Assembly (NCBI RefSeq): GCF_009728735.1
Contig: NZ_CP024636.1
Location: forward strand, 1,096,705 to 1,160,704
DNA length: 64,000 nt
Direction: 5' to 3'
DNA from: Pantoea phytobeneficialis
GTDB lineage: Bacteria > Pseudomonadota > Gammaproteobacteria > Enterobacterales > Enterobacteriaceae
Shown: piece after piece, positions 1 through 64,000 of the stretch
How positions within the stretch are numbered: position 1 is the first letter of the stretch
How the letters are laid out: the number at the start of each line of letters is the position of its first letter
Notes under the pieces: model-generated
What the model was told of the DNA's origin: nothing
Databases searched by the model: none
The model's input: the letters and a program-made list of their open reading frames with translations, nothing else
Position numbers and translations under genes: made by a program

Positions 1-64
1 TTCATCACAGAACGAAGCGCGCTGTAGCGCGGCTAATCTGCTGACTCTGCGGTTTTTTTATTTA

Positions 65-80
65 TGGCACACCCTTTGCT
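65..80 (+). promoter_or_regulatory. Sigma-54 promoter of glnK-amtB
   Basis: TGGCAC, four bases, then TTTGCT matches the -24/-12 sigma-54 consensus (TGGCAC-N4-TTGCA/T). It lies about 55 bases before the glnK start, as expected for an NtrC-activated nitrogen-limitation promoter. The NtrC sites were not clearly identified; bases 1-64 contain a GC-rich imperfect palindrome (around 16-34) but no convincing enhancer or gene end. Confidence 0.85.
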
Positions 81-134
81 TATATCCCTGCGTGTCCGGT
101 AAGACTCACTCATTAAATACCTGGAGGGGATCGT

Positions 135-473
135 ATGAAGCTGGTTACCGTGGTAATCAAACCATTTAAGCTGGAGGACGTGCGTGAAGCCTTATCCTCT
201 ATTGGCATTCAGGGACTGACAGTTACCGAAGTGAAGGGTTTCGGTCGCCAGAAAGGTCACGCAGAGCTTTATCGCGGTGCCGAGTACAGCGTGAACTTCC
301 TGCCAAAAGTAAAAATTGATATCGCCATTGCTGATGATCAACTGGACGAAGTCGTGGATGTGATCAGCAAAGCCGCTTACACCGGCAAGATTGGCGACGG
401 CAAAATTTTCGTTGCGGAACTGCAACGCGTTATCCGTATTCGTACTGGCGAGACCGACGAAGCAGCACTGTAA
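135..473 (+). CDS. glnK: Nitrogen regulatory PII protein GlnK
   Basis: Trimeric PII signal protein that reports glutamine, 2-oxoglutarate and ATP/ADP status and blocks the AmtB ammonium channel when nitrogen is plentiful. It has 112 residues, the exact family length, and the T-loop carries Tyr51 (in AEYSVNF), the uridylylation site. The start has a strong Shine-Dalgarno (GGAGGGGAT). It is followed 31 bases later by amtB, the usual glnK-amtB pair, and preceded by a sigma-54 promoter, so expression should rise under nitrogen limitation through NtrC. GlnK rather than GlnB is assigned from the amtB linkage. Confidence 0.97.
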   Translation: MKLVTVVIKPFKLEDVREALSSIGIQGLTVTEVKGFGRQKGHAELYRGAEYSVNFLPKVKIDIAIADDQLDEVVDVISKAAYTGKIGDGKIFVAELQRVIRIRTGETDEAAL

Positions 474-504
474 CTAGGCCTTGATTGTGATGGGATGGAA
501 AGAA

Positions 505-1794
505 ATGAATAAAATGATGACGAAGTTAGGCCTGACCAGCCTGGCGCTGTTACCGTCTCTGGCCATGGCGGCAGCTCCTGCCGTTGCGGATAAAGCCGAT
601 AACGCGTTTATGATGATCTGCACCGCGTTGGTGTTGTTCATGTCGATTCCGGGCATCGCCCTGTTTTACGGCGGTCTGATCCGCGGTAAAAACGTATTGT
701 CCATGCTGACTCAGGTAGCGGTAACCTTCTCTCTGGTTTGTGTGCTGTGGATGATTTACGGTTACTCGCTGGCTTTCAGCGAAGGCAATGCCTTCTTCGG
801 TAGCTTCCAGTGGGCGATGTTGAAAAATATCGAGCTGAAAGCGCTGATGGGCACCTTCTATCAATATATCCACGTTGCGTTCCAGGCTTCCTTCGCCTGT
901 ATCACCGTGGGCCTGATTGTGGGTTCCATTGCGGAACGTATTCGTTTCTCTGCGGTGCTGATTTTCGTTGCGGTATGGCTGACTCTGGCTTATCTGCCGA
1001 TTGCACACATGGTCTGGGCTGGCGGTCTGCTGGCATCTGATGGCGCGCTGGACTTTGCGGGCGGTACCGTTGTTCACATCAACGCTGCGGTTGCTGGTCT
1101 GGTCGGTGCTTATCTGGTGGGCAAACGTGCTGGCTTCGGTAAAGAAGCATTTAAACCGCACAACCTGCCAATGGTGTTCACGGGTACTGCAATCCTGTAT
1201 GTGGGCTGGTTCGGCTTCAACGCTGGTTCTGCTTCTGCGGCCAACGAAATCGCTGCCCTGGCATTCCTGAACACCGTCATTGCGACGGCGGGTGCGGTAC
1301 TGTCCTGGACCTTCGGTGAGTGGGCACTGCGTGGTAAGCCTTCTCTGCTGGGTGCCTCTTCAGGCTTCATCGCAGGTCTGGTTGCTATCACTCCGGCGTG
1401 TGGTTATGTCGGTGTTGGCGGCGCGCTGATTATCGGTCTGGTCGGTGGTTTGGCTGGTCTGTGGGGTGTCACGACCCTGAAGAAATGGCTGCGTGTTGAT
1501 GACCCGTGTGATGTGTTCGGTGTGCACGGCGTGTGTGGCATCGTGGGTTGTATCCTGACTGGTGTGTTCGCTTCCTCTTCACTGGGTGGCGTAGGTTATG
1601 CTGAAGGCGTAACCATGGGCCATCAGGTATGGATCCAGCTGTTCAGCGTGGGTGTCACCATCGTCTGGTCTGGTGTGGTTGCCTTCATTGGCTTCAAACT
1701 GGCCGATATGATTGTTGGCCTGCGTGTTCCAGAAGATCAGGAACGTGAAGGTCTGGATGTTAACAGCCACGGCGAAAACGCTTACAACCAGTAA
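505..1794 (+). CDS. amtB: Ammonium channel AmtB
   Basis: Inner-membrane ammonium/ammonia channel, trimeric, gated by GlnK. The 429-residue reading starts at ATG 505, giving MNKMMTKLGLTSLALLPSLAMA as a cleavable signal peptide that aligns with the E. coli precursor. An in-frame TTG at 481 and ATG at 490 exist but would prepend residues absent from homologues. The twin pore histidines are visible in PIAHMVW and FGVHGVCG, and the C-terminal GlnK-interacting tail (GLDVNSHGENAY) is intact. Transcribed with glnK and closed by a strong terminator at 1842-1867. Confidence 0.96.
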   Translation: MNKMMTKLGLTSLALLPSLAMAAAPAVADKADNAFMMICTALVLFMSIPGIALFYGGLIRGKNVLSMLTQVAVTFSLVCVLWMIYGYSLAFSEGNAFFGSFQWAMLKNIELKALMGTFYQYIHVAFQASFACITVGLIVGSIAERIRFSAVLIFVAVWLTLAYLPIAHMVWAGGLLASDGALDFAGGTVVHINAAVAGLVGAYLVGKRAGFGKEAFKPHNLPMVFTGTAILYVGWFGFNAGSASAANEIAALAFLNTVIATAGAVLSWTFGEWALRGKPSLLGASSGFIAGLVAITPACGYVGVGGALIIGLVGGLAGLWGVTTLKKWLRVDDPCDVFGVHGVCGIVGCILTGVFASSSLGGVGYAEGVTMGHQVWIQLFSVGVTIVWSGVVAFIGFKLADMIVGLRVPEDQEREGLDVNSHGENAYNQ

Positions 1795-1841
1795 GAGCCG
1801 GGCTGAAAAAGAGAGCAGTGCGCTAAAATAATAAAAAGCAG

Positions 1842-1867
1842 AAGGGGCGAGTCATCGCCCCTTTTTT
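1842..1867 (+). terminator. Rho-independent terminator after amtB
   Basis: AAGGGGCGA, four-base loop, TCGCCCCTT followed by a T run. It overlaps the last bases of the convergent tesB gene, so it may serve both directions. Confidence 0.88.
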
Positions 1868-2729
1868 ATTCGCTGCGTTGGCGCATCACCCCTTCCTGCA
1901 CCGTGGTTGCCACCAGCGTGCCATCCTGAGTAAAAAACTCCCCGCGTACAAACCCGCGTGCACCTGATGCTGAGGTGCTGACAACGCTATACAGCAGCCA
2001 TTCTGACAGGTCGAACGGGCGGTGGAACCACATTGAGTGGTCGATAGTCGCGACCTGCATGTCGGGCTCAAGGAAGCCTTTGCCGTGCGGCTGAAGCGCT
2101 ACAGGCAGGAAGTTGAGGTCTGATGCATAGCCAAGCAGATATTGGTGAATCCGACGATCCTGCGGCAGTTGACCGTTAGCACGCACCCACACCTGACGTA
2201 CCGGCTCATCAACACGGCCTTTCAGCGGGTTGTGAATCTGCACCGGACGAATATCGAGAGGACGTTCAGAGAGGAATTTTTCCCGTAATTTAATCGGCAG
2301 ATGCGCTGCCAGCTTATGCGCCAGATCCTGTTCCGATGGCAAATTATCCGGGGCGGGGACCTGTGGCATGCTGTTCTGATGCTCAAATCCGCTTTCCGGT
2401 GCCTGGAACGAGGCCGTCATGTAGAAGATCGGTTGTCCATTTTGTACAGCGCTGACGCGGCGCGCGCTAAAGCTTTTGCCATCCCGTAGAGTTTCGACAT
2501 CATAGATAATGGCTTTCTGGCTATCGCCCGGACGCAGGAAGTAACTATGGAATGAGTGAATGATACGTGCTTCCGGCACTGTCTGTTTCGCTGCATAAAG
2601 CGCCTGGCCAACCACCTGACCACCAAACACCTGACGCAGGCCGAGGTCTTCGCTTTGACCGCGAAATAATCCCTCTTCCAGTTTTTCCAGATTCAACAAA
2701 TTAAGCAGGTTGTGCAGTGCCTGGCTCAT
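1866..2729 (-). CDS. tesB: Acyl-CoA thioesterase II TesB
   Basis: Cytosolic double-hotdog thioesterase that hydrolyses medium- and long-chain acyl-CoAs. The 287-residue product starting [10 protein letters not shown] is nearly collinear with E. coli TesB (286 residues). Conserved stretches include [32 protein letters not shown] and the C-terminal [13 protein letters not shown] with the catalytic Asp. An in-frame start 60 bases upstream would add 20 residues not found in the family, so the MSQAL start at 2729 is chosen. Convergent with amtB; no regulation visible. Confidence 0.96.
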
Positions 2730-2934
2730 AACGGATTCCTCAGTGATACCGGTCGGGCAAGTGTGAAAGATCCGACCAGTTGTCGTCAATCTTTTTGCCG
2801 TGGTTTCAGCAATCTAAGACCCGTCTTAAGCGCATTGCGGATTTTTGTGCCAGAATTAAGGGCATTCGGCGGTTGAATAGCTGCACATTATTTTTGCCGC
2901 CGACAATCATAGTGTTCATAAGGAGACGACATCA

Positions 2935-3492
2935 ATGAAACTCTGGCAAATCATTAGCGGTATGACATTGGCTGTGGCGGTCGCAGGGTGCGCGGATCAC
3001 AGCAAACCGGTGGCAACGCCAACGTTGGGTGCAACGGTTGCCGGTCAGCAAACGGCCATTGCGCAGCCGAATGTAAGTGGCTCCATTTATATTCGCCAGC
3101 GTATTGCGTTACCGCCGGATGCGGTGCTGACGGTGACTCTGTCAGATGCCTCACAGTCCGATGCACCATCCCGCGTGCTGGCGCAGCATGTGGTGCGTAC
3201 CGAGGGCAAACAGGCACCGTTCCAGTTTGTGCTGCCCTTTAACCCGGCAGACATCCAGCCGAACGCACGCATTCTGTTGAGTGCAGCAATAGCCATTGAT
3301 GGCAGACTGGCGTTTATCACTGATACGGTAAAACCGGTGATTAATCAGGGCGGAACCAAGGTCGAATTGTTGCTGGTGCCTACCACCAATATGGCGATGC
3401 CAACGCAGCCTGGTGCGGCAACGACCGTGCCGTCTACCTCTCCAACGCAGGTGACACCATCGTCTTCAGTGCCTGCGGCGACCAGTATGTAA
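2935..3492 (+). CDS. ybaY: YbaY family lipoprotein
   Basis: Predicted lipoprotein of unknown function. The N terminus MKLWQIISGMTLAVAVAGC is a lipoprotein signal with lipobox VAGC at Cys19. The body contains the YbaY/DUF306-like beta-sandwich (SGSIYIRQRIALPPDAVLTVTL, with the FNPADIQPNARILLSAAI segment) and a Thr/Ser/Pro-rich tail. At 185 residues it matches E. coli YbaY (190) along its whole length. Shine-Dalgarno AAGGAGACGAC precedes the ATG. It is a single gene divergent from tesB and convergent with atl. Confidence 0.94.
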   Translation: MKLWQIISGMTLAVAVAGCADHSKPVATPTLGATVAGQQTAIAQPNVSGSIYIRQRIALPPDAVLTVTLSDASQSDAPSRVLAQHVVRTEGKQAPFQFVLPFNPADIQPNARILLSAAIAIDGRLAFITDTVKPVINQGGTKVELLLVPTTNMAMPTQPGAATTVPSTSPTQVTPSSSVPAATSM

Positions 3493-3500
3493 ACGGATAT

Positions 3501-3530
3501 CGTCCCGGCGCGATTTATCGCACCGGGACG
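3501..3530. repeat. Palindrome between ybaY and atl
   Basis: CGTCCCGG and CCGGGACG flank a loop that contains CGCGATTTATCGC, the central part of the dispersed repeat family seen elsewhere in the window. It lies between two convergent genes and could act as a bidirectional terminator-like hairpin, although no long T run follows. Confidence 0.5.
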
Positions 3531-3545
3531 AATGTGTACCGGGTA

Positions 3546-3860
3546 TCAATCCTGATCCCAACGATATCGCGCCAGTTCAATTTCTCCCGCATCACTCACT
3601 TCGATCCCTTCAGCTTCCAGCGCATCGCGCTGACGAAACAAATCATCACCCTGTAGCGAAATACGTCCGTGACGATTCAGGACACGATGCCAGGGTAACT
3701 GGCTGCCGGGCGGGAGACGTTTCAGCACGCCACCCACCTGACGTGCCGCACGCGGGGATCCAGCCAGACGGGCGACATCACCATAGGTCATCACTTTACC
3801 GGGGGGAATGGCGGCAACAATCTGCCACACGCGCTGCGGAAAGCTATCGTGTTCACTCAT
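3546..3860 (-). CDS. atl: Alkyltransferase-like protein Atl (YbaZ)
   Basis: Homologue of O6-alkylguanine-DNA alkyltransferase without alkyl-transfer activity. Atl proteins bind O6-alkylguanine and hand the lesion to nucleotide excision repair. The 104-residue protein has the DNA-binding helix region (MTYGDVARLAGSPRAARQVGGVL) and the active-site motif reads PWHR (Trp57) instead of PCHR, the Cys-to-Trp change diagnostic of the family. Single gene, convergent with ybaY and upstream of the SRP RNA. Confidence 0.95.
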   Translation of the reverse strand: MSEHDSFPQRVWQIVAAIPPGKVMTYGDVARLAGSPRAARQVGGVLKRLPPGSQLPWHRVLNRHGRISLQGDDLFRQRDALEAEGIEVSDAGEIELARYRWDQD

Positions 3861-3960
3861 TGGGTCGTCCTGAATAACCGCAAAGGGCAGACTTTAACAT
3901 GAACCAGGGCACGCATAATCGCCTGTCTGTTCAAGAAAACAACGGTCATCCGGCGTTTGC

Positions 3961-3989
3961 TTGCAATTGCCGGGGGCTTACCTGATAAT
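3961..3989 (+). promoter_or_regulatory. Promoter of the 4.5S RNA gene
   Basis: TTGCAA (3961-3966) and GATAAT (3984-3989) with a 17-base spacer. Predicted transcription starts about 25 bases before the mature 5' end of 4.5S RNA, in keeping with the short processed leader known in E. coli. A GC-rich stretch follows the -10 box. Confidence 0.7.
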
Positions 3990-4020
3990 GCCAGCGCTCT
4001 CGTAATGAGGGCTAGTCAAT

Positions 4021-4134
4021 GGGGGCCCTGTTGGTTCTCCCGCAATGCTAACTTGTGAACTCGGTCAGGTCCGGAAGGAAGCAGCCGCAGCAGGCGACGC
4101 GTGTGCCGGGATGTAGCTGGCAGGGCCTCCACCA
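4021..4134 (+). ncRNA. ffs: Signal recognition particle 4.5S RNA
   Basis: RNA partner of Ffh in the signal recognition particle, which delivers nascent inner-membrane proteins to FtsY. The 114-base gene forms one long hairpin: the 5' GGGGGCCCTG pairs with the 3' CAGGGCCTCC. The conserved tetraloop domain GGTCAGGTCCGGAAGGAAGCAGCC and the downstream GTGTGCCGGGATGTAGCTGGCAG are near-identical to E. coli. Location next to atl (ybaZ) matches E. coli. The exact mature 3' end is uncertain by a few bases. Confidence 0.95.
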
Positions 4135-4258
4135 TTTCTGCCTCGAAAAAATCCCCTTAAATTCAATCAATAGCGTGCTGCTGGCACTCCTTTGCCAGTG
4201 AAAGGTCAATCCCTGAAAATCGGTTGCTGCAACAGGCTGGGCAAGAGAAGGGAAAAAC

Positions 4259-4477
4259 TTAGCGGACGAACTTCCAGACAGACCCGGGCACTTTATCGTA
4301 GAGCTTATTCATCGTCAGCTCTGCAAGGCGGTGATCGGCAGCCGAGTAAAATACCGCTAACTCGTCATCGGACAATTCATACTTGTTTTTTTCAATCACC
4401 CGCTCAAGGGTATCGATTGAGCGACAGCGGCGCAGTCGCATCAAATAATCGGTTTTGGTTAAGGCTTGATTGCTCAT
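4259..4477 (-). CDS. hha: Hemolysin-expression modulator Hha
   Basis: Small nucleoid-associated protein of the Hha/YmoA family that binds H-NS and strengthens silencing of AT-rich, often horizontally acquired DNA. At 72 residues it has the exact family length and differs from E. coli Hha at only a handful of positions ([39 protein letters not shown]). It lies 24 bases downstream of tomB on the same strand, forming the tomB-hha toxin-antitoxin-like operon. Confidence 0.97.
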
Positions 4478-4501
4478 AAATAAATCGTTCTCACTCTGAT
4501 G

Positions 4502-4879
4502 CTAAAAGGAATGGCTGGGTTGCTGTAGAAAAGCGCACTCTTCGGCAAACAGGTTAAATAAGCGTCGTGCTGAACGTTGCCAACGTTGAAGATCCTGAGT
4601 ATTGATTCCGTAACTGCTAAACAACATAAAGGTATCGTCAAGATATTCATCGATTTGCGTTATCAGTGCTTCATCTTCAACATGCTTAATTTTGTAATTC
4701 ATCGTGAAAGACGCGATATGCTCAATCAAATCGTTGAGCTGTAAATTGCTTTCAGAAGTAGGATCATTAACCCAGCCATGATGACTGTCAGTTAATGTTG
4801 CCATACTTTCGTCAAACAGGTTCTCACACAGAAATTTAAGCTGGGCAATATCATGCCGTTTCGGTGAGTATTCGTCCAT
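4502..4879 (-). CDS. tomB: Hha antidote / biofilm modulator TomB
   Basis: Partner of Hha (formerly YbaJ) that counteracts Hha toxicity and influences biofilm and conjugation phenotypes. The 125-residue reading begins MDEYSPKRHDIAQLKFLCE, preceded by Shine-Dalgarno GGAGGGG. An in-frame ATG 24 bases upstream has no better site. Conserved core WVNDPTSESNLQLNDLIEHIASF and EQIDEYLDDTFMLFSSYGIN-type segment are present. The C terminus diverges from E. coli (EECAFLQQPSHSF). First gene of the tomB-hha operon. Confidence 0.95.
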   Translation of the reverse strand: MDEYSPKRHDIAQLKFLCENLFDESMATLTDSHHGWVNDPTSESNLQLNDLIEHIASFTMNYKIKHVEDEALITQIDEYLDDTFMLFSSYGINTQDLQRWQRSARRLFNLFAEECAFLQQPSHSF

Positions 4880-5025
4880 CTTTTTCCCCTCCATAGCTAG
4901 CACGGTTACCGCAGCGCGGCGAGATTTGGAAAAGTGGCCAGGAAGCGATCACGAATAAAATGAATTCAGCGACTCCTCAAATATAATCCAGATTCATTAG
5001 TTTTGCTCACCTCCATTACCAAATA

Positions 5026-5433
5026 TTACAATTCATCGGCGGGTGAAGGGCGTGTATTGTCTATCACTTCGAACACCAGTGCGCCCGGCTGGATATGAAA
5101 CAGAACATCTTCCTGACGTGTAAAGGTTTCATTTAAATCCTGACAGGGACTAAATAAATTCCACTGGAAATCGTAAAGCATTTTAAATCGATTATTAGCG
5201 ATAATCTTGATGGAAATAATGCGAAAACTCTCGGGAACTAATCGCGCATTTTGTGAATACCATTGTAAATCACCCGCCAGCGCTGAGGCTATTTTGAGAA
5301 TATTCCCTTGAATTAATGCCTGCAACTTTGTGCAGTTATCCTCACCGACCGCAATATCACAATGAATAATGGCCTGCATCGTTAACCCGGTATAAAGGCT
5401 GTTGTTTCTATCATTGGGGTTTCTGACAAACAT
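5026..5433 (-). CDS. Hypothetical protein
   Basis: Unrecognised 135-residue protein starting MFVRNPNDRNNSLYTGL, with a plausible Shine-Dalgarno (AAGGTGAGC) six bases upstream. It is soluble by eye, with no signal peptide or membrane helix. Base composition is clearly more AT-rich than the neighbouring core genes. It sits alone between tomB and the zinc-transport cluster, a position with no equivalent in E. coli, so it is probably acquired or lineage-specific. The ending FEVIDNTRPSPADEL contains no motif I can assign. Confidence 0.6.
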   Translation of the reverse strand: MFVRNPNDRNNSLYTGLTMQAIIHCDIAVGEDNCTKLQALIQGNILKIASALAGDLQWYSQNARLVPESFRIISIKIIANNRFKMLYDFQWNLFSPCQDLNETFTRQEDVLFHIQPGALVFEVIDNTRPSPADEL

Positions 5434-5595
5434 TGCAAGCTCACCTTAAGCATAAATAGCTATTGTTGTGATGGATTGCATTACGGGAGGTCATGAGAAG
5501 GAGGCGAATTCAAAAGGTGAGGGAGGATGCAGGATAGCGCTGGTTAACTTTTGAAACACTTTCCCCCTGACTAACCGACAGAAGAGTCTGATAGT

Positions 5596-5618
5596 GTATT
5601 GTTATGTTATAACATTTT
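5596..5618. promoter_or_regulatory. Zur-like operator upstream of the metal ABC operon
   Basis: A palindrome with halves TTGTTATG and TATAACATTT resembles the enterobacterial Zur consensus (GAAATGTTATANTATAACATTTC). It lies just before the first gene of the metal importer. A closer match precedes the zinc-free ribosomal protein genes at 8601-8623, which supports zinc-dependent repression of both units. Binding is inferred from sequence. Confidence 0.65.
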
Positions 5619-5629
5619 GGTTGTACCGT

Positions 5630-5734
5630 ATGAATCATAGTGGATTACTGTTGTCGCTAGGCGGGCGCTTGCTGGTCGCGCTGCTGTTGGTTGCCCTGTT
5701 GGGATTGGCCATTGTGTGGGGCATGCAAAAATGA
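5630..5734 (+). CDS. 34-residue membrane peptide coupled to the metal ABC operon
   Basis: Small open frame encoding 34 residues, MNHSGLLLSLGGRLLVALLL followed by VALLGLAIVWGMQK: a short polar start, one long hydrophobic helix and a C-terminal Lys. Its TGA (5732-5734) overlaps the ATG of the ATPase gene (5731), a typical translational-coupling arrangement, and it begins about 12 bases after the Zur-like operator. It may be a leader that couples translation or a small accessory subunit, like other single-helix peptides bound to membrane complexes. No clear Shine-Dalgarno is visible, which lowers confidence. Confidence 0.5.
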   Translation: MNHSGLLLSLGGRLLVALLLVALLGLAIVWGMQK

Positions 5735-6387
5735 TGCGTTTTCACCACTTGCAGGCTGGCTATCAAGGGCAAAGGGTTACACCAACGATCAACGGTGAGT
5801 TGGTAGCAGGTAGTATGACGGCGTTGATTGGCGCCAATGGCAGCGGAAAATCGACGCTGTTGAAAACCATCGCCGGTTTACTGACGCCGATTTCAGGGCG
5901 TTGTGAGCTGAAGGTTTCCCGTAAAGAACTGGGTTGGTTGCCACAGCGTACCGAGTTGGAAACGCGCTTCCCTGTCACGGCCTATGAGTTGGTCGCGATG
6001 GGGTGCTGGCCGCGTTGTGGTTGGTTTGGCGCGATTAACCGCGCGCTACGCAAAGAGATTGATGCGGCACTTGATGCGGTGCAGATGCGTGATTTCGCGG
6101 ATGCACAGCCTGCCACCTTGTCAGGAGGTCAGTTACAGCGCGTGTTATTCGCCCGCCTGATGCTGCAACGCAGCAAGTTGTGGCTGCTGGATGAACCCTT
6201 TAATGGTATCGACAGCCAGACCGTGACTTTGTTGATGTCAATCCTGCAACAGCAGCAACAGGCAGGCACCACCTTGTTGGTGGTATTGCATGATCGTCCT
6301 TTGGTTGAACGTTATTTTCAGGATGTGTTGTCGCTGGATGCAGTTGAATCCGCCCGCGTCTCTCTGTTGCAGAAGGTGGCATCGTGA
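5731..6387 (+). CDS. Metal (zinc-type) ABC transporter ATP-binding protein
   Basis: ATPase of a ZnuABC/AztABC-like importer. The 218-residue protein has Walker A GANGSGKST, signature LSGGQLQR and Walker B LWLLDEP followed by FNGID, with a switch His in VVLHDRP. ATG at 5731 overlaps the stop of the preceding 34-residue frame; a second ATG follows directly at 5734. Its TGA overlaps the GTG start of the permease, so the operon is tightly coupled. The chromosomal znuACB locus is normally elsewhere, so this is probably a second zinc uptake system. Zn rather than Mn is inferred from the binding protein and the Zur-like box. Confidence 0.88.
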   Translation: MMRFHHLQAGYQGQRVTPTINGELVAGSMTALIGANGSGKSTLLKTIAGLLTPISGRCELKVSRKELGWLPQRTELETRFPVTAYELVAMGCWPRCGWFGAINRALRKEIDAALDAVQMRDFADAQPATLSGGQLQRVLFARLMLQRSKLWLLDEPFNGIDSQTVTLLMSILQQQQQAGTTLLVVLHDRPLVERYFQDVLSLDAVESARVSLLQKVAS

Positions 6388-7223
6388 CTTTACTGCAACC
6401 TTTCATCGAATTCGGTTTTATGCGCCGTGCTCTGGTGGCCTGTGTGGCGCTGGCGCTGAGTGCCACACCACTGGGTGTGTTTCTCTCATTACGACGCATG
6501 AGCCTGATTGGCGATGCACTTTCTCACGCGGTACTGCCCGGTGCGGCGATTGGCTATCTCATCTCTGGTTTGTCGCTGGTGGCAATGGGGATTGGTGGCT
6601 TGATTGCCGGTCTGGCCGTTGCGCTTCTCTCCGGTGCTGTCAGCCGATATACCCCGCTTAAAGAAGATGCCAGCTTTGCCGGTTTTTATCTGGGTTCGTT
6701 GGCACTGGGGGTCACTCTGGTGTCACTACGCGGTTCCAGCGTTGATCTGCTGCATGTGCTGTTTGGCTCGCTACTGGCGGTGGATAACGCAGCAATTGTG
6801 CTGGTCGGCGGTATTGCTGCCTTCACGTTACTGATGCTGGCGATCATTTATCGTCCGCTGGTGATAGACGCCTTCGATCCCGATTTTCTGCGCGCACAGG
6901 GCAAATGGAGTGCCCCTCTGGTGCACGGCATTTTTCTCACTCTGGTGGTCCTCAATCTGGTGGCCGGTTTTCAGGTGCTGGGCACCTTGATGTCGGTGGG
7001 ATTGATGATGTTGCCCGCCGCCAGCGCCCGTTTCTGGAGTCGCCATCTCGCCTGCATGCTCGGCGTTGCCATGTTGCTGGCAGTGATCGCCGCGCTGATC
7101 GGGCTGATGTTGTCGTGGCATTACTCACTGCCTGCGGGGCCGGCGGTGGTACTGAGTGCCGCCGGACTTTTTTTGCTTTCTGTTTTGACAGGACCATGTG
7201 GCGGTTTACTGCGCCGCCGATAA
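6384..7223 (+). CDS. Metal (zinc-type) ABC transporter permease
   Basis: Inner-membrane permease of the ABC-3 family (ZnuB/MntB type). The 279 residues are almost entirely hydrophobic with eight or so predicted helices. The family hallmark LSLRRMSLIGDALSHAVLPG lies near the N terminus, and the later LGTLMSVGLMMLPAASARFW segment matches permeases of this class. GTG start at 6384 overlaps the ATPase stop (GTGA), supporting this start over internal ones. It functions with the adjacent ATPase and binding protein. Confidence 0.9.
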   Translation: MTLLQPFIEFGFMRRALVACVALALSATPLGVFLSLRRMSLIGDALSHAVLPGAAIGYLISGLSLVAMGIGGLIAGLAVALLSGAVSRYTPLKEDASFAGFYLGSLALGVTLVSLRGSSVDLLHVLFGSLLAVDNAAIVLVGGIAAFTLLMLAIIYRPLVIDAFDPDFLRAQGKWSAPLVHGIFLTLVVLNLVAGFQVLGTLMSVGLMMLPAASARFWSRHLACMLGVAMLLAVIAALIGLMLSWHYSLPAGPAVVLSAAGLFLLSVLTGPCGGLLRRR

Positions 7224-7245
7224 CGAAACCAATAAGGGGATGTGT

Positions 7246-8124
7246 ATGAAGAAGTTACCGATTAGCCTGGCGTTGGGTGCCATGTTGATCAGCCCGCTGG
7301 CGCTGGCAAAAACGGTGGATGCGGTAGCGAGTTTTACCGTGCTGGCGGATATCGTGAAACAAGTTGGTGGCGATCACGTTAAAGTGAAATCGCTGGTGGG
7401 GCCAAATGGCGATCCTCACACTTTTGAACCAACTCCGCAGGATAGCCAGGCACTGGCGCAGGCGGATGTGGTGTTTGTCAGCGGTCTGGGGCTGGAAGGC
7501 TGGATGGATCGACTGGTGAGCGCATCAGGTTACAAAGGCACGCTGGTGGTGGCCTCAACCGGCATCAATACCCGTGAAATGGTGGATGATGGTAAAACCA
7601 TTACCGATCCACACGCGTGGAACAGCATGGCGAATGGCGTGATTTATGCCACCAACGTCATGAACGCGTTAATCAAGGCCGATCCGGAAGATGCTGCCGC
7701 CATTCGTAAACAGGGCGAAAACTATATCCAGCAATTACAGAAACTCGACAGCTGGGCAAAAACATCCTTTGCCGCTGTACCGCAGAATAAACGCAAAGTG
7801 CTGACCAGCCATGATGCGTTTGGTTATTTTGGCCAGCGCTATGGCGTGGAATTCCTCGCCCCGGTCGGTTTCTCAACGGAAGCGGAAGCCAGTGCCAGCG
7901 ATGTAGCCTCGATCATCAAACAGCTCAAGGCTGAGCACATCAATACTTACTTTATGGAGAATCAGACCGATCCGCGTCTGGTGAAGCAGATTGCCAGCGC
8001 AACCGGCGCCAAACCAGGTGGTGAACTCTATCCGGAAGCGCTGTCGGAAGCCAATGGTCCGGCCGCCAGCTATGAAGCAGCATTCAAGCACAACGTGAAT
8101 GCCATGCTGAAAAGTATGCAGTAA
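7246..8124 (+). CDS. Metal (zinc-type) ABC transporter substrate-binding protein
   Basis: Periplasmic cluster A-I binding protein of 292 residues. Start at ATG 7246 follows AAGGGGATGTGT. Residues 1-21 (ending SPLALA) form a signal peptide. Probable metal ligands are His58 (GDPHTF), His123 (DPHAW) and His189 (TSHDAFGYF); a third His, rather than the Glu of manganese proteins, is typical of zinc binders. The fourth position reads LYPEAL, with Glu where many homologues have Asp. The His-rich loop of E. coli ZnuA is absent. Third gene of the operon, 22 bases after the permease. Confidence 0.9.
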   Translation: MKKLPISLALGAMLISPLALAKTVDAVASFTVLADIVKQVGGDHVKVKSLVGPNGDPHTFEPTPQDSQALAQADVVFVSGLGLEGWMDRLVSASGYKGTLVVASTGINTREMVDDGKTITDPHAWNSMANGVIYATNVMNALIKADPEDAAAIRKQGENYIQQLQKLDSWAKTSFAAVPQNKRKVLTSHDAFGYFGQRYGVEFLAPVGFSTEAEASASDVASIIKQLKAEHINTYFMENQTDPRLVKQIASATGAKPGGELYPEALSEANGPAASYEAAFKHNVNAMLKSMQ

Positions 8125-8126
8125 TA

Positions 8127-8155
8127 AAAAAGGCCGGGTATTAACCCGGCCAATT
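8127..8155. terminator. Bidirectional terminator between metal importer and L36B
   Basis: GGCCGGGT, four bases, ACCCGGCC at 8132-8151. On the minus strand the hairpin is followed by TTTTTTATTA, so it is a strong terminator for the rpmE2-rpmJ2 unit. On the plus strand the following AATTATC is weaker. Confidence 0.8.
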
Positions 8156-8169
8156 ATCACGACACCATC

Positions 8170-8313
8170 CTAACGTTTTTTCTTCTTTCTTCCCTGTACC
8201 GCTTTAAAGCGCGGATTGGTTTTGCAGATCACATAGATACGACCTTTACGACGCACGACTTTGCAATCTTTGTGACGGGTCTTCGCTGAACGCAATGAAC
8301 TCAATACCTGCAT
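8170..8313 (-). CDS. rpmJ2: Zinc-independent ribosomal protein bL36B (YkgO type)
   Basis: Alternative large-subunit protein that replaces zinc-binding bL36 under zinc starvation, freeing zinc. The 47-residue product ([20 protein letters not shown], ending QGRKKKKR) aligns over its whole length with E. coli YkgO (46 residues). Only Cys17 and Cys30 remain of the four-ligand CxxC...C...H zinc site, so it is a C-minus form. It starts 11 bases after rpmE2 on the same strand and is presumably translated from the same Zur-controlled mRNA. Confidence 0.93.
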
Positions 8314-8324
8314 GTGGTGCTCCG

Positions 8325-8585
8325 TTATGCCTTACCGCGACCGAGGAAACGACCATAACGCTGGTTGAAGCGTGCCGCGCTGCCTTCTTTGGCAAAATCT
8401 TTCTGCTTGCCGGTGTAGTACACATGCGATTTTGAAGAGACATCGAGTGTGACATAGGGCAGCACTTCGCCTTCAAATTCGATAGTACGTTCAGTTTTGA
8501 TGGTGGAGCCGACTTTGAAATATTCATTCGCCGTAGTGTCGTGGAACACCACCGGGCGGTAGTGGGGATGGATATCAGGTTTCAT
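8325..8585 (-). CDS. rpmE2: Zinc-independent ribosomal protein bL31B (YkgM type)
   Basis: Alternative bL31 made during zinc limitation. The 86-residue sequence [17 protein letters not shown] ... GRFLGRGKA matches E. coli YkgM and lacks the CxxC zinc-binding cysteines of the housekeeping form. A Zur-like operator lies 16 bases upstream, on the same promoter side, explaining derepression without zinc. Together with rpmJ2 and the nearby metal importer it forms a zinc-economy cluster. Confidence 0.95.
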
Positions 8586-8600
8586 AATTCTGCGCCTTAT

Positions 8601-8623
8601 GTAATGTTATAATATAACAATAG
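8601..8623. promoter_or_regulatory. Zur operator of rpmE2-rpmJ2
   Basis: Positions 8601-8623 contain ATGTTATAATATAACA within a longer palindrome, matching the enterobacterial Zur consensus at nearly every core base. It lies 16-38 bases upstream of the rpmE2 start codon, where bound Zur would block RNA polymerase. Confidence 0.85.
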
Positions 8624-8653
8624 TATGAACCTGAGCGTCCCACAATGCAACTC

Positions 8654-8723
8654 GTCGCGTCACGATTTATCGCGCCACCCACGATGCCGCACCTGCCCCG
8701 TAGCGGCGCGATTTATCGCGCGG
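8654..8723. repeat. Two tandem copies of the GTAGCGGCGCGATTTATCGCGC repeat
   Basis: A degenerate copy (GTCGCGTCACGATTTATCGCGC, about 8654-8677) and a good copy (CGTAGCGGCGCGATTTATCG and onward, 8699-8723) lie in the same orientation between rpmE2 and acrB. This is the same intergenic repeat family found at five other places in the window, where it usually occurs as inverted pairs. Confidence 0.75.
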
Positions 8724-8736
8724 TTGTGCTGAGAGC

Positions 8737-8765
8737 AAAAAAAAGGCCGCATCAGCGGCCTTTTA
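8737..8765 (-). terminator. Rho-independent terminator of acrAB
   Basis: On the minus strand GGCCGCTGATGCGGCC is followed by eight T residues, just after the acrB stop. Confidence 0.9.
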
Positions 8766-8779
8766 AGGAAGGGAAAATC

Positions 8780-11700
8780 TTAGTGGCTATGGTTCACCGG
8801 ATGGCCTTGTTCCAGTTCAGCTTTATTCTTGCTGAAACGGCGACGTACCACCACGAAGAACACCGGCACGAAGAAGATTGCCAGCGCGGTTGCGGTGACC
8901 ATGCCGCCCATCACGCCTGTACCTACCGCGTTCTGTGCGCCAGAACCGGCACCGGTACTGATCGCCAGCGGCAGCACGCCGAGGATAAAGGCCAGCGAGG
9001 TCATCAGAATCGGGCGCAGACGCATACGGGATGCCTCAAGCGTTGATTCCACCAGGCCTTTGCCTTCTTTCTCCATCAAGTCCTTGGCGAACTCCACGAT
9101 CAGGATGGCGTTCTTCGCCGACAGGCCGATGGTAGTCAGCAGACCCACCACGAAGTAGACGTCGTTGCTCAGACCACGCAGGGTAGTGAACAGCAACGCA
9201 CCCACCACGCCGAGCGGAACCACCAACATTACCGAGAACGGAATCGACCAGCTTTCATACAGCGCAGCCAGACACAGGAACACCACAATCAACGAGATGG
9301 CGTACAGTGCCGGAGCCTGGTTACCGGACAGACGTTCCTGGTAGGACATGCCCGTCCAGTCATAGCCGATACCGGCTGGCAGTTTCGCCGCCAGTTCTTC
9401 CATCAGGTTCATGGCATCACCGGAGCTTTTACCCGGTGCAGCCTGGCCGAGAATTTCCATCGACGGCAGGCCGTTATAACGTTCCAGACGTGGTGAACCA
9501 TACTGCCACTTCGCACTTGAGAAGGCAGAGAATGGCACCATCTCACCGGCGCTGTTACGCACATACCATTTGCTGACGTCATCCGGCAGCATACGTGAAT
9601 CTGGCTGCCCCATAACGTACACCTTCTTCACGCGACCGCGGTCGATGAAATCGTTAACGTAGGAACCACCCCATGCCGCACCCAGCGTGGTGTTGATGTC
9701 AGACAGCGAGACACCCAGCGCCGACGCTTTTTCCTGATCGATAATCAGTTTGTACTGCGGAGTATCTTCCAGGCCGTTAGGACGCACGCCCACCAGCGTA
9801 TCCGGGTGCTGAGCGATCATACCGAACAGCTGATTACGTGCTTCGGTCAGCTTCTCATGTCCCAGGTTACCCTGATCAATGAGCTGGAAGTCGAAACCGG
9901 TGGCGTTACCCAGTTCGATAATCGCCGGCAGGTTGAACGGAATGACCATCGCATCTTTGATGGAACCCAGCGCACGCATCGCACGAGCGGCAAGGGCAGG
10001 CACTTTCATGTCGGCACTGCCACGCTCGTCCCACGGCTTGAGGCTGACGAAGGCGATACCGGTGTTCTGTCCACGACCGGCAAAGCCGAAGCCGTTAACG
10101 GTAAACACCGAGTTCACGCTGTCTTTCTCTTTAGTCAGGAAGTAATCCGTCACCTGGTCGAGCACTTTCTGCGTACGTTCCTGAGTCGCACCGGCGGGCA
10201 ATTGCGCCTGAGCCAGCAGCAGACCCTGATCCTCTTCCGGCAGGAACGAGGTAGGAAGACGCAGGAACAGATACGCCATGCCGACAACGATGATCAGATA
10301 AAGTACCAGGTAACGACCGGTGCTGCGTACGATATGACCAACGCTATCAACGTAGTGATGGGTGCTCTTATCGAACAGGCGGTTAAACCAGCCGAAGAAA
10401 CCGGTGGTTTTGCCGTGGCTGCCTTTCTCTACGGGTTTCAGCATGGTTGCGCACAGCGCAGGCGTCAGAATCAACGCCACCAGCACCGACAGGGCCATCG
10501 CTGACACGATGGTGATGGAGAACTGACGATAAATAACCCCGGTAGAGCCACCAAAGAAGGCCATCGGAATAAATACCGCGGAGAGCACCAGCGCAATACC
10601 CACCAGCGCACCCTGAATCTGCTCCATCGATCGTTTCGTGGCTTCCTTGGGCGGCAGCCCCTCCTCGGCCATCACACGCTCAACGTTTTCTACCACCACG
10701 ATGGCGTCATCCACCAACAGGCCGATGGCGAGCACCATCCCGAACATGGTGAGCGTGTTTATCGAGTAGCCGCAGGCGGCGATAATCGCAAAGGTTCCGA
10801 GCAATACGACCGGTACTGCAATGGTCGGGATCAGCGTGGCGCGGAAGTTCTGTAGGAACAGATACATCACCAGGAACACCAGCACGATCGCTTCCATCAG
10901 GGTTTTCACCACTTCGAAGATGGAGATTTTAACGAACGGCGTGGTGTCATACGGATAAACCACTTTCAGGCCGGTCGGGAAGAACGGTTGTAGCTTCGCC
11001 AGTTCGGCTTTTACCGCATCAGCGGTATCCAGGGCGTTAGCGCCGGTCGCCAGCTTGATACCGATACCGGAAGCGGGTTTACCGTTGTAACGGGCGATGA
11101 TGTCGTAGTTTTCCCCGCCCAGCTCAATCTTCGCCACGTCACGCAGACGCACCTGCGAACCATCGGTGTTGACCTTCAGCAGAATGTTGCCGAACTCGTC
11201 GGTCGATGTCAGACGGGTCTGAGCAATGATCGAGGCGTTCAACTGCTGTCCGGGCACCGGAGGTGTACCACCTAACTGACCGGCGGCCACCTGGGTGTTC
11301 TGGGTTGTCAGTGCGCTGATCACATCAACCGGTGTCAGCTGGAAGTTGTTGAGTTTGTGCGGATCAAGCCAGATACGCATCGCATACTGCGCACCAAATA
11401 CCTGGGTATCACCCACCCCAGGAGTACGGCTGATCGGATCTTTGATGTTCGACGCAACGTAGTCCGAGATATCGTTCTGCGTCATGTTCGGATCATCACT
11501 GACAAAACCGGCCACCATCAGGAAGCTGCTGGAGGATTTTTTAACCTGAATCCCCTGCGACTGAACTTCCTGGGGCAGCAACGGCATCGCCAGTTGCAGT
11601 TTGTTCTGCACCTGAACCTGGGCGATATCCGCATCCGTACCGGACTGGAAAGTCAGGGTCAGGGTCAGCGTACCGGACGAGTCACTGCTCGAGGACATAT

Positions 11701-11929
11701 ACATCAGTCCATCGATACCATTCATATTTTGTTCGATGACCTGGGTCACCGAGTCTTGCAGCGTTTTCGCATCAGCACCCGGGTAGGAGGCCTGGATCTC
11801 AACTGCCGGCGGCGCAACATTAGGATATTGCTCGATAGGCAGACTGATGATCGATAGCGCACCCGCCAACATAATGATGATGGCGATTACCCACGCAAAA
11901 ATGGGGCGATCGATAAAAAACTTAGCCAT
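8780..11929 (-). CDS. acrB: RND multidrug efflux pump AcrB
   Basis: Inner-membrane proton-drug antiporter of the AcrAB-TolC tripartite pump. The full 1049 residues equal the E. coli length. It starts [17 protein letters not shown], has the first TM helix followed by the large periplasmic porter domain, the proton-relay Asp pair in [18 protein letters not shown], and the TM10 Lys in [17 protein letters not shown]. It lies 17 bases downstream of acrA and ends at a strong terminator. Export of bile salts, dyes and antibiotics is known for the family; the substrate range here is not visible from sequence. Confidence 0.97.
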
Positions 11930-11946
11930 GTATTAACGGCTCCTGT

Positions 11947-13143
11947 TTATGAAGACGATTTTTCAGACTGTGCCTGAGAGGCGGCAGCGGCTTTCGTGTC
12001 GTCTGATACTTCTTGTGGTGTTACCTGCGCACCGGGTTTGGCACGTTGCAGACCGACGGTGATCACGCGATCGCCTGCTTTCAATCCTTCGGTCACCAAC
12101 CATTTATCACCAATCGCCTGGTTGGCTGTCAGGTTGCGCAATTCAACTTTGTTATCGGCTCCGACCACCATGGCTGTGGCCTGACCGGTTGGAGTACGGG
12201 TTACTGCCTGCTGAGGCACCAGCAACGCACTCGGATTGGTACCTTCATCCAGACGCGCACGGACAAACATGCCAGGCAACAGGCGGCCATCCGGGTTCGG
12301 GAAGATCGCTCGCAGGGTAATCGAGCCGGTGGTTTCGTCGACGGTCACGTCGGAGAACTCCAGCGTACCGGCCTGTGAGTAGGTGCTGCCGTTTTGCATC
12401 AACAGAACAACATTGGCTTTGCCGTCGGTCTGTTTCAGCTGACCGGCTTCCAGCTCGGCGCGCAAACGCAGGAAATCATCGCTGGATTGGGTCACGTCAA
12501 CATACATCGGATCGAGCTGCTGCACGGTAGCCAGCGCGGTAGTCTGCGCACTCGAAACCAGCGCACCTTCCGTCACGGAAGATTTACCAATACGTCCGCT
12601 AATCGGGGAGGTCACCTTGGTGTATGCCAGATTAATGCGGGCACTTTCCACGTTCGCCTGTGCGGCCTGTACGGCTGCGGCATTCTGCGCGGCGGTAGCG
12701 ACGGCGGTGTCATAATCCTGCTGGCTGATGTACTTGGTACCCAGCAGCGGCTTATAGCGTTTAACCGTCAAATCTGCGATGCGCGCATTGGCTTGCGCTT
12801 CCGCCAGGGCACCTTTTGCATTGTCATAAGCCGCCTGATAGGTAGCGGGATCGATCTGATACAGGGAAACCCCTGCTTTCACGTCACTGCCTTCAACAAA
12901 GTTACGCTTCAGAATGATACCTGAGACCTGAGGGCGAACTTCCGCAACACGGAAAGCCGAAGTACGGCCAGGGAGTTCAGTGGTGATTTTCAGTGGCTCG
13001 TTTTTTAACGTCACAACACCCACTTCAGGGGGCTGCTGCTGGGCGGCTTGCTGGGATTTATTATCATCACATCCTGTCAATACAAAGCTGCCTGAAAGCA
13101 TCAGGACGGCCGCCAGAGGGGCTAATCCTCTGTTTTTATTCAT
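11947..13143 (-). CDS. acrA: RND efflux periplasmic adaptor AcrA
   Basis: Membrane-fusion protein that joins AcrB to TolC. The 398-residue precursor starts MNKNRGLAPLAAVLMLSGSF with lipobox LTGC, so it is anchored to the inner membrane by lipid. Beta-barrel, lipoyl (VRPQVSGIILKRNFVEGSDV) and alpha-hairpin (ANARIADLTVKRYKPLLGTKY) parts follow in family order. A TTG-type extension upstream of MNKNRG is not supported. Divergent from acrR across a shared operator region; co-transcribed with acrB. Confidence 0.96.
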   Translation of the reverse strand: MNKNRGLAPLAAVLMLSGSFVLTGCDDNKSQQAAQQQPPEVGVVTLKNEPLKITTELPGRTSAFRVAEVRPQVSGIILKRNFVEGSDVKAGVSLYQIDPATYQAAYDNAKGALAEAQANARIADLTVKRYKPLLGTKYISQQDYDTAVATAAQNAAAVQAAQANVESARINLAYTKVTSPISGRIGKSSVTEGALVSSAQTTALATVQQLDPMYVDVTQSSDDFLRLRAELEAGQLKQTDGKANVVLLMQNGSTYSQAGTLEFSDVTVDETTGSITLRAIFPNPDGRLLPGMFVRARLDEGTNPSALLVPQQAVTRTPTGQATAMVVGADNKVELRNLTANQAIGDKWLVTEGLKAGDRVITVGLQRAKPGAQVTPQEVSDDTKAAAASQAQSEKSSS

Positions 13144-13232
13144 AAATAAACCTCGAGTGTCCGATATCAAATGATCAATGGATCACAAACCGTTAAACCC
13201 ATTGCTGCGTTAAAACACGGGTCGTGCTATGG

Positions 13233-13256
13233 TACATACATTCACAAATGTATGTA
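13233..13256. promoter_or_regulatory. AcrR operator between acrA and acrR
   Basis: TACATACATT and AATGTATGTA are perfect inverted halves around four central bases, identical in the arms to the E. coli AcrR-binding palindrome. Located in the divergent acrA/acrR spacer, it should allow AcrR to repress both directions. Confidence 0.9.
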
Positions 13257-13285
13257 AACTTGCCAGTTTGTAAAAAAAGTCCGCT

Positions 13286-13930
13286 ATGGCACGAAAAACC
13301 AAAGCACAAGCACTTGAAACGCGTAATCAAATTCTTGATGCCGCGTTAGCTCACTTCTCAGAACACGGTGTTGCCGCCACATCACTGGCGGATATCGCTG
13401 CGGCTGCCGGCGTCACGCGGGGAGCCATCTACTGGCATTTCAAGAATAAAGCCGATCTGTTACATGAAATCTGGTTGCAATGTGACGCTGGGCTTGACGA
13501 TGTGGAACTTGAGTATCAAACAAAATACCCCGACGATCCACTCTCTGTTATGCGTTCGATGTTGATCTATATCCTTGACGCTACTGCAAAGGATCCCAAA
13601 AGACGCGCACTAATGGAGATCATTTTCCATAAATGCGAATTTGTGGGTGAAATGGCAACCTTGCAGAATATGCAGCAAAGCTTACTGCTGGAATGTTACG
13701 ACAGAATAGAAGAGGTGCTGCGTGCATGCATTGATGCGGGTCAGTTGCCTCGCAGCCTCAACACCCGTCAGGCAGCGTTGATTATGCGCGCCTACGTTAA
13801 TGGCATGATGGAAAGTTGGCTGTTTACCCCGGAAAGTTTTGATCTGGCGGCAGAAGCGCCGGGCCTGGTTGAAGCCCTGTTGGATATGTTGCGCTTCAGC
13901 CCAACATTATCCAACGGTGTTCATTCGTAA
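13286..13930 (+). CDS. acrR: TetR-family repressor AcrR
   Basis: Ligand-responsive repressor of acrAB. The 214-residue protein has an N-terminal TetR helix-turn-helix (TSLADIAAAAGVTRGAIYWHFKNKADLL, roughly residues 32-60) and an all-helical ligand domain. E. coli AcrR has 215 residues. The operator lies 30-53 bases upstream of the start. The C-terminal tail ([10 protein letters not shown]) is variable in the family. The stop codon lies inside a palindrome and overlaps the antisense rsmS 3' end. Confidence 0.95.
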   Translation: MARKTKAQALETRNQILDAALAHFSEHGVAATSLADIAAAAGVTRGAIYWHFKNKADLLHEIWLQCDAGLDDVELEYQTKYPDDPLSVMRSMLIYILDATAKDPKRRALMEIIFHKCEFVGEMATLQNMQQSLLLECYDRIEEVLRACIDAGQLPRSLNTRQAALIMRAYVNGMMESWLFTPESFDLAAEAPGLVEALLDMLRFSPTLSNGVHS

Positions 13931-14110
13931 CGGCGCGCTTCATAAATCGCGCCGTTACGGGGATTTTTCTGCGGCTTGTTTCTGTTCATAATCGCGTCGG
14001 ACAATTGCCAACGCGGCCAGCACCGTGGTGGTGGGAACCTGGTTCTCCTCAAGCAGTTGAATCAAATCCACTGCCAGTTTGATTTCGTCTGGTGCCGTTT
14101 CCAGTGACAT
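13922..14110 (-). CDS. rsmS: Small protein RsmS (YbaM)
   Basis: Short protein matching E. coli YbaM/RsmS, described as a regulator of secondary-metabolite and exoenzyme traits in soft-rot bacteria and of pleiotropic effects elsewhere. The 62-residue reading [20 protein letters not shown] ... VRRDYEQNK is clearly homologous over its first 45 residues and has a strong Shine-Dalgarno (AGGAGAGACA). The C terminus runs through the acrR terminator palindrome and stops inside the antisense end of acrR, giving an unusual Arg-rich tail ([10 protein letters not shown]). In E. coli it lies between mscK and priC; here mscK is absent. Confidence 0.82.
13928..13960. terminator. Hairpin at the acrR stop codon
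   Basis: CGTAACGGCGCG and CGCGCCGTTACG form a perfect 12-base stem with a short AT-containing loop, followed on the plus strand by GGGGATTTTT. It probably ends acrR transcription. The stem resembles the dispersed GTAGCGGCGCG repeat family, so the terminator may have come from a repeat copy. Confidence 0.65.
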
Positions 14111-14118
14111 TGTCTCTC

Positions 14119-14364
14119 CTAAATACGTAATTTCATCACCACCAGCAGCATCACCACGGCGCCAGCCAGTGCCATGCCCAGGGTCGCCACGCTAAGGGTT
14201 ACCATGTCGCCCGCGTTAAAATAACTGGCGATATAACCGCCGATCAGCGCACCTATCACCGCCAGTATCAGCGTAACGATAAAGCCACCAGGTCGTCCGG
14301 GAAATAGCACCCGTTTTAGCCATCCGGCGGCAAGACCGGTCAAAATCCAGGCGATAAAAGCCAT
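14119..14364 (-). CDS. GlsB/YeaQ/YmgE family small membrane protein
   Basis: Transglycosylase-associated (Tag-type) membrane protein of 81 residues with three hydrophobic segments: [16 protein letters not shown], a Gly-rich [20 protein letters not shown] and [20 protein letters not shown]. The motif [20 protein letters not shown] is typical of the family, whose function is linked to stress responses but is unknown in detail. ATG 14364 is preferred because GAGGAG lies six bases upstream; a TTG two codons earlier would overlap that site. Transcribed in line with rsmS, eight bases before it. Confidence 0.85.
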
Positions 14365-14415
14365 ATGCAACTCCTCATCTCAGGAGAAATGAGTATAGAG
14401 GAAAGATCACGGCGC

Positions 14416-14928
14416 TTACCGTGCGGTAAATTGCAGCTCCAGCTTGTGGATGGCTTGGCGACAGCGTCCCAGACGCGCCTGAAGCTGCTCCAGCTCACGA
14501 ATCAATTGCTGCTGGACGCTCAAGGTTTCGGCATGTTGCAGATGCTGCTCACGTTCGGCGATCATCGCCAGCAACCGCGTCTCATAACCTCGATACTCTT
14601 CACGTTTCTGTTGTTTGACATCAGTACGTGGCCGTTCACGCGCCACGCGCAGTTGCTGGCTCTGGCACTCACGTTGTAAAGCAGCAATCTGATCCACGAC
14701 TTTATCGGCCAGCCACTGCCGACGCGTGGCGTCCTGATCAGCGGCGGTGAGCTGGGCGATATTGTGTTCCAGCTCTTGCAGATAGTCGGCGAGGCGTGTT
14801 CCTTTGCAGTGGAACAACTGCGCATCAAAACGCGGCTGCCGGCAGCTCCCATCTGGTTGCTGAGCGATTTGCTGGCGCAGCAGTACCAGCGTGGATTGAA
14901 GACGTTGTTGTGGGCGTGGCAAGGGCAT
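14416..14928 (-). CDS. priC: Primosomal replication protein N'' PriC
   Basis: Replication-restart factor that helps load DnaB at stalled forks with gaps, through SSB binding. The 170-residue reading from MPLPRPQQRLQSTLVLL is helical and rich in Arg/Gln/Leu like PriC (E. coli 175). The C terminus (ARLGRCRQAIHKLELQ) aligns with the conserved RCRxALxKIE motif. Family sequence identity is low and the start is uncertain; longer readings up to 14991 would overlap the divergent ybaN start. Same location relative to ybaN and apt as in E. coli. Confidence 0.85.
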   Translation of the reverse strand: MPLPRPQQRLQSTLVLLRQQIAQQPDGSCRQPRFDAQLFHCKGTRLADYLQELEHNIAQLTAADQDATRRQWLADKVVDQIAALQRECQSQQLRVARERPRTDVKQQKREEYRGYETRLLAMIAEREQHLQHAETLSVQQQLIRELEQLQARLGRCRQAIHKLELQFTAR

Positions 14929-14985
14929 CACTCTTTTCCCGACTGTGTTAACGTAGCGCGGTATCGATTTTATCAGGCATCCGTT

Positions 14986-15369
14986 ATGCAACGCATTTTA
15001 TTACTGAGCCTTGGCTGGCTGGCAATTGTGCTGGGCACGCTGGGGATTGTATTACCTTTATTACCTACCACGCCATTTGTGTTGCTGGCGGCCTGGTGTT
15101 TTGCCCGTTCCTCACCGCGTTTCCATCACTGGTTGTTATGGCGTTCACCTTTTGGTCGTTATCTGCGCCACTGGCAGCGCCATCGTGCGATGCCACCTGG
15201 GGCAAAAGGTCGTGCCATGCTGCTGATTATCCTTACCTTTGCTGTGTCCATCTGGTTGGTTCATCTGTGGTGGGTGCGCATTATGCTTGGCGTGATGTTG
15301 TGCATCTTGCTGCTGTTTATGTGGCGGATTCCGGTGGTGGCAGAAAGTACAGACGAACGTGAAACGTAG
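14986..15369 (+). CDS. ybaN: DUF454 inner-membrane protein YbaN
   Basis: Small inner-membrane protein of unknown function. The 127 residues start MQRILLLSLGWLAIVLGTLG and contain the family motif LPLLPTTPFVLLAAWCFARSSPRFHHWLL, with two more hydrophobic helices near the C terminus (LIILTFAVSIWLV and VRIMLGVMLCILLLFMWRIP). Matches E. coli YbaN along its length. The ATG at 14986 is chosen by homology; the open frame extends upstream through the priC antisense strand. Divergent from priC, 150 bases before apt. Confidence 0.92.
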   Translation: MQRILLLSLGWLAIVLGTLGIVLPLLPTTPFVLLAAWCFARSSPRFHHWLLWRSPFGRYLRHWQRHRAMPPGAKGRAMLLIILTFAVSIWLVHLWWVRIMLGVMLCILLLFMWRIPVVAESTDERET

Positions 15370-15519
15370 CGACAGGGTTGCATTTAGGCGACCATTTGCT
15401 TAGATTTGGGCCTCTTCGTGCGTGGCTTCCCTTTGTGAACTGACTTCGCTTAACCCGGTCCTCCGGGTAATGGCGCTATGGGAGCTGCGCGAAATAGAGA
15501 TTTCACCAGGCGTAACACT

Positions 15520-16071
15520 ATGACCGCAACTGCTCAGCAGCTTGAACTCATTAAAAACAGCATCAAAAGCATTCCTGACTACCCCAAACCGGGCATTCTG
15601 TTCCGTGACGTCACCAGTCTGATGGAAGACCCGCAAGCCTATGCGGCGTCGATTGCCATCCTCGTTGAGCGTTATCGTGACAAAGGCATCACCAAAGTGG
15701 TGGGGACGGAAGCGCGTGGTTTCCTGTTTGGCGCGCCGGTCGCGCTGGGTTTAGGCGTGGGTTTTGTGCCGGTGCGTAAGCCGGGCAAACTGCCGCGAGC
15801 CACCTTTAGCGAAAGCTATGAACTGGAGTACGGTACCGACACACTGGAATTGCATCAGGATGCTATCCAGCCGGGTGACGTGGTGCTGGTGGTAGATGAT
15901 CTGCTGGCGACCGGTGGCACCATCGAAGCTACCGTGAAACTGATTCGTCGTGCAGGCGGTGAGGTGAAAGATGCTGCTTTCATTATTAACCTGTTTGATC
16001 TGAGTGGCGAAGCGCGTCTGAAAGCGATGGGCCTCGATTGCTTCAGCCTGGTTAATTTCCCCGGCCACTAA
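15520..16071 (+). CDS. apt: Adenine phosphoribosyltransferase
   Basis: Cytosolic purine-salvage enzyme converting adenine and PRPP to AMP. The 183-residue protein [18 protein letters not shown] has the PRPP-binding loop [11 protein letters not shown] and the flexible-loop region [23 protein letters not shown]. The E. coli enzyme is also 183 residues. ATG 15520 is preferred over an in-frame ATG 42 bases upstream because all homologues begin MTATAQQLE. Upstream of dnaX in the conserved apt-dnaX-ybaB-recR order. Confidence 0.96.
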
Positions 16072-16264
16072 GGCCAGCGCGCTCCGTTATCCGACGGGGC
16101 GCATCTCCGCAAAGTTATAGGCATCTTGGGTGTTGGCTGTTAAACTACTGCCAAAATAAACAGGGTTTGCAAAGCAGCGTTTTTCCCCTTTTGACTGACA
16201 GTGGGCCTCGGCTCCTTAGTCGTGCCGCTGTGCCAACTCAACCAAATCCAGTGATCGAATCCAC

Positions 16265-18217
16265 ATGAGCTATCAGGTACTTGCGCGAAAATGGCGTCCC
16301 CAGGCTTTCGCTGACGTAGTCGGTCAGGAACATGTGCTGACTGCGCTGGCCAACGGGTTGTCACTGGGACGAATCCATCATGCCTATCTCTTTTCCGGCA
16401 CCCGTGGTGTAGGTAAAACCTCGATTGCGCGTCTGCTGGCAAAGGGCCTCAACTGCGAAACCGGCATCACCTCGACGCCTTGTGGCGTGTGCGATAACTG
16501 CCGTGAAATCGAGCAGGGACGTTTTGTCGATCTGATTGAGATCGATGCGGCGTCGCGCACCAAAGTTGAAGACACCCGTGATTTACTCGATAACGTGCAA
16601 TACGCGCCAGCGCGTGGCCGCTTCAAAGTCTATCTGATTGATGAAGTACACATGCTGTCACGTCACAGCTTTAACGCGTTGCTGAAAACGCTGGAAGAGC
16701 CGCCATCACACGTTAAATTTCTGCTGGCGACCACCGATCCGCAAAAGCTGCCGGTCACCATTTTATCCCGTTGCTTACAGTTCCATCTCAAAGCGTTGGA
16801 TGTCGAACAGATTCGCCAGCAACTGGAGCATATTTTACAGCAGGAGCAGATCGCCGCCGAACCGCGCGCGTTGCAACTGCTGGCGCGCGCTGCCGAAGGC
16901 AGTATGCGTGATGCACTCAGCCTGACCGATCAGGCGATTGCGATGGGGCAGGGTAGCGTGACGCGTGATAGCGTGGCACAGATGCTCGGCACGCTGGACG
17001 ATGAGCAGCCGTTAGCGTTGATTGAAGCGTTAAGCGAAGGCAACGGTGAACAGGTGATGGCGCTGCTGAACCAGGCGGCGTCACGCGGCGTCGAGTGGGA
17101 AGCCTTGCTGGTGGAAATGCTGCGCCTGCTGCACCGTATCGCCATGGTACAACTGTTGCCAGGCTCGCTCAGCGAGGATGAAGTCAACCAGGTGCAACGT
17201 CTGCGCGAACTGGCGCGGGTATTGCCGCCAGCCGACGTGCAACTTTATTACCAGACGTTGCTGATGGGGCGTAAAGATCTGCCGCTGGCACCGGATCGCC
17301 GTCTGGGTGTGGAAATGACGTTATTACGTGCGCTGGCGTTTCACCCGCAGGCGTTGATTGCCGAACCGGTTGCACGCCCGGTGCTGACGCCGCAGGCGGC
17401 TCCGGTTGCTGCACCGTTAGTGGCGGCGCAACCACAAATGGCACCGCCGCAGACTGAAGCGCCGCCGATTCCTGCCGATTATCCTGATATGGCCCCTGCG
17501 CCGGAAAATCTGTCGGATGCCACCAGCCAGTTGTTACAGGCCCGTACGCAGTTATTGCGTCAGGGAGCCAGCAAAGCAAAAAAGAGTGAGCCGGCAGCGC
17601 GTTCCGCGCGGCCGGCTAATGCGGCACTGGAACGCCTGGCGAATGTCACGGAACGGGTGCAGCAACGAGCAAGTGAACCGGCGGTAAAAGCGGCGGCAAA
17701 ACCGGAAGCCTATCGCTGGAAAGCGCAAACGCCGACCGAGGTTATCGCTGAGCCGGTCGCGACGCCAAAAGCCTTGCGTTCAGCGCTGGAGCATGAGAAA
17801 ACCCCTGAGCTGGCGCAACGTCTGGCGGAAGAAGCGCAGCAGCGCGATGCCTGGGCGGCGGAAATCGCCGCTCTGACGTTGCCAAAGCTGGTGCAGCAAC
17901 TGGCGCTGAACGCCTGGAAAGAGCAGGGCGATAATCAGGTGTGTCTGCATCTGCGCAGCAGCCAGCGTCATCTGAATTCAGGTGGTGCGCGCCAGGCATT
18001 GGCCGAGGCACTCAGCCATGCGGCAGGTGAGACGGTTGAACTGACCATTATTGAAGACGATAATTCCGCGGTATTGACGCCACTGGAATGGCGTCAGGCC
18101 ATTTATGAAGAGAAACTGTCGCAGGCGCGTCAGTCGATCATTAGCGATACCCACATTCAGACCTTGCGTCGTTTCTTTGACGCGGATTTGGATGAAGAGA
18201 GTATTCGACCCGTATGA
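16265..18217 (+). CDS. dnaX: DNA polymerase III tau/gamma subunits
   Basis: Clamp-loader ATPase; tau also tethers core polymerases and DnaB. The 650-residue tau has Walker [10 protein letters not shown] (residues about 45-53), a four-Cys zinc module ([16 protein letters not shown]), Walker B LIDEVHML and sensor regions, then a Pro/Ala-rich linker and C-terminal tau domains ending [14 protein letters not shown]. The programmed -1 frameshift signal at 17562-17615 yields a shorter gamma of about 441 residues ending KKE (stop 17587-17589). The Shine-Dalgarno is weak. It begins the dnaX-ybaB-recR operon. Confidence 0.97.
17562..17615 (+). promoter_or_regulatory. Programmed -1 frameshift signal in dnaX
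   Basis: All three E. coli elements are present: an internal Shine-Dalgarno-like AGGGAG (17562-17567), the slippery heptamer A AAA AAG (17578-17584) exactly ten bases later, and a GC-rich stem-loop beginning near 17589 (GCCGGC ... GCCGGC with GCGCG/CGCGC inside). After slipping, GAG then TGA (17587-17589) ends the gamma subunit. Confidence 0.92.
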
Positions 18218-18270
18218 ACATGCTGCCGTGCGATGAGCGCGCGACGCAGCCCCAGCAGAGAGAGAAGACT

Positions 18271-18600
18271 ATGTTTGGAAAAGGCGGATTGGGCAACCTG
18301 ATGAAACAGGCCCAGCAGATGCAGGACAAAATGGCCAAAGTTCAGGAAGAGATCGCCGCGCTGGAAGTCACTGGCGAATCAGGTGCTGGCCTGGTCAAAG
18401 TGACCATCAACGGCGCGCATAACTGCCGTCGCGTGGAAGTGGATCCGAGCCTGCTGGAAGATGACAAAGATATGCTGGAAGATCTGATCGCTGCCGCGTT
18501 CAATGACGCCGCACGCCGTATCGATGAAACGCAGAAAGAGAAAATGGCTTCTGTGTCTGCCGGTATGCAGCTGCCGCCAGGCTTCAAGATGCCGTTCTGA
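18271..18600 (+). CDS. ybaB: Nucleoid-associated protein YbaB/EbfC
   Basis: Small dimeric DNA-binding protein of the YbaB/EbfC family, associated with the nucleoid and with RecR in many genomes. The 109 residues start [21 protein letters not shown], identical in length to E. coli, with the coiled N-terminal helix and the C-terminal LPPGFKMPF motif. ATG 18271 has Shine-Dalgarno AGAGAGAAG. Its TGA overlaps the recR ATG (18600), so the two are translationally coupled. Confidence 0.95.
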
Positions 18601-19205
18601 TGCAAACCAGTCCACTGCTTGAATCCTTGATGGAGTCGCTGCGTTGTCTGCCGGGGGTTGGCCCGAAGTCAGCGCAGCGTATGGCCTTTCATCTGTTGCA
18701 GCGCGATCGCAGCGGTGGCATGCGCCTGGCGCAGGCGTTAACGCGCGCGATGTCGGAAATCGGCCACTGTGCCGATTGCCGCACGTTCACCGAGCAGGAG
18801 ATCTGCACCATCTGCGCCAATCCGCGTCGTCAACAAAACGGCCAGATTTGCGTGGTGGAAAGTCCGGCGGATATCCACGCCATTGAGCAGACCGGCCAGT
18901 TCGCAGGTCGCTACTTTGTGCTGATGGGCCACCTGTCGCCGCTGGATGGTATCGGCCCGCAGGATATCGGGCTGGATCGTCTGGAGCAGCGCCTGGAGCA
19001 GGAAACGTTGCAGGAAGTGATCCTCGCGACCAATCCTACGGTGGAAGGAGAAGCCACGGCCAACTATATCGCCGAGCTGTGCAGCCAGTACGGCGTGGAT
19101 GCCAGCCGCATTGCACACGGCGTGCCGGTGGGCGGTGAGCTGGAGATGGTCGATGGCACCACGCTGTCGCACTCGCTGGCTGGACGTCACAAGATTAAAT
19201 TCTAA
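18600..19205 (+). CDS. recR: Recombination mediator RecR
   Basis: RecFOR-pathway protein that helps RecA displace SSB at gaps. The 201 residues contain a helix-hairpin-helix ([20 protein letters not shown]), a four-Cys zinc module (CADC ... CTIC, about residues 57-72) and a TOPRIM domain ([35 protein letters not shown]). Length equals E. coli RecR. The start overlaps the ybaB stop (TGATG). Confidence 0.96.
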
Positions 19206-19211
19206 TCACTT

Positions 19212-19235
19212 GCCGGTATCAATCTTGATACCGGC
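19212..19235 (+). terminator. Hairpin after recR
   Basis: GCCGGTATCA, loop ATCT, TGATACCGGC: a perfect ten-base stem seven bases after the recR stop. The following TTGAAATTC is only moderately T-rich and is also the -35 region of the htpG heat-shock promoter, so termination may be incomplete. Confidence 0.6.
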
Positions 19236-19262
19236 TTGAAATTCTCCGCACCATCCCCATCT
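19235..19262 (+). promoter_or_regulatory. Sigma-32 promoter of htpG
   Basis: CTTGAAA (19235-19241), 13 bases, CCCCATCT (19255-19262) matches the heat-shock consensus CTTGAAA-N13/14-CCCCATNT. It is 42 bases before the htpG start. Confidence 0.88.
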
Positions 19263-19303
19263 CTTCCTCAACGTTCGATCAACCCGATTCAGTTGAGGTA
19301 GCA

Positions 19304-21178
19304 ATGACCATGAAAGGACAAGAGACGCGTGGCTTCCAGTCAGAGGTAAAACAACTTCTGCACCTGATGATCCATTCCCTCTATTCAAATAAAGAGATTT
19401 TCCTGCGTGAACTGATCTCCAACGCCTCCGATGCGGCTGACAAACTGCGCTTCCGCGCGCTGTCGTCACCGGATCTGTACGAAGGCGACGGCGACCTGCG
19501 CGTGCGGATCTCGGTCAACAAGGAAAATCGTACGCTGACGCTGAGTGATAACGGCATCGGCATGCGTCGTGATGAGGTGATTGAGAACCTCGGCACCATC
19601 GCAAAATCAGGCACCAAAGCGTTTCTGGAGTCGATGGGTTCTGACCAGGCAAAAGATAGCCAGCTGATTGGTCAGTTCGGTGTCGGTTTCTACTCGGCAT
19701 TTATCGTGGCTGATAAAGTCACCGTGCGTACCCGCGCCGCCGGTGCCAGCGCCGAAGAAGGTGTGTTCTGGGAATCGGCCGGTGAGGGCGAATATACCCT
19801 GGCTGAGATCGAGAAAGCCGATCGCGGCACCGAGATCACCCTGCATATGCGTGAAGGCGAGGATGAATTCCTTGATGCCTGGCGTGTGCGCAGCATCATC
19901 GGCAAATATTCCGATCACATCGCGCTGCCGGTCGAGATCGAAAGCAAAGATGAAGAGAGCGACACCACCAGCTGGGAAAAAATCAACAAAGCCCAGGCGC
20001 TGTGGACGCGCAACAAAGCTGAGATCAGCGACGAAGAGTACCACGAATTCTATAAACACATCGCCCATGACTTCAGCGAGCCTGCGGCCTGGAGCCACAA
20101 CCGCGTGGAAGGTAAGCAGGAGTACACCAGCCTGCTGTATATCCCGGCACGCGCCCCGTTTGACATGTGGAACCGCGACCACAAACACGGCCTGAAACTT
20201 TACGTCCAGCGCGTGTTTATCATGGACGACGCCGAACAGTTTATGCCGAACTACCTGCGTTTCGTGCGTGGCCTGATTGATTCTAACGACCTGCCGCTTA
20301 ACGTTTCGCGTGAAATTCTGCAAGACAGCCGCGTGACCCAAAGCCTGCGCGGTGCGCTGACCAAGCGTAGCCTGCAAATGCTGGAAAAACTGGCGAAAGA
20401 TGACGCGGAAAAATATCAGCAGTTCTGGAAAGAGTTCGGCCTGGTACTGAAAGAAGGCCCGGCCGAAGATCATGCCAACCAGCAGCAGATTGCAAAGCTG
20501 TTGCGTTTTGCCACCACGCAAAGCGAAGGGGCCGAGCAGACGATTTCTCTGGACGACTACCTGAGCCGCATGGTGGAAGGTCAGGACAAGATTTACTACA
20601 TCACCGCTGACAGCTATGCCGCCGCTAAAAGCAGCCCGCATCTGGAGCTGTTCCGCAAAAAAGGCATCGAGGTGCTGCTGCTGTCCGATCGTATCGACGA
20701 ATGGATGATGAGCTACCTCACCGAGTTTGACGGTAAAACCTTCCAGTCGGTGAGCAAAGCGGATGAGTCGCTGAGCAAACTGGCCGACGAAGAAACCGAA
20801 GAACAGAAAGAAGCGGAAAAAGCGCTGGAGCCGTTCGTTGATCGCGTGAAAACCCTGTTGGGCGAGCGTGTCAAAGAGGTGCGTTTAACCCATCGTCTGA
20901 CAGATACGCCGGCAATTGTCACCACCGATGCCAACGAGATGAGCACCCAGATGGCGAAATTGTTCGCGGCGGCGGGCCAGGAAGTGCCGGATGTGAAATA
21001 CATCTTTGAACTGAACCCGGATCATACGCTGGTGAAACGTGTGGCGGATACCCAGGATGAAAGCCGCTTTGGCGAATGGGTGGAACTGCTGCTCGACCAG
21101 GCGCTGCTGGCTGAGCGCGGTACGCTGGACGATCCGAACCAGTTTATTCGTCGTATGAATCAGTTGTTAACTGCCTAA
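19304..21178 (+). CDS. htpG: Molecular chaperone HtpG (bacterial Hsp90)
   Basis: Dimeric ATP-dependent chaperone. The 624-residue protein has the GHKL ATPase N domain ([32 protein letters not shown]), the middle domain with the conserved Arg ([13 protein letters not shown]), and a C-terminal dimerisation domain ending [11 protein letters not shown]. The start [10 protein letters not shown] at 19304 has GAGG five bases upstream; the second Met (19310) equals the E. coli start but is 11 bases from that site. Heat-shock controlled through the sigma-32 promoter upstream. Confidence 0.97.
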
Positions 21179-21185
21179 ACAGCAC

Positions 21186-21214
21186 AAGGGCGACCAGCAG
21201 GTCGCCCTTTTTTT
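21186..21214 (+). terminator. Rho-independent terminator of htpG
   Basis: AAGGGCGACC, loop AGCA, GGTCGCCCTT followed by seven T residues. Confidence 0.93.
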
Positions 21215-21257
21215 GCCCACATCAACGCAAGTTTAGCGCTCCCTCGTTTGCCCAAAC

Positions 21258-23126
21258 TTAAAGTTTGATCTTCATACCGCGTGATAACGCTTGTTTCTTC
21301 TCATGAAGTCTTTCTTTCGTTGGTAAATACACGCCGTGATAATATCGATAGATTTCACTGCTGATGGAAAAGACTAATTCATCCCAATATTCTGATTGAT
21401 AGAACAGTTCAGACAGAGCAATGTTGTACTGATCCTTATTGGGATCGTCAGCAGGTGTTTTCTCATGCAGTGTTGTTCGGTATTGATGGAGATTATCGGG
21501 ATGGATGCTTTCTTCCAGTATGTTATTGATGACAGTGTCGGTATGTAGTCCGATATCTCTGGGTTTTCCGGACATAACGGTAAGCGTGTGAAGTGATGTC
21601 TGTATGTCTGGTATAGTACTGGCAACAATCTCGTTGCTAAACCCATTGGCGAATTTTGTGATTTCATAGAGCGCATCATCGTACTTAAGCGACTGGAATA
21701 GGTATTCAGCAAGTTCTTCGTCGTTCTTGTTTGCGAGTGAAATAAAACCCGTCTTTTCGAACCGCTCGGTCATAATCTTTCGGCGAAACCAATCTTCATC
21801 AATATGAAATAAGAAAAAGAGGACGTTGTCATACTCAATGCCCGTGCCCAGTTTATCGGAAAAATAGTCATAATATTTATCTTTATAATCTTCAGGCAAT
21901 TTTGTGACAGCATAAGCGGCATGGTATTCTTGCAATGATTTGTGCAAAAAGACATAGCGATTAAAACCATCGGGTTGTATCAGGCAGGTGATGCTAATGA
22001 TGTCATGCAAAAAGTTATCGCGCTCTTGCTCATCAAGAGCGGCGGTATCCAGCGCCCGGGCAGCGTAAGCGTGGAGGTTTTCCTCGTTGAACTCATAGAC
22101 TTCATCTTCCATGGCAAACAAACACATCGCTGAAAAACACCATTGAATTTCGTCTGTTTGTAATTTACAGCGGCGTTGCCTGGACCAGGCCTTGATACGG
22201 TCATGCTTGTGATACAAGGTGGAAAACAACAGGCGATAAAAATCCACGGCAGTTCGCGGTAGTTCATCCCAGTCATGATAGCAGGCATGTAGCAGGGTCA
22301 GCAGGATAGGACTCACCAGCGTATTCGCTAACCCAGAATTCGTTCTCAGAAGCTGGGATAATTCGTTGAAATCATCGGGCGTGGCGAGTTTTTTAAGTAT
22401 GCCAAATCTGTCCTTATCCGTAAGTGATTTGACAAAAACATTGGTGATGCCAGCTTCACTGCATATCTCAGTATCGGGGCGACTGGTGACAATGACAGGG
22501 CAGCGATATTTTTTATTAATTTCAAAAATAGAACGGATAAAAGCAGAACGCAGGTTATCTTTAATTTCATCAAAGCCGTCCAGTAAAATGATGATTTTTC
22601 CTGACGACAAGAGTTGCTCTAAAGCATCCTGATTAAGATCGAATCCTAATATGTTTAATTGCGCGTGAAGATATTCGAAGACGTTGCCGTCCTCAATACG
22701 GCGTAATTCCAGGAAGAAAGGCAATCGACGATGCTTTCTGATCTCTTCAAGAAACAGTTTACGCAGAATGGTACTTTTGCCTTGTCCGGCAATCCCAATG
22801 ATATTGACGATGTTCTGGGAGATTATCTGTGCGCCATCACTGACAATCAGTTCGGTCTTTTCCGGCCTGTTTTCAATGGTGAGCGGATAATAAATATCTT
22901 CAAGCAAAACGTCATAATCGGGATTATGCAGAGTGCGCATACGCAGAGCAGCATAAGCATGCTTTTCCAGATAGGCCTGCTGAATGTGGGGTGATTGCAT
23001 TTGGCTGAGAAGTTTTTTGCCTGCTTTTCGGGTTGGGATCCAGTCAACCTTCAGCAACTTTTCAACCATGACTTTTGTCGCTTCACCAATACCACTATTC
23101 AGTAGTTGGGCAATAAGTGCATCCAT
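21258..23126 (-). CDS. NACHT-domain NTPase, putative antiphage STAND protein
   Basis: A 622-residue protein with a helical N-terminal region (about 1-95), a NACHT NTPase with Walker A GIAGQGKST (111-119), Walker B IIILLDGFDE (about 178-187) and the sensor VIVTSRPD (211-218), then a winged-helix-like segment and a long helical C-terminal part with no clear repeats. The DGFDE pattern after the hydrophobic strand is characteristic of NACHT rather than AAA+ proteins. Bacterial NACHT proteins (bNACHT) are known as phage sensors that trigger defence. AT-rich relative to its neighbours and inserted singly between htpG and a LysR gene, which suggests transfer. Effector and trigger cannot be named; no nuclease or TIR domain is visible. 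Confidence 0.85.
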   Translation of the reverse strand: MDALIAQLLNSGIGEATKVMVEKLLKVDWIPTRKAGKKLLSQMQSPHIQQAYLEKHAYAALRMRTLHNPDYDVLLEDIYYPLTIENRPEKTELIVSDGAQIISQNIVNIIGIAGQGKSTILRKLFLEEIRKHRRLPFFLELRRIEDGNVFEYLHAQLNILGFDLNQDALEQLLSSGKIIILLDGFDEIKDNLRSAFIRSIFEINKKYRCPVIVTSRPDTEICSEAGITNVFVKSLTDKDRFGILKKLATPDDFNELSQLLRTNSGLANTLVSPILLTLLHACYHDWDELPRTAVDFYRLLFSTLYHKHDRIKAWSRQRRCKLQTDEIQWCFSAMCLFAMEDEVYEFNEENLHAYAARALDTAALDEQERDNFLHDIISITCLIQPDGFNRYVFLHKSLQEYHAAYAVTKLPEDYKDKYYDYFSDKLGTGIEYDNVLFFLFHIDEDWFRRKIMTERFEKTGFISLANKNDEELAEYLFQSLKYDDALYEITKFANGFSNEIVASTIPDIQTSLHTLTVMSGKPRDIGLHTDTVINNILEESIHPDNLHQYRTTLHEKTPADDPNKDQYNIALSELFYQSEYWDELVFSISSEIYRYYHGVYLPTKERLHEKKQALSRGMKIKL

Positions 23127-23189
23127 AACGTATCCTCATACCATTCACGTTTTACGTTTATGTAATAAGTATCTTATTGGCAATAGTGA

Positions 23190-24065
23190 TCAGTGGTGCG
23201 CTTCATCCCTCAACCAATCACGAAACAAGGTAATCTCCGCATCATGCTGACGTGACGCCTTGGTCATCATCCAGGTGGCGCGATCCACCCGCACAAAACC
23301 AAGTGGCGCGATCAGTGTGCCGTCGTGTAACTCTTGCCGCACCAGCAAACGCGGTGCCATGATCACGCCCAGGCCATTTCTGGCTGCCTGAATGCCCAAC
23401 GTCAAATTATCAAAATGTTTTCCCACCCAGAAATTCCCTCGCGTACCGCTGGTTTTGGCCCACTCCGCCCAGGCGTGAAGTCGGGTATCAGCATGCAGAA
23501 GGGGTAAGGCGGCGAGATCCTGCTCACTCTGGAAGCGTGCGGCAAATTGGGGGGCACAGAGCGGGCCGATGTAATCATCGCTAATCAGGGTGGCATCAAT
23601 GTCTTCATCAGGTGTTTGTTCGTAACTGTGAATCAGAACATCGGTATGTTCACTGCGTAACTGGTCAATCTCTACCAGTTGCTGGAACTGGATCTCAATA
23701 TCAGGATAGCGCAGATAAAAAGTGCCGATGCGCGGGATCAGCCATTGGGAAAGAAAACTCGGCGCGCAGGAGACGCTAAGATGGTGACGCATGCCGGTGC
23801 GGATACTTTCACAGGTCGTGGAAAGTTCGCTGAAGGCCTTCTGACAACTGACCAGTAATCGCTCACCATGTGAGGTTAATTTGACACGTCCATTTGTACG
23901 GACAAACAGAGGCTTACCCATCCAGCTTTCCAGCTGTCGGACCTGATGGCTGATGGCGCTATGGGTCACATGCAGACGTTCTGCGGCTACGCTAAAACTG
24001 CTGTGCAGTGCCGCCTGGTGGAAATAATGCAGTGCACGTAACGAAGGTAGCCCGGTCATACTCAT
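23190..24065 (-). CDS. LysR-family transcriptional regulator
   Basis: A 291-residue regulator with an N-terminal winged helix-turn-helix (LRALHYFHQAALHSSFSVAAERLHVTHSAISHQVRQLE) typical of the GcvA/AmpR branch, and a periplasmic-binding-protein-like effector domain (LSVSCAPSFLSQWLIPRIGTFYLRYPDIEIQ). GGGG lies directly before the first ATG, so the true start could be the second Met two codons later (24059). It is divergent from the unrecognised gene at 24256, separated by 190 bases, and probably controls it. Inducer unknown. Confidence 0.88.
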   Translation of the reverse strand: MSMTGLPSLRALHYFHQAALHSSFSVAAERLHVTHSAISHQVRQLESWMGKPLFVRTNGRVKLTSHGERLLVSCQKAFSELSTTCESIRTGMRHHLSVSCAPSFLSQWLIPRIGTFYLRYPDIEIQFQQLVEIDQLRSEHTDVLIHSYEQTPDEDIDATLISDDYIGPLCAPQFAARFQSEQDLAALPLLHADTRLHAWAEWAKTSGTRGNFWVGKHFDNLTLGIQAARNGLGVIMAPRLLVRQELHDGTLIAPLGFVRVDRATWMMTKASRQHDAEITLFRDWLRDEAHH

Positions 24066-24255
24066 CCCCTGTGTAAAAACCTAACAGGGATTGTCAGTTT
24101 ATATCATTTTAAAGTCCAGCCGCATTCCCCTAACCTTTCCCCCTGATTCTGGCGGGTTGACTGGCAGGCGTCTCTGTGTTTCGCCGGTAATTTCTGCCAC
24201 GGATCCGAGCCTCATCCGCCATCACACAGCACAATAAACAGAGAAAAATCACGCG

Positions 24256-25146
24256 ATGGCTTCACAGAATGCTTCTGCCAGGGCGGCGGCGCGCGATCAG
24301 CTTCGCGGCCAGCTTTCCCGCCATTATCGGCTTGAACAGTATGATCTCTTCTTTGCACCTTCATTGCATATTGCGCGGGTGCTGCTTTCCCAACTGTTTT
24401 TACGCCAGGAGCAGGCGCGTAACCAAACCCGCTATGCGTCGCATTATCCTGTCAGTGAATTAAGTATCCTGGCAGCAGTGCCGGTGATGGCGGGGAATAT
24501 TGCTCTGGTTGAACATATTGACCTGTTTCAGGGGCGGGTACGCGCGCTGGCTGAATGCCAGAGCCAGGGCGTCACCGATGCATCTGAGTCTTTCGCCACA
24601 CTGTTGCACCGACGGCTGATAAGCGAGGCGCGACTGTTTGTCACACGGCTCGATCGTCACGCGGCGCTGGGAACGGATTTAGTATTGATCGCCTTACGTA
24701 CCCATGATTTCAGCACCCTGGTGCGCAGTGAGTTGCGCCTGTTTGAACAGGGGCTGGCGCTGGGTGATGCGCCGGAGCAGGCGTTGGCACAGATGGCGGC
24801 TGCGCAATGGCGACCTTATAATATCGCCAGCGTTGATACCATCACGCTGGAAGCGCCATTTTCGCTGCAATCTTTGCAACAGCCGGGTCTGTCATTCGCG
24901 GTGCTGCCGATTATGCCGGGTAAGCTGCCAAACTCGCCGCAGCCTGATTTGCATCAGTGGCCCGAGCGTGGGCGCGTCCTTCTTCGTGCCAATGTGCGTG
25001 GCAGCGCCAACAAAAGTCAGAATATGACAATGAAACTGACGAAGCGCCTGCGCGAGCTGTTAAATAGCGGTCGCAATTCTGAAAATGCGGAAAAATCCCG
25101 CGTCGGGCTGGTATCGGTGGCAAAAGGCAGTAAAGTAGGACATTAG
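24256..25146 (+). CDS. Conserved-looking protein of unknown function
   Basis: A 296-residue soluble protein that I do not recognise. It is mainly helical by eye. The N-terminal part (HYRLEQYDLFFAPSLHIARV, SQLFLRQEQARNQTRYASHYPVSEL) faintly recalls the start of fold-type I PLP enzymes, but no PLP-lysine motif is visible, so this is not used as an annotation. The C terminus is basic (KLTKRLRELLNSGRNSENAEKSRVG). Codon use resembles the core genome. It lies divergently from a LysR regulator and upstream of adk, a place with no counterpart in E. coli. Good start context (AGAGAAAAATCACGCG then ATG). Confidence 0.72.
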   Translation: MASQNASARAAARDQLRGQLSRHYRLEQYDLFFAPSLHIARVLLSQLFLRQEQARNQTRYASHYPVSELSILAAVPVMAGNIALVEHIDLFQGRVRALAECQSQGVTDASESFATLLHRRLISEARLFVTRLDRHAALGTDLVLIALRTHDFSTLVRSELRLFEQGLALGDAPEQALAQMAAAQWRPYNIASVDTITLEAPFSLQSLQQPGLSFAVLPIMPGKLPNSPQPDLHQWPERGRVLLRANVRGSANKSQNMTMKLTKRLRELLNSGRNSENAEKSRVGLVSVAKGSKVGH

Positions 25147-25186
25147 CCGTTACCGCGCCCCTTTCCTTGTGGTGGGCGGGGCATAG

Positions 25187-25888
<702 letters not shown>

Positions 25889-25895
25889 GCCAGTT

Positions 25896-25919
25896 AAGGG
25901 CCGGTTTATCGGCCCTTTT
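25896..25919 (+). terminator. Rho-independent terminator of adk
   Basis: AAGGGCCG, short loop, CGGCCCTTTT just after the adk stop. Confidence 0.85.
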
Positions 25920-26002
25920 GCAGCAATTGCTTTTCCCTCCCGCTTTTTCCGCTACAATTTCCCACGATTTTGACCCATTCGTTTCGACAGCAAGGAAATA
26001 CA

Positions 26003-26962
26003 ATGAGGCAAGAAAAGCCCGGGGTTTTACTGGTTAATTTAGGCACGCCAGACGCACCCACTACACCAGCGGTTAAACGTTATCTGAAACAATTCCTCGG
26101 TGACCCGCGCGTGGTGGATACGCCGCGCTGGTTGTGGTGGCCGATTCTCAACTTTATTATCCTGCCGTTCCGTTCGCCGCGCGTTTCGAAGCTTTATGCA
26201 TCGGTCTGGATGGATGAAGGTTCGCCGCTGATGGTGTTCAGCAAGCGGCAGCGTGATGCGCTGGCGCAGCAAATCGATATGCCAGTGGAGCTGGGCATGA
26301 GCTACGGCCAGCCGAGCCTTGAAGGTGCGGTTGAGCGTCTGCTGGCACAGGGCGTCACTAAATTGATCGTGTTGCCGCTCTACCCGCAATTCTCCTGCTC
26401 AACAGTTGCGGCCGTATGGGATGGCCTGGCTGCCAGCTTCAAACCGCTGCGTTCCCTGCCAGAAGTGGCTTTTATTCGTGATTACGCTGAACATCCGGCA
26501 TATATCGCGGCGCTGAAAGCCTCCGTCGAGCGTTCCTTCGCCCAGCATGGCGAGCCGGACCTGTTGGTGCTGTCCTATCACGGCATCCCACAGCGCTTCG
26601 CCGACGAAGGCGATGACTATCCGCAACGCTGCAAAGATACTACCGATGCGCTGGCCGCCGCGCTCGGCATCGCGCCAAACAAGATCATGATGACCTTCCA
26701 GTCGCGCTTTGGCCGTGAGCCCTGGCTGACGCCTTACACCGACGAAACCATGCAAGGTCTGCCCGCCAAAGGTATCAAGCATGTGCAGGTGATGAGTCCC
26801 GGCTTTGCCGCAGACTGCCTTGAAACGCTGGAGGAGATTAGCGAGCAGAACCGTGAATTCTTCCTGCATGCGGGTGGTGAGAAGTTTGAGTATATCCCTG
26901 CGTTGAACGCCGATGACGAGCACATTGCCATGATGGTGCAGTTGGTCAACGCGCGCCGTTAA
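26003..26962 (+). CDS. hemH: Ferrochelatase
   Basis: Inserts Fe2+ into protoporphyrin IX in the last step of haem synthesis. The 319-residue protein starts [20 protein letters not shown]; the catalytic His is in [10 protein letters not shown] and the Glu in [12 protein letters not shown]. One local change from E. coli is MSPGF for MCPGF before that motif. ATG 26003 follows AAGGAAATACA; an upstream in-frame start would add 11 unconserved residues. Between adk and gsk as in E. coli, but without aes. Confidence 0.96.
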
Positions 26963-27019
26963 GGGAGTGGCAGAGAATGTGTTATCATTCTCTGCCTGAT
27001 TTTCCAGACGGCATCCCCC

Positions 27020-28321
27020 ATGAAATTTCCCGGCAAACGCAAATCCAAACACTATTTCCCCGTTAGCGCGCGCGATCCGCTGTTGCAGGCTACGCAACAA
27101 GAGCAGGAGGAGGGCAGCTGGGTCGTCGGTATTGATCAGACGCTGGTAGATATTGAAGCCAAAGTTGATGATGGCTTCCTGCAACGTTATGGCCTGAGTG
27201 CGGGTCATTCGCTGGTGATTGATGATGCCACGGCGGAAGCGTTGTACCACGAGCTGATGCGTGACGAGTTAATTAGCCACCAGTTTGCCGGTGGCACCAT
27301 TGGCAACACTTTGCATAACTACTCGGTGCTGGCCGATGACCGTTCGGTGTTGCTGGGCGTGATGTGCAACAGCATCCAGATCGGTAGCTACGCTTATCGT
27401 TACCTGTGCAACACCTCCAGCCGGATGGATCTCAACTATTTGCAAGGTGTCGATGGCGCGATTGGTCGTTGTTTCACCCTGATTGGTGAGCAGGGCGAGC
27501 GTACCTTTGCCATCAGCCCCGGTCTGATGAACCAGTTAAAGGCCGACAGCATTCCCGAAGAGGTGATCGCGGGCGCGTCAGCGCTGGTGTTGACCTCCTA
27601 TCTGGTGCGTTGTCAGCCCGGAGAACCGATGCCGGAAGCGACGTTGCGCGCGATTGCGTTTGCCAAAAAACATAACGTACCGGTGGTGTTAACGCTGGGC
27701 ACCAAATACGTCATTCAGGACAACCCACAGTTCTGGCGCGATTTTCTGCGCGAACATGTCTCCATCGTCGCGATGAATGAAGAGGAAGCCCTGGCCCTGA
27801 CCGGAGAGGCCGATCCACTGCTGGCGGCCAATATGGCGTTGGATTGGGTCGATTTGGTGCTCTGCACCGCCGGGCCAACCGGGTTATATATGGCGGGCTT
27901 TACCGAAGAAGAATTTAAGCGCAAAACCAATCATCCGTTGCTGCCAGGCGCGATTGCTGAATTTAACCAATATGAGTTCAGCCGTGGCATGCGCCAGCGG
28001 GATTGCCAGCAGCCATTGCGCATCTTCTCGCATATCGCGCCTTATATGGGCGGTCCGGAGAAGATTATGAACACCAATGGCGCGGGGGATGCGGCTTTAG
28101 CAGCGCTACTGCACGATATCACCGCCAATAATTTCCACCGCCAGAAAGTGCCGAACTCCAGCAAACATGCGCGCGAGTATCTGACGTATTCATCACTGGC
28201 GCAGGTGTGTAAATATGCCAACCGCGTCAGCTACCAGGTGCTGAATCAGCATTCCCCGCGTCTGACGCGAGGTTTACCGGAGCGTGAGGATAGCCTCGAA
28301 GAGTCGTACTGGGACAGATAA
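27020..28321 (+). CDS. gsk: Inosine-guanosine kinase
   Basis: Purine-salvage nucleoside kinase of the PfkB family that phosphorylates inosine and guanosine. The 433-residue sequence MKFPGKRKSKHYFPVSARDP is collinear with E. coli Gsk (434). The PfkB C-terminal signature NTNGAGDAALAALLHD contains the catalytic Asp, and the N-terminal WVVGIDQTLVDIEAKVDD holds the substrate-binding region. Single gene followed by an inverted repeat pair at 28330-28392. Confidence 0.96.
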   Translation: MKFPGKRKSKHYFPVSARDPLLQATQQEQEEGSWVVGIDQTLVDIEAKVDDGFLQRYGLSAGHSLVIDDATAEALYHELMRDELISHQFAGGTIGNTLHNYSVLADDRSVLLGVMCNSIQIGSYAYRYLCNTSSRMDLNYLQGVDGAIGRCFTLIGEQGERTFAISPGLMNQLKADSIPEEVIAGASALVLTSYLVRCQPGEPMPEATLRAIAFAKKHNVPVVLTLGTKYVIQDNPQFWRDFLREHVSIVAMNEEEALALTGEADPLLAANMALDWVDLVLCTAGPTGLYMAGFTEEEFKRKTNHPLLPGAIAEFNQYEFSRGMRQRDCQQPLRIFSHIAPYMGGPEKIMNTNGAGDAALAALLHDITANNFHRQKVPNSSKHAREYLTYSSLAQVCKYANRVSYQVLNQHSPRLTRGLPEREDSLEESYWDR

Positions 28322-28329
28322 AAATTACC

Positions 28330-28392
28330 CCGTAGCGGCGCGATTTATCGCGCAAATCGTGCGCGTTGTATGAAAAAATCGCGCCGCTACGG
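28330..28392. repeat. Inverted pair of the GTAGCGGCGCGATTTATCGCGC repeat (REPIN-like)
   Basis: CGTAGCGGCGCGATTTATCG (from 28331) and, inverted, AAAAAATCGCGCCGCTACGG (ending 28392) flank about 20 unique bases between convergent gsk and ybaL. The arms would fold into a long hairpin. Confidence 0.85.
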
Positions 28393-28399
28393 CGTTAAA

Positions 28400-30088
28400 T
28401 CAAATCGGACATTCACGCACAATCGGCCTTTGCGCAATCTCTTCTTCCAGCATATGCAACATGCTGTTAGCGATCTCTCGTTCCCCCATCACCACGCGAT
28501 TGGCACCACGTTCGAGGATGTATTCCACTTCGTCGTCATAATGGGCGCGGGCGATTATCTCGATGTTGTCGCGCTTCGCGCGCGCCGCCGTGACAACCTC
28601 ACCGGCTTCATAACCATTGGGAATGGTCAGCAGTAGCCAGCGGGCGCAGTCGAGGCGCGCCAGCTCCATGATGTCGCTGCTGGCGGCATTGCCCAGCACC
28701 GCTTTGATGCCTTGCTCGCGCAGCGCTTCAACGCGTGGTCGCGAGTTTTCCACCACCACTAACGGCACATCCGCTTCCAGCAGCTTCTGTCCCAGCAGGC
28801 TACCGACGCGGCCATAGCCGACAATCACCGCATGGTCACAGATATCCACCGGAATTTGCTTCTCCTCCTCGATAGGATCGATCAGCGTCTGCTCTTCCAT
28901 CGTCTCGGTTTTGTCGAGATAACGTTCCAACACAGTAAAGAGAATCGGGTTCAGCATAATCGACAGGATGGCTGCGGCCAGCACCAGATTACGCCCCTCC
29001 TGGCTCAGTAACCCCAGCGAAATGCCAAGACCGGCCAGAATGAAGGCAAACTCGCCAATCTGCGCCAGGCTAACGGAGATCGTCAGGGCTGTGCGGCGTG
29101 AGTGGCCCAGCAACGTGACCAGCAGCCAGGCAGCGACCGATTTGCCCACCACGATAATCACCAGCGCCCCCAGTACCGCCAACGGCTGGTTGACCAGAAT
29201 CATCGGGTCGAACAACATGCCAACAGAAACGAAGAACAGCACGGCAAACGCATCACGTAGCGGCAGCGTGTCGTGTGCTGCTCGGTGGCTTAATTCAGAT
29301 TCGTTCAGCACCATGCCTGCGAAGAAAGCGCCGAGGGCAAAGGAGACATCAAAGAATTCTACTGCACCAAACGCAATGCCCAGTGCCAGTGCCAGCACCG
29401 CCAGGGTGAACAGCTCGCGTGAACCGGTGGCAGCACTTTTCGCCAGAATCCAGGGGATCACGCGGCGGCCCACCACCATCATCAGCACCATAAAGGTGAC
29501 CACTTTACCGATGGTCAGCAGCAGGTCCCACGCCAACAGGGTTGGGCTGGCGTTACCCTGTTCCAGCATGCCAGCGATGGCAGGCAGCAGCACCAGCGTC
29601 AGCACCATGACCAGGTCTTCGACAATCAGCCAGCCGATGGCAATTTGCCCGCGCTGGCTGTCAATCAGTTGACGCTCCTCCAGCGCGCGCAGTAACACCA
29701 CGGTACTGGCGGTGGAGAGACACAAGCCAAACACCAGCCCGGTCATCATTGACCAGCCCAGCGCCCACGACAGCCCCATTCCCAGCAAGGTTGCCACGGC
29801 GATTTGCGCCACTGCACCGGGAATGGCGACCGACTTTACCGACATCAAATCTTTCAGCGAAAAGTGCAGCCCCACACCAAACATCAGCAGGATCACCCCT
29901 AGTTCAGCTAATTCAGGGGCCAGATTGGTATCGGCGACAAAACCAGGGGTAAAGGGACCGGCCAGCACACCGGCCAGCAAGTAACCGACCAGCGGCGAAA
30001 TTCGCAGGCGATGTGCCAACATACCAAGGAGAAAGGCCAGGACCAGTGCCCCGACGATGGTGGTGATCAACGGTGTGGTGTGATGCAT
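28400..30088 (-). CDS. ybaL: Monovalent cation:proton antiporter-2 family protein YbaL
   Basis: Inner-membrane CPA2 antiporter with a C-terminal RCK/TrkA-N nucleotide-binding domain, related to KefB/KefC. The 562-residue reading from MHHTTPLITTIVGALVLAF matches E. coli YbaL almost throughout. About 12 membrane helices span residues 5-385; the RCK Rossmann motif is HAVIVGYGRVGSLLGQKLL. The C terminus (VRECPI) diverges from E. coli. A start 39 bases upstream is possible but not conserved. Ion specificity is not established. Confidence 0.94.
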   Translation of the reverse strand: MHHTTPLITTIVGALVLAFLLGMLAHRLRISPLVGYLLAGVLAGPFTPGFVADTNLAPELAELGVILLMFGVGLHFSLKDLMSVKSVAIPGAVAQIAVATLLGMGLSWALGWSMMTGLVFGLCLSTASTVVLLRALEERQLIDSQRGQIAIGWLIVEDLVMVLTLVLLPAIAGMLEQGNASPTLLAWDLLLTIGKVVTFMVLMMVVGRRVIPWILAKSAATGSRELFTLAVLALALGIAFGAVEFFDVSFALGAFFAGMVLNESELSHRAAHDTLPLRDAFAVLFFVSVGMLFDPMILVNQPLAVLGALVIIVVGKSVAAWLLVTLLGHSRRTALTISVSLAQIGEFAFILAGLGISLGLLSQEGRNLVLAAAILSIMLNPILFTVLERYLDKTETMEEQTLIDPIEEEKQIPVDICDHAVIVGYGRVGSLLGQKLLEADVPLVVVENSRPRVEALREQGIKAVLGNAASSDIMELARLDCARWLLLTIPNGYEAGEVVTAARAKRDNIEIIARAHYDDEVEYILERGANRVVMGEREIANSMLHMLEEEIAQRPIVRECPI

Positions 30089-30271
30089 GCCTGTCTCCTT
30101 GTGTGCAAATGTATCCGCTTGTAACAACCTAGTTTACTGCACAATCGCTAACCGCGTTTAAACATTTGAGCGGGATAAACAGAAAAAAATGAAAAAATAA
30201 GAGAAAAATGCAACCGAAGTGTCATTTTCTTCAGTTATCTCACAATATCGGCAGGATTCATGCTGAATAAA

Positions 30272-30298
30272 GGGGGCAAGGAAAAATAATTACCCCCC
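30272..30298 (-). terminator. Possible terminator of fsr
   Basis: On the minus strand a run of seven G residues and a matching CCCCC flank about 16 AT-rich bases, followed by TTTATT. It lies 11 bases after the fsr stop. The loop is large, so confidence is low. Confidence 0.35.
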
Positions 30299-30308
30299 CG
30301 AAACAGGC

Positions 30309-31511
30309 TCAGGCGTGACGGTTATCTGGCAGGAAAGCGGTCAAAAGGCCGATAAGTGGCAACCAGGCACAGATTTGATATACCCATTCGATGCTGGTGT
30401 GGTCTGCCACCACGCCCAGCACGGCGGCACCCAACCCACCCATACCGAAGGCAAAACCGAAAAATAGCCCGGAAACCATACCGATACGTCCCGGTAGCAA
30501 CTCCTGCGCGTACACCAGAATGGCAGAAAACGCTGAGGCGAGAATCAGACCAATAATTACGCTCAGTACACTTGTCCACATTAATGACGCGTGCGGCAAC
30601 AGCAGCGTAAAGGGGGCGACACCGAGAATCGAGCACCAGATCACATACTTACGACCAATTTTGTCGCCAATCGGCCCACCAATAATGGTCCCTGCCGCCA
30701 CTGCGCCAAGAAATACAAACAGATGAAATTGCGACGCCTGCACCGAGAGGCCGAATTTCTGCATTAAATAGAAGGTGTAGTAGCTGCTCAGGCTGGTGAG
30801 ATAGAAGTACTTGGAGAAAATCAGCAGCAGCAAAATGCTGATCGCCAGCACGACTTTTTTTCGCGGCAGTGGATTGGACAACACCGTGGCAGCTTTGGTT
30901 TTACTGGCGCGCTGCTGGTGGCTATACCAGCGGCTGACCTGCAACAACACGATGATCCCCAGCAACGCGGCCAGCACGAACCAGCCGAGATGGCCTTTGC
31001 CATAGGGTGCAACAATCATTGCGGCCAGCAGCGGGCCGAGTGCACTGCCGAAATTCCCGCCCACCTGGAACAGCGATTGCGCCAGGCCATGACGTCCACC
31101 GGATGCCATACGGGCGACACGGGAAGATTCGGGATGAAAAATTGATGAACCGCTACCCACCAGTGCCGCTGCCAGCAGTACCTGGAGATAGTCACTGGCG
31201 AAGGTCAGCAGCACCAGGCCACACAGGGTAAAACCCATGCCAACCGGTAACGACCAGGGTTTGGGATATTTGTCGGTGTAGTAGCCGACCACGGGTTGCA
31301 GCAGCGAGGCGGTCACCTGGAAGGTGAGGGTGATTAAACCGATTTGCACAAAGTTGAGGCTAAAATCTTTTTGCAACAGCGGGTAAATCGCCAGCAACAG
31401 CGACTGCAACATATCGTTCAGCAGATGCGCGAGGCTGATCGCCCCTAAAATGCCGAACGCCGTGCGCCCCGGTGCGCGTGCCGGGGATGAGAGAGTATGA
31501 TCACTTGCCAT
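30309..31511 (-). CDS. fsr: Fosmidomycin-resistance MFS transporter Fsr
   Basis: Major facilitator superfamily exporter; the E. coli homologue confers fosmidomycin resistance when overproduced. The 400-residue protein has 12 predicted helices and family segments SFGILGAISL-type start (TAFGILGAISLAHLLNDM), HPESSRVARMASGGRHGLAQS, and ELLPGRIGMVSGLFFGFAFGMGGLG. Divergent from ushA, 162 bases apart, and placed as in E. coli between ybaL and ushA. Confidence 0.93.
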   Translation of the reverse strand: MASDHTLSSPARAPGRTAFGILGAISLAHLLNDMLQSLLLAIYPLLQKDFSLNFVQIGLITLTFQVTASLLQPVVGYYTDKYPKPWSLPVGMGFTLCGLVLLTFASDYLQVLLAAALVGSGSSIFHPESSRVARMASGGRHGLAQSLFQVGGNFGSALGPLLAAMIVAPYGKGHLGWFVLAALLGIIVLLQVSRWYSHQQRASKTKAATVLSNPLPRKKVVLAISILLLLIFSKYFYLTSLSSYYTFYLMQKFGLSVQASQFHLFVFLGAVAAGTIIGGPIGDKIGRKYVIWCSILGVAPFTLLLPHASLMWTSVLSVIIGLILASAFSAILVYAQELLPGRIGMVSGLFFGFAFGMGGLGAAVLGVVADHTSIEWVYQICAWLPLIGLLTAFLPDNRHA

Positions 31512-31673
31512 AGAAATCCTGAGAGGGTCAATTTTCGTTATCAGATTGTTACTTCTCTCAAGACTCTATAAGCCTTTCATCTTGAGTTAAAGTGCGATCT
31601 GTGCGACACAGAAGGGCGATAAAGCACATAAAGTCCACTGGTTAGTGGAAAAACGCAGAATAAGGAGATCGGC

Positions 31674-33428
31674 TTGTTGTTAATTCCGCGCAAAAGCCAT
31701 TGGCTGGCATTGATTATCCTGTTGCTGCCGGTACTGGCACAGGCATGGCAGCCCGACCGCAGCTACCGTCTTACTATCCTGCATACCAACGATCAGCATG
31801 GTCATTTCTGGCCCAACGCGCAGGGCGAGTATGGTCTGGCCGCGCAGAAAACCCTGATGGATACGCAACGTTATGATGCGCAATCAAAAGGAAGCGGTGT
31901 GCTGATCCTTTCCGGCGGTGACGTTAACACCGGTGTGCCGGAGTCGGATTTGCTTGATGCGGAACCCGATATTCGCGGCATGAACCTGGTGGGCTATGAT
32001 GCGATGGCGCTGGGTAACCATGAATTTGATAAACCGCTCAGCGTGCTGCAAAAGCAGCAGAAATGGGCCAAATTTCCCTTTCTTTCCGCCAATATTTACG
32101 CAAAATCCAGCGGCCAACGGCTGTTCAAGCCTTGGGCGGTCTTTACCCGGATGGGGCTGAAAGTTGCCGTAATCGGCCTGAGCACGCCCGACACCCTGCG
32201 TATCGCCAATCCGGCCAATATGGCAACTATCGAGATTCGAGATCCGGTCACTGAAACCGAAAAAGCGGTGGCTGAGTTACGTGCCAGCGTCAAGCCGGAC
32301 GTGATTATTCTTCTCACCCACATGGGCCATTACGACGACGGCCAGCATGGCAGCAATGCGCCGGGCGATGTCGAGCTGGCGCGCAGCTTGCCGCCTGGCA
32401 CCGTGAACCTGATCGTCGGCGGCCATTCACACGATGCGGTGTGCATGGAGAAAGAGAACGTCAGCGTGAAAAATTATCAGCCAGGCCAGCCCTGCCAGCC
32501 GGACCGCCAGAATGGTGTGTGGATCGTACAAGCGAAAGAGTGGGGTAAATTCGTCGGGCGCGGTGATTTTACCTTCCGCAACGGTGAGCTGGCGCTGGAT
32601 AGCTACCAACTGATCCCGGTCAATCTGAAGCATAAGATCAAGAATGCGGATGGCAGCGAGTCCTGGCTGACCTGGCAGCAGGAGATCCCACCGAATCCGG
32701 CGATGATGAAACTGCTGACCCCCTTCCAGAAACGCGCAGAAGCCAAACTGGATGTGCCGGTCGGCAGCAGCGACGGTGTCTTTGTTGGCGAGCGGGACAA
32801 GGTGCGTTTTGAGCAAACTAACCTCGGCCAGTTAATTCTGCGTGCGCAGATGGCCGCCACCAAAGCAGATTTTGCGGTGATGAGCGGTGGTGGGATTCGT
32901 ACTTCACTGCCGCAAGGGGCGATCAGCTGGCGCGATGTGTTGCAGGTGCAGCCCTTCAGCAATCAGGTGGTGTCCGTCACCCTGACCGGTAATCAATTGC
33001 TGACGTATCTGGCAACCGTTGCCAATATTAAAACCGATGCCGGTGGCTTTGCGCAGTTTGCCAATATCAGCCTGGTGGCGGATGGTAGCGATGTCAGTGA
33101 GGTGAAGATCAACGGTGAGCCATTACAGAAGGATACAACCTATCGCATGGCGACCAACAGCTTCAACGCTACCGGCGGCGATGGTTATCCGCGCATTGAT
33201 AACCTCGCAGGTTATACCAACACCGGGTTGCGCGATGCGGATGTGTTGCGCGGCTGGGTGAGCCAGCATTCACCGTTGAAAGTGAGTGACTACGCTCCGG
33301 GAGAGGGGATTGTGCACCTGACCGCGGAGCAGAAACAGCAACGGGATAGCGCGCCGGAGAAACCCAGGAAGCGCAGCTATCCGAAGACGGTGCTGGCATG
33401 GATACTGCCGCATGCGGTGGAAAACTAA
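31674..33428 (+). CDS. ushA: Periplasmic UDP-sugar hydrolase / 5'-nucleotidase UshA
   Basis: Periplasmic metallophosphoesterase hydrolysing nucleotides and UDP-sugars. A TTG start at 31674 is supported by AAGGAG six bases upstream; no ATG lies near. The leader LLIPRKSHWLALIILLLPVL-AQA is a signal peptide. Metal-site motifs are present: HTNDQHGHFW, GGDVNTG, GNHEFD, THMGHYD and GGHSHD; the C-terminal nucleotide domain has NATGGDGYPR. At 584 residues it exceeds E. coli (550) mainly through a basic C-terminal tail (about 30 residues, KPRKRSYPKTVLAW) that ends with a hydrophobic stretch. Confidence 0.93.
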   Translation: MLLIPRKSHWLALIILLLPVLAQAWQPDRSYRLTILHTNDQHGHFWPNAQGEYGLAAQKTLMDTQRYDAQSKGSGVLILSGGDVNTGVPESDLLDAEPDIRGMNLVGYDAMALGNHEFDKPLSVLQKQQKWAKFPFLSANIYAKSSGQRLFKPWAVFTRMGLKVAVIGLSTPDTLRIANPANMATIEIRDPVTETEKAVAELRASVKPDVIILLTHMGHYDDGQHGSNAPGDVELARSLPPGTVNLIVGGHSHDAVCMEKENVSVKNYQPGQPCQPDRQNGVWIVQAKEWGKFVGRGDFTFRNGELALDSYQLIPVNLKHKIKNADGSESWLTWQQEIPPNPAMMKLLTPFQKRAEAKLDVPVGSSDGVFVGERDKVRFEQTNLGQLILRAQMAATKADFAVMSGGGIRTSLPQGAISWRDVLQVQPFSNQVVSVTLTGNQLLTYLATVANIKTDAGGFAQFANISLVADGSDVSEVKINGEPLQKDTTYRMATNSFNATGGDGYPRIDNLAGYTNTGLRDADVLRGWVSQHSPLKVSDYAPGEGIVHLTAEQKQQRDSAPEKPRKRSYPKTVLAWILPHAVEN

Positions 33429-33437
33429 AGCATCATT

Positions 33438-33501
33438 GCGCGATAAACGTGCCGCTACCTTACCGGGCTCGCATTTGTAGCGGCGCGAATTATCGCGCGG
33501 G
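33438..33501. repeat. Inverted pair of the GTAGCGGCGCG repeat, tail-to-tail
   Basis: GCGCGATAAACGTGCCGCTAC (33438-33458) and GTAGCGGCGCGAATTATCGC (from 33477) are inverted relative to each other, in the opposite outward arrangement from the pairs at 28330 and 50989. Located between the convergent ushA and PACE genes. Confidence 0.75.
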
Positions 33502-33505
33502 TTTC

Positions 33506-33940
33506 TCACGCCTGGCACGCTTTGCGCGTGAGCCAGCGCTGACGCAGAATATCCCACAGCCAGTTATACGCGACGGTGTAGGGCAGGAAGAACAGGAAAA
33601 ACGCCACTTCCACCATCAACGCCTGCAACAACGTGATACTGAGCATCCAGGCAGCAATCGGTAAACCAATCACAATAAAACCGCCCTCAAAACCCAGCGC
33701 GTGCAGTACGCGCAGGCCAGCGCCTCGCTGCACCCGATCCCGTGGGTACAGGCGATCAAATCCGGCGTTATAAATCATGTTCCACAGCATGGCGACGGTC
33801 GACAGCATGATCGCCAACAGCCCCATTTCAAACAGCGGCTTATCCATTACCCAGGCGGCTAACGGGGAAACAGTCAAAATCGCCAGAATTTCAAAGCCAG
33901 CAGCGTGGAAAAAACGTTCTTTCAAAGAACGGGTACGCAT
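33506..33940 (-). CDS. PACE-family multidrug/biocide efflux protein
   Basis: Small inner-membrane transporter of the proteobacterial antimicrobial compound efflux family (AceI type). The 144-residue protein has four helices arranged as two BTP repeats. The first helix includes the conserved acidic residue (HAAGFEILAILTVSPLAAW), followed by WNMIYNAGFDRLYPRDR, and the second repeat shows LHALGFEGGFIVIGLP with YTVAYNWLWD. ATG 33940 is chosen because AGGAGG lies five bases upstream; frames to 33970 lack this. Divergent from a LysR gene, a common arrangement for PACE genes. Substrate not deducible. Confidence 0.88.
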   Translation of the reverse strand: MRTRSLKERFFHAAGFEILAILTVSPLAAWVMDKPLFEMGLLAIMLSTVAMLWNMIYNAGFDRLYPRDRVQRGAGLRVLHALGFEGGFIVIGLPIAAWMLSITLLQALMVEVAFFLFFLPYTVAYNWLWDILRQRWLTRKACQA

Positions 33941-34030
33941 AAAAACCTCCTGATTCATTACAGGACGCATTTTCTCACTTGTCGAAATTAAGATAAAATG
34001 AACACCTATCGATAAAAGCGATGGATAACT

Positions 34031-34900
34031 ATGAAATACTCCCCGGAATCCCTTGAGGCTTTTGTGCAGACCGTCGCCAGCGGGTCATTCTCTGCGGCGG
34101 CACGGGCGTTGGGCAAAAGTCAGTCCACCATCAGTAGCGCGGTGGCGAATCTCGAAGACGATTTAGGCTTTATGTTGTTTGATCGGCAGGGACGTCAGCC
34201 GGTATTAACCGAGCAGGGACAGCGAGCACTGGCGCAGGTGCAGCAGATCCTGGCGGCCAGCCAGCGGCTGGATGAGCTGGCGGTGCGGCTGTCGCAGGGT
34301 GTCGAGCCGCGCCTCAGTCTGGCGATCTCCGATTTCTGGCAGGCGGAATATCATGAAACGCTGCTGAAGCGTTTTGAAGCGCGCTATCCGGATATCGAAT
34401 TTGAATGCATGATCGCCGAAGATGCCGACGTGCTGGACCTGCTACAGGCCGGACGCGTGCATCTTGGGGTGGTGCGCGCTCAGCCCTCATTACCGCCAGA
34501 TATCGCGGTGGCACGCTTACAGGTGGAGGCGCAGATGGCGATTTATCTGCATCAGGACCAGGCGTTGGCCCAGCAGAAACAGGTTACCGAAGCGCAACTC
34601 GGGGCGTTGCGTCAGTTGCGGCTCAATACCTGGGTGGAGACGCGTGACCCGATGCCAGCGGGCCGGGTGTGGTCGGCACCGTCTTATCTGTTATTACTGG
34701 AGATGGCGGAGCAGGGATTTGGCTGGAGCGTGTTGCCGCGCTGGCTGGTGCAGCAGTTTGGTCATCAGGTGTTGAAGGAGTTGCCGGTGTCAGGCTGGCC
34801 GCAGCATATTGCGGTGGAAGCGGTCTGGTCGACGCGTAATCCACCGGGACCCGCCGGGCGCTGGATGATCGATCAACTTTGCGCCCAGCAGCCTGATTAA
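34031..34900 (+). CDS. LysR-family regulator adjacent to the PACE gene
   Basis: A 289-residue LysR regulator. N-terminal helix-turn-helix [41 protein letters not shown], followed by an effector-binding domain ([31 protein letters not shown]). It begins 90 bases from the divergent PACE start, and the spacer contains ATCGATAAAAGCGAT-like dyads, so it probably controls that transporter as well as itself. Its last four bases overlap the convergent ybaK stop. Confidence 0.88.
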
Positions 34901-35376
34901 TCGCGGCGCGCCACATCGGCCAGGGGGGCATCCAGCAAACGCGCCAGATCCTGTGCCGCCAGTTCGATATCCAGCCCGCGTTTACCGCCGGAGATAAAGA
35001 TGGTGGCAAATTCCGCCGCTTGTTGATCAATCACCGTGGGCAGGCGTTTTTTCTGCCCCAGCGGGCTGATGCCGCCCACCAGATACCCGGTGACGCGCTG
35101 TGCCAGCAGCGGGTCAGCCATATCGGCTTTTTTCGCCCCCAGCGCTTTGGCGACTTTCTTCAAATCGAGCTGACTGGACACCGGCGTAACGGCTACTGCC
35201 AGGTGTTTCGCATCGCCATTCAGCGCCACCAGCAGCGTTTTGAATACCTGTCGAGCATCGAGATTCAGTTTTCGCACCGCTTCGTCGCCAAAGTTGGTTT
35301 CATGGCTGTCATGATCATACGGATGCAGAGTAAAGGTGACTTTTTGTTTTTCCAGCAGTTTTACAGCGGGCGTCAT
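34897..35376 (-). CDS. ybaK: Cys-tRNA(Pro)/Cys-tRNA(Cys) deacylase YbaK
   Basis: Trans-editing factor that removes Cys from mischarged tRNA-Pro. The 159-residue sequence [23 protein letters not shown] is collinear with E. coli YbaK. It has the conserved lysine in VFKTLLVAL and the YbaK/ProX motif [28 protein letters not shown]. Convergent and overlapping by four bases with the LysR gene; upstream lies the ChiX RNA. Confidence 0.95.
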
Positions 35377-35463
35377 TTTTCGATCCTTGCTAAGGAAAAT
35401 CTTATTTCAGAAACGGCGAATAGTACTGGCGAAATTCTGAACTTTGCGCGAGAATTGGCCCGC

Positions 35464-35549
35464 GCCAGCCAGCAATGGCTGTGTGATAACCAAAATCATA
35501 AACAAATTCCTCTTTGACGGGCCGATAGTAATATCGGCCTTCTTTTTTT
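35464..35549 (+). ncRNA. chiX: Small RNA ChiX (MicM/SroB)
   Basis: Hfq-binding small RNA that silences the chitoporin chiP mRNA until chitooligosaccharides are present. The ybaK-ybaP spacer carries the conserved seed AAATTCCTCTTTGACGGG (about 35502-35520) followed by the terminator stem GGCCGATA/TATCGGCC and TTCTTTTTTT. The E. coli RNA lies in the same spacer and orientation with the same seed and terminator layout. A 5' hairpin AGCCAGCAATGGCT precedes an A-rich linker, also as in E. coli. The 5' end is estimated; a -10-like AGAATT is at about 35451. The terminator has no plus-strand protein gene upstream, which independently points to an RNA gene. Confidence 0.85.
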
Positions 35550-36351
35550 AGCGCGCCTTTAACAGGCCCGGTAAATTATCATCCCCGTAAAGATGCAACG
35601 CCCCCACGGCCACCACATAACGTCCCGGCGGTAATGCCAGCAACAATTCGCGCCAGTGCTGATTGCGGTTGCGCATCAAGGTGTCATTCAATTCATTGCT
35701 GAAGGTGGTGGGTAACGCGACCGGCTGCTGCTTCGGCGGTGCATCCAGCCACCAGCTGATCATGGTTTGCAGCAAACGCGCGTTGGTGTGCCAGTGTTCC
35801 AGTGTATCCAGCAACAAGGGCAGGCCATTCTCCGGCAGCGACTTCAGCAGCGCGATTTGTGTATCCGGTCCTTCCAGCTCAATCACCGGTTTATGGGTCG
35901 CTTTGGCAGCCTGCAACAGTTGATAATCGATGCCATATTGTGGTCGCAACCCGAGGCGCTGTGCCTGCTGCGCTTGCAACATCAGGGCAATCTGCCACAT
36001 CGGCAAGTTGTCAAACATCATTACCGACAGCATCAGCTCATCGCAGAGCGCGGTTAGCCTGGTCAGTGTCTCGCTGTCGAGGCGTTCTGCCAGCGGCGGC
36101 AGATTTTCTCCTTCGGCAAAGGGGGAACCGCCTTGGGTGATGTCCGCTTCAACGATCAGCGCGTCGGCTTTCGCCAGTTGGCGCAACAAACGTGCCGGCA
36201 ACGGCTGCATATCGCGTGTACCCATATGAATGCTGCCGACCAGGTGTAACTGGCGATTGCCCAACTGAATATCCATCGCGGGCCAAGCGTAGCTGGCCGG
36301 AAAAAGTCGCGATGCCAGCTGTGTTACGCATTGCCACAGGCTGCGTCTCAT
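35548..36351 (-). CDS. ybaP: TraB/GumN family protein YbaP
   Basis: Predicted metalloprotease-like protein of the TraB/GumN (Tiki-like) family, function in bacteria unclear. The 267-residue sequence aligns with E. coli YbaP (264). Conserved elements are GSIHMGTRDM with the first His, ALIVEADIT, YGIDYQLLQAAK, HWHTNARLLQ and a C-terminal GALHLYGDDNLPGLL. The N terminus (MRRSLWQCVTQLASRLFP) is amphipathic and not a clear signal peptide. It lies between chiX and copA. Confidence 0.92.
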   Translation of the reverse strand: MRRSLWQCVTQLASRLFPASYAWPAMDIQLGNRQLHLVGSIHMGTRDMQPLPARLLRQLAKADALIVEADITQGGSPFAEGENLPPLAERLDSETLTRLTALCDELMLSVMMFDNLPMWQIALMLQAQQAQRLGLRPQYGIDYQLLQAAKATHKPVIELEGPDTQIALLKSLPENGLPLLLDTLEHWHTNARLLQTMISWWLDAPPKQQPVALPTTFSNELNDTLMRNRNQHWRELLLALPPGRYVVAVGALHLYGDDNLPGLLKAR

Positions 36352-36419
36352 TCCCTGTCCTTTTTAAGTCAAAAATCCATGCTAGCGATTTCATCGCGCG
36401 AAAAACAGGGCAGGGCTTG

Positions 36420-38927
36420 CTATTCGTGTACCGGTGGCTTAAACCGCAACAGACGATTAGCATTACTCACCACCGTGATGGAGGAGAGCGCCATCGCCGC
36501 TCCCGCCACAATCGGGCTAAGCAGCATGCCGGTAAACGGATAAAGCACACCTGCGGCAATTGGAATGCCAAAGCTGTTGTAAATAAATGCACCCAGCAGG
36601 TTCTGCCGCATATTACGCAGCGTGGCGCGGGAAATCGCCAGCGCATCCACCACGCAGTGCAGGTCATTACGCATCAGCGTCATGGCGGCGGTTTCAACCG
36701 CCACATCGCTACCGCCACCCATAGCAATACCAACATCTGCCTGGGCCAGCGCCGGAGCATCATTGATGCCATCACCGACCATCACCACTTTGCGCCCCTG
36801 TTGTTGCAACTGCTCGATGGCTTGTGCTTTGCCTTCTGGCAGCACCCCGGCGATCACGTCGTCGATACCGGCTTCAGCAGCGATTGCGCGTGCGGTTTTT
36901 TCATGGTCACCGGTCAGCATCACCAGCTGAAACCCCAACTGATGCAGGCGTTGCAGCGCCGCGCGGCTCTCCGGACGCAGGTTGTCACGTAGCGCGATCA
37001 ACCCCAGCAGTTGCCTGTCATCGGCCAGCAGCACTGGCGTGGCACCCAGCGCCGCCAGACGTTCAATATCTTCACGGGCGGGTGTGCAATCCACTTGTTG
37101 GGCTTCCATCAACGCCAGGTTGCCGAGCAGCAATGTTCTGCCTGCCACTGTAGCGCTCACGCCCTTACCGCGTATTGTACGAAATTGCTCAACATCAACG
37201 GCAGGCAGATCCGGCACTGCCGCGATAATTGCGGTTGCCAGTGGATGGCTGGAACCCTGTTCCAGATGGGCGGCAGCGTGCAGTACCTGCTGACGATCCC
37301 AGTCGCTATACAACAACACATCGCTCACCTGCGGCGTGCCCTGGGTCAGGGTGCCGGTTTTATCAAATACCAGGGTGTCAACTTCACTGGCGCGCTGGAG
37401 TGCATCCGCATCACGCACCAGCACGCCAAGTTCTGCGGCACGTCCGACGCCAGCAATCACCGACATTGGCGTTGCCAGACCAAGAGCGCAAGGACAGGCG
37501 ATAATCAGCACCGTAGTGACAATCACCAACGTATAAGCCAACTGCGGTTGCGGTCCGGCCAGATACCACACCAGGCCACTTAACAGCGCAATCGCCACCA
37601 CCACCGGCACAAACACGGCGGAGATGCGGTCGGCGAGACGTCCGATATCGGGCTTACTGCTTTGCGCCTGACGGACCAGATTGATGATGCGTGCCAGCGT
37701 GGTATGGCTGCCGGTGGCGCGCGCGACAAAGCGCAACGTGCCATCCTGGAGCAGCGTACCAGCAAAGACTTTATCTCCGGCCTGTTTAGTTTGCGGCACC
37801 GCTTCGCCGGTCAGCATCGCTTCGTCGCACCAGCCTTCGCCGCTTTCCACTTCGCCATCAACCGGGATACGGTCGCCGGTGACCAGTTTAATCACCATAC
37901 CAGGCTGCACATCGCTGAGCGGTATCAGGGTTTCACCCTGGTCGGTAATGACGCGAGCCTGCGCTGGGGTTAAGTCCAGCAAACGTTCCAGCGCCTGTGA
38001 GGCTCGCTGCCTTGCGCGTTGTTCCAGCGCATGACCGAGGTTGATCAGACCAATAATCATCACGCTGGCTTCAAAATAGAGATGCCGGGCCTGATGCGGG
38101 AAAAATTGTGGCCAGAGCGCGACGCTCATTGAGTAGAGCCAGGCGGCACCGGTTCCGAGCGCCACCAACGTATCCATAGTGGCGGTACCGTGGCGCAGGC
38201 TACGCCAGGCGCTGCGGTAGAAATGGCCACCGGCAATCACCATCACCAACAGGGTGATCACGCCCAGTGAGCGCCATAAGGCGATATTGCTGTCGCTGAG
38301 CATCATATTGTCGCCCAGCATGCCCCAGATCATCATGGGTATGCCGAGCAACAATGCCAGCGCGGATTGCCAGCCAAAGCGGCGCATCGCCTGGCGGGCG
38401 CTGACCTGCTGGCGTTCCCGGCGAGTTTGCTCATCTTCGATGATTTCTGCCGAATAGCCCGCCTGATCGACAGCGCCAATTAACGCCGCGGGTTGCGCAT
38501 CACCCAATACCAACGCGCTGCGCTCACCCAGGTTAACGCGTGCCTGGCTGACGCCAGGTACCTTTTGCAATGCCTGCTCGACACGACTCACACAGCTGGC
38601 GCAGCTCATGCCGCCAATCAGCAGGTGGTGGACGGGCAGGGTGTCATCTGCCGGTTGCGATCGTTCCTCCGTTGTCAGCGCCTCCGGCTGCGGCTCTGAT
38701 GCTGTCAACGGTTCAGACTTTGGGCTGTCTTTCAGTGCTGCGTGGTAACCCGCCTGTTCTACGGTCGCGATCAGATCGCTGGCGCTGGCAGCACCGGTGA
38801 CACGCGCTTCCTGTTGGGTAACTTCAGCCTGTTCAACATCGCTGCGCTGTTCCAGCGCTTCTTTGACGCGTTTGACGCAGTGGCCGCAGGAGAGGCCGTC
38901 CAGCGCCAGCAACTGTGTGTGTGACAT
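36420..38927 (-). CDS. copA: Copper-exporting P1B-type ATPase CopA
   Basis: Inner-membrane pump that exports Cu+. The 835-residue protein has two N-terminal heavy-metal domains (GLSCGHC near residue 12 and GGMSCASC near 110), eight helices with the CPC motif (IIACPCALG), the phosphorylation site DKTGTLTQ, the actuator TGE (MLTGEAVP) and the hinge [11 protein letters not shown]. coli CopA has 834 residues. A CueR-type promoter and the divergent cueR gene lie upstream. Confidence 0.97.
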
Positions 38928-38983
38928 ATTTAACTCCTTATGCGTTCAGGTTTGACTGCATGCAGACTTTGCATTAGTTATAA

Positions 38984-39014
38984 AGCCTAAACCTTCCATT
39001 CAGGGGAAGGTCAA
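38984..39014 (-). promoter_or_regulatory. CueR-controlled promoter of copA
   Basis: On the minus strand, -35 TTGACC (39009-39014) and -10 TAGGCT (38984-38989) are separated by 19 bases, the elongated spacer typical of MerR-family targets. Within it is the inverted repeat ACCTTCC/GGAAGGT (38991-39011), matching the CueR box of E. coli copA. Confidence 0.9.
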
Positions 39015-39023
39015 GGGGATCAC

Positions 39024-39440
39024 ATGAACATTAGCGATGTTGCCAAAAAAACCGGGCTGACCAGCAAAGCGATTCGTTTCTATGAAGAGAAGGGTGTCGT
39101 CACGCCACCGCTGCGCAGTGAAAATGGTTATCGTAGTTACAATCCACACCATATTGATGAACTCAATCTGTTGCGTCAGGCGCGTCAGGTGGGGTTCACT
39201 CTCGACGAATGTCGCGAGCTGGTGACGTTGTTTAACGATCCTGCCCGCCACAGCGCCGACGTAAAAGCGCGCACTTTGCAGAAAGCGGATGAGATCGCGG
39301 CGCATATTGAAGAATTACACGCCATGCGGGCGCGCTTACTGGCGTTGGCGGAAGCCTGTCCTGGCGATGATGGCGCGGAGTGCCCCATCATCAACCACCT
39401 GGCGGGCTGCTGCCATCAGACAGCCGGAAAGCGAGGCTGA
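39024..39440 (+). CDS. cueR: MerR-family copper regulator CueR
   Basis: Cu+-sensing activator of copA and usually cueO. The 138-residue protein has the MerR DNA-binding domain ([26 protein letters not shown]), the dimerisation helix, and the metal-binding loop with two cysteines ([10 protein letters not shown]). The C terminus has a CC pair (HLAGCCHQ) as in homologues. Divergent from copA; its last 25 bases overlap the convergent ybbK 3' end. Confidence 0.95.
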
Positions 39441-39877
39441 ATCATCAGCGTAATGCCAACTACGCCAGTGACGATGACCTGGGTACCGGCGGGCAGATCG
39501 CTCTCTGCCTGCACGCGCCAACTGCTGTCGCCAATGCGCACATGGCCGGTGCCGTCTTTCAGGGCGTTTTCCAGCGTAAAGTGTTGGCCGATAAGTTGCG
39601 TACCACGTTGATTCAGGCTATTGGGTTGTTGCGAGGCTTCGCGATAACGCATCCAGCGATACCAGAAATAGACACACAGCAGGGTTAACACCGCAAACAA
39701 CAGGCCCTGGCTGGTCCACGAAAAGGGAAAAAACCACTCGATCAGGCCAACCAGTACTGCTGCCAGCCCGCTCCACAGCAGATAGCCACTGGTGCCAAGC
39801 ATTTCAGCCGCCAGCAGCAGGCCGCCCAGCGTCAGCCAGAACCAGTGCGGGTGGGCAATCAGCTCCATCAGGATCAC
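39416..39877 (-). CDS. ybbK: NfeD-like membrane protein YbbK
   Basis: Inner-membrane NfeD-family partner of the stomatin-like protein QmcA. The 153 residues start (GTG at 39877) with hydrophobic helices [31 protein letters not shown] and [16 protein letters not shown], then an OB-fold domain ([28 protein letters not shown]). The GTG overlaps the qmcA TGA; an ATG three codons later (39868) is the alternative start and fits E. coli better. Operon qmcA-ybbK. Confidence 0.92.
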
Positions 39878-40788
39878 GGTTTGCGCTCCCGGCCACTCTC
39901 TTTCAGCAGCTCGCTAACTCCGGCTATCGAGCCAAGCAGGCTGGTGGCATCCAGTGGCATCATCACCACTTTGCTGTTATTGGCCTGGCCAATTTTCTGC
40001 AACGCATCGGTATATTTTTGCGCCACGAAGTAGTTCACGGCCTGAATATCCCCGGCGGCGATGGCTTCAGATACCATGCGCGTTGCATTAGCCTCTGCCT
40101 GCGCCTCACGCTCTCGCGCTTCGGCATGCAGGAACGCGGCGGTTCGCTCCCCTTCAGCTTTCAGGATCTGCGACTGTTTTTCCCCCTCGGCGCGCAGAAT
40201 CGCAGCCTGCCGCACCCCTTCCGCCGTCAGAATATCGGCGCGTTTGGTCCGTTCGGCTTTCATCTGCGCGTTCATGGCCGCAATCAACTCCTGCGGCGGA
40301 CGCACATCTCGAATTTCGATACGGGTGATTTTTACACCCCAGGGATTGGTCGCTTCATCGACAATATGCAGCAGACGGGTATTGATGTTATCGCGCTGCG
40401 ACAGCATTTCATCCAACTCCATGCCGCCTAATACGGTACGAATGTTGGTCATGGTGAGATTGAGAATTGCCAGCTCAAGGTTGCTGACTTCATACGCTGT
40501 GCGCGCTGCGTCGATCACCTGAAGGAAGCAGACGGCGTCGATGGTGACGTTGGCATTATCTTTTGAGATGACTTCCTGAGAGGGGATATCAAGGACGCGC
40601 TCCATCATGTTGACCTTGCGGCCAATGCGATCCATGAAGGGAACAACTAACGTCAGGCCAGGTTGCAGCGTGCGGGTATAGCGCCCAAAGCGCTCAACCG
40701 TCCACTGATAACCCTGTGGCACAATTTTTACTCCGGCCCAAACGGTCACCAACGCGAGTACGATGATGACTGGCATCACGGTCAACAT
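39874..40788 (-). CDS. qmcA: SPFH/stomatin-like membrane protein QmcA
   Basis: Membrane-anchored SPFH protein thought to influence quality control with FtsH; works with NfeD partners. The 304-residue protein has an N-terminal membrane helix ([20 protein letters not shown]), the SPFH domain ([34 protein letters not shown]), and an Ala/Glu-rich coiled coil ([20 protein letters not shown]). Near-identical to E. coli QmcA. First gene of the qmcA-ybbK pair. Confidence 0.95.
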
Positions 40789-40813
40789 AATAACCTCCAG
40801 GTTGTCACTGTTT

Positions 40814-40835
40814 CGGGCCGAGTCGCTTCGGCCCG
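40814..40835. terminator. Hairpin between cnoX and qmcA
   Basis: CGGGCCGA and TCGGCCCG, eight-base stem with a six-base loop, 19 bases beyond the cnoX stop. No T run follows on the minus strand, so it may only attenuate read-through or stabilise the mRNA end. Confidence 0.45.
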
Positions 40836-40853
40836 ATTACTACCCCGTACTGA

Positions 40854-41708
40854 TTAGTACAGCAGCGAATAAAGCTGGCGACGATAACGTGCAGCCAGGG
40901 CATCACCGGTGCCGAGTGCGGCCAGAATTTCCTGCAACATTTTACGCACCTGGCCGTCACCGGCGTTGAGGTCGCTTTTCAGGAAACCAAATAGCAATTC
41001 AAGGGCTTCTTCATTACGACCAACCTGATGCAGCTGTAACGACAGTTTAGCAGCCAGCTCGGCGTTCGCGGGCTCATTCGCCAGTTGCTCCTGCAACAGT
41101 TGAATTTCCGGCGTGTCGGCGGCTTTTTTCAGCAGCTCGATTTGCGCTACCAGGCTTTGATAACGGGTGTCCTGATCCTGCAACGGCACCGCATTTAACA
41201 CCGCTTCCGCTTCATCGCTGCGATTCAGGGTGATCAGAACTTCCGCCAGCAGGAAGCCAATTTCGCTGGCCTGATTACTCAGCTGCCAGGCATCTTTCAA
41301 CAGCGGCAGAGCCTCCAGCGGTTTGCCTTCTTCCATCAGGGCTATCGCCTGCTGGGCTTTCAGTTCTTCTTCACGCGGCAGCACTTTTTGCAGTAGGGCG
41401 CGAATCGCCTCCTCTGGCTGCGGCCCCTGGAAGCCATCGACCGGTTGACCATTCTGGAACAGGTACACCGTCGGGATGGAGCGCAGACCAAATTGAGAAG
41501 CCACCATCTGCTCTTTATCGCAATCCAGTTTTGCCAGAATAAACTGACCAGCGTACTCCTGGGCCAGGTGCTCCAGCACCGGCGTCAGTTGCTGGCAGTG
41601 CTGGCTGCGATCGGACCAGAAATAAAACAGCACCGGCAGCTGCATGGATTGTTCCAGCGTCTGATGCAGATTGGATTCGTTGATGTCGATAATCAAAGCG
41701 TGTGACAT
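40854..41708 (-). CDS. cnoX: Chaperedoxin CnoX (YbbN)
   Basis: Thioredoxin-fold protein with TPR-like C-terminal region that holds and protects oxidised proteins during bleach stress and hands them to GroEL and DnaK. The 284-residue sequence has the atypical active site SQHC ([12 protein letters not shown]) with only one Cys, as in E. coli CnoX, then cis-Pro ([11 protein letters not shown]) and helical repeats to the C terminus. Upstream of qmcA on the same strand. Confidence 0.95.
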
Positions 41709-41787
41709 GAATACGTCTCTTTGCTGAAAGTGTGTTGAGAATATGGGGGCAAGCTGCCCGGCTTCAAGTTCTAATCAGGCTTGCAGC

Positions 41788-42561
41788 CTATTTGCTGCGC
41801 AAAATGCGATCCAGCATCCAGCCTGGCAGTACTCTTTTTAACAGGCTCATGGTCCAACTCACCAGCGTCACCGGATAACGCAGGCGCGGATGCGCGCTTT
41901 CCAGAGCGTGACGCAGCTTTGGCAGGATCGCCTCAGGCGGCAGGGAAAAATGCGCGGCGATGCCGGGATTACGCACCGGTTTGTCGCTTTCCCCCTGATG
42001 GACGTTTTCCGTAAAACGGGTATGGATCGGCCCTGGCTCAATCAGGCTGACGCGCACGCCTGTGGTGCGTAATTCCATGCGCAGCGCATCGCTCCAGGCT
42101 TCGAGCGCATATTTACTGGCAGCGTAAGCGCCGCGTCCGGGGGTGGAGATCACCCCCAGCACCGAGCTGGTATTAATGATACGTCCACTGCCGCTGGCTT
42201 GCAGGGCGGGCAACAGGCGCATGGTCAGTTGATGCGTCCCAAAGAAGTTAGTGGAGAATTGTTGCTCCAGTTGCTGGCGTGACAGGCTGGCGAGCGGTCC
42301 ATAAATGCCAAAACCGGCGTTGTTGAACAGCCCGTGAAGACGATTTTCTGTCAGCGCAATGACCTGATCCGCTGCGGCATCGACACTGGCCGGATCGTCC
42401 AGATCGAGCGTAATGCCGATAAAACCAAGCGCATGCATGCGCGCAACGTCTTCCGCCCGACGGCAGGCGGCAATCACGCGATAACCGCGCATCAGCAGGT
42501 CATTGGCGGCCACCAGGCCGATACCGCTGGAGCAGCCGGTGATAAGAATGGTTTTTTGCAT
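41788..42561 (-). CDS. ybbO: Short-chain dehydrogenase/reductase YbbO
   Basis: NADP-dependent SDR oxidoreductase; the E. coli homologue reduces aldehydes. The 257 residues have the cofactor motif TGCSSGIGLVAANDL, NNAGFGIYG, and catalytic Ser with YAASKYALEAW (Tyr/Lys pair). E. coli YbbO is slightly longer. Lies 31 bases downstream of tesA on the same strand. Confidence 0.9.
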   Translation of the reverse strand: MQKTILITGCSSGIGLVAANDLLMRGYRVIAACRRAEDVARMHALGFIGITLDLDDPASVDAAADQVIALTENRLHGLFNNAGFGIYGPLASLSRQQLEQQFSTNFFGTHQLTMRLLPALQASGSGRIINTSSVLGVISTPGRGAYAASKYALEAWSDALRMELRTTGVRVSLIEPGPIHTRFTENVHQGESDKPVRNPGIAAHFSLPPEAILPKLRHALESAHPRLRYPVTLVSWTMSLLKRVLPGWMLDRILRSK

Positions 42562-42592
42562 AACTTTACCTGTTAAAAATCACGCGCCTGCG

Positions 42593-43219
42593 TTAATCAT
42601 GCTTTACTAGCGGAGCCAGTTCCTTCGCCATCACCCCTGCGATAAAGGGCTGTGCATCCGGATTCGGGTGAATACCATCCTGCTGCATCCACTCCGGTTT
42701 CAGGTACACCTGCTCCATAAAGAAGGGCACCAGAGGAATGTTGTACTGCTGTGCCAGCTGCGGATAAATCGCGCTAAACGCCTGCGTATAACGACGCCCA
42801 TAATTTGCCGGTATGCGAATTTGCATCAGCAGCGGCTGCGCTTTTGCCGCCTTTACATCGTCGATAATTTTGCTCAGATCCTGGGCGATATTTTGCGGTG
42901 GGAAGCCACGCAAGCCATCGTTACCGCCCAATTCGATTAACACCCAGCGCGGTTGATGCTGTTTTAATAGCGCCGGTAAACGCGCCAGCCCCTGACCGGC
43001 GGTATCGCCACTGATGCTGGCGTTGATAATTCTGGGCTGCTGCTGCCACTCTTTGTCGAGCAAACTCGGCCATGCGACGTTCGCGGACATGCGATAACCG
43101 GCACTCAGGCTGTCGCCCAGCACCAGCAGAGTATCGGCCGCAGCAAGACGTGACACCAGCAGAAGTAATAACAACAGGAAGGAATAATGCCAGCGGAAAA
43201 CATTGTTGAAGTTCATCAT
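42593..43219 (-). CDS. tesA: Multifunctional acyl-CoA thioesterase I / protease I TesA
   Basis: Periplasmic SGNH hydrolase with thioesterase, lysophospholipase and esterase activity. The 208-residue precursor starting [20 protein letters not shown] has a signal peptide ending RLAA-A, block I GDSLSAG (Ser nucleophile), block III GGNDGLRG, and block V DGIHP with the catalytic Asp and His. The longer open frame upstream is antisense to ybbA and is not used. Its 5' end overlaps the divergent ybbA start by 33 bases, as in E. coli. Confidence 0.95.
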   Translation of the reverse strand: MMNFNNVFRWHYSFLLLLLLLVSRLAAADTLLVLGDSLSAGYRMSANVAWPSLLDKEWQQQPRIINASISGDTAGQGLARLPALLKQHQPRWVLIELGGNDGLRGFPPQNIAQDLSKIIDDVKAAKAQPLLMQIRIPANYGRRYTQAFSAIYPQLAQQYNIPLVPFFMEQVYLKPEWMQQDGIHPNPDAQPFIAGVMAKELAPLVKHD

Positions 43220-43873
43220 CTTACTAAGTCCGTCGGTCAGGGAGAGCATCAGCTGACCATCCTTACCGGAGTTGAGCTGGTTGTCAAACCCGCCCAGACC
43301 ATTGCGCTGATTGGCGAGTCCGGTTCGGGTAAATCTACTCTGCTGGGCATCCTTGCCGGGCTGGACGATGGCAGCAGCGGTGAAGTGCATCTGCTCGGCG
43401 AGCCGTTACATAGCATGGACGAGGAGCAGCGTGCGGCGTTGCGCGCGCGGGAAGTCGGTTTTGTCTTTCAATCTTTTATGCTGGTGCCGACGTTGAATGC
43501 GCTGGAAAACGTCCAGCTCCCCGCGCTATTGCGTGGCGTCAGCGACCGCGAAAGCCGCGATCAGGCGGTCGAGTTGCTGACGCAGCTCGGTTTGAAAGCG
43601 CGGTTGCATCATCTTCCCGCCCAGCTTTCCGGTGGCGAGCAGCAGCGGGTGGCGCTCGCCCGCGCCTTTAATGGTCGTCCTGGCTTGTTGTTTGCTGATG
43701 AACCGACTGGCAACCTCGATCGTCAGACCGGCGATCGCATCGCCGATCTGCTGTTCTCCCTCAACCGTGATTTTGCCACCACCCTGATCCTGGTTACCCA
43801 TGATGAGCAGCTGGCGGCGCGTTGCGATCGTCGTCTGCGGTTGCGTGATGGCAAATTGTGGGAGGAGTCATGA
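43187..43873 (+). CDS. ybbA: ABC transporter ATP-binding protein YbbA
   Basis: LolD/MacB-type ATPase that partners YbbP. The 228-residue protein has Walker [11 protein letters not shown]-loop [12 protein letters not shown], signature LSGGEQQR, Walker [13 protein letters not shown] and switch His (LVTHDEQ). Homology supports the ATG at 43187, which sits inside the tesA signal-peptide region on the other strand. Its TGA overlaps the ybbP ATG (ATGA). Confidence 0.93.
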
Positions 43874-46287
43874 TCTGGCGTTGGTTCTGGCGTGAGTGGC
43901 GTTCGCCCTCCTTGTTGATCGTTTGGCTGGCGTTGACCCTGGCGGTGGCCTGCGTGCTGGCACTGGGGTCGATCAGCGATCGGATGGAAAAAGGGTTAAG
44001 CCAGCAAAGTCGTGATTTTATGGCCGGGGATCGTACTTTGCGCAGTAGCGCGCCGGTGCCGGAAGCCTGGCTGGCTCAGGCGCGGCACGAGGGACTTTCA
44101 GTCAGCCCTCAACTGAGTTTTATGACCATGACCTTTGCGCAGGAAACGCCACAGCTGGCGGATGTGAAGGCAGTGGATGACGCGTATCCGATGTTTGGCA
44201 CCCTGCAAACCGATCCGCCCGGCTTGCGTCCTCGTGCAGGGACGGTGCTGGCAGCCCCCCGATTGTTGGCGCTGTTGAACCTGAAAACCGGCGATCAGAT
44301 TGACGTGGGCGATACCACGCTGCGTATCGCAGGCGAAGTTATTCAGGAACCTGACGCGGGTTTTAACCCTTTTCAGACCGCACCGCGTTTGCTGATGAAC
44401 CTGGCGGATGTGGAGAAAACCGGCGCGATCCAGCCCGGCAGCCGGCTGAGCTGGCGCTACAAGTTCTCAGGTGATCCTGCTCCGCTGGCGCGCTACGATA
44501 ACTGGATCCAGCCGCAGCTCAAGGCGGATCAACGCTGGATTAGCGTGGAAAACTCAGAAGATGCACTGGGGCGATCGATGCAGCGCGCGCAGCAATTTTT
44601 GTTGCTCTCCGCCTTGCTGACTTTGCTGCTGGCGATTGCGGCGGTGGCGGTGGCGATGAGCCACTATTGCCGCAGCCGCTATGATCTGGTGGCGGTGCTG
44701 AAGACCCTCGGTGCGACGCGTAAGGTGCTGCAACGTTTGATCATCGGTCAGTGGCTGGCGGTATTGCTGATGGCGGCGGTGGCGGGTAGCGTGCTGGGAC
44801 AGGGCATTGAAATCATCCTGCTGGCGATGTTGAAACCGGTGCTGCCTGCGGCACTTCCGGCGGCCAGTTTCTGGCCGTGGTTGTGGTCGTTGGGGGCGAT
44901 GTTCGTGATCTCGCTGCTGGTGGGGATACGTCCTTACCGGTTATTGCTGGCAACCCAGCCATTACGTGTGCTGCGTCGGGATGCGGTGGCGAATGTCTGG
45001 CCGTTGCGCGTCTATCTGCCAGTGATGGCGTTGGTGGTGATTGGCCTGCTGGCGTTGTTGATGGGCGGCAGCAAGATGTTGTGGGCGTTGCTGGCGGGTG
45101 TGGTGTTGCTGGCGTTGTTGCTGGCGTTACTGGGCTGGGGCACTTTGCTGCTGTTGCGACGTCTGGTGGTGCGTAACCTGGCGCTGCGACTGGCCATCAA
45201 CCGGCTGTTGCGACAGCAGGCAATGACCCTCAGCCAACTGGCGGCGTTTTCACTCTCCTTTATGTTGCTGGCGTTACTGCTGGTAATGCGCGGCGATCTG
45301 CTTGATCGCTGGCAGCAACAGTTGCCACCGGATAGTCCCAACTATTTTCTGCTGAATATGACGCATGAACATGTGCCACAGGTACGTGATTTCCTGCAAT
45401 CGCATCAGATCAAAGCGGAGACTTTCTACCCGATTATCCGCGCCCGACTGACGCAGCTCAACGGTAAGGATGCCGATCCGAATATGGATAACGCCTTGAA
45501 TCGTGAGCTGAATCTGACATGGCAGGCGGAGCGTCCGGACCACAATCCGCTGGTAGCGGGGAGTTGGCCGCCGCGTGTCGGGGAAGTGTCGGTGGAGACT
45601 GAGCTGGCGGATCGTCTGGGGGTGAAGCTGGGTGACACCTTAACTTTCAGCGGCGATACCCAGCAGTTCAGCGCCAAAATTACCAGCCTGCGTAAAGTGG
45701 ATTGGGAGAGTTTGCGGCCCAACTTCTTCTTTATCTTTCCGCCGGGGGCGCTGGATGACCAGCCGCAAACCTGGCTCACCAGTTTCCGTATGGCGAATAA
45801 CCCTGCCTTGCTGGCGCAGCTCAACCGGGCATTCCCCACCCTGAGTTTGCTGGATATCGGCAGCATGATGCGCCAAATCGGCCAGGTGCTGGCGCAGGTG
45901 AGTCAGGCGCTGGAGATTATGGTGGTGTTGGTGACGATCTGTGGCGTGCTGCTGCTGCTGGCGCAGATTCAGGTCGGGATGCGTCAACGACGTCAGGAGC
46001 TGGTGGTTTATCGCACGCTGGGTGCCAGCAAACGACTGCTGCGCGGCACCCTGTGGTGTGAGTTTGCCTTGCTCGGCGTGGTATCCGGGGTTGCGGCAGC
46101 ACTGGGCGCGGAGGCGGCATTGTGGGGGTTGCAGCGCAAAATCTTCGATTTTCCCTGGGAACCGGACTGGAGCCTGTGGCTGGCGCTGCCGATCACCGGG
46201 GCGATTTTGCTGTCGTTGTGCGGCGGCTGGCTGGGGGTGCGTTTGCTGAAAGGGAAGGCGTTGTTCAGGCGGTTTGAGGCGGCGTGA
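43870..46287 (+). CDS. ybbP: ABC transporter permease YbbP
   Basis: Large FtsX/MacB-type inner-membrane permease of 805 residues, with helices near the N terminus (SPSLLIVWLALTLAVACVLAL), two FtsX-like four-helix modules (around residues 245-430 and 690-800) and an extracytoplasmic domain between. It ends LGVRLLKGKALFRRFEAA. The E. coli homologue has 804 residues. Start chosen at ATG 43870, which overlaps the ybbA stop and has GGAGGAG upstream. Substrate is unknown; a role in moving lipids or hydrophobic compounds is inferred by family. Confidence 0.92.
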   Translation: MIWRWFWREWRSPSLLIVWLALTLAVACVLALGSISDRMEKGLSQQSRDFMAGDRTLRSSAPVPEAWLAQARHEGLSVSPQLSFMTMTFAQETPQLADVKAVDDAYPMFGTLQTDPPGLRPRAGTVLAAPRLLALLNLKTGDQIDVGDTTLRIAGEVIQEPDAGFNPFQTAPRLLMNLADVEKTGAIQPGSRLSWRYKFSGDPAPLARYDNWIQPQLKADQRWISVENSEDALGRSMQRAQQFLLLSALLTLLLAIAAVAVAMSHYCRSRYDLVAVLKTLGATRKVLQRLIIGQWLAVLLMAAVAGSVLGQGIEIILLAMLKPVLPAALPAASFWPWLWSLGAMFVISLLVGIRPYRLLLATQPLRVLRRDAVANVWPLRVYLPVMALVVIGLLALLMGGSKMLWALLAGVVLLALLLALLGWGTLLLLRRLVVRNLALRLAINRLLRQQAMTLSQLAAFSLSFMLLALLLVMRGDLLDRWQQQLPPDSPNYFLLNMTHEHVPQVRDFLQSHQIKAETFYPIIRARLTQLNGKDADPNMDNALNRELNLTWQAERPDHNPLVAGSWPPRVGEVSVETELADRLGVKLGDTLTFSGDTQQFSAKITSLRKVDWESLRPNFFFIFPPGALDDQPQTWLTSFRMANNPALLAQLNRAFPTLSLLDIGSMMRQIGQVLAQVSQALEIMVVLVTICGVLLLLAQIQVGMRQRRQELVVYRTLGASKRLLRGTLWCEFALLGVVSGVAAALGAEAALWGLQRKIFDFPWEPDWSLWLALPITGAILLSLCGGWLGVRLLKGKALFRRFEAA

Positions 46288-46311
46288 TCGCCTGGTCGAC
46301 ATGCCTCCTGG

Positions 46312-46389
46312 TGTAGCGGCGCGATTTATCGCGCGCCTTTGACCTTGACGCAACAGTCAAAATTCGCGCAATAAATTGCGCCGCCACGG
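46312..46389. repeat. Inverted pair of the GTAGCGGCGCGATTTATCGCGC repeat
   Basis: GTAGCGGCGCGATTTATCGC (from 46312) and a diverged inverted partner TCGCGCAATAAATTGCGCCG (from 46364) lie between convergent ybbP and purK. Confidence 0.8.
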
Positions 46390-46395
46390 AAGGGT

Positions 46396-46419
46396 AAGGT
46401 CGCCATTGCTGGCGACCTT
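46396..46419 (-). terminator. Hairpin after purK
   Basis: AAGGTCGCC and GGCGACCTT, nine-base stem with a six-base loop, about five bases beyond the purK stop. The minus-strand bases that follow (ACCCTTCC) are only weakly T-rich. Confidence 0.5.
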
Positions 46420-46423
46420 ATAA

Positions 46424-47488
46424 TTACAGCTTCTCTACGGCCCAGGCGATACCGCTGGCATACTCCGCCGGCAGCAATGGCACCAGCGCATTTAATGCCG
46501 CGGCCAGACGACCCTGGTCGCTGTCGGTCAGATTGAGGTGGCCGACTTTACGTCCCGGACGCACTTCTTTCTCGTACCAATGCAGATGTACCAACGGCTG
46601 ATGCAGCCACGCCAGATTCACATCCGTACCAATCAGGTTGACCATTACCGAAGGTGCATACACCACCGGCTGCGGCAGCGGTAAACCCAGCACTGCGCGC
46701 AGATGCAGCTCGAACTGGCTGATGGAAGCACCATTCTGCGTCCAGTGTCCGCTGTTGTGGACACGCGGTGCCAGTTCGTTGATCAGCAAGCCCTGCGGCG
46801 TAACGAAGCACTCCATCGCCATCACACCGACGTAATTCAGCTCATGCATGATCGCGCTGAGCATCGCTTCGGCCTGTTGCTGCTGCGCCGCATCGGCTTG
46901 TGGGAACGCGACGCTGGTGCGCAGGATCCCTTCCTGATGCAGGTTATGGGTCAGCGGATAGAAAACGGTGCTGCCATCCTGACCACGCGCGCCAACCAGC
47001 GACACTTCACCGCTGAAGTTGATGCCCTGTTCAACGATGCATTCACCGTAGCATTCATCCGGCAGGGTGTCGGTTTCATTGGCGCGCAGACGCCACTGAC
47101 CGCGTCCGTCGTAGCCGCCGGTGCGGCGTTTGACGATAGCCAGTTCGCCAAGCGAGCTGAACACCTGCGGCCATTCGCTTTTATCCGCCAGCAGTTGCCA
47201 CGGTGCGGTGGCGAGGTTCAGTTGATCGAGCAACTGTTTTTGCGTCAGGCGATCGGCCAGACGCGGGAAAATATCGCGGTTCACAAAGGCCGGATGGCTT
47301 GCCAGTTCACGCGTCAGCGCGGTTTCAGGCCAGCGTTCAATTTCCGCCGTGATCACGCTTTGTGCGATCGGCAGCGCAGAAGGTTCTGCATCCAGCCCGA
47401 CCGGATAAACGGCAATGCCCAGCGGTTCACCCGCCTGGCGCAGCATACGGCCTAACTGACCATTTCCCAGTACGCAAACCGGCTTCAT
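46424..47488 (-). CDS. purK: N5-carboxyaminoimidazole ribonucleotide synthase PurK
   Basis: ATP-grasp enzyme that carboxylates AIR to N5-CAIR with bicarbonate in purine synthesis. The 354-residue protein [20 protein letters not shown] has the Rossmann-like N domain, the ATP-grasp lid ([16 protein letters not shown]) and the metal site [14 protein letters not shown]. Its ATG overlaps the purE TGA (ATGA), giving coupled translation of purEK. Confidence 0.96.
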
Positions 47489-47994
47489 GCATCCCCCCGC
47501 GGATCCGGGTTGTTCAGCACTTCGTCAGTCTGGGTCTGACGCCAGTTGGCGAGGCGAGTTGCCAGCGCGCTGTCGTGAATTGCCAGAATCTGCGCGGCCA
47601 GCAGAGCAGCATTGGCGGCACCGGCTTTACCGATTGCCAGTGTACCTACCGGAATACCACGCGGCATCTGCACAATCGAGTAGAGGCTGTCGACACCGCT
47701 TAAGGCGGCGCTTTGTACCGGGACACCCAGCACCGGCACCAGGGTTTTGGCGGCCAGCATGCCCGGCAGATGGGCTGCACCGCCAGCACCGGCGATAATC
47801 ACCTGGAAACCATTTTGCGCGGCGTTTTCGGCGAAGCTGAACAGTTTGTCCGGCGTACGGTGAGCAGAAACCACTTCCACATGGAAGGGGACATCCAGGC
47901 TGTTAAGAATTTCCTCGGCGAACTGCATGGTAGCCCAGTCACTTTTGGAACCCATGACGATGGCGATACGAGCCGGGGCGGCGTTGGATGACAT
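47485..47994 (-). CDS. purE: N5-carboxyaminoimidazole ribonucleotide mutase PurE
   Basis: Converts N5-CAIR to CAIR, the step after PurK. The 169 residues include the nucleotide-binding [19 protein letters not shown] with the catalytic His, and [17 protein letters not shown]. First gene of purEK; a PurR operator lies 86 bases upstream, so purine repression is expected. Confidence 0.96.
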
Positions 47995-48079
47995 GCGGTC
48001 AACTCCTGTGAATATACAAACGAACCTGGCCGGGCGGGCAGGTGAAGAAGGGCACAGAGAATAGCATGAGATGGCAGTA

Positions 48080-48095
48080 AGGAAAACGGTTGCGT
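48080..48095. promoter_or_regulatory. PurR operator of purEK
   Basis: On the minus strand ACGCAACCGTTTTCCT matches the PurR consensus ACGCAAACGTTTTCNT at nearly all positions, upstream of purE as in E. coli. Confidence 0.88.
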
Positions 48096-48103
48096 GGCCG
48101 GAA

Positions 48104-48123
48104 AACGGGCAAGATTGCCCGTT
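48104..48123 (-). terminator. Terminator-like hairpin after lpxH
   Basis: AACGGGCA, loop, TGCCCGTT with TTTTCC following on the minus strand, immediately beyond the lpxH stop. Confidence 0.65.
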
Positions 48124-48125
48124 AA

Positions 48126-48842
48126 TCAGAACGGAAATTCGCTAAGCCTGACGCCATCGGCGTCGACCTGAATCATCGAACCCTGTTGATGCCAGGCACC
48201 CAACACTACGCGCTGGGCATTTTCACCCTGTAAAACAAAATCATGGATCGCCGGGCGATGGGTGTGGCCGTGGATCAGTAGCCGCACCTGTTGGCGGGCC
48301 ATGGCATCCATCACCGCCTGCTGGTTCACATCCATGATGCTCAGGGATTTGTGTTGATTGGCTTGTTTGCTGTTGGCGCGCATTTTGGCAGCGATACGCA
48401 TCCGCAAGCTGAGCGGTAAGGCCAGAAACAGCTTTTGCAGCCAGCGCTGGTGCACTTTAGCGCGAAAGCGTTGATAGCCTTCATCGTCGGTGCACAGGGT
48501 GTCGCCATGCATAATCAGCAGACGTTTACCGTACAGGGTTAACACCTGTTCCTCTGGCAACAATGTCATGCCGCTGGCACGCGCAAAACGCTGACCGAGC
48601 AGAAAATCGCGATTACCGTGGATAAAGAATGTCGGCACCGGCAGGGCCTTGAGCGCATCGGCGATTTGCTGATGCAAAGGGTTGGGATCGTCATCGCCAA
48701 TCCAGGCTTCGAACAGATCGCCAAGGATGTAAAGCGCATCGCATTGATGCGCTTCCCGCTGCAAAAAATGCAGAAAACCGGCAGTGATTGCCGGTTCTTC
48801 TTCACACAGATGAAGATCTGCGATAAACAGCGTGCGCGACAT
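48126..48842 (-). CDS. lpxH: UDP-2,3-diacylglucosamine diphosphatase LpxH
   Basis: Peripheral-membrane enzyme of lipid A synthesis that hydrolyses UDP-2,3-diacylglucosamine to lipid X. The 238-residue calcineurin-like protein has the metal motifs [39 protein letters not shown] and HGHTHRPA. E. coli LpxH has 240 residues. Its start codon overlaps the ppiB stop by one base, as in E. coli. Confidence 0.96.
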
Positions 48843-49336
48843 TACTCGCTAACGGTCACTTTCTGGATGACTACGTCATCTTTCGGCACGTCCTGGTGCA
48901 TGCCGCTGCGGCCGGTGGCTACCGCTTTGATTTTGTCGACCACGTCCATGCCTTCAACCACTTCTGCGAACACGCAGTAACCCCAGCCTTGCAGGCTTTC
49001 GTCGCGGAAGTTCAGGAAGTCGTTGTCTGCCACGTTAATGAAGAACTGAGCCGTCGCCGAGTGCGGAGCCTGAGTACGCGCCATCGCCAGGGTGCCACGG
49101 GTGTTTTTCAGGCCGTTGTTGGCTTCGTTGCGGATATCTTCTTTAGTTGCTTTCTGCTTCATGCCCGGCTCAAAGCCGCCGCCCTGAATCATAAAGCCGT
49201 TGATCACACGGTGGAAAATGGTGTTGTCGTAGAAACCTTCACGACAGTAATCCAGGAAGTTCTTTACGGTTGCCGGCGCTTTGTCATCGAAGGTTTTAAT
49301 CACGATATCGCCGTGGTTCGTCTGGAAGGTGACCAT
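48842..49336 (-). CDS. ppiB: Peptidyl-prolyl cis-trans isomerase B (cytosolic cyclophilin)
   Basis: Cytoplasmic cyclophilin that speeds proline isomerisation. The 164-residue reading [20 protein letters not shown] equals the E. coli length. Active-site segment [18 protein letters not shown] with the catalytic Arg and [15 protein letters not shown] are intact. First gene of ppiB-lpxH; divergent from cysS. Confidence 0.96.
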
Positions 49337-49556
49337 CATTCTCGTCCTGTAAAGGTTGTCGTCGGTGTCGATTGCCGCGCCTGCCTCAGAGCAGCGGGCA
49401 TTTTTGTAGACGCATCTTATATCACAAATTGTGATGACGCGTCAGCAAGGCAGCGACAGTTGCTATGCTGGCGTCGCGCTGAAGTAAAAAATACGGCACA
49501 ATACGCAGCTAGCCTGGAAAGGCCTTTCCCGCACACGTTAAATACGGAACCGTTCA

Positions 49557-50942
49557 ATGCTAAAGATTTATAACACCCTGACGCGACAGAAAGAGGAATT
49601 CAAACCCATTCATGCTGGCGAAATCGGCATGTACGTGTGCGGCATCACGGTGTACGACCTCTGTCATATTGGCCACGGACGTACTTTTGTGGCGTTTGAC
49701 GTGGTAGCGCGTTACCTGCGCTATGTCGGTTATAAGCTGAAGTATGTGCGTAACATCACCGATATCGACGACAAAATCATCAAACGTGCCAACGAGAATG
49801 GCGAAAGCATCGAAACCCTGACCAATCGTATGATTGGTGAAATGCATAAAGATTTTGCTGCGCTGGGCATCCTGCCGCCCGATCTGGAGCCGCGTGCGAC
49901 GCGTCATATCGACGAGATCATCGAGCTGGTTGGCCGCCTGATCGAACGTGGGCATGCCTACGTAGCCGACAATGGCGATGTGATGTTTGATGTACTGAGC
50001 GATAAAGATTACGGCGTGCTGTCGCGTCAGGATCTGGAACAACTCCAGGCCGGTGCGCGCGTTGAAGTAGCCGAAGTGAAGCGCAACCCGATGGATTTCG
50101 TGCTGTGGAAGATGTCCAAAGCCGACGAACCCGCGTGGAACTCACCGTGGGGCAACGGGCGTCCGGGTTGGCATATCGAATGTTCGGCGATGAACTGCAA
50201 ACAACTCGGCACCCATTTTGATATCCACGGTGGCGGTTCGGACCTGATGTTCCCGCATCACGAAAACGAGGTGGCGCAATCCACCTGTGCGCACGATGGC
50301 CCGTATGTTAACTACTGGATGCACTCCGGCATGGTGATGGTTGATCGCGAGAAGATGTCAAAATCCCTCGGCAACTTCTTTACCGTGCGCGATGTGCTGC
50401 AACATTACGATGCCGAAACCGTGCGTTACTTCCTGATGTCCGGCCACTATCGCAGCCAGCTCAACTATGGCGAAGATAACCTTAACCAGGCACGCGCGGC
50501 GCTGGAGCGTCTCTACACCGCATTGCGTCATACCGATGTCAGCGCAGTGGCTGCCGGTGGCGAAGAGTTCGACGCGCGTTTTCGTAGCGCGATGGAAGAT
50601 GACTTCAACACGCCGGAAGCCTATTCGGTGCTGTTCGATATGGCGCGCGAAGTGAACCGCCTGAAAGCGGAAGACAAAACCGCGGCGAATGCGCTGGCGG
50701 CAAAACTGCGTCAGCTGGCGGATGTGCTGGGTATTCTGCAACAGGACCCGGAGCAGTTCCTGCAAAGCGGTGCGCAAGCCAACGACGATGAAGTGGCTGA
50801 AATCGAAGCGTTGATTAAGATGCGTAACGATGCGCGTAAAGCGAAAGACTGGGCGCAAGCTGATGTGGCGCGCGATAAATTGAATGCGCTGGGCATCGTG
50901 CTGGAAGATGGCCCGCAGGGCACAACCTGGCGTCGTAAGTAA
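49557..50942 (+). CDS. cysS: Cysteinyl-tRNA synthetase
   Basis: Class I aminoacyl-tRNA synthetase, essential. The 461 residues show HIGH ([12 protein letters not shown]), zinc ligands (VCGITVY with Cys28; [16 protein letters not shown]) and KMSKS ([11 protein letters not shown]), then the DALR-like anticodon-binding end. E. coli CysRS is also 461. Single gene with a terminator downstream. Confidence 0.97.
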
Positions 50943-50945
50943 CGA

Positions 50946-50977
50946 AAAAAGGGCGAACTTTGATGTTCGCCCTTTTT
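50946..50977 (+). terminator. Rho-independent terminator of cysS
   Basis: GGGCGAAC, loop TTTGAT, GTTCGCCC followed by TTTTTATT. Confidence 0.93.
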
Positions 50978-50988
50978 ATTTCAGCTTA

Positions 50989-51048
50989 GTAGCGGCGCGA
51001 TTTATCGCGCTTTTTAGAAGCAACAGGCGCGATAAATCGCGCCGCTAC
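50989..51048. repeat. Perfect inverted pair of the GTAGCGGCGCGATTTATCGCGC repeat
   Basis: The 22-base unit GTAGCGGCGCGATTTATCGC plus GC (50989-51010) and its exact reverse complement (51027-51048) are separated by 16 bases. This is the cleanest example in the window and defines the consensus. It lies between convergent cysS and ybcJ. Confidence 0.95.
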
Positions 51049-51053
51049 GTTTT

Positions 51054-51266
51054 TTAAGCCACCACGGTAATGCGTTGGCCGGCAAATTCTACCGTCTGAC
51101 CGGCAAGGATTTTGCAGCGCTTACGGGTTTCGATCGCGCCATCAACGCGCACTTCGCCTTCGTCGATCACCGCTTTGGCCTGTGCGCCGCTCTCCACCCA
51201 GCCTTCGAGTTTCAGCAAATCGCAAAGATCAACATGTGGGTGTTTACCCAGAGAAAACGTCGCCAT
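51054..51266 (-). CDS. ybcJ: S4-domain RNA-binding protein YbcJ
   Basis: Small S4-type RNA-binding protein of 70 residues, [20 protein letters not shown], the same length as E. coli YbcJ. The S4 core is LCDLLKLEGWVESGAQAKAVIDEGEVRVDGAIETRKRCKI. Likely ribosome or rRNA associated by family. Its ATG overlaps the folD TAA by one base, so the genes are coupled. Confidence 0.95.
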   Translation of the reverse strand: MATFSLGKHPHVDLCDLLKLEGWVESGAQAKAVIDEGEVRVDGAIETRKRCKILAGQTVEFAGQRITVVA

Positions 51267-52132
51267 TATGCGTTCTCCTCATCGTGGTACTCTTCGCACG
51301 CTTGCAGGGTGTTCTGAATCAGGGTGGCGACCGTCATCGGGCCAACGCCGCCCGGCACAGGGGTGATGTAGGAAGCGCGTTCTGAGGCTGCTTCGAAATC
51401 CACATCGCCAACCACTTTGCCGCTTTCCAGACGGTTGATACCGACATCAATCACAATCGCGCCCGGCTTGATCCAGTCGCCCGGAATAAAGTTCGGTTTA
51501 CCTACTGCCACGATCAACAGATCGGCATGTTCGATATGGTGACGCAGATCTTTGGTGAAACGGTGGGTCACGGTGGTGGTGCAACCGGCCAGCAGCAGCT
51601 CCATGCTCATCGGACGGCCAACGATGTTGGATGCGCCAACCACCACAGCATTCAGGCCGTAGGTATCGATGTTGTAGCGCTCCAGCAGGGTGACAATACC
51701 GCGCGGGGTGCAGGGACGCAGCTTCGGCGCGCGTTGGCACAGACGGCCCACGTTGTAAGGATGGAAACCGTCGACGTCTTTGTCCGGCACGATGCGTTCC
51801 AGTACCTTGACGTTATCGATGCCTGCCGGGAGCGGTAGCTGCACCAGAATGCCATCGATTTCGTGATCGTTGTTCAGCGCATCGATCAAATCCAGCAGCT
51901 CGGCTTCGCTGGTGGTTGCTGGCAGATCGTAAGAACGGGAAACGAATCCCACTTCTTCACAGGCGCGGCGTTTGCTGGCGACATAGATCTGCGAAGCGGG
52001 GTTTTCCCCCACCAGAACGACTGCCAGGCCAGGCGCACGTTTTCCAGCCGCCAGACGCTGCTGTACTTTTTCCGCAACCTCAAGGCGCACCTGCTGCGCA
52101 ATCGTTTTACCGTCAATAATTTTTGCTGCCAT
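51266..52132 (-). CDS. folD: Bifunctional methylenetetrahydrofolate dehydrogenase/cyclohydrolase FolD
   Basis: Folate enzyme that interconverts 5,10-methylene-THF and 10-formyl-THF with NADP. The 288-residue reading [19 protein letters not shown] equals the E. coli length. Conserved motifs: [16 protein letters not shown] with the catalytic Lys, [10 protein letters not shown], the cofactor site [18 protein letters not shown] and [16 protein letters not shown]. An extended start 108 bases upstream is not conserved. Operon folD-ybcJ. Confidence 0.96.
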
Positions 52133-52297
52133 CAGAGAGGAAATCCACTGTGTAATGTTGAATCGGGGAAAGGCGCCTATTCTGTCAGAAGCGCGTCGCG
52201 CTGTCAGGCACAGATTGATCCTGAGGCGCGCTTTTGTCACTTCAGATTGCCCGCGTTAACCCGTATGATGCCCGGCAATGAATTTAGTGGAATGTTT

Positions 52298-52798
52298 ATG
52301 ATCTGGCTAATCCTTGCGACTTTAGTGGTGGTTTTTGTGGTGGGCTTCCGCCTGCTGACGGCCGGTTCTCGCCATGCGGCTCAGTCCCTGAGCAAACGAC
52401 TGCAACTGCCACCGGTCCATGTGGAATCGATGCTATCGTTGATGGGGAAAGAGGCGGCAAAGGAGTTCACTGACTACATCACCGGCGACAATGAAAACCA
52501 TTTGCAGAACGCGGCGGCAGTGCTGCTGATTTGGCAGGTGTGCATTGTTGATGGTGAGGAAGAGAACATGCGGCGCTGGCATCAGATTCTCAGCCGCGCG
52601 CATTTTTCACCGGTGATCACCCAACAACAGCTGTTGCTGGCGATGGGTTTTCTGCGCGAACTGGAGCCGGACCGTGAAGAGATGAACCTGATGCGTGAGC
52701 GGTTTAACGGGGCGTTTTTACCGGGCGTGGAGCTGGAAGGCAAGGCGGATGAGGAGAGTAATCTGGTGTCGCTGAGCGATTATCGTAAGCGTCATTGA
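52298..52798 (+). CDS. DUF1198 family protein
   Basis: Small protein of 166 residues, MIWLILATLVVVFVVGFRLL, with one N-terminal membrane helix and a cytosolic helical domain (ESMLSLMGKEAAKEFTDYIT, NAAAVLLIWQVCIVDGEEEN). It resembles E. coli YicN (DUF1198), function unknown. ATG 52298 is preferred; an ATG two codons earlier is possible, and the frame stays open far upstream through the folD antisense strand. Located between folD and the tRNA-Arg gene, unlike E. coli. Confidence 0.85.
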   Translation: MIWLILATLVVVFVVGFRLLTAGSRHAAQSLSKRLQLPPVHVESMLSLMGKEAAKEFTDYITGDNENHLQNAAAVLLIWQVCIVDGEEENMRRWHQILSRAHFSPVITQQQLLLAMGFLRELEPDREEMNLMRERFNGAFLPGVELEGKADEESNLVSLSDYRKRH

Positions 52799-52848
52799 CA
52801 GGGATTGGTTAGAACATCAGCACTCTGCACTTGGCAGGTGCAAAAACG

Positions 52849-52876
52849 TTGACGCGACTGCGTGCCAACGTATAAT
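52849..52876 (+). promoter_or_regulatory. Promoter of the tRNA-Arg gene
   Basis: TTGACG (52849-52854) and TATAAT (52871-52876) with a 16-base spacer, 17 bases before the mature tRNA 5' end. Confidence 0.85.
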
Positions 52877-52893
52877 TCGACGCAACCGCATAT

Positions 52894-52970
52894 GCGCCCT
52901 TAGCTCAGCTGGATAGAGCACCGGCCTTCTAAGCCGTAGGTCACAGGTTCGAATCCTGTAGGGCGTGCCA
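52894..52970 (+). tRNA. argU: tRNA-Arg (anticodon TCT)
   Basis: Standard cloverleaf of 77 bases. The acceptor stem GCGCCCT pairs with AGGGCGT (G-U at the end), the D arm is TAGCTCAGCTGGATAGAGCA, the anticodon loop CTTCTAA reads TCT (decoding AGA), and the T arm is CAGGTTCGAATCCTG. The CCA end is encoded (52968-52970). Closely similar to E. coli argU, which is also an integration site (prophage DLP12). An integrase gene follows, so its 3' end is the probable attachment site. Confidence 0.97.
52948..52970 (+). other. Probable attL in the tRNA-Arg 3' end
   Basis: Tyrosine integrases of this type usually recombine in the T arm and acceptor end of a tRNA gene, here TTCGAATCCTGTAGGGCGTG and CCA. 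The tRNA is intact on this side and the integrase begins 166 bases later. I did not find a second copy in the window, so attR should lie beyond base 64,000. The exact core is not determined. Confidence 0.6.
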
Positions 52971-53135
52971 TCTCCTCTTCTTCCGATATCCTTTTTAGTC
53001 TGCGAATTCCCTCTAACTCCTTGCCAATGCTGCATTCCGGGTCTTTTGATTTCTATTCAGTTCCGCTAAAAACTTTACTTTTATGGGGGCATCATTGGGG
53101 GCACTGGCCTGTTCAATGGAGTGAGATGCCCCCAA

Positions 53136-54320
53136 ATGAAGCTCAACGTCCGTCAAATCGAGACTGCCAAGCCGAAAGACAAAGCCTATAAACTGGCTGA
53201 CGGCGGCGGTCTGTACCTCGAAATCTTCCCCACTGGTGGTAAAAGCTGGCGGCTGAAATACCGCTTTGCAGGAAAAGAAAAGCGCGTGGTGTTTGGCCTG
53301 TATCCTGCTGTGACGCTTGCGCAGGCGAGGGGCAAGCGTGAAGACGCGAAAAGGATACTGGCTGCCGGTGGTGATCCCGGCGCAGCCAAGCAGGAGGCGA
53401 AGCAGGCCAAAATCCTCGCGGTGAACAACAACTTTGAAGCGATGGCGCGCGATTGGCATGAAACAAAGCGGGCTAACTGGTCGCAAGGCTATGCTGACGA
53501 CATTCTGGAATACCTGCGCAAAGATATTTTTCCCCATATCGGCAAAATGCCGGTCACTGAAATCACACCCATGTTGATGCTGGCGGTGCTGCGCAAAATG
53601 GAACAACGCGGCGTGCTGGATAAGCTGAAGAAAACCCGCCAGGCGTGTCGGCAGATTTTCACCCACGCCATCGTAACGGGCAGGGCGCAGATTAACCCCG
53701 TGACTGATCTGGCGGCGGTGCTGAAACCCCCGAAGCAAAAGCATTTCCCTTATCTGCTGAATAACGAGTTAGGCGCGTTTATGCGCGCGTTGTGTGGTTA
53801 TAGCGGCAGTAAGATGACTCAGTACGCTACACGCTTGCTGATGCTGACAGGGACGCGAACGATTGAATTACGCGCTGCGGAGTGGCGTGAGTTTGATTTA
53901 AGTAAAGGACTCTGGGAGATCCCCGAAGTACGTATGAAGAAGCGCCGTAAGCATTCGGTGCCGCTGTCTCGGCAGGCTGTTGAGTTGCTGGAGGAGATAC
54001 AGCAGCTCACCGGGCGTGGGAAGTATGTGTTTCCGGGCAGGAGCAACGCCGGAAAGCCGATGAGTGAAGCCACGATTAATCAGGTGATCAAACGGGTTGG
54101 GTACGATGGGAAGGCTACTGGGCATGGGTTTAGGCATACCATGAGCACGGTTTTGCATGAGCAGGGGTATAACTCGGCGTGGATTGAAGTGCAGCTCGCG
54201 CATGTGGACAGGAATTCAATTCGCGGGACGTACAACCATGCGCAGTACATGGATGGAAGGAGGGAGATGTTGCAGTGGTATGCGGATTATTTGGATGGGT
54301 TGAGGGATGGGGGCAACTAA
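53136..54320 (+). CDS. P4-type tyrosine integrase
   Basis: Site-specific recombinase for the island. The 394-residue protein starts MKLNVRQIETAKPKDKAYKL, with the N-terminal arm-binding domain DGGGLYLEIFPTGGKSWRLKY and FGLYPAVTLAQAR, a core-binding helical domain, and a catalytic domain with Arg (GTRTIELRAAEW), HxxR (HGFRH), His (AHVDRN) and Tyr (RGTYNHAQY). An in-frame GTG at 53121 is an alternative start. Two GGGGGCA repeats lie just upstream (53083-53102). It points away from the tRNA, a normal arrangement. Confidence 0.93.
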   Translation: MKLNVRQIETAKPKDKAYKLADGGGLYLEIFPTGGKSWRLKYRFAGKEKRVVFGLYPAVTLAQARGKREDAKRILAAGGDPGAAKQEAKQAKILAVNNNFEAMARDWHETKRANWSQGYADDILEYLRKDIFPHIGKMPVTEITPMLMLAVLRKMEQRGVLDKLKKTRQACRQIFTHAIVTGRAQINPVTDLAAVLKPPKQKHFPYLLNNELGAFMRALCGYSGSKMTQYATRLLMLTGTRTIELRAAEWREFDLSKGLWEIPEVRMKKRRKHSVPLSRQAVELLEEIQQLTGRGKYVFPGRSNAGKPMSEATINQVIKRVGYDGKATGHGFRHTMSTVLHEQGYNSAWIEVQLAHVDRNSIRGTYNHAQYMDGRREMLQWYADYLDGLRDGGN

Positions 54321-54370
54321 AATGAATCGGGTTATGGCTGGGGTAAAATACTTATTTTTCTGATGATTTT

Positions 54371-54520
54371 ATGCATGTGAAGGCTGAGGGGAAAGAGTGG
54401 TTGCTGATTCCGCTGGAGAACTCTCCTATTCTGTCGCGGGGGACACCTAAGCCGAGAGATAACTGGCAGATGTCCGGAGAAGGGCTGATGATCCTCTTTA
54501 GTGCGGACTCGTTAAACTAA
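54371..54520 (+). CDS. Short open frame downstream of the integrase
   Basis: A 49-residue frame, MHVKAEGKEWLLIPLENSPI followed by LSRGTPKPRDNWQMSGEGLM and ILFSADSLN. No Shine-Dalgarno is evident and two stop codons lie just before it in frame. I do not recognise it; it could be a remnant of a longer island gene or a small accessory protein. Composition resembles the integrase more than the AT-rich cargo that follows. Confidence 0.3.
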   Translation: MHVKAEGKEWLLIPLENSPILSRGTPKPRDNWQMSGEGLMILFSADSLN

Positions 54521-54707
54521 GTTTACCGTCAATTGCATGCTAGTAGTGAATATTCTAAACTTAGAAAAAATTGTATGTATGCTTATGTATCATAAATAGT
54601 TAATTTTGAAATAATAGTTTTAGCATGTATTTCTGGGGTGATTAGGAAATTATCACCGCCAGTAATACATGCTTTTTAAGTGCTGCCGACTTATAATTGT
54701 AAATTAT

Positions 54708-56606
54708 TTACAATGATGGCGATACGTACCCAAGGCCGATTCGACTGACACTAACACCAACGCGTTGAATATAATTTAGCGCATATTCATATCGCAATTT
54801 TGCAATTACTTCTACTTCTTTTTTTTCACTCTTTATCTTTAATCCATCAAGCTCAAGTTGTAACTCTAGCAGAGAAAGTTTTCCATCCTGAATTACCGCT
54901 CCTTGTTGTGCTACGAATGTACGCCACTCAACTTTCTGAATCGCTGGAGTTGAGGAATCTTCTTTTGGCGACTTGATACCAAGTCCTAATATGTTTCCAT
55001 CATATTCAACATAGCAGTAAGAACCACTATTAATATGATGTGCTGTTAGTTCATTTGGGTTTGTAACTTTTTGTAATCGTATTGCAGTGAAAGGTCGTAA
55101 ACTAACATCATTACCTTTCTTGAATGCGATTGTGCTTTGACCTGGTTGTAAGTCGCAAGCTGGTGTTGCACAGACCCACCAAGTATCATCCAATTTAAAT
55201 ACATGTCCGCTATCTAATTGCTCTGTATTTACTTTTCCCAAAACATCCATTCTTGATGGAAGGCAGCAAACGTAACGATTATATTGGCTAATGGCTTTTT
55301 TATTGTCGGCATCGTTATCTAAGTTGACACGGTAATGATCTTTGAAAGTGAATCCTGTTTCTTCATCTACAGAGAAAATCTTTTTTCCGAAATCAGCAAC
55401 ATTTTCTTCTACTAAGAATGACAACATTTCAGATTGACGTGAAACATGGTCTTTTAAATTGTAATGACGAAGGAGTTGTAATTGTTCATGGGGAAGCCCT
55501 TCCTTTCCTGGTTTAAGTATGGTTTCGTAGAATTTTGCAAGTGCATATTTGTTTTTTAAAGATGCATCCTCTACTTCTGCACCTATTCTACTTATTTCAT
55601 CTCGATACTTCGCTGATAAAAGGCGAGATGGTGTAGGCTTCCAATCGACAAGAGCATGTTCAAGTTCGGCTAAAAGGTTTTCAGGGCCTTTTTTTACAAA
55701 ACACGCAAACCCGCGCGAAGTTCGCAACCATTTACAAGCATCAGAAACATTCCACGATAAATCTTTTGGTGGGTTTTCCGTAAAGTCAGCTAGATATTTT
55801 TTTTCAAAGGTTCGCATTGCCCAGTGAAAGAAGCATTTTTTTTGCGAACCAATTAAACTTAGCTCATTTGACCATTCAGCTAGACTCGCATAAGCCCCTC
55901 TTCCTTGCATGAAATCACTTATAGCCTTTTCTTGACCTCCATCTGGGTGACGTGCTTGAATATATGAAGCCATGTCGAGTTTTTCTTCGATGAGACCACG
56001 ATCAAATTCATCTGCATTTTCTTTCTCAGTAATTATATCATCGAGGATATTTATTTGAGCAATACATTCTGCATCGTAAAGTGATGTACGACTTCTCATT
56101 AAAGCACGAAGGGATTCATACATGGCTTTATCTAGCTCTTCGCTAGTATGGACTACTACTAAATTGAAGTGCTGATTATCCAATACAGAAGAAAGGATTT
56201 TTCTGGCTATATCGCCTCCTGTACCTGTTTCTGCACCCTCTAAATTGTAATCTAAAATCAATAAATCGGATTGATGAAGGTGATCAGCAAGTTGTCCTGG
56301 AGTCTCACTGCCTGCTGTTTTTTCTGTAGAGCTCGAAGAAACGCCATCATGAATATCAATAATAAAGCCCGGATTTTGACTGCGAAATTCTTTTATCAAC
56401 TTCATGACTTCACTTGCAATCACAGATTCTTGCCATTTCTTGCTTTTTGACCGAGCTTCTATTTGTCGAGAGTTATCTTCGCCAGCAATTTTTGAATTAA
56501 ATATTTCTTCCCACGTTGGGTATTGATCGTCAATGATTAATACAGAGCGCAGCGGAGATATAAATGCTTCGCGAACCAAATTGTTAAAAGTATTTGCCTC
56601 AGCCAA
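54708..56606 (-). CDS. Receiver-like domain protein, third gene of the methylase/GHKL operon
   Basis: A 632-residue protein. TTG 56606 is the likely start: GGGGG lies about eight bases upstream, the frame overlaps the GHKL gene stop by eight bases, and no Met precedes the first strand. Residues 18-165 look like a response-regulator receiver: acidic pair Asp26-Asp27 (SVLIIDDQ), candidate phospho-acceptor Asp119 (LLILDYNLEG) and Thr154 (VVVHTSEE), but with a roughly 50-residue insertion and divergent spacing. Residues 170-632 are unrecognised, largely helical, with a beta-rich part near 440-560 containing VCATPACDLQPGQ. No nuclease motif is visible. Presumably the partner of the histidine-kinase-like module next door. 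Confidence 0.8.
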   Translation of the reverse strand: MAEANTFNNLVREAFISPLRSVLIIDDQYPTWEEIFNSKIAGEDNSRQIEARSKSKKWQESVIASEVMKLIKEFRSQNPGFIIDIHDGVSSSSTEKTAGSETPGQLADHLHQSDLLILDYNLEGAETGTGGDIARKILSSVLDNQHFNLVVVHTSEELDKAMYESLRALMRSRTSLYDAECIAQINILDDIITEKENADEFDRGLIEEKLDMASYIQARHPDGGQEKAISDFMQGRGAYASLAEWSNELSLIGSQKKCFFHWAMRTFEKKYLADFTENPPKDLSWNVSDACKWLRTSRGFACFVKKGPENLLAELEHALVDWKPTPSRLLSAKYRDEISRIGAEVEDASLKNKYALAKFYETILKPGKEGLPHEQLQLLRHYNLKDHVSRQSEMLSFLVEENVADFGKKIFSVDEETGFTFKDHYRVNLDNDADNKKAISQYNRYVCCLPSRMDVLGKVNTEQLDSGHVFKLDDTWWVCATPACDLQPGQSTIAFKKGNDVSLRPFTAIRLQKVTNPNELTAHHINSGSYCYVEYDGNILGLGIKSPKEDSSTPAIQKVEWRTFVAQQGAVIQDGKLSLLELQLELDGLKIKSEKKEVEVIAKLRYEYALNYIQRVGVSVSRIGLGYVSPSL

Positions 56607-59568
56607 AATTGGCCCCCTTGAAATTAATCACGAAATTAGCGCCTGCCAATAGCCTAAATTTACGATCTGTGGCGTACTCAATAGAATGGCCACTGGCCAT
56701 TAAATTTACCCGGCAGAGATATAGCCCAATACCTCTGCCTCCACTGGATTTTCGAGTGAAAAACATTTTAAAAAGATTTTCCTGATCAACCGGATTTATA
56801 CCGGGTCCATTATCAGAAATAATTACTTTGTCGTCTAAAATTGAAAGATAAACCTCAGCATTTGGAGTGCTAGATGTCACTAACCAATAGACACTATTGT
56901 TCACTAGGTTCACAAAAACAGGATATATCCGAGATGGTTGATCAAATATTGAGAATGCTCGGAATTCTTTCGAGGCGTGTATTTTTATTGCTCGGTTATG
57001 TAAAACTGACTCAAAAAAACTGATGATATAGTCTTCAATATCTTTACCGAAAATTTGCCGGCGCGTTTTGTTTCCTGACACCTTCAGTGGTGATAAAAAC
57101 TCAAGTTGTTGACTTAGTGCCTCAAATCCTTCAACAACCAGATTAGTACCAGGAATATCTCCGATTGTACGGATTTTCCTGATACCTTCCCTAACCATAC
57201 GCTCATTATTGGTCAGTTCATGGCCTAAGATTTCTACTGTAATACCAAGTTGGGCAACTTGATTGAGACGGTTTAAATCATCACGCAAAGTAATATTGTC
57301 TGCCGTACCTTGCCGGGCTATCAGTTCAATATTGATATTTTCGCTCATTAACTCAAGTGCATCTAAATATGATTGGAAAGTATCCTCGTTCTCCATATCA
57401 AGCTTCGTGTATATTGCCTTCATCTGTTCTAAAGCTTGATCGAGACCAAGAAGTCCTATCCGGACCTGATCAACTAATGGCATAGCTTCGAGATGAAAAG
57501 CCTTATTACGTTCATCAAAGAGGGTTGATACTCGGTCTCGTTCTGCTCCTTGTAGAGTATCAATAGATTTACGCCAAGATCTTAAACGCGCTTGTAACTT
57601 GCTGGCATGACTACTGAGCTGTTTTTGAGCAATATCTTCTGGTTTTGCAGGATTGATGCTCTGAATTGCGTCTGCTCGCTTCTGTTCTAGAACGTGAATA
57701 CGCTCCAACATTTCAGTGTACATAGTTCTGAATGTTCTATAATCATCTTCCGCAGAGCCAAGCTTTGCGGGCGCGCCGACTACTCGTAAATCGGCTAAAC
57801 GCATACTCAACTCACTAATCAACGTCTGGGTATTATCCAAATCCAGTTCATTGTTAATATGGATGTTAGCATTTATTTTCTCTGTCTCATTAACCATTGA
57901 AAATAAAATCGGCAAGTTTGTATTTAGTCGTGAGCGAAATTTTTGTGCGTTCAGTTTCGCAAGTTCTTTGCGTTCTTTTTCAGCTCTATCCTTTTCATTT
58001 TGAGCTCTAATATCAGGGAGTAGTTCTTTTCGAAGGTCGGAATTACTGCCGAAATATTCGTAAGCAGCACGCTTGAGTATGTTTTTTACAACCTCTCGAA
58101 GCACTTTAGTAGCACGGTTATCAATAAAACCTTCTCGCCCAGCTTTGTCACGTAAGTTTGGGTTCAACTCTCTTGAAATTGCGATCCGTCCAAACATACG
58201 TCTAGCATTCCAATATTCTCGACCAGCATTAACGCTACGTTGCCTTTCAATCTCAAAGAAGTCGTTAGTTTCACGCCCATAAGGCAGAACGCGCAATCCG
58301 TTACGAAAGATCAGGAAACCACTATGTTGCTTAGCAAGTCCCAAAAAGCGAGTGAAGTTCTCATTAGAAAGGGTTGAACTATCTCTCATTAGTTCGAATG
58401 TTGCTATATGAAGACTGAATGGCCCAATAAATGTGGTAGGCCCTTTAGGGATAGTTAAATCTTTAGGAGGATAAATTACATAATCTGTTCCAAGCTTTCT
58501 CCATTCTCCAAAGGCTTTTACTTGGCCTCTAAAAACACCATATTCATCAATGTTTCCAGATAAAACGTGCTCCATTTCTTCTGTAACTTCGCGGTTAATA
58601 GCTTCTCTGTCATTTTCAATGATGGTTGATGAGAACGTCTCCGACCATGTCTTCACTTCATATGAAAATCTAGGGTCAAACGCATTGAACTCACTGGCAT
58701 CAGCTGCAACATAGGGATCAGTAAATGCAGAAAGGGTACTGAAAAAAGAATCTCGAATATTTTTAATATTTGAATCTAATTCGATAGAAGGTAATTGCGC
58801 TTTGAGATCATAGTTGATGTCAGAAACAATTAATGCAGTACCATGCTGTCTTTTTTCATTCCAAACCAACCAAGGTTCAAAATGGCGTTTTTCGAATCGT
58901 GCATTGATGATTGTGTTAGTTATTAGTTCGGATGGCTTTTTTGCTTCTGGATCATCCTCCAATATAACCCGATCATAAGTTTCCCAAGCAAGCTTGAGCC
59001 GATTGGCGCGTTTTTCGTCTGAAATGTTACCAGAAATATTATCTTTCAAACGTTCGAATAAATCTGGTAGCAACTGAAAGAGATCAGTCCTTTCAGCGAA
59101 TTGGGTTACAGGTATTTCAATATCAGATAAGACCAAATAGGGATTTTCAAAAATGCGCCAATCAATAAGTGCAGCAACGAAGTCTGTTTTTTTTCGTTTG
59201 CTGACAATTAAGAGAAGTGGTCCAAGATTTGCTGAAGACAGCCGGCCAATCCCCTTTTGACCCTGCTTGGTTCGTTTTGGCAAGCCATCTCTGTCATCAT
59301 CATCTGAAGTATTTGTATCGTATTTTGAATCTGTGCCTACCACGAGCCAACGATTGATAAACTCATCATAGTTCATGCCGTGGCCGTCATCGAAGACGGC
59401 TGCTACCGGCTCAGGATCATCGAAGATATGGAGGCTTACGTCGCGTGCATATGCATCATAGGCATTTTTCCAAAGCTCCGAAATCGCTGTGGGACAGTCG
59501 GCGATTTGCTCGCGTCCTAAGTGATCAACCGTTCTGGCTTGTGTACGAAAGGCAAGAGTCTCAATCAT
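56599..59568 (-). CDS. Dual GHKL ATPase: MutL/Hsp90/MORC-like plus histidine-kinase-like
   Basis: A 989-residue protein. ATG 59568 overlaps the methylase TGA (ATGA). The N-terminal module has the GHKL N box (ISELWKNAYDAYA, Glu31/Asn35/Asp38), G1 DDGHGM (60-65) and a GQKGIGRLSSANLG lid, followed by an S5-like middle region (FRNGLRVLPYGRETNDFF, GRIAISRELNPNLRDKAGREGF). A long coiled coil covers about 520-760. The C-terminal module resembles a histidine kinase: H box LGHELTNN (His about 783), N box VNLVNNSVYW (about 887), G1 SDNGPGI (about 919), and FFTRKSSGGRGIGLYL (936-950). Such proteins occur in MORC-related restriction-modification cassettes. Substrate and output are unknown. Confidence 0.85.
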   Translation of the reverse strand: MIETLAFRTQARTVDHLGREQIADCPTAISELWKNAYDAYARDVSLHIFDDPEPVAAVFDDGHGMNYDEFINRWLVVGTDSKYDTNTSDDDDRDGLPKRTKQGQKGIGRLSSANLGPLLLIVSKRKKTDFVAALIDWRIFENPYLVLSDIEIPVTQFAERTDLFQLLPDLFERLKDNISGNISDEKRANRLKLAWETYDRVILEDDPEAKKPSELITNTIINARFEKRHFEPWLVWNEKRQHGTALIVSDINYDLKAQLPSIELDSNIKNIRDSFFSTLSAFTDPYVAADASEFNAFDPRFSYEVKTWSETFSSTIIENDREAINREVTEEMEHVLSGNIDEYGVFRGQVKAFGEWRKLGTDYVIYPPKDLTIPKGPTTFIGPFSLHIATFELMRDSSTLSNENFTRFLGLAKQHSGFLIFRNGLRVLPYGRETNDFFEIERQRSVNAGREYWNARRMFGRIAISRELNPNLRDKAGREGFIDNRATKVLREVVKNILKRAAYEYFGSNSDLRKELLPDIRAQNEKDRAEKERKELAKLNAQKFRSRLNTNLPILFSMVNETEKINANIHINNELDLDNTQTLISELSMRLADLRVVGAPAKLGSAEDDYRTFRTMYTEMLERIHVLEQKRADAIQSINPAKPEDIAQKQLSSHASKLQARLRSWRKSIDTLQGAERDRVSTLFDERNKAFHLEAMPLVDQVRIGLLGLDQALEQMKAIYTKLDMENEDTFQSYLDALELMSENINIELIARQGTADNITLRDDLNRLNQVAQLGITVEILGHELTNNERMVREGIRKIRTIGDIPGTNLVVEGFEALSQQLEFLSPLKVSGNKTRRQIFGKDIEDYIISFFESVLHNRAIKIHASKEFRAFSIFDQPSRIYPVFVNLVNNSVYWLVTSSTPNAEVYLSILDDKVIISDNGPGINPVDQENLFKMFFTRKSSGGRGIGLYLCRVNLMASGHSIEYATDRKFRLLAGANFVINFKGANFG

Positions 59569-60710
59569 ACTTTCTCGATTTGGTATTCTTGGACGCACGA
59601 AAGGACATTAGCATGCGTCTGGTCTAAGGTTTTATCAATTAAATAACTTTTAATATGTTTGATCAAGTACTTACCTAGCTCAACAGGAACAGCGTTACCA
59701 ATTTGTCGTCCTGCCGCAGTTAATCCCCCGGTAAAGGTGAAATTATCTGGAAATGTCTGGATTCGGGCTGCTTGCCGCAATGTTATGCCATGATGTTCGG
59801 TTGGATGTACGAAACGACCTTTTGATGGATTAATACATGCAGTAGTCATCGTTGGGGCGGGTTCAGCAGGATCAATTCGACCATAAACATCTTTGTGCCC
59901 ATCATGTTGTTCATGGCATGGAAGAATTCGTCCTGAATCTTTGCGACTACCACCATTCGGTGGTGTATTACTAAATGCTTCAATCAAATCAGGCCCATGG
60001 TTCATATGGATGTCATTTTCATCATTAGCTGGGGCTGGTTTAAAAACATTAGCGCATGGTACCCACAGTTTCTGTCCAGATTTAACTTTTCCGGGTGCAG
60101 AGTGAGTTGCTTGAGGGGGCCATATAAAATTTTGCACATCTGCTGCGTCTCTGACACCTAAGATGAAAACCCGTTTTCGTCTTTGCGGTACACCAAAATC
60201 TCTGGCATCCAATACAACAGGTCTGAAAACGTGATATCCAGCCTTAGAGCCTTCCTCGTAAAACTTTTCGAGAAATTCTTTATGACGTTCCCATAGTATA
60301 CCTGGAACATTCTCCATGAGGAAAACGCGTGGGCGAAATGCTTTAACAAAACTAAAGTATGAAAGAACCAACTGGTTACGTGGATCATTGACCCCGGCAT
60401 CAAGTATTCGATGCGTCGAGAACCCTTGGCATGGAGGTCCTCCCAAAAGAAGATCGCATTGAACATTTCCAAGAATTTCATCACGTACTGACTCGGGAAC
60501 GTACTCAAGTATGCTTTTATCTAAAACCTTTGCATTTTTTGCCGCATCATACTTCAGTATGTTTTCTTTGTACGTTTTTACAGCATAGGCGTCATTTTCA
60601 ATAGCAACGGCAATTGTGCAACCAGCCTGTACAGCTGCAAGTGAGAACCCTCCTGCACCTGCGAATAGATCGATGGCAATAGGCTTAATTTCACGATTTT
60701 TTTTATTCAT
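59565..60710 (-). CDS. DNA (cytosine-5) methyltransferase
   Basis: A 381-residue C5 methylase with canonical motifs: I DLFAGAGGFS (14-23), IV GGPPCQGFS (catalytic Cys94), VI LMENVPG (Glu133), VIII QRRKRVF (176-182), IX RQAARIQTFPDNF and X GNAVPVELG. The target-recognition region between VIII and IX is about 120 residues; specificity cannot be read. ATG 60710 is favoured; a TTG at 60728 is possible, and neither has a strong Shine-Dalgarno. First gene of a three-gene operon with the GHKL and receiver-like proteins. No Vsr-like or restriction endonuclease gene is adjacent. Confidence 0.92.
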   Translation of the reverse strand: MNKKNREIKPIAIDLFAGAGGFSLAAVQAGCTIAVAIENDAYAVKTYKENILKYDAAKNAKVLDKSILEYVPESVRDEILGNVQCDLLLGGPPCQGFSTHRILDAGVNDPRNQLVLSYFSFVKAFRPRVFLMENVPGILWERHKEFLEKFYEEGSKAGYHVFRPVVLDARDFGVPQRRKRVFILGVRDAADVQNFIWPPQATHSAPGKVKSGQKLWVPCANVFKPAPANDENDIHMNHGPDLIEAFSNTPPNGGSRKDSGRILPCHEQHDGHKDVYGRIDPAEPAPTMTTACINPSKGRFVHPTEHHGITLRQAARIQTFPDNFTFTGGLTAAGRQIGNAVPVELGKYLIKHIKSYLIDKTLDQTHANVLSCVQEYQIEKV

Positions 60711-60985
60711 TCGAGTGTTAACGCTCAACTGAGTTTAGTTTGTTGATCAGTTTATGGGGTGGTCATTTCAAACACAATGTTAGCGAAACAGCCTGGGTAA
60801 CTTGTACAGCTCATCAGCTTCAGCTCCGCAGTTTGTGCTAAGCGGCCCAAATGTTTCTTACATGAAGTCTAACAATGGGTTCTAAGGTAAGGAAGCTTAA
60901 ATAACCGGTTTCAAAATGGATGGAACGAAGATGCTAGACGTTAGTTTTCAAAGATGTCTGTTTAAGTGGCAAGAACCCAAAACTT
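60711..60985. other. Non-coding spacer upstream of the methylase operon
   Basis: AT-rich spacer without a supportable gene. It should hold the promoter of the minus-strand methylase operon, but I could not fix a convincing -35/-10 pair. Together with the iteron block it forms the only gene-free stretch longer than 300 bases in the window (60711-61173). Confidence 0.5.
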
Positions 60986-61187
60986 CCCCCACTTAGCCCC
61001 CACTTTGCAGGTGTTTCACCGTTCCCCCACTTCATTTTTTGGTTTTTTTGTAACCTATTGTTTATTATTGGTTTTATTATCCTCCCCCGCTTGGCGTATA
61101 TATACAGGTGGGGAGTGGGGGAAATCAGCTCAAAAAGTGATGACTGATACTTCTTCCCCCACATGTGCCCCATTTAATCCCCCACTT
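60986..61187. repeat. CCCCCACTT iteron cluster
   Basis: Nine-base iterons: exact CCCCCACTT at 60986, 60997, 61024 and 61179; one-mismatch copies at 61084 (CCCCCGCTT) and 61156 (CCCCCACAT); an inverted copy with one mismatch at 61113-61121 (GAGTGGGGG). Between them lies a very AT-rich segment (61033-61080). The cluster is downstream of the primase remnant. Iterons plus an AT-rich block suggest a replication origin or primase-binding region, by analogy with P4 crr/ori; the iteron sequence differs from that of P4. Confidence 0.7.
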
Positions 61188-62700
61188 TAAGACCCTGACA
61201 AAGTGGCCTGACAAGCTCACCATCGCAAATTATCAGACCGTCTCTTACTAGTTTTTCCAGCCAGCGGTTGAATTTCTTGGAAACGTCGAACCCCATTTTC
61301 CTCATGTCATCACGAAGCAAAGCACGAGTGCATGGTTCACCGTTGGCAGTGCGCAAACGAATGGCTTTCCAGAGCGCCAAATGGTTTTCAGTCAAACGTG
61401 AAATTCCAGCCAACTCAGCATTGCCTTCATCATCCGACTCATTGACCGGTCTTCCTTCATCCTTCAGGACAAGAGAACTGATCTGATCGCCATCGTTATC
61501 GATATAGAGATCGACCGGAAAAAGGTCGTATGCCTGCCGTGGTGGTTCCTCGGCATCTTTCATCTTGGTGCAACTGAGGATTAGCGCACCACCTTCACCT
61601 TCCCGACGCACGTTAAATTCAACATCCAGAGCCTCCCTGAACGCACTGGAACTGCGCGCGCCTCTGTCTTAATCCTTACCGGAATGATGAATAATCAACA
61701 CGGTGGCCTGCGTTGCTGCCTTGATGAAGTCACAACCCTGAATAAACGCGCCCATATCTTTCGCCGCGTTTTAATCGGAACCGCCAAAGCAGCGGGCGAG
61801 GGTATCGAGGATAATCAACCTTACCGGCATGCCGGTTGCGGCTTTAACGTCGTTGGCCGCTTTGATCACCTGTTCAACGCTTTCCGGGTTGGCAGGGAAG
61901 ATGGCACAATCCACGCGGTACAGCGAATCGATAGGGCTTCCGCCGTTCAGCGTTTCCCCCCATGCCTGGATACGGCGGGGAACACCGATACCGCCTTCAC
62001 CAACCACGTAAATAACCGCACCCTGTGTCACCGGCTTACCTGCCCAGGGTTTCCCGGTGGCGATATGGCATCCCCAGGATACCGCCAGGAATGATTTATA
62101 TGATCCGCTGGCACCATAGGCGCTGGTGACGGATGAGCTAGGCAGATAACCTTTAATCAAATAGTCCTGCCGGGTATCGAAACCATCAGAACCTTTGCGC
62201 AATGGCAACGCGGTACTTAACTCCATGTAAGTTTGCTCCATGCGGGTGAGTGGGATTTCAGTACATTCAGGTTGATACATCTGTTCCTGAAAGGCAGTTT
62301 TGACGGCATCAATGCCGTACTGCTGGCGATAATCATCCCAGTCGCAGGCAATTTCGCCGGGTGGGAAAGATACCCAGCCATTCACAGTCCGAGCAGCCTG
62401 CACTGCCTGCTCCATACCGGTATTTGCAGAGCCATCAGAATGCAGGTCATGATCGCCCGCCAGGATCATGCAGCTTTCGGGATAACGGTTTTTCAGGGCC
62501 AGCGCGACATTACGCAGGTTATTGGCCGACATCGCAGCAACCACCATATTGTTAGCCACCTGGCTGAGGGTTAATGCCGTGGCGTAACCTTCAGTAATGA
62601 CGATGTTTTTGGTTTCGTGGGATGTGTTGAGCGCGATAAACGCGCCTTTTATCTGCGAACCTGGCAGCAGCCGTTTTTCTCCTCCCGCATTGATCAGCAA
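61174..62700 (-). pseudogene. TOPRIM primase-helicase (RepA-like AAA), truncated and interrupted
   Basis: One reading frame runs from about 62700 to 61174 and is broken by two in-frame TAA codons (61771-61773 and 61669-61671), with no frameshift. The parts are a TOPRIM domain (NIVITEGYATALTL, LAGDHDLHSDG), a RecA-fold helicase with Walker A GASGSYKS and Walker B LIILDTLARCFGGSD, then after the first stop NAAKDMGAFIQGCDF and LIIHHSGKD, and after the second DRGARSSSAF and a winged-helix-like end (LWKAIRLRTANGEPCTRALL). The N-terminal zinc/primase part is missing: the homologous frame begins at LINAGGEKRLLPGS right after a stop. Stable pieces could be made but the gene looks dead. Confidence 0.85.
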
Positions 62701-62779
62701 AGTCTACTTATTGGTAATAGATTGACTGTTCCTGGTAGGTACATTTATTAGCGTAGCTGCTGATGTTAACGCTTAACTT

Positions 62780-63454
62780 TTATCCGATGTCCCCATGAGT
62801 TGTTGTGTCGTCAGGTGCTTTCAGATATTCATTGAACTCATCAATATTAGTCTTTTTTAGTAACTGTTTAGTGTATTTCACTTCAATATCATCAGGCATT
62901 ATCTTTGCCCACCAGTAGAAGAAGAACCCAACTTCAAGGATAATAAATGAGCTGAATAACCAATTCAGATTTATGGATGGAGATGTTTTGAAGATGATGC
63001 TCATGTAAATAGTGAGGAAAACAAGGGCAACGGATAACAGGATACCTGTTGACCTTCTTTTTGTGAGTGCACGGTCATTGAGGTGAAATTCATTTCCGTT
63101 GCCTTCAACAAAAGGCACGGTTTTATGTAATCCATGCATTTCTTCCTCTGTACACTTTGAGAATAAATAGCAATATAGATTTCCATATTTATCATTTATC
63201 AGATTGGTTGCGATTTTCACAGCACGATATTTCATCATTCTTTTTATCATGACCATTTCTTTTGAGTCTGCATATCCAGACTCTTCGAGCAACTTTTTAG
63301 CAAGATTTAATTGCTCAGTTCTATGGGTGGAGTATTTGAATAACAACTCAAAAAGATCTTTGAATTTTAAAACAAAGATAACGACAAAAACAAATATGAT
63401 GAAGTCGATATTAATCTTCTGAATCTTATCCCATATTGAAAAAATATCATCCAT
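62780..63454 (-). CDS. Three-helix membrane protein of unknown function
   Basis: A 224-residue protein starting MDDIFSIWDKIQKINIDFII at ATG 63454, with GGAGAG five bases upstream. Hydrophobic segments lie near residues 15-32, 140-160 and 168-188; a charged helical part separates the first two, and a Lys/Asp-rich tail follows. Strongly AT-rich. It lies between the truncated primase gene and the IS element, so it may have come with the event that removed the primase 5' end. Not recognised; possible exclusion or defence membrane protein is speculation. Confidence 0.65.
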   Translation of the reverse strand: MDDIFSIWDKIQKINIDFIIFVFVVIFVLKFKDLFELLFKYSTHRTEQLNLAKKLLEESGYADSKEMVMIKRMMKYRAVKIATNLINDKYGNLYCYLFSKCTEEEMHGLHKTVPFVEGNGNEFHLNDRALTKRRSTGILLSVALVFLTIYMSIIFKTSPSINLNWLFSSFIILEVGFFFYWWAKIMPDDIEVKYTKQLLKKTNIDEFNEYLKAPDDTTTHGDIG

Positions 63455-63705
63455 AAAAACTCTCCAATATATGTTAGTGACTGTTGGTTTTAAGAAGTCG
63501 GTATGTGCTGATACATGGGTGAGCACAATAAACTTATATATAGCACGAAAGTATGTGCGGGCACCATTGGCATAAAATGATATGACCATTCACCTCGTGC
63601 TTTACGATACAGATTTTGAGTTATGAAGTTTCTCACCGAGGAAGTGTAATAAGCAGTGGGATGTATTCAGGATCGTAACTTGACGTTGTAACTGGTTGTA
63701 CTAAC

Positions 63706-64000
63706 TAGATTAGCCCCTTAGATCACCAGACACTTCGCCTCTCTTAAAATAAGAGGTAGTCTTGGAACTATGTTTAACACCAGTCAGAATAATAAGATGG
63801 TTGAAGTGTTATCAGGACCTGAGCGACGTCGGCGTCGTACTCCGCAGGAAAAAATTGCCATTATTCAGCAGACTATGGAACCGGGCATGACCGTGTCTCA
63901 CGTCGCACGACTGCACGGTATCAATGCTAATCAGATCTTCAAGTGGCGCAGGCAATATGAAGACGGCTCACTGACCGCCGTGACCTCAGGCGGAGAAGTC
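63706..64000 (+). mobile_element. IS2-like insertion sequence (IS3 family), left end
   Basis: TAGATTAGCCCCTTAGATCA with CCAGACA after it resembles the left end of IS2 (TAGACTGGCCCCCTGAATCT), followed by the AATAAG-palindrome region and the first transposase frame. The element continues beyond the window, so its right end and target duplication cannot be checked. Confidence 0.8.
63770..64000 (+). CDS. IS2-like transposase OrfA (partial)
   Basis: The first 77 residues of an IS3-family OrfA, cut by the window edge. [20 protein letters not shown] with [20 protein letters not shown] and [25 protein letters not shown] matches IS2 InsC, including the helix-turn-helix that binds the terminal repeats. 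In IS2-type elements a -1 frameshift later joins OrfA to OrfB to make the transposase; that part is outside the window. Confidence 0.88.

What the first reader, a model, noticed from the sequence alone, without database searches (positions are those of the whole stretch)
54708..60710. Three-gene C5 methylase / dual-GHKL / receiver-like operon: candidate methylation-linked defence system without an obvious nuclease
Seen in the sequence: methylase, 989-residue ATPase and 632-residue receiver-like protein overlap by 4 and 8 bases on the minus strand, are AT-rich and sit in an integrase-bearing tRNA island. Known: MutL/MORC-type GHKL ATPases occur beside C5 methylases in predicted restriction-modification cassettes. 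Inference: the methylase marks self, while the ATPase and its partner sense or act on unmodified DNA. The lack of a recognisable endonuclease and the two-component look of the second and third proteins make it different from textbook restriction.
Basis: partly seen in the sequence, partly recalled or inferred. Interest (0 to 1): 0.88.

Follow-up and report, generated by a model that had tools for sequence, protein, structure and literature searches.

The report
Methylase, DNA-clamp kinase, receiver defence operon
Three overlapping bacterial genes (a DNA-marking enzyme, a DNA-clamp-like ATPase fused to a signalling kinase, and its receiver protein) fill a mobile-element slot that carries antiviral systems in some related strains; the family was described in 2021, but how it would work without a recognisable DNA-cutting enzyme is unknown.

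Summary
In detail: a C5-methylase (59565-60710), a 989-residue dual-GHKL protein (56599-59568) and a 632-residue receiver protein (54708-56606) overlap by 4 and 8 bases, at 40% GC against 55%, near tRNA-Arg and an integrase. It is not a new kind: the HEF_HK / Response_reg_2 pair with upstream C5-methylase was published in 2021 (PMC8011034) as a two-component-like, restriction-linked family. My additions: (1) the trio is the only recognisable cargo between integrase and primase-like genes; after near-identical integrases, same-genus relatives carry type I R-M, Lamassu (twice) or a helicase-nuclease gene (4 of 7 examined; 3 uninformative). (2) In 80 fetched loci the receiver gene follows the kinase gene in 79 and a C5-methylase lies within 3 kb in 71; no other ORF cluster except Vsr-like (34) recurs in more than 6. 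(3) The kinase's N-terminus models like SMCHD1/MORC2/MutL, its C-terminus like a histidine kinase; relay and ATPase residues are nearly invariant. (4) The receiver fold is split by a helical insert and ends in an orphan domain with an invariant Cys. (5) Methylases are exchanged while kinase and receiver stay paired. Best reading: a self-contained, methylation-linked defence system signalling by phosphorelay; its effector step is inferred.

The parts
59565..60710 (-). C5-cytosine DNA methyltransferase, first gene of the operon; catalytic Cys94 codon at 60429-60431
   Evidence: PF00145 6.2e-61; TIGR00675 165 bits over its cut-off of 100.65; nearest solved structure M.HaeIII 1.3e-35; catalytic Cys in 71 of 72 aligned methylases, the other one a gap; codon read
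56599..59568 (-). Dual-GHKL kinase-like protein, 989 aa: N-terminal SMCHD1/MORC/MutL-like ATPase module (residues about 10-520), long helices (about 484-742), HEF_HK/DHp with His783, C-terminal HATPase_c kinase domain
57220..57222 (-). codon of the predicted phospho-accepting His783
   Evidence: His in 81 of 81 aligned kinase-like proteins; codon read
54708..56606 (-). Receiver-like protein, 632 aa: split receiver domain (18-170 plus 291-325), helical insertion (about 171-290), helical linker (326-447), orphan C-terminal domain (about 448-632)
56250..56252 (-). codon of the predicted phospho-accepting Asp119
   Evidence: Asp in 80 of 80 aligned receiver-like proteins; codon read
55689..55691 (-). 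codon of Lys306, read as the receiver's lysine after strand 5, beyond the helical insertion
   Evidence: Lys in 80 of 80; strand 299-305 in the model; codon read
55155..55157 (-). codon of Cys484, invariant residue of the orphan output domain
   Evidence: Cys in 80 of 80; codon read
54484..60983 (.). cargo slot: the stretch without DNA match to relatives that share the flanks; the trio are its only recognisable genes here
   Evidence: blastn of L137-L140 against the window: left edge between about 54290 and 54483 by relative; right edge about 60984 in L137 and L139 and 61083 in L140; L138 shares the left flank only. Other ORFs of 60 aa or more in the slot are 60-116 aa and overlap the trio or lie at its upstream edge
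53121..54320 (+). tyrosine integrase of the element
   Evidence: PF00589, PF22022, PF13356; 94-98% identical copies in three same-genus genomes
52894..52970 (+). tRNA-Arg(tct) next to the integrase, presumed attachment site
   Evidence: ARAGORN; no second copy of an att core found
61771..62700 (-). primase/helicase-like gene of the element (Toprim_3 and AAA_25), first piece
   Evidence: part of the shared right flank
61174..61611 (-). second piece of the same primase/helicase-like family (phrog_2850 positions 331-465); the gene reads as two ORFs here

Best explanation
A self-contained, methylation-linked defence cassette of the known HEF_HK/Response_reg_2 family, carried as the single recognisable cargo of an integrase/primase element. 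The C5-methylase marks its target sequence on host DNA. The 989-aa protein is a DNA-clamp ATPase of the MORC/SMCHD1/MutL kind fused to a cytosolic histidine kinase; it senses incoming DNA, most likely DNA that lacks the mark, and autophosphorylates at His783. The phosphate passes to Asp119 of the receiver protein, whose orphan C-terminal domain, or its complex with the clamp, then blocks the invader. Shown by computation: gene order, conservation, modelled folds, intact catalytic residues, methylase exchange, and other (mostly known defence) cargo at the same place in relatives. Inferred: sensing of methylation state, phosphotransfer, the output step, and that defence is the function.
For: Slot substitution: the window's integrase was matched in 18 of 40 same-genus genomes and the seven closest were fetched. 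Four of them (integrase 79-97% identical) carry after the integrase type I R-M (L140), Lamassu LmuA/LmuB (L138, L139) or a UvrD-helicase/IrrE/PD-(D/E)XK protein that PADLOC matches by its helicase part (L137); three of these four (not L138) also share the right flank, and in the window the place holds only the trio. A published survey describes such a place in P4-like satellites as a reservoir of anti-phage systems (PMC9122126, passages). Trio as a unit: receiver gene directly after the kinase gene in 79 of 80 loci; a C5-methylase over 150 bits within 3 kb in 71 of 80, directly upstream in 59, after the pair in 11, 970 bases upstream in 1. Self-containment: among 1166 neighbouring ORFs only a methylase cluster (71 loci) and a Vsr-like cluster (34 loci) recur in more than 6 loci. 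Sporadic: Response_reg_2 in 10 of 392 family genomes including this one, 10 of 154 genera, 0 of 14 control genomes. Machinery intact: Asp26 80/80, Asp27 79/80, Asp119 80/80, Thr154 77/80, Lys306 80/80 in the receiver; His783 81/81 and both ATPase sites nearly invariant in the kinase. Exchange: kinases 56-63% identical, with receivers 37-54% identical by region, sit with methylases only 30-33% identical and in another gene order (L024/25/27/31/37/47/63 against L028/34/41/58).
Against: I found no phage or methylation experiment on it. In L099 a dual-GHKL protein and a short receiver-type protein with the same C-terminal motif (profile match only 3.8e-4; no Response_reg_2 or HEF_HK match) lie next to a complete EcoRII-type R-M set (C5-methylase, Vsr, EcoRII-N/C nuclease), which fits a regulator or accessory of R-M as well. 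Among 150 nearest flanking ORFs, HNH_2 occurs in 6, Mrr_cat in 4 and RE_AspBHI_N in 3, so nuclease partners exist in some loci; my clustering (blastp, half coverage) would miss nucleases of unlike families. 9 of 80 loci have no C5-methylase passing my limits within 3 kb; two of these are cut by contig ends and L053 has none within about 10 kb. Of the seven elements examined, one with a 98% identical integrase shows only small ORFs, not scanned, before its contig ends, one contig is too short and one is a different element. Only 10 cargo ORFs of the four were scanned; L137's cargo is not a complete known system. No PADLOC model fits the receiver protein, and the kinase has one partial match.
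Confidence: 0.55

Rival explanations
1. A regulator of restriction-modification: the kinase/receiver pair is a two-component system that tunes expression or activity of the adjacent methylase or of other R-M systems, as proposed in PMC8011034; any restriction is done by genes elsewhere.
For: Two-component domains with intact His and Asp; a look-alike pair next to a complete EcoRII-type R-M set in L099; the published authors' own reading.
Against: In 47 receiver-like proteins scanned, no Pfam family other than Response_reg_2 reaches E 0.001, so no DNA-binding output domain is recognised; the trio is the only recognisable cargo of its slot and no nuclease-bearing R-M set recurs beside it in more than 6 of 80 loci. 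A MORC/SMCHD1-like module as input domain fits DNA handling better than transcription control.
Confidence: 0.22
2. A disguised type II-like restriction system: the receiver's orphan domain (or the clamp's middle part) is an unrecognised nuclease that the kinase switches on at unmodified sites.
For: Methylase beside a large ATPase and an orphan C-terminal domain with invariant Cys484 and Arg622 and near-invariant Asp485, Arg605 and Tyr608. GHKL domains do occur in type II enzymes: the N-terminus matches the BbrUII/HgiDII restriction enzyme model, 59.9 bits over residues 21-142, far below its cut-off of 550.
Against: In the receiver protein only two acidic positions beyond the receiver domain are conserved in at least 85% of 80 proteins (Glu393, Asp485) and no Lys or His, unlike PD-(D/E)XK or HNH sites (recalled). 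The methylase is exchanged without replacement of the pair, hard to reconcile with a nuclease reading a fixed site of its own.
Confidence: 0.15
3. A 5mC-linked DNA repair or maintenance cassette: a MutL-like clamp with Vsr handles T:G mismatches from methylcytosine deamination, and mobile elements carry it to tolerate their own methylase.
For: Vsr-like cluster in 34 of 80 loci, Vsr in 25 of 150 nearest flanking ORFs; MutL-like fold.
Against: No Vsr in the window's slot, and L012-L020 and L022, the nearest-relative loci, are not in the Vsr-like cluster; Vsr commonly accompanies C5-methylases in general (recalled); repair does not explain the kinase/receiver pair or the shared place with defence systems.
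Confidence: 0.06

Closest known systems
HEF_HK (PF19191) / Response_reg_2 (PF19192) two-component-like elements, Bellieny-Rabelo et al. 2021 (PMC8011034)
   Same: Same domains, same architecture (HATPase_c_3 + HEF_HK + HATPase_c, their group 1, 174 of 222), adjacent genes (91.6% linkage over 644 regions in the paper), C5-methylase upstream.
   Different: The paper reads them as a possible signalling system controlling R-M. It notes loop extensions and a split fifth strand with a conserved Lys in the receiver. In the five of seven text parts that I read it does not report slot substitution, methylase exchange, a large helical insertion or the SMCHD1/MORC2-like model.
MORC and paraMORC GHKL ATPases of bacterial R-M operons, Iyer et al. 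2008 (PMC2292703, passages only)
   Same: N-terminal GHKL ATPase with S5 domain in operons with cytosine methylases and Vsr; proposed DNA-looping engine.
   Different: Those operons mostly carry helicases and nucleases; here a histidine kinase core is fused at the C-terminus and a receiver protein stands in place of a nuclease.
BbrUII/HgiDII-type restriction enzymes (NF050001)
   Same: GHKL-type match at the N-terminus (residues 21-142).
   Different: 59.9 bits against a cut-off of 550.
SMCHD1 / MORC2 / MutL ATPase modules (solved structures)
   Different: Those lack a histidine kinase domain (recalled); function is not shown by fold.
BREX, DISARM, Druantia (methylation-linked defence)
   Same: Methylase plus large ATPase; [quoted passage not shown]
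   Different: The receiver matches no PADLOC model and the kinase only one REase_II model in part; the methylase resembles MTase_II, DruM and DrmMII models among the 25 of 63 shown.
Detocs two-component-like defence (recalled, not fetched)
   Same: Histidine kinase and receiver used for anti-phage signalling rather than transcription (recalled).
   Different: Detocs has an ATP-cleaving effector and no methylase (recalled).

Membership tests
HEF_HK / Response_reg_2 two-component-like family | Response_reg_2 domain over the curated cut-off | tested here: met
   69.8 bits against 27
HEF_HK / Response_reg_2 two-component-like family | HEF_HK domain over the curated cut-off, with HATPase_c_3 before and HATPase_c after it | tested here: met
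   29.2 against 24.1; 67.6 against 25; 54.2 against 26.4
HEF_HK / Response_reg_2 two-component-like family | adjacent genes, C5-methylase nearby | tested here: met
HEF_HK / Response_reg_2 two-component-like family | phosphotransfer from His to Asp | not testable with these tools
   only conservation was tested: His783 81/81, Asp119 80/80
Type II restriction-modification | sequence-specific DNA methyltransferase | tested here: met
   PF00145 and TIGR00675 over cut-off; specificity itself not determined
Type II restriction-modification | recognisable cognate endonuclease gene in the cargo | tested here: not met
   the trio are the only recognisable genes of the slot and none carries a nuclease family
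Type II restriction-modification | hidden nuclease inside the receiver or kinase protein | tested here: inconclusive
   no conserved acid/Lys/His cluster in the receiver's output half, but its C-terminal domain has no assigned fold
MORC / paraMORC GHKL ATPases | N-terminal GHKL ATPase with S5-like part and intact ATP-site residues | tested here: met
   E31, N35, D60, G62, G64, K105, G106, G108 in 81 of 81
MORC / paraMORC GHKL ATPases | family-specific MORC motif | not tested
   no MORC profile was run
Histidine kinase | DHp with His, HATPase_c with N, G1, F and G2 boxes | tested here: met
BREX / DISARM / Druantia | signature genes of those systems in the operon besides a methylase | tested here: not met
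   PADLOC on the three proteins: receiver 0 families, kinase 1 partial REase_II match, methylase 63 families of which 25 shown, all methylase models
Anti-phage defence system | demonstrated protection against phage | not testable with these tools
   only context: place shared with recognisable defence systems in three relatives and a candidate in a fourth, of seven examined

The most novel reading that the evidence does not exclude
A nuclease-free form of restriction: a bacterial SMCHD1/MORC-like DNA clamp, wired to a histidine kinase, recognises DNA without the host's 5-methylcytosine mark, and through a phosphorelay to a split receiver with an orphan Cys-containing output domain closes or recruits the complex so that foreign DNA is silenced or the cell arrested. 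The methylase is exchangeable, so specificity comes from the methylase while the clamp and receiver read mark absence generically. It would be a prokaryotic counterpart of methylation-dependent MORC/SMCHD1 silencing in eukaryotes.
Probability: 0.22. Interest if true: 0.88.

Novelty: new member of a known kind. Interest (0 to 1): 0.57.

Why it matters
The family has been described from sequence (2021), and the searches I ran showed no experimental test of it. Slot substitution gives a good reason to test it as defence, and the data narrow the mechanism: a mostly self-contained trio, an intact phosphorelay, no visible nuclease, an exchangeable methylase and an orphan output domain. If it protects, it would show two-component phosphorelay used for epigenetic self/non-self discrimination, and would give a simple bacterial model for MORC/SMCHD1-type clamps.

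Tried and rejected
Identity of the receiver's C-terminal domain: Pfam on 47 diverse members found nothing at E 0.001 beyond Response_reg_2, and a weak cREC_REC match in 5; sequence searches of the PDB gave one chance-level match with the single protein (E 0.25), none with the family profile up to E 1 and one for the C-terminal part (E 0.54); Foldseek against PDB and viral models gave no match at E 0.001, and the VIA list is filled mainly by receiver domains, so the C-terminal part is barely tested. Profile-profile comparison with PemK (5 sequences), EVE (14) and ASCH (4 of 6 matches; one with a stop and one weak were left out) gave probabilities under 1%, as did the receiver part as negative control, while two subsets of the domain's own alignment gave 100%. 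A search for stand-alone copies gave 24 proteins of 100-332 aa; 17 of 24 have no contig over 6 kb and I read the set as pieces of the same family, but did not check each.

Covariation of the methylase's recognition region with receiver regions: no special link (rank correlations 0.28-0.32 against 0.66-0.78 between kinase and receiver regions, 72 systems, not corrected for relatedness). Near relatives (kinase over 60% identical) have recognition regions 54-76% identical while the receiver insertion is 23-45% identical, so I think the receiver is not the site reader.

An att repeat for the element was not found by exact matches of 14 bases or more. Promoter and terminator scans gave fewer sites than the shuffled mean. 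DefensePredictor (PMC13092281; passages only) lists a HATPase/REC candidate in a figure legend; I could not tell whether it is this family. E. coli genomes (megablast of the 6.2-kb trio) and phage records (tblastn of the receiver protein) gave no match; plasmids gave 3 records.
Full report
What is there. Three genes run on the minus strand from 60710 to 54708: a C5-cytosine methylase (59565-60710), a 989-aa protein with two GHKL ATPase domains (56599-59568) and a 632-aa protein with an N-terminal receiver domain (54708-56606). The overlaps are 4 and 8 bases and the GC content is 0.402 against 0.550 for the first 52 kb. A tRNA-Arg(tct) at 52894-52970 and a tyrosine integrase at 53121-54320 lie on one side, and a primase/helicase-like gene that reads as two ORFs (61174-61611, 61771-62700) on the other.

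Known or new. Pfam names the kinase-like protein HATPase_c_3 + HEF_HK + HATPase_c and the partner Response_reg_2. Both of these new domains were introduced by Bellieny-Rabelo and colleagues (PMC8011034; I read parts 1 to 5 of 7 of the text). They report 91.6% linkage of the two genes over 644 regions, frequent C5-methylases upstream, and Vsr or nucleases nearby, and propose a cytosolic two-component system linked to R-M. The window's genes meet the sequence features of their group 1. A full-text search for these domain names found two papers and a search for 'paraMORC' seven. Neither those lists nor the rows shown by five broader searches (20 of 28 papers, 20 of 1,787, 2 of 2, 20 of 1,993, 14 of 14) show an experimental test of the family, judged from titles and abstract starts; few were opened. 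Most subscription journals are not in that library.

Defence context by substitution. The window's integrase was sought in 40 same-genus genomes; 18, this one included, hold a match at E 1e-100. I fetched the seven closest others. In four (integrase 79-97% identical) the DNA matches the window up to 54.29-54.48 kb, and in three of those (not L138) again from 60.98-61.08 kb, with DNA unrelated to the window between. Ten cargo ORFs of these four were scanned. PADLOC and Pfam name type I R-M HsdM/S/R in L140, Lamassu LmuA/LmuB in L138 (same species as the window) and L139, and in L137 a 1130-aa protein with IrrE, UvrD-helicase and PD-(D/E)XK domains that PADLOC matches by its helicase part (GajB and DRT models), beside two ORFs without matches; some further small cargo ORFs were not scanned. 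The other three: L141 (98% identical integrase) shows small ORFs, not scanned, in the 2.1 kb before its contig ends, L142 ends too soon, and L143 (65%) is a different element. In the window the corresponding place, about 54.48-60.98 kb, contains the trio and no other recognisable gene. Rousset et al. describe a slot between psu and int of P4-like satellites as a reservoir of anti-phage systems (PMC9122126, passages). The window's element has an integrase and a primase-like gene but I did not test for psu, so I do not call it a P4 satellite.

A mostly self-contained trio. With a kinase-like alignment the tool found 128 relatives in named genomes and kept the best 80, from Proteobacteria and a few other phyla. 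The receiver gene follows directly on the same strand in 79 of 80; L054 is cut by its contig end. A C5-methylase scoring over 150 bits lies within 3 kb in 71: directly upstream in 59, after the pair in 11, 970 bases upstream in L091. Of the nine without, L029 and L054 are cut by contig ends, L087 and L089 have weaker matches (130 and 96 bits) within 3 kb, L033, L050 and L077 have a match 5-7 kb off, and L053 and L082 show none. Clustering 1166 neighbouring ORFs gave only two clusters in more than six loci: the methylase (71 loci) and a Vsr-like one (34 loci); unlike nuclease families would not cluster. Among 150 nearest flanking ORFs, Pfam finds Vsr in 25, HNH_2 in 6, integrase in 5, Mrr_cat in 4 and RE_AspBHI_N in 3. 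In L012 the gene before the trio is guaA, and by eye it is so in L018 too, while glmS follows the trio in L017 and L020; their other flanks were not identified. So no separate nuclease is a standing partner. Response_reg_2 occurs in 10 of 392 family genomes, this one included, each in another genus, and in none of 14 control genomes, as expected of accessory genes.

Modularity. Kinase and receiver regions co-diverge (rank correlation 0.66-0.78), methylase and kinase less (0.38-0.39) over 72 systems. Sister systems with kinases 56-63% identical carry methylases only 30-33% identical, with the gene directly upstream in L024, L025, L027 and L063 but on the receiver's side in L028, L034, L041 and L058. 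This suggests that the kinase-receiver pair works with different methylases and does not carry a fixed site of its own. Relatedness among the 72 was not corrected for, so the correlations are descriptive.

Wider family. A second branch has the same trio with Response_reg_2, HEF_HK and C5-methylase: L102, among genes that look like a prophage by eye, and L100 (the domains of all but L100's methylase, which I named by eye, are). L099 has a short protein with the same C-terminal motif and a dual-GHKL partner next to a complete EcoRII-type set: C5-methylase, Vsr and EcoRII-N/C nuclease. Neither of that pair matches Response_reg_2 or HEF_HK, and the motif match is weak (3.8e-4), but it is the strongest result against the self-contained reading: there the pair accompanies an ordinary R-M system.

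Mechanism and verdict. Best reading: the methylase marks self; the clamp-kinase senses foreign DNA, probably by lack of the mark; phosphate passes from His783 to Asp119; the output domain or the closed complex blocks the invader. Defence is supported by context only; sensing, phosphotransfer and output are inferred. It is a member of a published family, with new evidence on function and anatomy, hence 'new member of a known kind', with an open mechanism that makes it worth a direct test.

Noticed in passing
window 60985-61186: Seven copies of an AGTGGGGGA-like 9-mer (up to one mismatch, mixed strands) cluster within about 200 bases between the primase-like gene and the methylase, out of 11 in the whole window. 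The total of 11 is not above chance (37 of 100 shuffles reach it); the clustering is what stands out and was not itself tested. Perhaps iterons of the element or a regulatory region.
   Followed up: partly
window 61174-61611 and 61771-62700: The element's primase/helicase-like gene matches one family (phrog_2850) in two separate ORFs, so it seems interrupted in this genome, while L139 and L140 have single ORFs of 600 and 672 aa at the corresponding place.
   Followed up: no
L099:2983-9213: C5-methylase, Vsr and EcoRII-type nuclease convergent with a 353-aa protein bearing the same C-terminal motif and a 724-aa dual-GHKL protein: perhaps a nuclease-bearing relative of the trio.
   Followed up: partly
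L102:8130-13928 and L100:10861-16611: Second-branch trios whose kinase G1 box reads NNGPG instead of DNGPG, which may mean altered kinase activity; L102 lies among prophage-like genes, named by eye.
   Followed up: no
L012:6839-14855 and L018:6328-14816; L017, L020: In two distant genera the trio sits just downstream of guaA, and in L017 and L020 next to a glmS-like gene, suggesting preferred insertion places (partly named by eye).
   Followed up: no
L103:5389-5910 (beyond the window's end): A hexapeptide-repeat acetyltransferase-like ORF lies about 3 kb beyond the primase-like gene; named by eye only.
   Followed up: no
window 62780-63589: A 269-aa ORF, membrane-like by eye, with no Pfam, NCBIfam or PHROG match at the limits used.
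   Followed up: no
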